DNA of 64,000 bases from Apostichopus japonicus (Eukaryota; Echinodermata; Holothuroidea; Aspidochirotida; Stichopodidae): assembly GCF_037975245.1 (NCBI RefSeq), contig NC_092569.1, forward strand, positions 5,443,501 to 5,507,500, given 5' to 3'. The notes below the pieces were generated by a model. It saw nothing but the letters and a program-made list of their open reading frames with translations, ran no database searches and was not told the DNA's origin. Position numbers and translations under genes: made by a program. Every line of letters begins with the position of its first letter. The first letter of the stretch is position 1. This document shows positions 1-64,000 of the stretch, piece after piece.

Positions 1-1
1 C

Positions 2-13183
<13,182 letters not shown>

Positions 13184-13488
13184 AGAAATATCAACAATCA
13201 GTTCCCTGTACAAATAATGAGAAAAGATGAGAGGATGGTTACCACACATCAACCTGGATAGGTCTATCGGTATCCACGAAGCTAAACAGATTTTTAGGCC
13301 AGATAGAATACAGAGATGGAGGGTCGGACAGTACGCTCGGAGCCAGACAACTATTGGTTTACTTTCTGTTTCTCTTTCTTGCAAACAACAGCCTCAAGGG
13401 AATGACAGAGAAGTTTAACCAAACTGCTCATTTCCTTCACCCCCATGCCCCCCGCCCTCTACTCCATTCTTGAAGCTAAGGAAATGGT

Positions 13489-13495
13489 AATAAAG
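13489..13495 (+). terminator. Polyadenylation signal of the HUNK-like gene
   Basis: AATAAAG lies about 305 nt after the stop codon, followed by a T-rich stretch. It is the first canonical signal after the CDS on this strand. Confidence 0.6.
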
Positions 13496-13678
13496 TTTTA
13501 TATAAATAATGCCCATTTACATTTTATTTTTGTACTCCTTGTCTATGACCGCCCATCACGTGAGACTATAATGCTACTTACAACTCGCATATGAAACCTG
13601 TTGGCGATAAATACGTCAATCTTCATATAAAACTCAATACGCATGCTTTGAAGCATTATATTAGAGGACAGTTAAGAG

Positions 13679-14006
13679 CATAGGCGTAGTAGGCGGGGGG
13701 GGGGGGCTGAAAATTCGGGCAATGTGCTGAGAATTCTGAAAGAAGAATAATTTGCAATGTGTTTTTCAATGGTTAAACTTATATTATTACATCATTATTA
13801 TTGTAACGACATCCCCAATAATTATAACCAATATGGAAGGGTGATAACACGGAAAATTATTGTATGTTATTGGCATGTGATGCAATAACCGATGAATGCC
13901 TATATGATATGCATTAAGATGTTGAAATTTTGGTTATATTTTTCGGGCAAGTCGTTACAGCCCCCCCCCCCCCCCACCCAAATCAAATTAGGCTCATACG
14001 TCTATG
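13679..14006. mobile_element. hAT-type non-autonomous element of a second family (328 bp)
   Basis: The ends are CATAGGCGTAGTAGGCGGG and, inverted, CATAGACGTATGAGCC, with poly-G and poly-C runs just inside. It is flanked by a perfect 8-bp duplication, GTTAAGAG (13671-13678 and 14007-14014). The interior is AT-rich and unrelated to the copies in the kinase introns. It lies just downstream of the kinase polyadenylation signal. Confidence 0.8.
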
Positions 14007-14014
14007 GTTAAGAG

Positions 14015-17000
14015 AGGTATTAGCATTAGGAAATCGTCCCAACTGGCTGAACCAAACTCACACCTGATGAATATTCAACACTTTATTCAACAATGATAAA
14101 AAAAAGGATTTTGTTTTTGTTAGTATATATTATATAATATCCACTCATAAAGTTTTCGGTCACTAGAAGCGACACTATATATAGAGGTAGTACCGTTAAG
14201 ATACCGGAAACGAATACATTATTTATTGAAACTTGATGAAAAGATGAGGAAAATACTTGCCAGCATCATGACAAACATGCCTGTGACAGTTTAGATAAAA
14301 ACATAACTCTTTACAAAATGGATGCCATGCAGTTATACTATAAACTGTGGACTTCTAAAGGTCTTATTCTACACAGTATTAATATATTTATATCATAGGA
14401 ACGTCTTGCCAACTTTTCGTTATTATTTTGTACGCAATTCGTTTCTATAAATATTGCACGGATCTATAATCTACCCTGGAGGGTAAACAAGAAAATAACA
14501 ACTCACACGGAGAAAAAAAACATATGCAAATTCCTGAAACGGTCGCATTGATTTTTTTCTCTCTGTAATAAATCTCTTTATTAATTATTTCTGTTTTGCT
14601 TTTTGTTTGTGTGTTTGCCTTTTCTCTCTCCCTCTCTCGTTCTTTCTTTTGACCATGCGTGAGGTTCATATAGGACACTATACGCTCAAAATAGTCTAAT
14701 ATCATCAACATTATTAAACTATTTGCGCGCGCGTCTCAATATGCGTATCTCTACATGGGTGTTATTGCTATACATAATGGGTACAGATTTACATGATGAT
14801 TTTAAAACGAATCTTGTTTTAAACAAAAATATAGTATGCAAAAGATGAGAAGAGAAACTATGTCTATTTTATAGGTATAGATTTTTTGGTTAGGTTTTTA
14901 CAGTCCAAGTGTTTTAAAGATGATGTATTCGACCTATTTATAAAATTAATATAATTAAATCTTGGGCATATCAGAGCCTTATATTTGTGTCGAGGTGTAG
15001 GCCTAATTAACCTAGCATCATTCTGTCCAAAGAATTGATAGATAACCGTCAAACCAGAAAATCTTTGTAATTATTATATATACTGCTTGACTACACCAAG
15101 TTGGTGGGCAATGTCACCACCCCCCCCCCTCCCCACCTACCCCTCGTTAAAGCAATGTGTTTCTTATAAGTGTAACGTAAGTCCTTGAAGTGTAACGTTT
15201 AGTTTCATCTTTGCTGATGTGATTTTTTTTGGTGGAGTAGCAGATATATTTTTGATATATTACGTTTTTGATATATTAGCTTTCATGTAAACGATGAAGT
15301 ATCGTATACCAACGCATTATGACAAATTCAACGCGACGTACAACTCTGATACTGTGGGACTCGCTGAGGACCGCAACACGATTGTGTCATAATGATAAAT
15401 CAAAAGTATTTGCCAAATAGTTGAATATTCTCTGATTTTTATCTTTTCAACTCATTTTCGTTTTCATTTATGTAAGTCAAATAGTCACATAACAGAACGA
15501 TTGCGAAATGTTTATTCCGTGACATATTCTTCAGATCACGTGACAAAAGTTTTCCGTTCTAAAATTTTCCAGAGATGCACAAAACGGTGAGCGGGGAAAT
15601 AAAACAGTTCATAATCTATTTATATACAATGTAGAAATACACACAAAAATATATGAATTATTATTTATTTTGCACATAAAATAATAAAGGTAGCTTTAAT
15701 TTATACTTGTCTGTCTGTCTTTTTGCTATTATTGTCTTGTAACCTGTGCATGTTTCAAAATCTTCTACTTTTTCTTCATAATGTTGTTTATTTGGTTATT
15801 TAGCAACATGAAAAGCAAATCTCACACAGGCCGATAAAGTTTCAGGGCTTTTAAGTTGTCACTGAAACAAATAATCAAATGCTATTGAAAACAACCCTTC
15901 AGGGTGAATAATAATGGAATAGTCTAAAGGCTGCACAGTTTGTCACTGTTAGCCTCCTCCCCCCCTCCCCTCCCGAAAAATATGTATGCAAATCCCCTAG
16001 ACGCATTGTCCTTGTACTAAAGCATGGAGATGTGAGATCACTCAAATCCCCTCTCTCACCCCACCTCCACTTGACACCGTCTACTGTATTCCCCATACAA
16101 ATATGATGGTCGCTTTCAACTCCTAACATGATCTTTTCAGTGGAATTATTTGCTCTATGCTCCCCACCTTGACTACGCCACGGATGGCTTGCGTTACGCT
16201 ATAATGTCCACTATAACCCTCGTTATTAACACTCGGTCATACTATTAATCTAAGGGTACCGGGGGCTGGGGTCAGTTTGGCAATACCATCGACATGTCTA
16301 TTCCATTTCGTGAACGTGTTATTTCTGTCAGAAACATATTCCTTTCAACAACAATTTTGGTTTGAACAAGTTTACTCTAAAAGTAATGAATAGTTTCTTC
16401 TTATAGTCTTCATTAGGTCGAGGTTACAGTTGATGCATTCTCATGTTTTAAGAAATGTCACACAAGTTAGAGCCAGGTCGCGAAAACCGATACAAGTTTT
16501 ACTGATATATTCTCGGCACAAGTACCCATTATAAATTGACCATGTGATCATTACTGCAGAATCACGTAAAGAACATATATTACACTCATATTAATCTATA
16601 CCCCATAGGCCGAGAAGCCATCAAGAGACTTCTATTTTACTATGCCATGGCAGTTGGTAATTTGTACACTTTATGTCATTATTATCATTAAAACTTATGT
16701 TACTATACTAGACCAGTGGCGGCCGCAAATGGGGTAGGGGTAACGCGGGGGTTCCGCACCTCATTAGCCAGTCTAGGGGAAAACGCGCAGTCCGGAACAT
16801 TTCGAAATTTATATTCTAAATTTATATTCTAAATTTCTAAAATTCTAAATTTATATTCTAAAATATGCCTCGAAATGCACCATTTGTCCCGTAAACTACT
16901 TCTCTACATAGGAGTCGATTACAACGTCGCCACAACCACACCCTTTATCTCAATTTTCAATGATCCGCTTACAGCCCGTCCATAGAATCTTCATGTCCCT

Positions 17001-17231
17001 GCATTTTGTACCCCCCCCCCCAACCCACCTACCTTAGAAATCATGTGCACGTCACTGTAATTACGAATTGTGGATTTATCACTCGTATAGAGTCAAGTTA
17101 TTCAACTATAAAAACTTGAATGACATTGATCGAAAACAACATATTTCGTTAAATAACGATACATAATTTGGCACTGATGAATAAATGTTCTCGCTTGGAA
17201 TTTGTAAACGTGATGACCTGTTCTTGCAAGT
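14015..17231. other. Intergenic, no gene recognised
   Basis: AT-rich DNA with G/C homopolymer runs (about 15118, 17012) and short TTATATTCTAAATT repeats (16805-16862). CAGTGGCGGCC at 16716 and GTGCACGTCACTG near 17050 resemble ends of CTACGCCACTG-type elements, but their 8-bp flanks do not match each other. No ORF here looks coding. Confidence 0.5.
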
Positions 17232-17684
17232 TCACTTCTTTTTCATCCAATCTTGTCGGTCATTGCCGCTCATATTCCGCGAATATGTGGACAAAAACCT
17301 CCCCGTCTTGTGCTTCAGTCCTGGGAGGCCATTGGTTTCATTTGGTGACGTAATCATTAGTTCTGATTGTCCTGCTAATTTATTCATAGATTTCAATGGA
17401 TCATACCCAGGTGCAACATACATTCTTCCTTGGCTTTGTGTTGTACTCTTGTGTTGCTGTTCTTCTGTGTTGTCGGAACGACTACTCTGCGCCATTTTGT
17501 TTGTCTTAACCATGCTTGATAATTGAGACTCGCGTCGTGAATTTTTGAGAAAACTGAACGATCTTGGTGGATTTCTTTCATGTTCTGCTTCAGAACCAGG
17601 GAAACTGCTGCGGCTTTTGAGTCCATCCATAACAGGAACAGGCAAACCGTGTGACTGGAACTTACCTATGGAATCCTGCGGCAT
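17232..17684 (-). CDS. Unrecognised 150-residue ORF, possible single-exon gene
   Basis: The ORF starts with ATG at 17684, the first after an in-frame TAG, and ends at 17232. The product is polar and basic (many Ser, Lys, Arg, Asn, Gln), with KSRSSFPGSEAEHERN early, GRMYVAPGYDPLKSMNKLAG in the middle and a Lys-rich end (DWMKKK). It has no signal peptide, membrane segment or known domain, and is probably disordered. Six codons in, CCATAG|GTAAGT is a perfect splice donor, so the ATG exon could instead splice out of this frame. The overlapping plus-strand ORF is rich in Cys, Phe and Leu and looks like the shadow. I do not recognise a family. Confidence 0.4.
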   Translation of the reverse strand: MPQDSIGKFQSHGLPVPVMDGLKSRSSFPGSEAEHERNPPRSFSFLKNSRRESQLSSMVKTNKMAQSSRSDNTEEQQHKSTTQSQGRMYVAPGYDPLKSMNKLAGQSELMITSPNETNGLPGLKHKTGRFLSTYSRNMSGNDRQDWMKKK

Positions 17685-18473
17685 GGTGAGTAGGCTACTC
17701 TATTATATAGGCAATTGTTGCATAACTGTAAAATCAAACATAGAAATATATATAAAAGGATAAACCAACTAAAGTTTGATGTTAATGAGTCCGCTAGCAT
17801 ATTACTGATTACACGATAAGACTGATATCAACATGTTCCAGGGTTCAATGTCAGCTACAGTTATGAGTAGGCCTAGCCAGTATAGGCTATATGCCTATTC
17901 ACACAGACCTATACAGGCTACGTCCTAAGTTCATCGGTCCATCGGTTCCTCAATCCTGCTTGTAATATTCATTTATGATATTCCAAACATTGTGCAACCA
18001 ACCTTACCTATATATCTAAGAAAAAACATTCTTCTCGAGCAATATTTAGTCTCCATTCCCAACCGGTTGCCCAAACAATTCTGACAGATTTGTTTATTTT
18101 GGTAGATGTTGCAGATTACCCTTACCACTTCATTCATGTCCTCCAAATTCCCTTGCTCCTCCCTCCCCCTCCCCCCCCCCCCCGGGCATCCTACTTGAAG
18201 AGTAGGCTATGCCTAATTAAATCTCAGTCGTAGTCCGTTTTGATAGCAAAATGAAAAAAAAAGTTTTCAGGTGCCTTGTCTAATTCCATTTAACTTTCGA
18301 ATATGATGACAAACTTAATACAACTGTAATATAATGCATTGTAGGCCTAACATTTTACCATTTAGTTTTAGCTTACATCAGAGACCGCATTCCCGTTTCA
18401 AAGAATTTCAAACAAGAACGTGTAGTGTATTTCAGAAACACCACGATTCACACGATTCATTCAGTACGAAGTC

Positions 18474-18695
18474 ATGTTGTTACATTTAATACGGCCACCA
18501 GAAATGCAAAAAAGTGTTAACTATGTTTCCTTACAAAAAGATCGCCGAAGTAAAATAGAAAATCGTGCGTGTTGTTATAGAAATATCATGTTAGGCCTTA
18601 ATGTAAACTGCCCCGAATCACAATTCATCCCAGCTTTACCAGAAGCTAATACGCCTCGTAAGTTTTTAACGAAGCAACATTCATTAGGTTATTGA
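18474..18695 (+). CDS. Doubtful 73-residue ORF
   Basis: The ORF runs from an ATG to a stop with balanced composition (RSKIENRACCYRNIMLGLNV in the middle). It has no known motif and no clear splice sites. It lies on the opposite strand about 0.8 kb from the ATG at 17684, so a divergent pair is conceivable. It is listed only because it is the sole plausible ORF between 17.7 and 22 kb. Confidence 0.12.
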   Translation: MLLHLIRPPEMQKSVNYVSLQKDRRSKIENRACCYRNIMLGLNVNCPESQFIPALPEANTPRKFLTKQHSLGY

Positions 18696-18699
18696 TGAT

Positions 18700-22111
<3,412 letters not shown>

Positions 22112-22351
22112 TCAAGTACTGTATACAAAACTAACTTTTTTTGGCATATTTTGTAAACCTAATTTTGAAAGAGCGATGGAAATACTGAATTGAATGAGTA
22201 TCCAATCGGTCAGATTTTTTCGATCTCCTTTTTCTTTGCAGTCCCTATTTCTTTCATTTTCTTTTAAATTGTCTCTCACTTTCTCATTCCTTTTGCGTAT
22301 ATTAAGATTCGTCTCTTTTTGTGCAGCAATTTTGTCACTTATTCCCTTTGC
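22112..22351 (-). CDS. Rab A candidate last exon, option 2
   Basis: The acceptor is GAGTTCTATTTCAG, also phase 0, stop at 22112. It encodes 79 residues: AKGISDKIAAQKETNLNIRK, a highly charged Lys/Glu/Asn/Arg stretch, and a hydrophobic end (VSFVYST). The acceptor is good and the charged tail is coding-like, but there is no C-terminal Cys for prenylation. Options 1 and 2 could be alternative ends. Confidence 0.35.
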   Translation of the reverse strand, partial: AKGISDKIAAQKETNLNIRKRNEKVRDNLKENERNRDCKEKGDRKNLTDWILIQFSISIALSKLGLQNMPKKVSFVYST

Positions 22352-24251
22352 CTGAAATAGAACTCGGCCTTTTGATCTAAAGTATATAACAACTATAAGA
22401 AAAGACAACTATGATGCAACTTTGGCAAGAACAACGGTAAAACAACAATCAATGTACACAATCATGTTGGGGTACAAAACATGCAGTTTTTTGTCCGTCG
22501 CGCCAACATGACCATGCATTTACATACAGCATATATATTCGCAGGACACTGAATGTTTACCTGTACTAATCTGTAAGTCAAAAGTTCTGTCCGTGACGGA
22601 CTTAAAACTTAAAACGTCTTCTTTAATGCTAAATTTAATACATATTTTCTTCTTTGTTGTGAAGCACCTGCTGGTGTTGAGGTAATTTTGGTCTATCAAC
22701 CGACGAATTTCCTGACCTATACCTTACACTAACTAGTGCATGACTGAACCATTTGTTGGGTCCGGGATACAATGTTCGATATTAAAATTATCTCACTACG
22801 CTTTTGATCCTATCCTTCTGTGTATGTTGCAACTATCTAGCCACAAAACTATACAGGACAAGTGTATTGTGCCCCTCCTTAATTTGTTTGTCCCTCCTTC
22901 AAATATTAATGCCCCTACTTAAATTGTTGGTGCCCCTCCAACTCAGAATTCCTAGCTACGTGCCTGAGCGGCCATCGTTTATTCTGGTCACAAACGCTCA
23001 CTGCTTATAGACATTAAAAGATAAAGGCATAATAACAGTTAACTGTCCACCAGTCAAGTATAAATGTAACGTAAAGGCTCATATCTGTCTGTCTTGCTAC
23101 ATCGAGAAAATATCTTCAAATTACGATAGCAGAACTATTTCATTTCCTTTCTAAATGGACACGTATTACGATGTGATAGTCCACCAAATATGCCGATACG
23201 CCGACAGAGGCCGGTAGTGGTAGTTGAGAAGAGCGCCTCTCCGAGCGTATTTGTAGTAGCGTCATTCACTAATATTATACAGGAATGCATCTCATCAATC
23301 TGTATAAGTAATTTTAGAATCTCCTCCCATTTAACACCAGCATGACGAGTTCTTTTTCTCTGGTTGTGTCACGTGACCGTTTGATAATTGCTGCATAATT
23401 CCTAACACAGTGTCTTTTCGTTTCTGGAAAGGATAAGTAAAAATAATATCGCCGGTAAACTTTTCACCAATAAAATTTTCAGTCCCGATCTGAAATTAAG
23501 AAAGTTTTAATGTGAAAGGACGCCCTCTAAAATTGTTTTATGGTGCCCTCTGTCAACAATTTGTTGAATGATCATATTCTTCCTTAAACACTGCCTTCGT
23601 CACGAAGGTACTCCCAAACAAGCCTGAGATGGTGGTGGTGGTGGTTGGAGGGGGGGGGGTGAGTCTGACCAATTTCGAGTGATGCCAAAATTGCCGACAT
23701 TGACAAGATAAAGTATGAGCTCCATGCGCTAAATCGGCCACGGTAATGGGAACCCTATCACTTCCGAAATCGTTCTCTGCGACTTTCTCACAAATCAATC
23801 TAGCCATTTCAAAAAGCTTTCCCCCCTTCAGGCTTCTACTACAGTTGTATTTCTTTTCTCCTTGAAGCATTTTTTTTTGCAGGGGGGGGTGGGGTAAGAG
23901 CTAAGAGGGCTTCTTTTCTCATCGTGGCCCTGTGTTTCATGAAGAAAATGACTTGGTGCGAAACGTTTGCGTTTGTTAACATTTTATATAGAAAAAAATC
24001 AAAACAAATGTGGTTTGTTAACTATATATTATTATTGTTTGATTTGTTCGAGCTCTTGGTCATTATACGTACTATCCTACATCAAGGATCTGGTACCGAG
24101 AACAGCTCCCAGCATAAACAAGATCTTATCGATATGTGTGCGCATAGGCTAGTCGTTCCTAGAAATATTCAAAATAATATTTGCAAACTCGAGTATAAGC
24201 ACTTTGGCGATACGATGTTTGCTTACATAAGAACAGGATAAGGAAGTGCGT

Positions 24252-24344
24252 TTACTCCGGATAAGGGTCCTTCCTGTGTACTTTACACATGATGAAAGTC
24301 AGCTCAGTTATACAAAAGTAGCTAAAGCATTTTTTTCTTTTCAG
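24252..24344 (-). CDS. Rab A candidate last exon, option 1
   Basis: The acceptor is ATATCCCCTACCCAG, phase 0, stop at 24252. It encodes LKRKKCFSYFCITELTF and 13 more residues. A polybasic stretch next to Cys is what a Rab tail needs, and its 93 nt is close to the 108-nt last exon of the paralogue. Against it: Cys is not terminal, and no AATAAA follows nearby. Confidence 0.3.
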   Translation of the reverse strand: MKRKKCFSYFCITELTFIMCKVHRKDPYPE

Positions 24345-24632
24345 CTGGGTAGGGGATATGAACAGTTTCGAACTGTTCCACAAAACATTTTCAAGGAATT
24401 TAACGCGCCCGGTGTATAGTAAAGGTATGAAAAGGGAGGTCTTGAATTTATGGTCTATCTGACGTGAAGTTGTCCTGAGTATGGCTGGGTGTATATACAT
24501 ATGAAGAACTAACATGACTGCCTGTTATACTAAGATAAGTGATAAGTGATGGGAATGGGTGGACTTGTCCGTCACTTTTGTCATGTTTCTCGGTAGTAAA
24601 AGCACGGACATAATCCTACAATATATACATAC

Positions 24633-24740
24633 CCTTGCCATCGAAGAAACCGTTTCTGCCATTTCGTGAAAAGCCACATCGATGTTTTCATTTTCCACCG
24701 CACTTGTTTCGAAGTAGACCATTCCACCCTGTCTCGCAAA
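24633..24740 (-). CDS. Rab A exon 4: G5 motif
   Basis: The acceptor is TTTCTCTTTTAG and the donor is CAAGG|GTATGT; phase 0 to phase 0, 108 nt. It encodes [20 protein letters not shown] and helix alpha-5 ([16 protein letters not shown]). Confidence 0.88.
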
Positions 24741-27700
24741 CTAAAAGAGAAACAGTTTTCTTAGTATAACTGTAATTTATAACCACATGTTGCAAATTCA
24801 TGTTTTTGGGCTTCTTGTATTATAGTTTCGGAGTACGACCTTGTATAATATACGCATATAAATAGTCCATTAATACCTAGGATTCGAGTTTATGTTTATG
24901 TTCGAGTTTATGTTTATACCTATAGGATTCGAGTTTATAACTTGTCTGTAATTTGGGTAATCAACCTTAAGACCGGTTACTACAGATCAATAAGCCTCCT
25001 TCCTAACTCATTTCACCACCGAAAAGGCCCTAGATAGTTTTCATTCCTTTTCCTTCTAAAGTACACCTGCCGGCGAAATTTGTAGCACGCAATACAGAGA
25101 GAATTCATTTGATGTACTTTTGCCAACAAAAAAATATATGTTATAAGTTCAATAATAGCTCTTTGTATGATGAAAAGGTTTGGGACAGAAAATGTTCTGC
25201 ATGACATAAGGTTATATAGGAAACTGCTAATCATGAGCAGCCTAATGTTTTAATGAAGCAATTAGATATCTTAGTTATATTGAGGGGTATACACTTGTAC
25301 ATTTGTGAATATTATACATTGTGTTGTGTCGGTCCCCTCACGTCTATAAAAGTCCATGCTCTTAACAAAATCAGTCGGGGGAGTTTGTGCTTGGGTCCAA
25401 CTTTTGAAAACCTGTGCACGTCACTGGTGTACAGCAAGATATACTTACTTCTCAAAAATAATACTGCCAGCCAATCAAAATGCTTAGATATGGTCCCAAC
25501 AACAACATTACTCTTCCAAGGAATCGTGATGCAACACATATCTTGGTAAACATAACAACTACACATAAAAAACGTAGTTTAAATCTCAGATACATGTGGG
25601 GATGTTATTCGAATGCTAAATAACTATGATATGTGAAAGTCAAATTAAGCGGAGATACCTCTTCGCCTGCCTCTCTACTGACGACCCTCTCCTCCGTCAG
25701 GTCTATCTTATTTGCCAAGAGGATAATTTCAACATCTTCCGGTGCGTACTATATATAAATAGAATAATAATGAACGAAACATGGCCTTATCTTTGCAACA
25801 TAATGATATCATAATAATCATAATGAAATGATGGTATATGGTATTAACTAGAGGAGAGGAGAATGATGGGGGTGGAGAATAAGATTGGAGATGAGGCATC
25901 CCTCCCCTTTCCACCCGAAATTAAAAATTATTGCACTTTGTCGGTAATAACAAGGTTAAAATTTCCAATTTTCCAATTTCCAATATTACATATATACATA
26001 CATATATTCATACATACGTACGTACATAAACACACGCATACATACATACATACAGTTATCGTTTGCACTATATACTCATTCAACCTAAATTGTAGGCCAG
26101 TCAAGTTATTGGTTTTTCACTGAAATTACTACGCTTCTCTAGTACAAGATACATAGCTTATTAATCAGGCCAGTGAAAATCAAAGGTCCTTTAAATAGAA
26201 AGTGCAAATGCCAACCGTTCTCCAATGAAACCAAGTATTGAAACATATTTAGTAATGAAAAATCATTGGTACACGTTCAATAATATTAAAGTTTCGTTTG
26301 AACCGTTCTGTGGATGTGTACATTTATTCTTCACAAATATATGAACCACCCACGGGACGTTAAATGTCACACGATCATCCACTAATAAACCACAGTGCCA
26401 AAGGAATAACTGATTGACGAAAATCTTTTAATCATTTACACGTGGTGTACTGAAGCCACGCGTGAATCAAGAATGTAGTTGCCATTTGCAAGATCAAACT
26501 TTTTCTCATTTCTATGTTACTTTTTCAGTTTTCGAATATCAAGTTTAATGTATAGTAACTGAGCTTACGTTTTGTATATCTGATACCCAGGTTGGTAGAG
26601 ATGACATTGTATTTTCATCTGTGACGTCATAAACGAGAAATACCCCAGCAGCTCCTCTGTAGTAAGACTGTGTCATTGAGCGAAACCGTTCTTGTCCCGA
26701 TGTATCCCATATCTGTAATTTCAGGCATTTATCTTTCAATTGTATCGATCTGATCCTGAAGTCCAAACCTGTTGAATATTCATCAAACAGGATGGTCGTT
26801 GCTGTTTAAACAATAATTTCTGATTGAAAGATTACGTGATCATCCAAGTAAACACATGATTACGTAAATGCTTTTTAGCTTGCAATGTTTAGTGTACCTT
26901 ACGAAGGTACGTAAAAAAATAGAGGAAGCAATTTACGTGCGAGAATTTGATGGTAAGTGGAAAGTAGTGATATGGAAGACGCAATAAAACACGGAGGCCA
27001 GCTTATTAAAATAACCGGATATGTTACTTTTGAAAGGGTGAACTAAAATGTCTTCAAAGTGGGTAGCTTACTCTTTGGCATGATATATTTAGTAACTGGG
27101 GAAACGCGTGGTATACTTAAACCATCGGGGAAACGTGTGGTTATACCTAAGTCATCGGTAAACGCATGGTATACTTAAGTTATCGGGAACGCATGGTAAA
27201 TTGAAGTCATCGGGAAACACATATTTTGTAATGATTCGGACACATACCGGTAAATGCGAATTATGGTAGGCCTTTGCTGAACATTAGCCATGAAATCACC
27301 TTTAATCTGTCGTCATGGCCACAGTGTGAACAGTCATGGCACAATCCTTGGCGATAATCACTGGAACGCCCTCTAATAAAACCAGCACTGGTTGGCTCAC
27401 ATTGTGCATATATTGGTGTTCAAGGTAACAACAACCTCTTTTATAAGTTCCGTTTGATTTATGCAATCATCATATTTTTGATGAATTCAATTAGCTACTA
27501 AGTAAACAAAACACTTGAGATTGACGCTATTGTTCTTTACACAATATTCCTGTACCATACTAGATCACTATACTGATATATAGGTCAAGTTACGAAACAT
27601 TACGTAATTGCGGTAAAGTATAAGTGTTGTATAAAACTTAAAGGATGACTTTCGATAGAATATTAGTCTTGATATGTTATATTGAAACAATTGGGTGCAA

Positions 27701-30700
27701 GTTACGTTTTACAGCTAGCCTGGATTTCACCTTTAAATTATGCTAATATTTCCGGCATTCTCCCTTAAGGCTAAATTGATGATGATGTCATGAAGCTCAT
27801 CAGTGATGACCTAAAATGTTAGTGTTAATCCATTGTTTCTAATAACTCTGCCAAAACATAATCTTTAATGACCTTCAACACCATTTGTGCTTGAACAATA
27901 TATACTGCGTTGTAAACATGTGATTTGAGGCCATACAAGTGTTGTTGTGTTGCATCTGAGAAACTGACGCAATGATCTGTGTATTAGACTATATTATATA
28001 TAGTCCAGTCACTTTAACTGATGAGCCTTATAGTCGTTTAAAGGGTCATTTCTCAAAAATTGAAAAGTGATATCGAAATACAACCTGCACTGCATATCAG
28101 AGATTACAAACAGTCTACAATATATCACAATTACTTTGGTGCAAAGTTTGTTTGCCGATTCCATTCTTCCATATTTTATTAGATTCTATAATCCACTATA
28201 TAAAATATCAAACATAGGCTTAATGTTGATCTCTTTGTTTGTTTGACACACTGTATAGTATAATGATTTCTCTCTATACTCACTAAGATGGCGACTGATA
28301 TGGACCGTTATGAAACGAATATTATACACATTTTTGAGCGTAAGGGTGTGATACACTAGAGGTTTGTTTTAACCAGAAAAGAAATTTGTGAGGAACCTTT
28401 AAATTGAACCGCACGCGCTGTTCAGCTTCGTACCACTCTATAATAACCCAAGGACTTTAAAATGGGTAGAAAGAGTAAAAAAGAGGGACGGGGAGGGGGT
28501 GGGGGGTAGTGACAGATTCGGTGGCCATTTTCCAGTGGTTTGCTTTGTTGCGCGAAGTCGAAGTTAGGTTTAGGGGGAATTGAACTGGAAGTGCAAAAAT
28601 TGATATATGGGTATACCCATAGGAGTGGTCTAATTCTTCCAGGTGGAATGTCAAAAAAAGCATTCCCCGATTGACGGTAGGAGGTGGGTGCTGAGGTGGG
28701 TGCTGAGCCCACATCCCACCCTGCCCCGCCATTGGTTACAAAATGCAGTGAGGTCAGTCTTTCCAGTAGAAAGAGACCATTTCAAACGTGTGTGTAAGCA
28801 ATAATTATTCTAACTTATAATCTTAATTCACTTTTATTGTCAGAACATTGAACATCACGGTCAACATTAACGGTAACATTTTATCTTTAAGATCACCTCT
28901 CTGTGAGTTGATCGTAAATATAAGTGTATAAACTTAAGTATGATGTTGTCGATTTGTTTCCACTTATACCAGTTCCAGTTCCAAAATATAGTATCAGCGA
29001 CCTTTTCTTTTTCATACAGGCGAATTTCAAGCATTGTACTTAATGTGTATATGACTACTGTAAGCGATTAACACTAGAAGACTATTAACGAAGATCTTTA
29101 ATTAAGATAACATTTCTAATCAAGTTTGTTGTGAGTCAATAAAACGTGTGACCAGTGTCCATGCTATAGGTTTGCTTTTACCACAGAACCTCATCGAAAA
29201 ATCGTACTTGAAAACTCAAAGGTGCAAACTAATTAGCCAATGTATGACCAGGTAGCTGAAACCTTGGGGTGACCTGGTATGTTTTATCATAAAATAATAT
29301 TATCTATAGATTGGTCACTGATATAGGCCGAAGTCAAAGTCCCCGACTAAGGGCATCAAATTACAGTTTTAATATGTTGACTTATCAATTTGATAAAACC
29401 AACTTTTAATACAGGTTACATTCCCAAGGCCTTTTTCAGATTTGTTTTTTGATTTTAATCACCATTTCCTATAGCAAAATTTCATCATCATATGGTTGGG
29501 TTATTTAGTTCGGCAGCCAGTTCAGCAACTAGCTCTATGAAAAAACAAGCTATCGTGCGTCCACAAGACATGTCTGAATTGGATATTTTTTCAATGCTGT
29601 GGCCGAGTGGATAAAGGCGGTGGCATTTGAAGCAGTGAGGCTTAGCAATCGGGAGGTTCGGGGTTCGATTCCCGGCCTGGTCATAGTAAGGTGGGTTTTT
29701 CATCCAAGAGCAATCTACGGTTTTCCCATCTGAAATGACTTTCTAAATTGAAAAGATTCCAAATTTGAGTTAAAAATGTTGAATTGGAAGCCACCCGACG
29801 TGTAAGTTGTAATCCATAAGCCCTTGCGGGCTTCTCCCACATTTGTGGTCGCTTAAGCGTCGTAAAAATAACTGATGATGATGATGATGATGAATGTACG
29901 TATGAGATTGCGATCCAGCCGATTGTTCCATAGTGTTCGTTTGCTGAGGTTAATTTATGCAACAAAACAGTAAACTTGAATAATTAGACAGGAAACAAAA
30001 TAATTGAGATGCATGCATCATCGAATTTGCATCAGAGCGTTTTCGAAATAGTTTATCGTATAATAATGGCAGTAGAAATAAATTCTGTTATTCAAAGATA
30101 GTTTTTGGTGTAAAGCAGTATTTAGACGATTAAACGAAATAGACCACCGTGGTTCAGTTTATAGAGATATATATGGCTCAATATACCTACCATGATCTGT
30201 TATTTGCAGGGTCGATTAATGTACAAAAACTGCTTCCAATTCTGCGACAAAATATCATATTTGGTACGGTAACTCCTCCCCATGTTAGCTAACAGTGGTA
30301 TTACATGGAAATATGTACGGAAAGTTGTTTTAATAGTAGGCTATATATTATATAACTATTAAAATTAATGTTGCGTCTCTAGTGCCATCCTTTTTCGGTA
30401 AATGCAAATGAGATTGTCCATGTTTTTGGAAATGCTCACCGTTGCAAATGATATGAAAGCTAAGGCTTCACAAAAGCCCTTCTACCAAATTTAGCACAAT
30501 TCACACCCTCATTACCATTCGTGACTAAGGATAGTGCCAAAGAGTGAATTACCACTTCTCAGAATAAAACCAAACGATCCATTAAAGTTTCGTACTCGAG
30601 TAAGAAAAGCTATTCAGCAACGTACAGTATATATTTGGTTGAGCTGTATTACTGTGTGATATCCTATCAAACGTATACACCGAACAGCGAATTAATTTCA

Positions 30701-31180
30701 CTAAGACTGACCATAAGAATCGTAACTCCCTGGACAGATCAAACTTAGACAGTCACACAGCTTTTTTGTTTTTGTTTTGCAGTCATATATATCTCATTAG
30801 CGAGTATTTAATGTGATCCAAAACAATTTATGCATGTGTGCAGAGATCAAGCACCGTACTAAGTACATAGGCCAAGTATCAATTACCAAGTACCAAGTAC
30901 CCGTACGTTCTATCATGGAGGTATAACCTCCATGTCTGTTTTACCTTCATGGTTCTATATACGTTTTGGATAGTTGTCAAAATAAGATTGCCTCAATGTA
31001 CTTACCTAAAGTGGCTTTGCTTGTGGTTGGAAATTCCCCGTCAACAAAGCGTTTAAGAATACAAGTTTTGCCGACTCCAGTTCCGCCAACAAGAAGGATT
31101 TTATGGGTGGCTACGCATATCTCGTCATTCATGGCGAACGTTCTATGGATGTAATTATTTTCTGCCTTGTCCTCAGTCAT
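24633..31180 (-). CDS. Rab-type small GTPase A, four certain exons, last exon ambiguous
   Basis: Small GTP-binding switch of the Rab family, expected to act in membrane traffic. Exons in order: 31180-31006, 26768-26569, 25748-25659, 24740-24633, giving 191 residues; a final exon must lie further left. Seen: P-loop GGTGVGKT (G1), the switch I Thr in [15 protein letters not shown] (G3, with Ser where Rabs usually have Ala, catalytic Gln kept), NKID (G4) and ETSA (G5). The Rab-specific strings LDF, KLQIWDT and [15 protein letters not shown] are present. The N-terminus is extended by about 26 residues. The ATG is the first after an in-frame stop. It is a paralogue of the gene at 42828-37149. Subfamily not assigned. 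Confidence 0.85.
25659..25748 (-). CDS. Rab A exon 3: G4 motif
   Basis: The acceptor is TATATATAG and the donor is AAGAG|GTATCT; phase 0 to phase 0, exactly 90 nt. It encodes [20 protein letters not shown] and then [10 protein letters not shown], with NKxD for guanine specificity. Confidence 0.88.
26569..26768 (-). CDS. Rab A exon 2: switch I/II
   Basis: The acceptor is AATATTCAACAG and the donor is AAAAC|GTAAGC; phase 1 to phase 0, 200 nt. It encodes [30 protein letters not shown] and [11 protein letters not shown]. Confidence 0.9.
27092..27221. repeat. Minisatellite, about 32-bp units
   Basis: Four to five diverged units of GGGGAAACGCGTGGTATACT followed by TAAGTCATC. Units vary by substitutions and small indels. 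It lacks unique spacers, so it is not a CRISPR array. Confidence 0.75.
29596..29892 (+). mobile_element. tRNA-derived SINE
   Basis: The head matches a class II tRNA (Ser/Leu-like): A box TGGCCGAGTGG at 29600-29610 and B box GGTTCGATTCC at 29662-29672. The acceptor arm does not pair well, so this is not a functional tRNA gene. A non-tRNA body follows, with a short hairpin (AAGCCCTTGCGGGCTT), and it ends in a GAT microsatellite tail (29873-29892). It lies antisense to the Rab A transcript. Confidence 0.75.
31006..31180 (-). CDS. Rab A exon 1: start codon and P-loop
   Basis: ATG at 31180; donor TTTAG|GTAAGT in phase 1. It encodes [20 protein letters not shown] and then [20 protein letters not shown] (G1). 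Translation could also start at the internal Met of MNDEI. Confidence 0.85.
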
Positions 31181-33928
31181 TGTTTTTTGTTGTTGTATAG
31201 GCTATTATAAGATTTCTTGATCCCGGTAACCGATATCAAATAAGCAATTCTTCAGTTTCGATTCTCGGCAAACAAAGTCACGTGGGTAAGGTACCACGAT
31301 CTATTATGCAACATAATATTTACACATTCGGACAGGTAGTATTATGAGATTTGAAAAGGTTTTTACATACTGTTCAGTTTATCACAGTAAGTTGGTAAAA
31401 GGGATTTATTTTATTATCGCGGGATCCCAAAAGGCATGTAGCTCAATTGAATGGATATTTGGTCGTTCCGAACGAACCTCGAAGTTTTAAGTATAGCATT
31501 TGAGATACACTATACGCCTACATAGAAAGCCCGAACCGTGTCTCTAACACATTAGCATCTCTACTATACATTAGAAACCGTCAGGCTTGAATTATTCAGT
31601 ACCTTTACCTCTCTGTGTTCGGTTAATAATTCCAGTGCTTCATATTTATAGTCTTAAACTGCTGAGGGAAACGCATCATGTGCAGTTTAACATTTTATGC
31701 TGATGAACTTGCACCATGTACGACAGAATCGACACCAGGTCACTACTATGTAAATCGGTTCCCTTACTGTTTAAAACAAAAACGATAGTTCTAGAAGAAA
31801 GGAAACCAGTCGGATTTTGAACCAGTCAGAGCGTACATTCACTATCTCCGTCATGAATATTCAGGAATATACAATTACAACACATTCAACATAAATTCCA
31901 TTACGATCTACAAACCTTCCAGTTCAAGCTAATGTTAGCTATTGACATTAATGTGCCATATATTGTTAATGGATTCCTTGCTTGATATTGTATGCGTAAA
32001 CAGATCCAATAAGGTTATCCTGTACGTGTTACTCTGATAATGTGATCCTCGAATCCTTGCTTGTTAAAAGCATAGCCGCTGCAACCATTATTTCCGAGTT
32101 ATTTCCGAGTAAATGCAGGCAAATACATAGCCTTGAATCCCGTTAAGCTAAGTAGTTGTCGGTGTTGCCACAATGTGAGCATTGAAATACCGTCATATTC
32201 ACAGGAATATACGCGAACAGAGCTGTGCGTGTGATAACCAAACACTGCCCTGTCTTGATCATATAAGTACTACTTGTCATGTGCAAACAGTGATCTTTGG
32301 CCCTTGTAATGATAAAATACTCGATGTACTGTTGTGTATACTATACGGTAGCTTGTAAACATATCAATCGACTTGAAGTAAGTTTTGGAGTTTAATAATA
32401 ATATCTATACATCCCAAGTTTTTGCGATATTTGTACTGCTTAAATGTCCTCTTCATGCACAGAAAACAGAAGGGTGACCGAGATTTATGAGGGAGGATGC
32501 ATTTTTTTTAGTATTACTTGAAAATGCACATGTTTTTCGGAAACAAAAGTTAATTCCTGACATCTACACTAAGTTGCGCGATAGGCAAGGTTTCTAGACG
32601 CCAAAGGTGACAATTGTCTGTGGGTGTTGTGACGTCATGAAATTTCTCGAACAGCTAGGAAGGAATTGGGTGGTAACTCGATTACTTTCAACACGAATGA
32701 AACACGGATGCACACACGAACACACCTTGAAACGTGTACACAATGATAAATGAAGGCAAGACTGTGAGATTTAGTGTCATTTTATTAAAAGATGATACAA
32801 TTTAATTTTCCTCTGAATTTTCAATTTTTAACATACATAATGGGAAAACATTTCACATGATTTTGCTGATAAGACAATGAAATAGACGTCACTTTGTGTA
32901 CTGGCCACATACGAATATTCATGTCACTGGATCGTATGAATACACAATGGCTTGGAAGCGTGCAATGTAATAGGCTACTAGATAGGTTATATAATATGCC
33001 AATATACCTGGAAATATGGGCACGGTACATCTAGTATTAATGATTGTAGACGTTATATCATACATCCTTAGCCAATCATGCATCAGTACGTCACGTTACG
33101 TCATTACCGCATTACGTCATTGTCGTGCTATGACGACTTGTAAAATTTACATCGCTCCTCTCTTACCTGCCCCTTCACCTCGACGTATGCACTTTCATTT
33201 CTACCTTAACTACATGATCGGAACGTTTAAGCACTGCGCCCCCACCTCTGGGGCACCGCCCACAGTCACTTGCGGGAAATGTTCAACCCAACTGCGGTTG
33301 CTTGAGTCGGTTACTGAACGACTGACCTCAACATATATAGGTGTCTATAGATAGCTCCCGGTCCCATCAATCCGCGGCTTGTCGCATATTCTATTCGCAT
33401 AATATATGCATAATATATATATAATAGGCCTATATGCAAAATAGATATATGCATAATATATGCAGATAATTGTTATCCTGGTGTCTACTTTCCGAAACAG
33501 GTTTTAACTCCGATCCTCTTCATCTCTTGCAGAGTTAACCGCCACCCACCCCACCCCCCCTTCTTTCTTTTCTCCTTGAAGCTTCTCTCTCCGTGAAGAC
33601 ATTTGTTATCAGATTTATCTACAAAACTGGCCTTTTTTAGCTCAGCGAACTCCTCTGGAAGCATATCATATCGATTCATTATTCAAATTAGCTACGGTAA
33701 CTTTACATTTATTCGAAGACATTAATACTTCCATAAAAGTCAATTATGAGGCAAAGTTACAGAAAATAAACTCATTGACAAACTCCCACCGTCATGTTCC
33801 GCCATACCGAGATGTTACTAAGTTACTGAAATTTATTCAACATACTGAAAGTAGGGCAGTGCGCAATAACCTGTTACTTCATACAAATATTAATCACTGT
33901 CTTCTGTTTGTACAAATTTGGATGTATT

Positions 33929-33931
<3 letters not shown>

Positions 33932-33970
<39 letters not shown>
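33932..33970. repeat. (TA)n microsatellite
   Basis: Uninterrupted alternating TA of about 39 bp; it generates the Tyr/Ile-repeat ORFs around it, which are not genes. Confidence 0.95.
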
Positions 33971-33974
<4 letters not shown>

Positions 33975-36652
33975 GATATATATATCTACCTGCATATCTA
34001 CCTGCATTACGGAATGTTTTCCTTAGTGATCTGTCACTACATGGGTGTTTTACCATTGATATATTTTTCCTCGTTATTTGTATGTTTAATATGTGTTTTG
34101 TTGTTTTCTTTTCTCTATATAAAATTTGTTTTTCTCGTTTTACTGTGTAAGGGACCAGACTCGAAAACCTTCCTTCTGGTCCCGCTACCTCATTGCTATA
34201 ACTATGTATTCAGAAATGTACATCATTGTGATTTAATGGCAGAAATATACGAAACAAACAAACACTTAATTGTCTTAGTTTAACACTCCGCCGCAGTGTC
34301 TGGAAGTAATATGGAAAAACAGAACCAGGGAGGTCCTTTTATCAACTTGTGACAATTGGCCAATACTGCTGGCAAACTGCCATCAGAATAGACTAAGAAT
34401 AGCAAATACTATTTGATTTGATTTGTCTGATCATCAATGACGTCAGAGTCTAAACATTCCTAGTTTGCAGGATTTTTATATCACATGCAAGATCGGAACA
34501 AGATGCGAAGCTGGAAGTTTTAAGCATTGAATTTCTATGTACGCCTTCTGTATCATAATTTTCCAGTTGCAAATTAAAAAATTTCAAACTTCCATTCTAA
34601 CTAAATGTTCGCATGAACTTGTTTTTCTGAGGTTATAACGGAAAATGTTTCCGAAAATCATGTATGAATGGCTAAACTCAATGGCTGCGTCATTCATTTT
34701 TTATACCTTCATTCACAAGCCTACACCCCCCCCCCCTCCCATGACACATGATCTAGAATTACGTAATGTTTAAATTTATACCTTCAAGGCGCCATGTTAA
34801 ACAAGCTCTTAAAGTTTTTTCTTAGTAAACCGTTAGCCTGTAAAATTTATAAAACTTACTAGTCTGTCTGAGTACGATATATGTTAATGTTAGGCAAAAA
34901 GTAAAGAAAACAATGCTACTCTCAGTTGATAGAGAGTAGCTGCATATAGCGCAACAAAATACACTTCATGTTCTGTAATGGTTTAATACTGCATATTAAT
35001 AACAAACGAACGAAAACAAAGTGTTACATTGACAAAAGAAAACCCAATCCTGATTCGATCCGTTGTGCGATAACAGCGGATACCCCTGTCTTTGTTTTCA
35101 TATTCTGAAGTGTTTTCGAAATGTGATCTTTCGATACCAGCCAATCCGTTTGAAGGCTCTCATATACGTATTATGTACATGGTGACTAGTGTTTATATAC
35201 GCAGTACAAAGAGAAGTGGTTACACAGCTGCGTACTTCGTTAGTTGACACTCCATTAGCTAAACTAATAGGAAAGAAGATATGTGGGACATTGTCTGTAA
35301 ATTAACGAAAACGATAGCAGTACTTCGTTTTGTGCGAGAGATGTATGTGTGTGTACAAATGTGGATGCGTTTTAAATATTTCGTACATAAATCTCAAAAG
35401 CGAAAGAAAATAATAATAAGAGGAATCCGAATCTACACCAAGTCACAAGCAATTAAATGAAATGGATGGAATAGCTGCCTTTTTAAGTATAAGTTGGCCA
35501 TCCCTTTCTCGTATAGAAATGTAGGCTGTGAATTGACAATATGTGCTTAACGTTAGGCTACCAATAATCTTTGCGGAATATCAAAAGTGTTCATTCTATA
35601 GACGTAACAATGTTTTTGAAATTGTGAATCATCCCCACACTCCTGAACGGTTAGTTACATTGCAAGTCATATATTTAGTTAATCTCAAGTTAATCTACTT
35701 AATTTCCTAGTCTCTTTCTTCTTTATAATCTCTGTAAGTTTTCGTCTCAAGTCTGTGTTGGTTATTTGGAAGTATTAATGTAAAAGAGTAGATTGATAAA
35801 GATAATAAGGTTTCTTTAATGTCGCGATGGCTGCAACAATACAGTCCAGTCTAAATAATTAAAAATAAAATGTCTATTAAAATTTAGTTGTAAATCCCGG
35901 ATGAGAAGTTCATTGATGAAACGAGCGTTTCGTGTAAAACTTGCAGTCATTTACTTCGTTCCTAGCTTACCTGTCTCCCCACAACCTTAGCACTCTCGTT
36001 CTAACGTGCCTAGGATGAACTGGTAACCTTTTAACACTGTGCGCCCGGACCGCTCCGGTTAATGACCTTCTTATTTTACCACCCAAAGTGCCTAGACGTA
36101 CGTTCTATGTGTGGATTCCAACTACAGTGGTTTCAAACTACAAATATTTTAAACGTAGTTAAGCTTGATATTTAGGGAAATTGAAGTTTTGCAGGTAAAA
36201 ATTCTATCGTATTGAATATGGTTATTATCCTTAGTTATTAAAATTGGGTTATTTGCTGCTGACCACAATACCATTACCATTATTTACTTTGGAGAGAGTC
36301 ATATTACAACACGATGAAACATTCAGACGCCCGTAATTTGTTCCCCTTTATCCAATGCAATTCGTGAATGAAATAGCCTCTTCTACAATTCATTTGGTAG
36401 CCTTCCAGGACCCCCCCCCCCCAATGATCATACGCACACGTGTAAACATTAACAATTCACCTTCGATGAAGGTTTTATCTGCTTCTTTTCATTCATTACA
36501 ACTCCTTTCATACAAACTGTTTATTATAGTACCATTACTGGTTACTTAAGGCATTCTTCTCTTAGATGAACACGTCTCCCGATATTCCAAAGAACACTTT
36601 CTTATTTTGGTGAACATTTCCCCCCTCTTTCACTGTACAAGTCAAATTCCAT

Positions 36653-36812
36653 GGCAGTGACCATGTCTACATCTATCTCGCTGTACATGTCTCCCTCTAT
36701 TTCGCCATACATGTCTCCCTCTATTTCGCTGTACATGTCTCCCTCTATTTCGCTATATACGGTCTCCCTCTATTTCGCTGTACAAGTCCCCTTCCATTTC
36801 GCTGTCTCCATC
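36653..36812. repeat. Minisatellite, CTCTATTTCGCTGTACATGT units
   Basis: About six units of roughly 27 bp. In one frame they read as MSPSISLY repeats, but there is no gene context, so the reading frame is likely accidental. Confidence 0.8.
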
Positions 36813-37128
36813 TTTTTAGCTGAATTCGTAGCTCCTTCTATTTTTCTTTTTCTCTCTGTATCCTTTCTCATAGAAAACAGATTGCACACTCCCAAAATAT
36901 TTTCGTCTGTTTCCTTCATTTCTGGTGACTCTTCTTCCAAGTGCGTTCAGCATATTGATCCATAACCTCTTGGACCGATAGCAAATGCTTCTGTGTTTGA
37001 AAATCCTTCGAATTCGTGTGAAAATCCATACAAATAACTTGCATGGGCTCACGCACGCGGCGCTTTCACGGCGAGTATAAAGAATCCTGGGCAACACTGG
37101 TCACTACACCCTATATTGCACAATACCG

Positions 37129-37143
37129 TTTATTGTTTTTATT
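37129..37143 (-). terminator. Polyadenylation signals of Rab B
   Basis: Two AATAAA hexamers on the minus strand (37143-37138 and 37134-37129) lie 6-20 nt after the stop codon, implying a very short 3' UTR. Confidence 0.6.
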
Positions 37144-37148
37144 GACTG

Positions 37149-37256
37149 TTAGGATAGACTAGCACCGCTACAGCATCTTTTCTCTCTGGGACCTTCTCCA
37201 TCGTCCAGTTTCCTGGTACTAGCACTAAGTTCATGCCCTCGTATCCAACTTGGATA
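37149..37256 (-). CDS. Rab B exon 5: hypervariable tail with di-cysteine
   Basis: The acceptor is CTTTTTTGCAG, phase 0, stop TAA at 37151-37149. It encodes YPSWIRGHELSASTRKLDDG, then EGPREKRCCSGASLS. The polybasic KR plus CC is a Rab prenylation-type motif, but six residues follow the CC. Confidence 0.85.
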   Translation of the reverse strand, partial: YPSWIRGHELSASTRKLDDGEGPREKRCCSGASLS

Positions 37257-40200
37257 CTGCAAAAAAGGAAAGACGAATTCTAGGATAACTGAAGATGTCA
37301 CCCATGAATGATACAACTTTGAGAGGTTGCCCGATGGAGGGGTGGTGTACCCGTTGACCCTCCCTTCCCCCATCTCACCCACCTCCTACTTCACACACAC
37401 ACTCTCTCTCTCAGTTTGTAGCCGAGCATATACAGAAATAATTAGAGGCGAGAACATCTCTATGTATGCATTTTGACAGGGACATATATAGCCCACCCAC
37501 CCGTCCCTCCCACACGTTTTACCGCATGGAATTAGTGTAAAGTATATTTTAAGTATACTCTCCCTCACCCACCCCCCCCCCCTCCCTCGCATCACATGTT
37601 CTAGGCTTACGTGGTTACGTGTATACGTCTTAACTGTTTGAATGACATGTGTTTTGTTTCTATTATTAATCAAACGTTCGTTTTGCCACAAGGCAAGCAC
37701 AACTTGAACGAAGTACTGTTATCCTTACCACCTAAACACACACACATATATACACACGTCTCCTCCATTCAAAAAACTGCAAATATAGTTCTTTCTTAAA
37801 TAGCAGACACAGTGTTATAGCCCAGAAAGCGTATGAGAGTAAATTCCTTACCGTATCATTTAATATATCCCCCGCGAAAGACACGAACGATTCGTACACG
37901 CCTTGATTTTCACGGGCACTGACCTCGAAAAATGAACAACCTATTTCCTTTGCAAGCTGAAAAGTATAGAGCGAAAAAAAAAAATGAAAATTAACACATG
38001 TAAAAGGTAAAATGCCAGAATCTCTACACCCCACCCCCCCCCCCCAAAACCGCATACCCCTTCCAAAACAGGGAGCTGCTGCTATAGATTTAAAACTCAG
38101 ATTGAAAATCTAAGAGATAACATTGTTAAGAGGTTATACATTCTTCAAACTTGACGAAGACATAGAACATATAATGAGGTGAAGCAGGTCGTAAGCCTAA
38201 ACATTTTAACCTTTTTGAAGGCACGTTCTGAAGATGTCTTTTATTACATTACATTACACTACCTACCACAAACTAGTGTAAAAAAAACGCTGGTTGTTTC
38301 TTTAAATAATTACTGTTGCGGCTCATGTAACGTAGGCCATCTGATCTACGAACGTAATAACCTGCTCTTAACGATATTTACTGAATTACAGGATAAAACC
38401 TGCTATTCTAAGTGAGGTTTTCAGTCCCCCCCCCCTCACTTAATAGGGAGGCTGTGAGGTTCAGTATATTTGTTGACGTTTTGTGAACTGCTTATACGTA
38501 AATCCTTAGACACCAGGCTAGTGGCTAGCATACTGGAACGTTAAAGAAAAACAAAGAATTGATTGGAGGAATATATAGGCTATGAAAAACCAAGAGTTTT
38601 TTCTTTGCATAACAAAATGCATATTTTTTGTGCTTTTGCAATGCCGGATGAATAGAAATACCATAAACTGTAATGCCCTAAAGCAATGCAGTCGTTTTCA
38701 GACGAACCTTTAACTCGGGCTCAAAATGTTAAATTACCCGTATACCGAATGAACTGTTTAGCCTTTGTCAGTGTGGATCGATGAATACATTGATATGAAA
38801 GCATCAGAAAATGTTTCACGGGTAAATTTTGTATATTCGAACAACCTCTTGAATAAAACAAACTACCCAAAAATAAAATAATGAATAAGTGGCATTGTGT
38901 GAATACATTTTGGGGTACAAATTCAAAATACTTGCCTTTTCACCGCGTTCCGTGCTAACTTCCCGCCAGTCTTCCAAGTCGACCTTGTTGCCTAGCAACA
39001 ACCAGACGGACTGCGGGTGAGCAAACTGAGATCAAGAAATCGATAGAATATCAAGATTATAATGAGAAAAAGAGAGCAAAACAGAAAGAAAAGAAAGAGA
39101 AATTCAATTAATGGCTCGGTACAAACAGCCACTGGTTCCATTAAAACTTGTTGCCGCTCAATCGCACCGTACGGACACAAATGTAAGAATTGCATCAGTT
39201 TATTGATTTTGCGCATGTATAGGACACTATATGAATGGAGGACATATTGGAGACGGCTATTTCCCAATTTTAAGGTTGAAAAAACACTGGCGGCTCAAAA
39301 ATGTTTGTGAACGCAAAAAAAAAGATAAAGGAAATTAATGCGCATTTTAAGAGCAGAAGGTTAAGAAACTGTATTTAATACGAAAATTGTAATGTGCAGT
39401 ATATATATCTGGTTTACCCTATATGTAAACTATAAATACGGATCAAACCTCACTCATACACTTCGGACATCACCTTCACTGACAGTTTTAAATGACTTAT
39501 ACATTTATAAGTAGACATTTACTGATGAATGTTCATGTCTATTCGAATACACGGACTAAATTGACCCTAGGCTATATGTTTACACAATATGTGTCCTGTT
39601 TGGCCATCCATATAAGTTCAATGTAATCCCGGCCGTTCTTTTCTTTTTTTACAAGAGATGGAACGCATTTTAGGATATTGCCCGGACTGACTGTACATAT
39701 ATAATAACCTGTATGACATGTACCGACATGGTTATCGGTTACAAAATAATATATAATGGGGTAATTTCATAACGTTACACCTTTCAATATATAGATAATT
39801 TACCTCCTTAGCGGTCTCTATCCAAAATTTATGCAGATTTAGGAAGCTCTTCTCTTTGGTGACGTCATAAACAAGTACCACGCCCATCGCACGCCGATAA
39901 TATGATGTGGTAATAGCTCTATATTTTTCCTGGCCGGCTGTGTCCCATAACTGGAAACGCATCTCCAATCCGTTCAACTTAAACTTGGCAATGCTGAAAT
40001 CTATACCTAAATGAAAGACAACACAAAAGAAAATTACGCTTATGTTATAGAAAGACGAAATACAGGGAGACAGTCATTCCATGTTCATATATAAACTAAT
40101 TAGCGCCCTCAGCTATGTGAAATAGTAACCGCAATAACTACATTTTAAATGTGTTCTCCAATTAAAACTAAAAGCGATCATGTCAACGATAACTCAATTT

Positions 40201-41876
40201 TAAGATCCTAAGGCCAAAAGAAGTATTCAGCAGTCCATTTTCGTTTTTAGATGCTAAGTGATTTGTTGATGGCAAAAACACCCCACCCCACCCCTCCTAC
40301 CCCCCCCCCCCCAATAAATGGTGGGATCATTCCATCTTGATTCCGAAGAAGTCACCTCGACTATACTTTCAGATATAGGCTGCTGTTTTCAGACTTACAA
40401 GCCTCAAGGACACTTGCTGTACTAAAGGCGGAATTTACATTTCCTGTTCTGTCAGAGAAATGTTGTTAGGCTAAACGATGTATATACAACTATATATCAA
40501 CTACTGAGATTTGCACTGGCTTACTGGCTATATGAATGGCATTTTAGTATGTATACCGTTAATTGGAGCTCGTTATAATTAATATGTGGTCGGTTGTTTT
40601 CCCACCAAGTATATCTAACAAAACAGATACAAAACCCCAACGTGTCAACCATATACACGGGTCTATTTTACATTTTACCGTAAACCTTTTGAGTGGCCCA
40701 AAACTGTACGTGAGGCAACCATGTCAAGCGTTGCTTACATTATAGTTCAGATTTACAGTTTAGGTGTGTTAGTATTTTCATTCCTAGCTTTTGATTGACG
40801 TATTATATACTATATATAGCCTATTATAGGGAGGTTATAATGATAGGGAGGTAATAATGAAGGGGCAACAAAAACCGTTGATTTCATACTTGGTTACTCT
40901 AGATGGCATGAAACAAGAATTCAAATTAAACGCACATACTGCTTTAACATATAAATTAAAAGTTTCCTGTATTATGATTGAAATCCCTATGCACTGTTGG
41001 CAGTAACTATATCGTATGCATAACTTAATATGCACACTTGGTTATCATGTGGTCTAAATGTATCTACAGTGTTTGATCTTCATAACACTAGGCTTTCACA
41101 ATGAAGGAAAATTAACGTCAATGTTTAAATAGGTCGGATTTTGCAGAAGTTGTTAGGACTTAACGTCATCTTGTTAAGAAATGCAATAAATTATTCCAGT
41201 ATGCGTGCAGAATATACCCGCGATGCACCAATCTAACTAAAAGCAGTTTTCATTCTATTAGCAGAAGTTCACGTCGCGAAGACAGTTTAATATTCTAATG
41301 ATAAGCAAGTATACTGCACATGTGAAAACGTCATAGAACCGTAGTAATTTCTTACGTTGCCATGGTAGTTCGTATCAATATGTTTATCACGGTGGGGATT
41401 TTACTGTGTTTATTATGTGTGGCCGAAGCAGAGATTATGGAAATTGATCTTCTCGGGCCTTCAGTTTACGACAAAAGTTAACAGATTCAAATCGAAGATT
41501 CCCATTATAGTAGAAGGTAAAACGGACAAATTAAGACGATCGTCTTCTAGGTTAGGTTGCTTGTTGATTAGCTGAATAGTCAACAAGGCTTCCGTTGCCT
41601 AAAAATCACAAATACGCATGCATAGTACTTCAAATTTTCTTATTTTGGCATCTTTTTGGGAGTGTTGATTGGATCAGTGAACCACGGAAACAGATCACTA
41701 AATTTTAACAATTTCCCGCCTTCTTGACTGATTCCGTAACACCACCTACCCTCCCATTCCCCAGTGCACTAACTTGATTGGTCCATCACAATGATATAAG
41801 TGAAGGGACAGACGACGGAGTGACTTCAAAGGAGTCATCCGCTACCATGGTAACGGCTGCAATATATGGATACCAT

Positions 41877-41950
<74 letters not shown>

Positions 41951-42828
41951 ATTTGCAGCCCGGTTTAAACTATACAATTATTATTACCGCACGAATCGAA
42001 CTGCAGTAGTGTAACATTGTAAGGCTTTTATTTGTAGCTCAAGCTATTTACTAAGCTCGCCTTGACATGGATATCAACCACAATGGATATCAGACTTGAA
42101 GTGAGTCCGTTCTAGTATACTCGTATTCTGGTATATAGTTTCTTGTGCTCATATACTCATGGAGTTGTACTCCCATGAGTACTCGGGCCATTTTGAATTC
42201 TAATTCGTTATTAGATATTACAACTGGTGCAAGATTGAATTATGGTCTTCAGTGTGAGTCCAAACATTGCAGCGTGCTAAATGTTTTCAGAAGTACTCCC
42301 GAGAAGGTTCTGACTCTGATAGCCTACTTATTTATAAGTCTTAAAGAGTGATCAATAAGACAATTAAATATCTCAGTATCGAACTGCCTTTGGAAGTTTG
42401 GGCATGAGTGACCATTATTTGTTTTGTTTTTTAGCATATTTGGAGGCAATACTAATGACCAATACTAATGACTAAGTATACTCTACATGCGTTTATATAG
42501 CCCTGTGCTCATGTTATCTTGTTACTTGTACTCATACCGTTGTAACTCATTGTGGACAGTCTGTTGAACACCATATGAAGGTTTACTTACATGCTGAAAT
42601 CACCTTACCTATTGTTAGCCTGGGCGGGTCCGTACATTCTCCCTCTGCAAATCGCGCCACCAATGCCGACTTGCCCGTCCCAGCGTCGCCAATCAAAATG
42701 GCGGATATCTGCACTTCTTTACTGTTATTGTTTTGCATGGTTTCTATCAGTTTAGCCGCAGTTTCACCCGCGGCCTTGGGGTCTCTTGCACTAAAATTGA
42801 ATTCTGCAGGGTTATCGCCATGACTCAT
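37149..42828 (-). CDS. Rab-type small GTPase B, complete, five exons
   Basis: Exons in order: 42828-42609, 40006-39804, 39025-38936, 37956-37852, 37256-37149, giving 241 residues. Seen: N-terminal extension of about 45 residues, P-loop GDAGTGKS (G1), switch I Thr in LTIGIDF, WDTAGQEKYR (G3, catalytic Gln kept), NKVD (G4), VSA (G5) and a basic di-Cys tail KRCC followed by six more residues. The Rab-specific strings GIDF, RFQLWDT and YYRRAMGVVLVYDVT are present. Known: Rabs are membrane-traffic switches anchored by prenylated C-terminal cysteines. Intron 3 is GC-AG. Two AATAAA signals lie within 25 nt of the stop. Intron phases match Rab A. Subfamily not assigned. Confidence 0.9.
37852..37956 (-). 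CDS. Rab B exon 4: G5 motif
   Basis: The acceptor is ATACTTTTCAG and the donor is GATACG|GTAAGG; phase 0 to phase 0, 105 nt. It encodes LAKEIGCSFFEVSARENQGV and helix alpha-5 (YESFVSFAGDILNDT). Confidence 0.92.
38936..39025 (-). CDS. Rab B exon 3: G4 motif, GC donor
   Basis: The chosen acceptor is TTTCTTGATCTCAG, giving FAHPQSVWLLLGNKVDLEDW and then REVSTERGEK. This is exactly 90 nt, the same as exon 3 of Rab A. A second acceptor, CTCACCCGCAG, lies 15 nt further in and would drop five residues. The donor is AAAAG|GCAAGT: a GC instead of GT, in otherwise perfect consensus. Confidence 0.88.
39804..40006 (-). CDS. Rab B exon 2: switch I/II
   Basis: The acceptor is TTTCATTTAG and the donor is AGGAG|GTAAAT; phase 1 to phase 0, 203 nt. 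It encodes IDFSIAKFKLNGLEMRFQLW, then DTAGQEKYRAITTSYYRRAM and VVLVYDVTKEKSF. Confidence 0.92.
40007..42608. other. Rab B intron 1 (2.6 kb) and its contents
   Basis: GT-AG intron with an AT microsatellite (41878-41945), a poly-C run near 40300 and no other recognisable feature. Confidence 0.7.
41878..41945. repeat. (AT)n microsatellite
   Basis: About 68 bp of uninterrupted AT inside Rab B intron 1. Confidence 0.95.
42609..42828 (-). CDS. Rab B exon 1: N-terminal extension and P-loop
   Basis: ATG at 42828; donor ATAG|GTAAGG in phase 1. It encodes MSHGDNPAEFNFSARDPKAA, a polar linker, then AILIGDAGTGKSALVARFAE (G1) and LTIG of switch I. Confidence 0.88.
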
Positions 42829-45800
42829 TCCTCTCTAGTATCGAGAATAGAATTAAAAACAAGATGGAAATCCCTCCTCTGATATCGTAACAAATACTAA
42901 ACCTCTTTCTTCCGTCAGTACTGCAGCAGTGGTTGATATTTCCAGCAAAGAAATGAAACCCCCGCGTTAAAGTAAAACGGAGAAATGTAAAAAGTTCCAC
43001 AAATTGTCTGCAGAGATCTACCGACAGATGTAAATATCACAGTAATGTGCGCTGTCGAATCTCTGTGGTTGGTACGGGCAGGCCTGTACAACGATATCCT
43101 ATGATACGCTCACACACCGCTGATCTGCACTGTGCTGAAATATCAGCTAAGCCACCCTGAATGAACTTGTCCGTTTCCGTTTGGAATTATGTGCAAGAGT
43201 CGAAGACTGGTGAAAAACAGGTGAACTTGACGGTTGCTAATGGACTACTGGAAAATATAAAGAGAGAAATAGAATATTGATATTAAATAAATATGGGCAA
43301 TTCTAAACAAATCAGGTTAAAGAAAGTATGGACGAGTTGTTGTTCAAGTGCGTATAGCGAATGTATTAATGTGTGAGACACCCCGGGCTATGCACGGTCG
43401 ATACACCATCAGTTGGTGAGATAAAAACCTGGAAATGACTCGTTGGAATGACGGAAGTTTTGTGGCTCCACTGGTAAGGAAAAGAAAGAAACTGATAATT
43501 TATTTAACTGGAGGTCATTTCCGTAACAAACACGTTGCACGTATTGTTGTTGCTGTCTCATTAACGTAAAACTAACTTCGTTTGATCACTAGCTTGCCAC
43601 TCCATATGTAAAACTACATTAGTATTGGACGTTATGTAGTGGGCGGTGATACCCGCGTGTTTCTGTTGTTCATGTCACCTACTTTCGAAAGTGTTCTTAG
43701 TCGGTGGAAGTGAGGGTAAGGGATGTGGCTATGAGGGCCGACAGGCCGTTTTGCGTGACTCCCTCATAAAGTTACTGCATTATAATTGTATTTTTCATTA
43801 TAGCTATGCATACTGTATAGCAGTTTGGTATCCTGCACGGGCCCTGTTGTCGTCATGCCTGTTAGTATAAGAAGCCCTCTAGTATATAGTCCGAGTGGTC
43901 GACAAAGGGCGCAGTAGTCTCGAGTTATTGGTTAATATAAGAAAGATCTTTTTTTTCTGTGCCCGGCGTGCATAGCTACACGCGTACAGTGTCATGTTCC
44001 CGCGATGATGTAACGGTGCCTTCCTAGCGGCAGCCGAGTCAACCTATGCGTTTGTTTCTATCACTTCTAAGATAAACTTAGTTCCTATACCCATAAAACA
44101 ATTCTGTTACAACCAACTACAATGTGGACATATTGGGAACACTATAGCTAGGCTACTATAAATTTCAACCATTGGGAACATAATGAAGCAGCTCCCACGA
44201 GCCCCCCCCCCCTCCTATTAGGTTGGCCTTTCTCAAATTGTAATATTGTCGCATACGTGGATATACTTGACCTTTATACATTTTCTCGCTGTTCCATATA
44301 ATAACTGGTTAATTGAGTTGAGTTAATTGAGTTGGACGCCGTGCAGACTGTCCCGGAGGACAGCTTTAAACAGAGCTAAATAGACTGACTGATATATTGT
44401 AAAAACCAATTACATACTCACCGTATGAAAAAAACAAACCTCAATTCTGTTCCACGTCAAACTTCGAGTATCTAGTATCATACACTTACCATATTGGAGT
44501 AATCCTAATTTGTATACATCAACTCGGTACTCAACCATAGCATTTACGAAGCTCTCCGGGTTATAGGCTGTACACAAAGTCGAACTACTGAAACGTACTG
44601 ATCCTGTTAACTTTACAGCTTTTACTATATTTCCCCCTGATGTCAATGATTTCAATATGTTTTAATATCCCTTTAATTTACTAACATAAACAAACTAACC
44701 TTTGGTTCCATACAATTGTTACCGATTATCCATTCGAAAGGGGGAAAAATTCCCAAAGTATGTATCTTGCAAATCGGATACTTATAATAAATCCTGCCAC
44801 ACTCGGTTAAAAATCACAAGAACGTTACTATAGAAACATTGGCTTTCATGTCAATTCACAAAGTGACAAAGAACAAGTGGTAGGCGCGTAGGTATATACC
44901 TCACCATACCTCACCAGTGAGGCGGTCCTATGTTATATATAGCTTTCCGTGTGTGTATAAATATGGCCATTAAATGCATGGTACATTGCGCGCATGCATG
45001 CACGTAGGCTACAATATACGGTATGCCTATATCAGGACTTTGATGCCCATTTTCTAATCTGCAGTGAACAAGTGTTTTTTCCTGGTTAACTCTGGTGATT
45101 ATGTAACGTGTTAGATATAGTAGTAACAACACCGCTGGAATGCATACCGTTTCTTATTCATATTTACATAGAGTAAACAAATATACACATTGTTATCATC
45201 AAACAATGTTCCTTTAACAATCACCGTGTTCGACGAAGGCCATTGCTATAGGAGTGAAACATAAGGTATTGTATAAACTGCTATGGCATTCGTTATTTAT
45301 TCATGAACATTGACTTTCTTTTTACTTCGTTCCTTCGTAGGCCTATATCCCATTGTGTTTATTACAGTGATGTCAGTATACAACATGAGCATAGTCTGCA
45401 TGGCGTGACTAAAATTGAAAAGCTTCAACTCTCACAATAGTGATTAAGTAAACAATGCACAAGGTTGACTTGATTTTAAACAGAATTATCAGATATACTG
45501 TTGAGGCCCATTTCGGGCCGGGGACAATTATATCGCAGGGATCGCCCCACGTTTGAAGTCTTTCTTTCTCCGTAAAAGTATACGAATTACAAGAATGAGA
45601 ATACATTATTTTATCTATTATTTTCTCGGGCCACTAAAAGACCGGGGTCCTCTGGGCTGTAGACCCCTGACTCCAGTTCTCTCGTCATGCACGGTAACAG
45701 GAAATGTATATCTGTCTCCGACGAGTGCAGATTTTAGCACGAACAGTATAGAGGTATATACAACCTTTATCAACTTACCAGGTGGGGCTGTGTTTGTAAT

Positions 45801-47336
45801 TTTTCATCCCTCTCTTTCTCTGTCAATCCAAGTTTAAAATGAATCCAGCCTACTGGGTGACCAATCACTTTTCATCACCAGAATATAAATGCATTATATA
45901 ACATCGTTGGCATACGGTTAACCTGCATACCTCGCTATTGTTTATACCCATATACTGTACAACCGTTAATACGAATCACAAAATGTTCTTTCACCCCATT
46001 TTGAATGCTCTATAGTACGGTTTTATTGCATCTATTCCGGCAGTACTATAGAAAATAGCTTTCATTTCCTCTCTGAAAATTAACCATATCAAGCCAATAT
46101 AACGCTACGAAATAATGAGCTTACGTCAGAAATGATTCATAAAAATATACCCAAAGGCATCGAAGGAGGTCAACCAAAAGAGAAAAAAATCTGATTCATT
46201 AGAACAGTTTTAAGAAAAAGATAACGAAGTTATACTGATTTTGCTATGAATATTGCATTATTGTATTCGGGTAACTTGATGGATTATAACTGTGCTATCA
46301 CAAATGATCTACACGAAGCAAAGTTTGGACTTTATAAATGCACATAGATAGAGTTCGTGTGGTATAGGCTTTATAGACCTAAGCTATGGAATAGCTGGAA
46401 ATATAGTCGGTCTATACGGATTTTATGTGTAGAGTTATACTTTATAGGGGGTCTTCAGTTTAACATGTAGCCTATATAAGAAGAATCGACCACATTTTCG
46501 GGTGGTGGAAAGTCTTGTTCCCCTTCCCGTTCCCCCTATTGGTCCCAGTCCCGTACCCATTTCACGTGCCCCATCCCTCGTCCCCAACATAGAACTTTCT
46601 AAATCTATAATTTATCGTAGTCACCTGCACACGAACACACACACGTCTTTGTGTTTTCAGATATCACAGAAGACCTGAAAAGTATATAGTACCAGAATGC
46701 AGCGCGGTCCTTTGATCACAATTAACTCTTATCTGGAACAATACCTGCTGACATGCATAGGAACAAAATGATTGCATCAATAATCTATCAAGAGTAAATC
46801 GACCTCTCTTTCTGTTTTGGTGTTTCAAGGATTTAAGATAGTAAGTCCGTTCCGGCATGATTTCATCATGTGACTGCATTTGACTTCGACCACCAATTAT
46901 TTCTCTAAGGTTTCCTTACCATAAAACTGAGGGCTTTTATCTACGTCACTGATTGGCCATATAAACATATGACTGTTCACACAAATTGGATAATTCTGCC
47001 TATTAAAGGTTTGGTACATCCATAAAACAGTCAAATAAGGTGCACCTCCCCGTCTCATGTACCTTAAATGGCTTGCAACACAAACTGGTGAGAAACGTGT
47101 TTGGTCACGATGTTTCATATAGTGATACACACGGAACAGTTTATCACACATTTTTCCACATATCACTTACGAACAATTATAGATTAAACAACAATAATTT
47201 TCTTCTTGCGTTTTAAAATGGAACTATACTACAGTGTAAAGAAAACTCGAGATTTTGAAAGCAATACAAATTGTTTATGCTGAAACTCGACAATGTGTTT
47301 ATAACTCCTAATGAAGCTGTGAGTTAACTTCCCTTT

Positions 47337-47394
47337 CTGACGAAGATCCTGCTAGGATCGAAACGTCAAGCACTCTAACCTTTATTCAAAATAA
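47337..47394 (+). other. Hammerhead-like motif followed by AATAAA
   Basis: CTGACGAAGATCCTGCTAGG continues ATCGAAACGTC. CTGANGA and GAAAC are hammerhead ribozyme core strings, here around a GATCC/GGATC hairpin with one extra A, and the ends TGACG/CGTCA pair. AATAAA follows at 47389. Such motifs are known in Penelope-like and other retroelements; whether this is a ribozyme or a relic is not decidable by eye. Confidence 0.35.
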
Positions 47395-49409
47395 AGTTAT
47401 CAAAAACAGTATAGCTTGGTATTCACTATTCACTGTTCAGTCTTCCGTGTATAAAGGGAAAACGTTCGCTTGGATCAATGTATTCGTAGGTTTCAGAATA
47501 GAATGGATTGATTATGAAGGTTTAACTTAAAGCATTATTCAGGTTTGCAGTTATGTTTCCATGTCAATTCTCTGTCTCATTAGTAACTTTAGTAACAAAC
47601 ACTGTTTTCTTTCCATATCATTTCATTTCAGCGTAAGTTTTGTCTTTTTTTTCTGTGAGGGCAAACTAGTTAGATAATAAATTAAACAAAATCTGTAAAG
47701 TTTTCTGCAATTTTTTCGTGCCCAACTAGAAATCAAAATGATGGCAACATATACTGTATATAGTGTTTCACCTAAATTTATCTTCTCTTTTTGCTTATTT
47801 TTACCAAATTTCTGTCATTGCTATATAGAAAATGTTTTTGTTGGATATTATCAAGATAGAGGACGCACCTTTAGCGTAAGCGTTGTATAGCCGAATCAAC
47901 TGACCCAGAGTTCTGCTTCAAAGTATGGTTATGCGCATGATCGATATTGGCCAATATTATACCAATCTATACCGCGTATTTGCCAAAAATAACATTGTAA
48001 TTGAACGAGACATCATTTTTAACCGTTTCTACACTTTCTTCCTTTATTATAAATAAATCCGTTCGATTCTATACAACATATATAGGCAGTATTCTTCATC
48101 CAGACACGTATAGGCCTCTATAGGCTACATCTATATATAGGCCTATATATAGACTACATTAATTACAAAAGCGGATATTTAAAAAAAAAATCATTTTATA
48201 TGAAATTTGAGAAGTTATACTTGATAAATGAAGCATAATCTATGAGATTTCGGAACATAGTGCAGTATAAAAAATTCTCAAAATGCAACTAAAATAACCG
48301 CTTTAATTTCTCTGCATCTGGTAAATACATCTGTGTGTATATAGCGATGGCTTGACCTCCGACGGATGACACACGGTTCCAACCGATATATTTGATTTTA
48401 AGACACTTTCGTTTACAGAGAATATAGCCACTTGTGTAAACTTAATTCATCATATATAGGCAAACCGTATAGGCCAATGTACGTACATGTTTAACAAGCA
48501 TTTGTCATTGAAATTTGGAATGTTGCTTGGTTCTGCAAACAAGAGTATATTGGTTTTAATACCAATCAATGAGTCTATAGAGGCATTTTAGACGCACGCA
48601 CATATTATTATGCCTGCACGTATATATCCAATAGGCATGTATAGTCAGCAGAATGACTGCATGTATACGAATAGCAGACACATGTATACAACTCTATACC
48701 GTGGTACACAAGAAAACGTTTTTACCCCAACACTGGGTATGTATGTATTCCACCAAATTTGGGTAACGTTTGGCCACAAACAAGTAAAATGCAGACAATT
48801 TTGACGAATTTGTCACCTTTAGCAATTAAATTGGTTAAACTGTCGAAATCTGACTGGTTTGTTTGGGGGCAGAGTGCGACTATTAAAGGCCATTATTAGC
48901 GAGAATTGACTCTTTGAGAGTATCCAGATTGATCACTCTTTAGAGGAGTGAAAGTCACTCTAATCCTAGAGTGACGTCACGTCCGAACTTTAAACACTAA
49001 AATGAGTGAGTGGTTTCACTTTACAAGATCTAAATAATGTATATATAGACTGAATAAGCTCTGTGGGTAATACTGAAATCACTCCTCAAAAGGGTGATCA
49101 TTGTGGACACTTTTGTAAAAGCGAATTCTCACTCTTGAAGATTCAGACTGTACAGCTAACCCCCCCCCCCCCGACCCTCACAGCCCTTCAACCCAACGCA
49201 CAAAAACTACTGCACCATCCTTGCGTGTACACCTATATACTCCTAATAGCCTTATAATATAATTTGTTTCAGAAAGCCCTATTTGACGTTGCCATTTTTT
49301 TCTTAGGGAACAGGTCCAGACCAATATAAAACGACACCAGGCCACACCCCATCCCTACAGTAAGACTAAGTAAAACATATATGTCGCTACATGGTAATTA
49401 ACGAATGAC

Positions 49410-49615
49410 ATTTAATAATAATAATAATAAATGCAAATTTATATAGCGCCAATATCCAGAGGAAAACCAATGCTCATTGGCGCTAGTGCTCAGGGAAGGC
49501 AGTTAAAAATAGTTTTGAGTCTGTTTTTGAAAATGTTAACGTTGTGTGCCGACTTGATGTGCAGTGGAAGTGAGTTCCAAAGAGTAGGAGCGGCATTAGA
49601 AAACGATCGTTGACC
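49410..49615 (+). repeat. Dispersed TTTATATAGCGCC repeat with AAT tract
   Basis: AATAATAATAATAATAA is followed by TTTATATAGCGCC, then GCTCATTGGCGCTAG and about 130 nt more. It shares its core with the fragment at 2164-2230. The ORF across it is probably not a gene. Confidence 0.55.
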
Positions 49616-51847
49616 AAATGACTAAAGTTACTTTATTTAACTCGTTTGATAGCTGACTTGATGCCCTTATCACTGGTATACCGCAATACCAATCTGAACC
49701 TAATGTGAACACGAATTAGTTACATCGACGTATATGCACTTGATATATAGAGGGGCTATACAGGGAGTTATTTCAATGGCTTCAGTCCACTGCTTGAATG
49801 GGCCACCCCACATCCACTGCTTGAACTGCCCCCCTCTCTCTCACACACCACCACACGTCGCCCTTCCATCTAAACTGCAACATCACCTTTTTTGAAGTAA
49901 TTAAGACTAATTAATTACGGATTTGTCACAGCATGCGATGTATATGTGCATTTATGAACTAACCTAACACTGGTCATATATTTAAACTACTAAGCATATG
50001 ATAATCACAGGGGTGTATACGTTGATATATATACCATTGAATAATATAGGCACCTAATACCAACACAGCTGTATTACAATTTTTAGACTTTGAAATTGAC
50101 AAAACCAAAGAGAAACAAAGAATAAATAAAGTAAGTGAGTAAGTGAGCGAGAAAGATCAATCATAATACGTGTTAAAGGTTAATCAACTGCGTAAAAGAT
50201 GAATGGATTAATAATGCTTATCAATAGGTTGTATTTTCTATATTCTGCCTGTTAGAAATCCCCCAACAATCTCGGTACTACACCTCAGTACATGTCTATA
50301 GGGCTAACGTTTGTGGAAATACAACATTAGCGATCACGGTTCACGTAGTGAGTATGAATAAATAATAAACGTTGTTCAATAGACTGGACGTGATATATTA
50401 TGTATGCTATATGACAAACCTTCAAATACTGTCCAACTTCTGTCGCAAGTTTCAAACAGAAGATTCTCGATTCCGTATGCCGACGATATTTATATCTTCC
50501 AAAAATTCACTTTTGGAGAGTTAAGATGTGGATAGATTTGAAACACAGAGATCAGATTCAAGTTCAATTAACTGCACAATAACAAAACAGTTGTAAAAAA
50601 AAAAATGATTTGAAAGCAACGCCTCACCTGTGTAGGCCTATTAAATCCCGTATATTAACCTGTGGTCTGCATACCACGAATGTGAATACTGCTAGTGCTT
50701 CCAAACTGTTAGGCGAACAATATTAAATGCTTGGATTCCTCAATATACATATGCACACGCACGTTTGCAATATAGTGAAATATCAAACGCCAATAACACA
50801 GCACGTTACGTATTCCTGCTTGGAGAATAAACTGTTTGGGGAAATGTCATCACATGTAAAAATGGGTAGGAATATGGAGAGGAAGAGGCAGACTGGTTTA
50901 ATTGACGGTTCGATGAGTAAGGTCGAGATGAGTATGATGACTCACGGATGCATGTAGGCGGAGATTCAGCATGGGATGGAGAATCAAAATAGGATGTATT
51001 TACTATCTACAGTAGACGGACTCGAAGGAAAGCATATAGTAATATACATAAACAGACCAAGTGTATTCGTGAACGTAAAACTTGACGTCACAGAATAGGT
51101 GGAAAATTAGGATCATTTCATCATATAATCAGAACTGATATGTTTATTGAATCGAATACTTGCGTCACAGCAATAAATCACCAGTCGTTAGGGGAAAATT
51201 CAGATAAAAATAATAACAATATGTTCCGGAAAAGGATTTAGCAATAAATAGTTGTTTCGGTTGGTTTTACACATGATTCCATATACAAGTGTCATTTTAG
51301 GTTAACCGAGTATTTCTTATAATCAGTTATTATTATTAGAAGGTGAATGTTTGGATGAACAAAATTCAGTAAATTCATGAGTAAAATGAGTAGTAATACC
51401 GTAGTGTTAACAGCAGTAGCTCTGTTTAGAAGTAGCAGGCCCGCCCGTATATATAGCCAGAGTTGGATTGAGTTTTCTTGCTTTTGGTGTTGTTTGGGGG
51501 GGGGGGGCATATTTGTGCTGATAACCACTTTGGGTAAGCAGGAAGATGGAAAATGGTGCCATTATTTTCATCATTATAACGTAAGATATTATAACGTTTG
51601 TTAGTGTGTTATTAAATGTATATAGGCCTAGGCCATTTTCATGTAAGTCTATAAATTAAAACGGTAGGTGAAAATCCCCCATTGTTTCTTCTTTCGCAAG
51701 TCACTACACCAGTGCATGAATTCATTTATAACGACTCCGCTAATGTGTCCGCTATATTGAGTAGTAATTCTTTGCTGACAATGAAGGGACATCATCTGTA
51801 ATAACAGTCTGTATACATTCATCTCTATTTTTGTTTTTACTTTGTTT

Positions 51848-51849
<2 letters not shown>

Positions 51850-51892
<43 letters not shown>
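51850..51892 (+). repeat. (GTCT)n microsatellite
   Basis: About ten GTCT units, followed by GTAT and TTTG runs. It creates Cys/Leu/Val and Asp/Arg/Gln/Thr repeat ORFs on the two strands that are not genes. Confidence 0.95.
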
Positions 51893-54239
51893 ATGTATGT
51901 ATGCTTGATTGTTTGTTTGTTTGCTCCCCTCAGCCATGCAATCAGCAATGAAGGGACGGCATTTCGAGAGAGCTGCCGAAACAAAATCGTGACGTGCGAA
52001 ACAACCAAACTGGATCAGAATGTAAGAGTCACTTACAAATTTATTTCTATAAAAATAGTAAAACTCATCCCACAACACCTCTGGATAGTCATTAAACACT
52101 TGACCATCTATTATTTCATTGATTTCGCCGTTGCAATAAGTTACAATTTTTTTAGTAATTTAGTAATTCATCAGTTAGGTTCATGTCGCTATACGAATGA
52201 TTGAGTGATGGGACACTTAAGTGACCGTCTATCCACTTTCTCCAACACCCCCACCATCTCCCCCTCCCCCTGCAGAGCCTCCAATCCCCAGTTGAGGGGA
52301 TTCGCCATGCCCTTTATATCACTGTCCCCATAACTGGCTGAATTTTTCATTCTCCGCCTCCAGTTTTAAATTTCGAGAAATCAATTTTACAGCATATGAT
52401 TCTATCTTACAACAATGTAATTCTTCATGACGTCAACTTAGAACCTCCTGAAGCTGTTTAAGTTCCGTTTTTACATAATTATGATAACTTTCTGGTATGA
52501 AAGGTGTCTGGGCGACAAACATTTTGAGAATCAAATCGAAGTAATTAATCACTATTATGCTCACAAACATTCACTTGGCAGAAAACTTATTATCCATTGT
52601 AACTTTACTGAAGAATTCCTCATATACGCATGCGAATATAGATATGCTGCTACACCATATATATGCACAGTTTTACGGGTACTTTACTAATTACTCTGTA
52701 AATTTTGTCGAGAATGAGTTCTCATCATTTTCACCTTGTCTCTTCTTTCGTTTTGTGTCACTAAGGGAACCATGTGGAAGGAGAAGTTAAATGGCTTCTT
52801 CTTCCCCATCCCCACCCCCTCCCCTCTCTATCGTTATCTGTAGAAAAAAGCAACGCGTGACTGAATAAACCATATTTTGCGGGAAAATCTCAATCGGCTC
52901 AAGTTGACTTCTCGGTTAAAGCCTCTTTAATATTTTATTTCATTGTAGGAATAATATTGCTGCTATTGCTGCTGCTGTCGAGTTGTGAGGTTGGAGGTGG
53001 GGTGTAAGGAGGGTGGGTCACTGGTTTACAAAAGAGATAACGTATGATCAGACCCGGTCTGGGGCATCGAAGCCGTGCCCCTCCCCTCCCCCCAATTTGT
53101 TCCACCACCATGTGTACAAGACATGCACAATATTTTGCACGAATATTTTGCAACTCCATTTTTTGCACCCCCCCCCCCCCACCCCTTGAATTTATGGCCA
53201 TAACCTGGCATGTGTTAGCTCAATGTGGTCAAGTGAGAATTTCCTGGTGTTAGGTGTTTCAGATCGAGCTTTGCGTAGAACTCCAAACTTGAAAAAATAT
53301 ACTATATTACACGTCGACATCAATGCATGTATAAGAACTAACGTAACTTGAAATCCGACCTTACTTAAATGCGTTTTAAGCCTATTGTTGCATTTATTTC
53401 CTAATGTTGTCATGCTATTAAAACGGACCAAATATAATACGGCTTTGACAGCTCCACGGTAAGAACTGTCGAAATCTAAGTAGCATAGATAAAAAAGAAA
53501 CACCAAATGTAGCCTGATTTTTACGGGAAAATCGAATTTGCTTACGTCAAAACCGTGTCGTATCTAACCAGGCGTGATTTTGTCCGCGTTACGTTCACGC
53601 ACTGTTATTTGGGATAGGTCGTATTTGCGTATATGGATATAGAGGGCGTAATTGTCAAAATGTTGGACGCGACACGAAATGTAATCCGTAGACATTACCA
53701 TGTGGTACATACTATAGATCTTATCCCGTGATAGTTGTCACATGACAAATTCATAATCAAAAACGGTAAATCGTTGTTGTTTCCTGGCAAATGTATATGT
53801 GAAGTCTGCACATTTACTGCTGATCTTACGAAATCCAGGGAAGCTCAGCGAAGTGTATACAATAGTTACCCTGCAGTAAACATAGAATCCGGTTATATAG
53901 CCAACACAAAAGTCGTGCATGTGCAATGAACACATACATTGCTCAACGATATGAATGCCCTGTACTTGTTCTTAATAGACGGCCGTTCATACAGGGAAAC
54001 AACCACGTATTCTTGGGGTATACCCTCCCTCCACCTCTAGAATAAGAAATGACCGCTTATCCCGCCGCTTTGGCAGACAGAATATTACAAAATACTATAG
54101 TGTACAATAAATGTGCGGTACAACCTAAACAGTCAGGATCCAAACCAGTGAGTTTTGGGGTTTCTTCAACATTGTTCAAAAGTTGAAAAGTATAGCACTA
54201 TTTTGCAGCTAAAGCCCCCTCAAATTTAGCAAAATTTAT

Positions 54240-54297
54240 CGAAGGGGAGGGACCACCTCTACACTTTGACCCCTCCCCTAGACGACGTAAACATGTT
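54240..54297. repeat. Short duplicated segment, copy 1
   Basis: ACCACCTCTACACTTTGACC continues CCTCCCCTAGACGACGTAAACATGT. A near-identical copy lies at 57992-58042. Both sit at the edges of the U2-like repeat cluster. Confidence 0.7.
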
Positions 54298-54659
54298 AGT
54301 CGCGGAATCGCTTAATTTGAATTTTATTTATATGTGTTTTCATAAATTATTGTTCTACATATATCAATGTTTGAATCAGTGTTTCCTGGTAATAAACTGT
54401 GCTTATTGTTACCATTTGGGATATTTTCATGTAAGTAATACTATGAAAACGTATCAGCATACATGCTGCTAGAATATAGTTTATATATCGATAGAACTAA
54501 CGTTCATTTGGTCAAACTATAAGCTACCGGTAGACCTATATCGTATAAGTTGACCAGGTTCATAATTAATTAATATTGAGGACTTATAAATAGAGACAAT
54601 CTCCACACGCGGCAGCAGCTAAACAACACCGAACTGACAGTTTATCTCACAGGTCCTCA

Positions 54660-54790
54660 TTTATACACCTGTGTGAAGAGCAATTGAACTAAAGTGTCTT
54701 GCCCAAGGACACTAGTAATGATCTTGCCAGGACTCGAACCAGCAAGCCTTAGATCACAAGTCCACTTGACAACGACGCTCGCACTAATGC
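54660..54790 (-). mobile_element. tRNA-headed SINE fragment
   Basis: Read on the minus strand: B box GGTTCGAGTCC (54740-54730) preceded by an A-box-like GTTGTCAAGTGG and followed by GTGTCCTTGGGCAAGACACT. The last string is a body motif shared by tRNA SINEs of many marine animals. The 5' part of the tRNA head is degraded. Confidence 0.55.
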
Positions 54791-56659
54791 ATTTCATAGT
54801 TTGAGCGGAGCTTGGTTAGTTTAATAAACTTGGCAATGTAGCAACTTGGCAGGAGCTGATTTATAGGTGTAAACATATGACAATCAGATTATCCTTGTAT
54901 GCTTTGCGTCGTTTTGTTAAACTAAGGTTGTTCTGATATGATTTTTAAAAAAATATTTTTACAGCGTAAAGAAATGCAAACTCCTGCTTAAAGGTCTGCC
55001 ATTCTACACATTGTTGCCAGTTACATATTTCTAAAATGAAACCGATCGCGGTTGTTGAACTATTCTACAATGCTTGTTGCAGTTTTCACGGTCCACCTGT
55101 TGAGTTACACGACACCCTTAGAGGCACTGTTTCAAACAAGGCACTTCTGGCAATGGACAACACCCCCTTTAAAACTTGTGATTTATCCTCATTTTTTCAG
55201 TACTAAATCTTACGGTAAATACACCAAGTATCCTTTAATGCGTCGTAAAAACAATGCAACCGGGTAGAATTTTGACTGAAATATGACAGAAATTAATATA
55301 ACGTAAATATAACGGTACTCAATTTCTGTAATAAATAGACATATTTTTTTCTTAAGTTATCAAAAAAACGACTTGATATTCTCTGATTGGCCGATTCATT
55401 AAATACGTCACTGGGCGATGTTATATTGTCTCGGTCATGCGAGCATGACTTCACAATACCTGTCGAATATTCATGATTGTAAATAAGTTTTATTGTTTAA
55501 CTTAGATCTAACATTACGTATCTCGTCCTCCTGACGCACCGGTATATTAAGCAGGTTCATACTCTAAATATATGGCAGGCGATGAATGTAAACGAACCAT
55601 ATATGGTAACAAATATCTTTATCGCACATTGTTATTTTATGCTTATCCGAGAGTTACGTTCTCTTGAACATTTATAACACATCTGACATCTTATACTGCT
55701 AATCACAAGCTATTTATATATAATTCTTTTGCTGCTTCATCGAAAAATTATACTCCGTATCACAAATTTCTGCCTTCTGCGTTTCCGGTGCGCGAATTCG
55801 TTGGATTTCCCTTTCACGTTTACCTTTGGTCTCAAATACCCTCCCGCCTACCCAAAACAGTCCATCAGTGATTATAAGTTTCACAGTAACATCTTTGCGC
55901 AGTGAATAGCTAAGTTGTCTTCATTTTGGCTGCTGGACTAAAACTAGAACAGAAAACCTGCTGTGGTTTCTTCTCAACGTTTTATGAACTATTTCTAGTA
56001 ACGCGATAAGAAAAGTAAATATAACGTTACTCAATTTTTGTAATAAATAGACATATTTTGGCTTTAGTTATCCAAAAATGACTTGATATTCTCTGATTGG
56101 CCGTTTCGTTAAATACGTCACTGAAAAGTGTATTGTCTCGGTCATGCAAGCATGACTTCTCACAATTCCTCACAACGGAATATTCATGTATGTAAATGAG
56201 AACATTGCGCATCTCGTCCTCCTGACGCACCGGTATATTAAGCAGGTTCATACTCTAAATATATGGCAGGCGATGAATGTAAACGAACCAAATATGGTAA
56301 ATATATGGTAATATGGTAATAATGTAATTTGATGTTTATCCGACTTGCTAATACTGAGGGTCACAATATATTCCTGTTGACTCGAAGGCAAAATAAGCTC
56401 TTCTGCATGATTGCTTTAAAGGTTTAGTTATATCAAAATCGCCAAACCAAACAGGAATGAGTTTGAGTCTCGTCCCGCAGACAGCGTGAACGATTTATAT
56501 TTAGCTCTCCATAAATAGAGGGAGGGCTGGTGGATATGGATGTGAGTAATTCCGGGTAGCAGACAACAATTTTCTGCTTAGAATACTTGTAGGTCCATTG
56601 TTTCCTTCAATTATCACTTTCTGCTCCTCCAGCCAACAGTCACAGCTCACCCCCACCCC

Positions 56660-58824
56660 ATGTAAACAAAATGCTCACGGGCCAGAAAGTATTTATGTAA
56701 GGCTTGATCCAAGAGAGACTTGAGGGGGGGGGGGGGAGGTCCGGGAAGTGTAAATCATACCTTGTCCGAAATTACATTATAAAGGAGCACGTGACATCCC
56801 TGAATACAAAGGCCCATACATGTCACATACATATGTCCACAGGCCCCACACACATACAAATGCGCACACACATGCCTGCCCATTCCTCAATACTGATTGA
56901 GAAAGGAAGCTAACATAATTGAGTTTGTTCCAATTTTCATCAGTAAAAATATAGTTTTGGCTAAAAATTGTACCATACTAGTATTGTCTTAACACATATA
57001 TTATAGGTTATCAATTACACTCAATTGGTTTAAACACAGCTGGTATTCGCTATTGCCAAAAAATGAAATTATGTCAGTATGTTTTTCAATGTTATCAATT
57101 GTTATTTATTTCGTTGTGTCAGATCAAAATCGGATCGATAAATTTGGTAAACACACCCCACATTAACGATCGCGCGAATCAAAGCGAGTCACGTGGTTTC
57201 TGTCATTGTTTTGACCGTCATTTGTGAGATAACATCAATATGATGGTGTCGGTCAGGTTCTCCTACATAACTGTTGACAAATGTAGGAATATATGAACTG
57301 CGTGAAAAGAGATTGGGAAACACAATCTGTATAGGCAAACCAACAGTTCCGGTTGACTGAGGAAATTTAGTTTATGGCGCCAAGTAAACCTATGTGATGG
57401 CACGTGTATTTCACGCTCTGGTCTAGTGTTTTTACATTGGCAACCAAGTTTGAGGTATAGATTTGAAGTATCCTCTAAAAGCAATAAAAGCATTAAGTAG
57501 AAACTTAAACCATCACATATGATTTGGATTACAGAATATGTCCCCGTTATAATCCCGCTCTTAACATATACCTTATTCAACGAAGGCCAATCCTAATTTC
57601 CCACACCTGTTATTACATTGTGTTTCTTCACACATGCTATACTAGCAATTACACGAATGAACGTCCGGCGGAATGGTCACCTTAGCTCACTTATAGTTAA
57701 GTTAAAGACAATTGTAGATGAAATGGATTTATAATCCCACTGTGACATTTCAAACTGCCTATAGGCCCATGCATAATATATTGAATATCATACTTACACC
57801 TCTAGTGATACTTGTGCTGAAGATAGCCTAGGCGCACTGTCGAGCAACACCTAGGCTATTAAACGCTTCCACTTCATTCCCGCGGTATATCTAGATGGCT
57901 TTTATGCAATTGCTCACTGCTCAGTTTCCAAAGAAATTGCTATTCGAAAGACCGTCGCGAAGTTATGACGAAAACTTTACAAGTTGACGAGACGAGGGGC
58001 CACCTCTACACTTAGACCCCTCCCCTAGACGACGTAAACATGTCGAGAACTAGTGGCGAGAAGTAGTTCGTTGTATGTTAACTTGCTGCTGAATGGTATT
58101 GTGGTATGTTAATACCATCCTTGTGAAAATACCATACCCGCTTATTTGCACTAATGCATATCATATGCCGGTTGCGTGGCGATGATGTATTAAAGGGGAA
58201 GTGCATAACAAACAGAGGTAATCAGTTTGTGTTATTTCATCAGTAATTACACTGACACACTTGTTGGTACTCTATATGATAGAGTTATAAAATATCATAC
58301 AATGCTAGGCGTGTGCTATACGAACTTTGACCTCTGTAAATATACACTTAGATCCGAAGTTCAATGTTTGCTTAGAAATATTTGTCGCCAAATCAAACTA
58401 ATATCGCCTAATTGAAGAGAAACAAAACCTCTTACAGGGCCATGGTATTTAAAGAATGTGTTTATAGGAAAAATAATTTGATGGAGCAGGGTATGTTTAC
58501 TCATTAGCAACTAGAAAGCCTGTTGACTTTCTGATTCCTTGCCAATGTAGAGTAATGTAGACATAAGTTCAATTTTCTCAAAGAATCAAGTGACAACCAG
58601 AAAAGATCGGTGACTACCAGCTCTTATCTGTAGCACTCCCTTATGGACCATCGACCATTTCATTCTCTGAAAAGGATTTTACAGTATAGACGTTTTATTC
58701 CCAAACGTTTCAATATCAAGAAAGAAAAGTCTTGAAATGTAGACACATAGATGTTTTAATAAAATCAGCTCTGCCACTTGCAACCATCACATTAATAACT
58801 ATTATTAATTAATACGAATCTAAT
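56660..58824. other. Spacer within the repeat cluster, no gene recognised
   Basis: AT-rich sequence with a poly-G run (56728-56738) and the duplicated segment at 57992. No promoter-like copy and no U2-like module lies here. Confidence 0.5.
57992..58042. repeat. Short duplicated segment, copy 2
   Basis: Near-identical to 54240-54297 with one substitution and a one-base length difference in the core, ending GACGACGTAAACATGT. Flanking sequences differ. Confidence 0.7.
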
Positions 58825-59395
58825 CAGTGGCGTCGCCATACTTTTCAGTATTGGGGAGGGGGGGGGGGCACAGCACTTAATCTTATACTGCTAATCGCAA
58901 GCTATTTATATATCTTTTACTGTTTCATTGAAAAATTATACTCCGTGTCACATAATTCTGCCTTCTGCGTTTCTGTTTAGGGTATTTGGTCTTAAATACC
59001 CTCCCACCTACCCAAACGGTCCATCAATGATTATAAGTGTCACAGTTACATCTTTACGCAGTGAATAGCTAAGTTGTCTTCATTTTGACTGCTGGACTAA
59101 AACTAGTACAGATAATCTGCTGCAGTTTCTCCTCAACGTTTTATGAACTATTTCTAGTAAAGCGATAAGAAAAGTAAATATAACGGTATTCAATTTCTGT
59201 AATAAATAGACATATTTTGGCTTCAGTAATCATAAAAGGACTTGATATTCTCTGATTGGCCGTTTGGTTAAATACGTCACTGAGAAGTGTATTGTCTCGG
59301 TCATGCGAGCATGACTTTTCACAATACTTGTCGTTGCATATTCATGTATGTATATGAGTTTTATTGTAAAACTTAGATCGAACAATGCGCATCTC

Positions 59396-59414
59396 GTCCT
59401 CCTGACGCACCGGT
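59396..59414 (+). promoter_or_regulatory. Conserved PSE-like box, CGTCCTCCTGACGCACCGG
   Basis: This 19-mer is nearly invariant in all six repeat copies (also near 55524, 56216, 60611, 61785 and 62783). It is followed by a TATA-like tract within 40 nt and preceded by an octamer-like TATGTAAAT about 60 nt upstream. The layout resembles snRNA gene promoters, but no true snRNA follows in copies 1, 2 and 6. Function is inference. Confidence 0.3.
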
Positions 59415-59437
59415 ACTGATATAAAGCCGGTAAATAC

Positions 59438-59610
59438 TGTTATATATAGCCTTTTGGCTAAGATCATGTGTAGTATCTGTTCTCTTTCGAGGGGAATGGT
59501 GATGCACACCGACGGATCAGTCGTTCGGTAGTTTGGTAGTTTTCGTGTTTTGGTACTTTTCGGTAGTTTTCGTGCCCAGATTCTTTCCAGGGCGACTTTT
59601 TCTTAAAAAG
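59438..59610 (+). mobile_element. U2-headed module, 5'-truncated, copy A1
   Basis: CCTTTTGGCTAAGATCATGT continues GTAGTATCTGTTC, matching U2 snRNA from about nucleotide 13 to 45, including the GUAGUA branch-site-pairing element. It lacks the first 11 or so nucleotides. The body is shared with the full modules (GGATCAGTCGTTCGGTAGTT, GTGCCCAG...) and it ends CTTAAAAAG. TATATAG occurs on both sides, fitting a short target duplication. A1 has extra TTTTGGTA/TTTCGGTA repeats. Confidence 0.6.
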
Positions 59611-59650
59611 TATATAGCAGGCGATATATGTCAACGAACCATATATGGTA

Positions 59651-59846
59651 AAAATCGCTTCTCGACCTTTTGGCTAAGATCATGTGTAGTATCTGTTCCC
59701 TTTCGAAGGGAATTGTGATACACACCTGACGTTGATCACACAGTCACAGTCTCGATGCAAGGGGACTGGGGTTGAGAGCGGATCAGTCGTTCGGTAGTTT
59801 GGTTTTCGTGCCCAGGTTATTTCCTGGGTGACTTTTCTTAAAAAGC
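59651..59846 (+). mobile_element. U2-headed SINE-like module, full length, copy B1
   Basis: Starts ATCGCTTCTCGACCTTTTGG at 59654, then CTAAGATCATGTGTAGTATC and TGTTC: the first 45 nt of U2 snRNA with two or three changes. After that it departs wholly from U2. Body: hairpin CCCTTTCGAAGGG, then GTGATACACACC, GGATCAGTCGTTCGGTAG, hairpin CCCAGGTTATTTCCTGGG and end CTTAAAAAG. No clear Sm site. Flanked by a 13-bp direct repeat, ACCATATATGGTA (59638-59650 and 59847-59859), which is single in the uninserted copy at 55600. This is the pattern of a retroposed SINE. Confidence 0.65.
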
Positions 59847-60648
59847 ACCATATATGGTATTAAATATCTTCATCGCACATTGTTATGATATGCTTATCCT
59901 ATAGTTACATTTTTGTTGAACTTTTACAACTCATTTAACATCTAACCCTGCCTTCTGCGTTTCCGTTCCGCGAATTCGTTGGATTTACCTTTCATATATA
60001 CATTCGGTTTTAAACAGTGGCGTCGCCAGGCATTACAATATTTGGGGGGGGGGGGGGCCAGTATTTAATCTCATACTGCTAATCGCAAGCTATTTATATA
60101 TCTTTTACTGCTTCATCGAAAAATTATACTCCGTGTCGCGTATTTCTGCTTCTGCGTTTCTATTCAGGGAATTCGATGGATTTCCTTTCACGTTTAGCTT
60201 CGGTCTTAAATACCCTCCCGCCTACCCAAAACAGTCCATCAGTGATTATAAGTTTCACAGTTACATCTTTACGCAGTGAATAGCTAAGATGTCTTCATTT
60301 TGGCTGCTGGACTAAAACTAGAACAGATAACCTGCTGTGGTTTCTTCTCAACGTTTTATGAACTATTTCTAGTAAAGCGATAAGAAAAGTAAATATAACG
60401 TTACTCAATTTCTGTAATAAATAGACATATTTTGGCTTTAGTTATCCAAAAATGACTTGATATTCTTTGATTGGCCGTTTGGTTAAATACGTCACTGAGA
60501 AGTGTATTGTCTCGGTCATGCGAGCATGACTTTTCACAATACCTGATGTTGCATATTCATGTATGTAAATGAGTTTTATTGTAAAACTTAGATTGAATGT
60601 TGCGCATCTCGTCCTCCTGACGCACCGGTATATAATGCCGGTAAATGC

Positions 60649-60793
60649 TGTTATATATAGCCTTTTTGACTAAGATCATGTGTAGTATCTGCTCCCTTTC
60701 GAGGGGAATGGTGATGCACACCCGACGGATCAGTCGTTCGGTAGTTTGGTTTTCGTGCCCAGGTTCTTTCCAGGGCGACTTTTTCTTAAAAAG
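60649..60793 (+). mobile_element. U2-headed module, 5'-truncated, copy A2
   Basis: Same as copy A1 without its extra internal repeats. It reads GCCTTTTTGACTAAGATCAT, so the U2 stem I loop has mutated. Ends CTTAAAAAG and is followed by TATATAG. Confidence 0.6.
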
Positions 60794-60833
60794 TATATAG
60801 CAGGCGATATATGTCAACGAACCATATATGGTA

Positions 60834-61021
60834 AAAATCGCTTCTCGACCTTTTGGCTAAGATCATGTGTAGTATCTGTTCCAGGAATTGTGATACACAC
60901 CTGACGATGATCACACGGTCACAGTCTCGATGCAAGGGGACTGGGACAGAGAGCGGATCAGTCGTTCGGTAGTTTGGTTTTCGTGCCCAGGTTATTTCCT
61001 GGGTCACTTTTCTTAAAAAGC
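60834..61021 (+). mobile_element. U2-headed SINE-like module, full length, copy B2
   Basis: Starts ATCGCTTCTCG at 60837. It lacks most of the CCCTTTCGAAGGG hairpin (reads GTTCCAGGAATTG). Flanked by ACCATATATGGTA at 60821-60833 and 61022-61034. Confidence 0.65.
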
Positions 61022-61823
61022 ACCATATATGGTATTAAATATCTTCATCGCATATTGTTATGATATGCTTATCCTATAGTTACATTTCTGTTAAACGTTT
61101 ACAACACATTTGACATCTTACCCTGCCTTCTGCGTTTCCGTTCCGCGAATTCGTTGGATTTACCTTTCATATTTACATTCGGTTTTAAACAGTGGCGTCG
61201 CCAGGCATTTCAATATTGGGGGGGGGGGGGCACAGTATTTAATCTTATACTGCTAATCGCAAGCTATTTATATATCTTTTACTGCTTCATTGAAAAATTA
61301 TACTCCGTGTCACATATTTCTGCTTCTGCGTTTCTGTTCAGGGAATTCGATGGATTTCGCTTTCACATTTAACTTTGGTCCTCAATACCCTCCCACCTTC
61401 CCAAAACAGTCCATCAGTGATGATAAGTTTCACAGTAACATCTTTACGCAGTGAATAGCTAAGATGTCTTCATTTTGACTGCTGGACTAAAACTAGAACA
61501 GATAACCTGCTGTGGTTTCTTCTCAACGTTTTATGAACTATTTCTAGTAAAGCGATAAGAAAAGTAAATATAACGTTACTCAATTTCTGTAATAAATAGA
61601 CATATTTTGGCTTTAGTTTTCCAAAAATGACTTGATATTCTTTGATTGGCCGTTTGGTTAAATACGTCACTGAGAAGTGTTTTGTCTCGGTCATGCGAGC
61701 ACGACTTTTCACAATACCTGATGTTGCATATTCATGTATGTAAATGAGTTTGATTGTAAAACTTAGATTGAATATTGCGCATCTCGTCCTCCTGACGCAC
61801 CGGTATATAATGCCGGTAAATAC

Positions 61824-61969
61824 TGTTATATATAGCCTTTTTTGACTAAGATCATGTGTAGTATCTGCTCCCTTTCGAGTGGAATGGTGATGCACACCCG
61901 ACGGATCAGTCGTTCGGTAGTGTGGTTTTCGTGCCCAGGTTCTTTCCTGGGCGTTTTCTTCTTAAAAAG
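61824..61969 (+). mobile_element. U2-headed module, 5'-truncated, copy A3
   Basis: Like copy A2. Its 3' hairpin is perfect here (GCCCAGGTTCTTTCCTGGGC), whereas A1 and A2 have a mismatch. Ends CTTAAAAAG before TATATAG. Confidence 0.6.
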
Positions 61970-62009
61970 TATATAGCTGGCGATAGATGTAAACGAACCA
62001 TATATGGTA

Positions 62010-62204
62010 AAATCGCTTCTCGACCTTTTGGCTAAGATCATGGGTAGTATCTGTTCCCCTTCGAGGGGAATTTGTGATACACACCTGACGATGATCACAC
62101 ATTCACAGTCTCGATTCAAGGGGACTGGGGTTGAGAGCGGATCAGTCGCAGGTAGTTTGGTTTTCGTGCCCAGGTTATTTCCTGGGTGACTTTTCTTAAA
62201 AAGC
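62010..62204 (+). mobile_element. U2-headed SINE-like module, full length, copy B3
   Basis: Starts ATCGCTTCTCG at 62012. The internal hairpin reads CCCCTTCGAGGGG. Flanked by ACCATATATGGTA at 61997-62009 and 62205-62217. The array then ends with an uninserted promoter-like copy at about 62550. Confidence 0.65.
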
Positions 62205-63163
62205 ACCATATATGGTAATATAATATCTTCATCACACATTGTTATTATATGCTTATCCTATAGTTTATCCGATAGTTACATTTCTGTTGAACGTTAACAA
62301 TACATCTGACATCTTATACTTCTGCGTTTCCGTTCCGCGAATTCGATGGATTTCGCTTTCACATTTACCTTCGGTCTTAAATACCCTCCCGCCTACCCAA
62401 AACAGTCCATCAGTGATTATAAGTTTCACAGTAACATCTTTACGCAGTGAATAGCTAAGATGTCTTCATTTTGACTGCTGGACTAAAACTAGAACAAATA
62501 ACCTGCTGTAGTTTCTTCTCAACGTTTTATGAACTATTTCTAGTAACGCGATAAGAAAAGTAAATATAACGTTACCTAATTTCTGTAATAAATAGACATA
62601 TTTTGGCTTCAGTAATCATAAAAGGACTTGATATTCTCTGATTGGCCGATTTGTTAAATACGTCACTGGGCATTGTCGAATTGTCGCGGTCATGCAAACA
62701 TGACTTTTCACAAAACGTATCGTTGAATATTCATGTATGTAAATAAGTTTTATTGTTAAACTGATATCAAACATCGCGTATCTCGTCCTCCTGACGCACC
62801 GGTATATTAAGCCGGTTCATACTCTAAATATATGGCAGGCGATGAATGTAAACGAACCAAATATGGTAAATATATGGTGTATAATATAATTTGATGTTTA
62901 TACGACTTGATAATAGTTTTCCGTATAGTTTACTGAGGGTCACAAAGTACTCTTGTTTGAATCGAAGGCTAAAACAGCGCTTCTGCATGATTGCTTTATT
63001 TTTATCTCTCCATAAATAGAGGGAGGGCTGGTGGATATGGACGGTGAGTAATATCGGGAGCAGACAACAATTTTCTGTTTAGAATACTTGTAGGTCCATT
63101 GTTTCCTTCAATTATCACTTTGCTTCTCCAGACAACAGTCACATTACTGAATACGAATCTAAA

Positions 63164-63692
63164 CAGTGGCGTCGCCAGACATTTCAATATTGGGGGGGGG
63201 GGGGGGGGCACAACGCTTAATTAGGGGGCACAATGTTATTTGTGGATGCCGTCCTGGGGGAGGGGTCTGATTAATAAAGGGTCCCTATGCAATCTGGTGC
63301 TATATTTTGCAACTTGAAGTAATTTAATGTCCAAGACTTTTTGGGCTTAGTCTGTCCGGTATTTATGTTTTTAATTGAGGCGGATAAAACATTAATACAA
63401 TGAATGAAAATTAACCCTTTTGCTTTGATGTTTTTAAATAATTAAGTTAATGGTCATAAGATGCAATTTGGTGCTATCTGGTGATTATCCATTATGAGTG
63501 AACAAAAAGATGTTTTCCGCTTGAATAGTTGGGCGGAAAGAAGTTTTACAGATGAAAATAATACGTTTCGTCCCTTGTAATAAAAGTTTTTGATTGAGTA
63601 TTTTGTTAGCACTACAAATCGGGGGAGGGGCGATCGTTTTTGGGATGGCACGTGCCCCCCCCCCCTCAGGAGACCCCTTGGCGGCGCCACTG
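63164..63692. mobile_element. hAT-like non-autonomous element, third family (529 bp)
   Basis: The ends are CAGTGGCGTCGCCAGAC and, inverted, CAGTGGCGCCGCCAAGG, each followed inward by a poly-G run. The 8-bp flanks are AATCTAAA and AGTCTAAA (one mismatch). CAGTGGCGTCGCCA also begins the units at 58825, 60015 and 61190, where only the left end is present. No ORF inside looks coding. Confidence 0.7.
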
Positions 63693-64000
63693 AGTCTAAA
63701 TGACATTGTGAAATATTTTCACAACTTCGCCAAAGCAAGTCACCTAGTATACATCATATTGAAAACGGCCAATTTTTGAGTCCATTTGAGTCTTGAGATA
63801 TCCTGTTGATGAAGCTCAGAGGCCTGCTGGGTGACTAAAAGTGAGTGTGCTAAAAATTGTCAACAGACTGAAGCACGTTTCATTTCCTAGATGACTGTAT
63901 GTTTTGTTGAAGACTGTTGTTGTTGCAACTGTTTGTTGAAGACTGAACTGAATTTGACCAAACTATGTTCACCAAAGAAAATCTTAGCATTGGAGAATTC
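63693..64000. other. End of window, nothing recognised
   Basis: No ORF, repeat or splice-bounded exon was recognised. Short GTTGAAGACTG direct repeats occur near 63905-63945. Confidence 0.5.

Follow-up and report, generated by a model that had tools for sequence, protein, structure and literature searches.

A U2-headed SINE of Apostichopus japonicus that resides in U2 snRNA genes and may owe its head to the U2 promoter

SINEs with snRNA heads were reportedly described by Kojima in 2015 under the name SINEU. Those of crocodilians are said to carry U1 or U2 heads, to prefer a Mariner transposon and to be tied to Tx1-Mar LINEs. Such elements are puzzling, since no internal promoter is evident in a U2 head. 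An internal Pol III promoter is typical of SINEs, although not universal. SINEU is listed as a Repbase class (PMC5753468), and Kojima 2015 is cited in PMC4640811 among others. Other retroelements are linked to snRNA or rRNA genes. For instance, two LINEs that are both inserted in U2 genes, the APE-type Keno and the RLE-type Utopia, share 3' flanking U2 sequence (PMC4640811), and R2 is co-transcribed with the 28S rRNA from its host gene (PMC12192640). Furthermore, U6/LINE-1 chimeras carry snRNA sequence at the 5' end of the retrotransposed unit (PMC13174262). SINEs have been annotated as 0.02% of the genome of Apostichopus japonicus (PMC10344927).

The window, i.e. the whole stretch of DNA that was analysed, comprises 64 kb (G000:C9:5443501-5507500) of an assembly of 671,581,487 bp in 35 contigs, and all genome-wide searches covered that assembly. 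It contains two separate retroposon insertions, B (59654) and A (59450), each present in triplicate via a 1.18-kb tandem repeat. The features of the window are the following:

58860..62381, plus strand: three tandem host repeats of ~1.18 kb bearing the A and B insertions
59654..59846, plus strand: SINE copy B1, with the U2 nt 1-45 head at 59654-59698, then body and tail ending AAAAAGC
59638..59650, plus strand: 5' target duplication of B1, ACCATATATGGTA
59847..59859, plus strand: 3' target duplication of B1, ACCATATATGGTA
60837..61021, plus strand: SINE copy B2, apparent tandem duplicate of B1
60821..60833, plus strand: 5' target duplication of B2, read in the sequence
61022..61034, plus strand: 3' target duplication of B2, read in the sequence
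62012..62204, plus strand: SINE copy B3, apparent tandem duplicate of B1
61997..62009, plus strand: 5' target duplication of B3, read in the sequence
62205..62217, plus strand: 3' target duplication of B3, read in the sequence
59450..59611, plus strand: SINE copy A1, from the other insertion, starting at U2 nt 13 by 5' truncation and without a central segment of the B type, with a short TATATAG duplication
60661..60794, plus strand: SINE copy A2, apparent tandem duplicate of A1
61836..61970, plus strand: SINE copy A3, apparent tandem duplicate of A1
16439..16621, minus strand: old diverged copy of the same SINE, ~80% identical to the consensus
55585..55635, plus strand: uninserted sister site for B, with a single ACCATATATGGTA
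55533..55600, plus strand: uninserted sister site for A
56224..56325, plus strand: second sister of the host repeat, without insertion
62791..62895, plus strand: third sister of the host repeat, without insertion

The B modules, which start at 59654, 60837 and 62012, match nt 1-45 of the U2 of their own genome at 44, 44 and 43 of the 45 positions, respectively. This bears out an earlier note on this DNA, which had read in it three modules starting at U2 nt 1 and matching its first 45 nt. As the note had also stated, the 13-mer ACCATATATGGTA stands on both sides of every B module and only once at the empty sister site around 55.6 kb. The three modules are real, but they look like the products of a single insertion followed by tandem duplication, since they lie within three tandem repeats and are about as diverged as the host repeat itself (pairwise similarity of 95.6-96.8% for the B modules, 91-95.5% for the A modules and 85.7-97.8% for stretches of the host repeat). 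The note had overlooked the second module (A) of each 1.18-kb repeat, which is 5'-truncated near U2 nt 13-15 and has uninserted counterparts at 55.5, 56.2 and 62.8 kb. An old copy is also present on the minus strand (16621-16439; nhmmer E-value of 3e-5). The TATATAG duplication of the A module is short and weak by itself.

According to the note, its reading would not hold if the modules were ordinary divergent U2 genes. With the Rfam U2 model, they score 48.1 bits (59654), 47.4 bits (60837) and 43.3 bits (62012) for a cut-off of 46 bits, B1 and B2 thus being barely above it and B3 below, and the good alignment is restricted to the 45 nt of the 5' end instead of extending over the full length. 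Since genuine U2 sequences of the same genome score 181.8-186.8 bits (46 matches listed), these scores, together with a fit limited to the 5' part, rule out a divergent U2 gene.

Another element of the window (63160-63693) reads CAGTGGCGTCGCCA ... TGGCGGCGCCACTG and has the flanks AATCTAAA/AGTCTAAA, with an 8-bp duplication judged by eye. Its left end is found again in the 1.18-kb repeats. It resembles a MITE of the hAT type.

Genome-wide, the modules belong to a dispersed SINE family of ~190 bp. The search with the B module provided 2943 first-look candidates, 40 of which were scored, and the 37 scored places located outside the window were used to build a consensus of 194 nt. The head of this consensus is identical to nt 1-45 of the U2 of the same genome (45/45), and clear identity ends at nt 45, confirming the abrupt change to an unrelated body that had been described in the window. 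The 37 copies are 93-99% identical to the consensus, a range that is not an unbiased measure of age, these copies being the best matches by selection. A 55-nt pattern from the 3' end occurs, with at most three mismatches, at 707 places in the genome, compared with none for the reversed pattern used as a control. A scan of viral contigs with the exact U2-head/body pattern gave no match. About 25 of the 125 places of two young stem-variant patterns are found on C17, at ~17-25 Mb.

Target duplications were sought in 40 copies, hand-picked on contigs C1 to C9 among the exact 3'-end matches listed. Duplications scoring at least 8 (8-23 bp) flank 34 of them, versus 35 of 1560 mismatched flank pairs. 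They are still present in 29 of 35 copies once five doubtful cases are dropped, namely L126, where the head of the following SINE had been counted as a duplication, L094, L102 and L132, which involve AT repeats, and L118, which repeats L117. In the 37-copy set, 17 copies have a duplication, versus 0.7% of the mismatched pairs. The most common 5' start in the 40-copy sample is U2 nt 1 (13 copies), the others ranging from nt 2 to nt 78. The fixed 3' end is built into this sample, which was chosen by one 3' end; the 37 copies, chosen otherwise, end mostly in AAAAAG. Together, the two sets display the fixed 3' end and variable 5' truncation of a SINE. Private target duplications and variable 5' starts are the marks expected of target-primed retroposition, and dispersal with private duplications confirms that the modules belong to a SINE, i.e. 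a short non-autonomous retroposon. Hence, the window and the dispersed copies together support the reading of the earlier note, i.e. a retroposon with a U2 head, duplicated targets and uninserted sites. The variable flanks of these copies refute a confinement to the 1.18-kb repeat, and a reading as satellite or segmental duplication only is ruled out by their dispersal.

The family is also found in the genes from which its head could derive. The U2 genes of this genome form a 645-bp tandem array on C16 and occupy four places on C15. Pattern searches indicate that 60 U2 sites keep the target and that 27, all on C16, are interrupted by a SINE or a LINE. These 27 interrupted genes were read in part, and a SINE tail ends the interruption in six of them: three harbor an untruncated single copy and one a tandem pair with a shortened first unit, and the remaining two have a truncated copy, located in one case behind a LINE end. 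In the array residents, U2 nt 1-45 are directly joined to the SINE body, which is followed by U2 from nt 35 to nt 192; the U2 sequence resumes at nt 38 instead of nt 35 if the terminal AGT is assigned to the element. The sequence of the array unit that precedes the residents is intact (99.7% identity over ~300-345 nt). The alternative raised in the earlier note, a U2 relic fused to another RNA, comes near the origin proposed below, the body being found within U2 genes.

One of these residents (C16:31132307) is wholly contained, as 190 identical nt, in four dispersed copies out of the 40 that were sampled (L107, L120, L128 and L132). Flanks and duplications differ between these four. The stem variant of this resident occurs at 59 places in the genome, i.e. 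the resident itself and 58 others, and the CCCYTCGGG stem variants were located at 66 places, among which are one resident and eight places in a U4 array of C18. The other two untruncated residents are contained in none of the 40 sampled copies. Of the two young stem variants that predominate, CCCTTCGGG was not seen in any of the three single residents that are untruncated. The U2 1-53 resident, which is truncated, matches nothing else in the genome and hence has no dispersed daughter. As far as can be judged from the sequences, the identity between a resident and dispersed copies shows kinship and not direction.

Two other associations with snRNA-related sequences were observed. In a diverged U2-like copy (~90%; L069, G000:C20:14906449), the SINE retains most of its own head, the U2 5' sequence being therefore present twice, and is followed by U2 nt 35-192. 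Moreover, U4-like snRNA sequences that form a 1.86-kb tandem array on C18 (L147 and L148; G000:C18, ~9.489-9.508 Mb) carry a SINE of this family. The SINE is inserted at TTTA|TCCGAGACG, a U2-like site, and is nearly full length in L148 and 5'-shortened in three units of L147.

Within U2, the nick lies between nt 37 and nt 38 (AGT|ATCTG). The unoccupied targets of 32 distinct dispersed copies were reconstructed from the 5' duplication, and the eight bases past the nick match those of U2 (ATCTGTTC) at 3.9 of 8 positions, versus 2.17 for the flanking background. An A is found at +1 in 25 of the 32 targets, a C at +3 in 22, and TCT at +2 to +4 in nine, versus 1.7% in the background. Removal of the doubtful copies gives 3.83 versus 2.16 (n=29), a value reached by none of 10000 background resamplings, and the corresponding values for another set, of 14 copies, are 3.36 versus 2.14. 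Some shuffled versions of the U2 8-mer fit the targets equally well (11 of 2000 before the removals, 25 of 2000 after), which counts against a target reading specific for U2. These comparisons indicate that dispersed insertions prefer U2-like sites. No base preference was detected upstream of the nick in the 32 copies; the GT preceding it therefore comes from the element, as would be the case for a template RNA that continued into the AGT of U2.

In L072 and L062, young SINEs are inserted at nt 37|38 of the head of an older copy, and heads of older copies thus also serve as insertion sites. The younger and older units are respectively 98.9% and 78.4% identical to the reference unit in L072, and 100% and 92.4% in L062. 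Head-to-tail SINE pairs linked by U2 nt 35-45 were found in five loci (L072, L062, L077, L075 and L076), the upstream unit being much younger in the first two. Such dispersed dimers were considered as a proof of a source residing in U2 genes, but this argument is weakened, since they may also arise by insertion of a young element into an old head, which is clear in L072 and L062, or by template jumping at AGTA.

LINEs of ~5 kb are integrated at the same U2 site as the SINE in the C16 array (L058, L059 and L060). Both LINEs that were read (L058 and L060) have long and open ORF1 and ORF2. ORF1 encodes a CCHC knuckle and ORF2 an APE endonuclease, a reverse transcriptase (RT) and a zf-RVT domain, the latter being below its cut-off in L058. 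The PF03372 and RVT_1 domains found in ORF2 of both elements point to APE rather than RLE. In the insertions read, the 3' junction is located at U2 nt 35/38, as in Keno. U2 35/38-50 is present on both flanks of L060, and U2 31-37 is lacking in L058 and L059. Since PMC4640811 describes shared 3' flanking U2 sequence for Keno and Utopia, and since the LINEs found here have an APE domain, they appear Keno-like by target and by domain; this domain argues against their being Utopia elements. Comparison of the SINE tail with 3' ends of U2-inserted LINEs (3 + 11 ends tested) revealed no likeness beyond an A-rich end and AGT, with scores no better than those of shuffles. No tail is thus common to the SINE and the LINE ends tested, and a helper role of these LINEs is putative. 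From the common target and the U2-like dispersed sites, Keno-like APE LINEs would be the leading helper candidates.

In comparison with shuffled sequences, no Pol III A or B box better than chance was found in the SINE. The lack of an internal Pol III promoter is expected if the head derives from U2, and the SINE probably borrows the start signal of the U2 gene. We therefore propose, with a probability of roughly 0.7, that this element is a SINE of the SINEU type with U2 genes as its target, and that its head is acquired through transcription starting at the U2 promoter. It would insert preferentially into U2 genes, following a nick between nt 37 and nt 38, and the lodged copy would then sit behind the U2 promoter. 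Transcription initiated at nt 1 of U2 would generate an RNA consisting of U2 nt 1-45, the body and the tail and extending into AGT, the residents being the presumed source. Reverse transcription of this RNA at other, U2-like sites, using LINE proteins that may be provided in trans by Keno-like APE LINEs of the same U2 site, would lead to dispersed U2-headed copies. Landing in another U2 gene, or in the U2 head of an older SINE, could restore the body directly behind U2 1-45.

These steps might constitute a self-restoring promoter cycle, for and against which we would give even odds: an expression site would be kept in the array of a spliceosomal RNA, and the genome would be seeded from it. The U2 head would then record the origin of the element, i.e. 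a transcript begun in a U2 gene. As the nick lies inside the head, the head would match the target and older copies would serve as landing sites, and head homology would rejoin the body behind U2 1-45 upon landing in a U2 gene. If such a cycle exists, it can be viewed as a general route to the origin of snRNA-headed SINEs.

Another origin of the head, which we consider improbable although worth weighing, is a single capture by template switching or RNA ligation, as proposed for the U6/L1 chimeras. The SINE would then be transcribed elsewhere, and the copies found in U2 genes would be mere landings made seamless by head homology. Homology between head and target would give the same junction, but no alternative promoter is seen in the sequence. 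Template switching and RNA ligation are both discussed for U6/LINE-1 in PMC13174262. In L069, the SINE keeps its own head beside another U2 5' piece and is followed by U2 nt 35-192; it thus seems that headed SINE RNA can land in U2 together with this head, and residents might therefore be products and not sources. The truncated U2 1-53 resident without daughters would also fit a single capture, whereas the most common 5' end, which is exactly the U2 start (13/40), and the resident identical to dispersed copies argue for transcription from U2 genes.

A conventional SINE transcribed from an internal Pol III promoter within the U2 head is far less credible. The head includes an A-box-like sequence, TGGCTAAGATC, at nt 18, with one mismatch to the box consensus, but 244 of 300 shuffles contain an A box just as good; for the short B box, the best match has two mismatches and is equalled in 299 of 300 shuffles, and TTTT occurs at nt 15. 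Such a promoter therefore appears unlikely. Finally, a non-mobile sequence, either a diverged gene for U2 or a satellite present solely in the 1.18-kb repeat, can be practically dismissed: three copies do lie within a tandem repeat and U2 covariance matches in the window just exceed the cut-off, but hundreds of copies are dispersed, most of those sampled having private target duplications, and genuine U2 genes reach 181.8-186.8 bits.

U2-headed SINEs are known as a class. What is new here is this family, along with information on where its head may come from. The new family suspected in the earlier note is therefore retained, within a class, SINEU, that is already known. Among the matches listed in a literature search, which considered titles and abstract beginnings and lay mostly outside the subscription literature, no report was found of a SINE inside the snRNA gene that supplies its head. 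Acquisition of a head from U2 genes is directly testable in this species, since the residents of the donor genes, the LINEs that live with them, the dispersed copies and the insertion sites are all accessible in a single genome, and so is the origin of the promoter. Moreover, U2 and U4 snRNA arrays act as hosts for small parasites.

Like SINEU, the element described here is a short retroposon headed by sequence of an snRNA gene; the head of its consensus is identical to U2 at 45 of 45 positions. Unlike crocodilian SINEU, which are said to prefer a Mariner transposon, it resides in the very gene family, U2, that provides this head. It shares the U2 target region of Keno and Utopia, and the LINEs present at this site have an APE domain as in Keno; in contrast to these two LINEs, it is only ~190 bp long and its 3' end matches that of no tested U2-inserted LINE. 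R2, located in 28S genes, provides a functional model for promoter borrowing. However, the gene, the polymerase and the endonuclease type are different, and here the borrowed host sequence remains on dispersed copies as their head. Like U6/LINE-1 chimeras, the element carries 5' snRNA sequence on a retrotransposed unit; whereas a full-length snRNA was joined in separate events in those chimeras, one fixed chimera has been propagated hundreds of times in A. japonicus.
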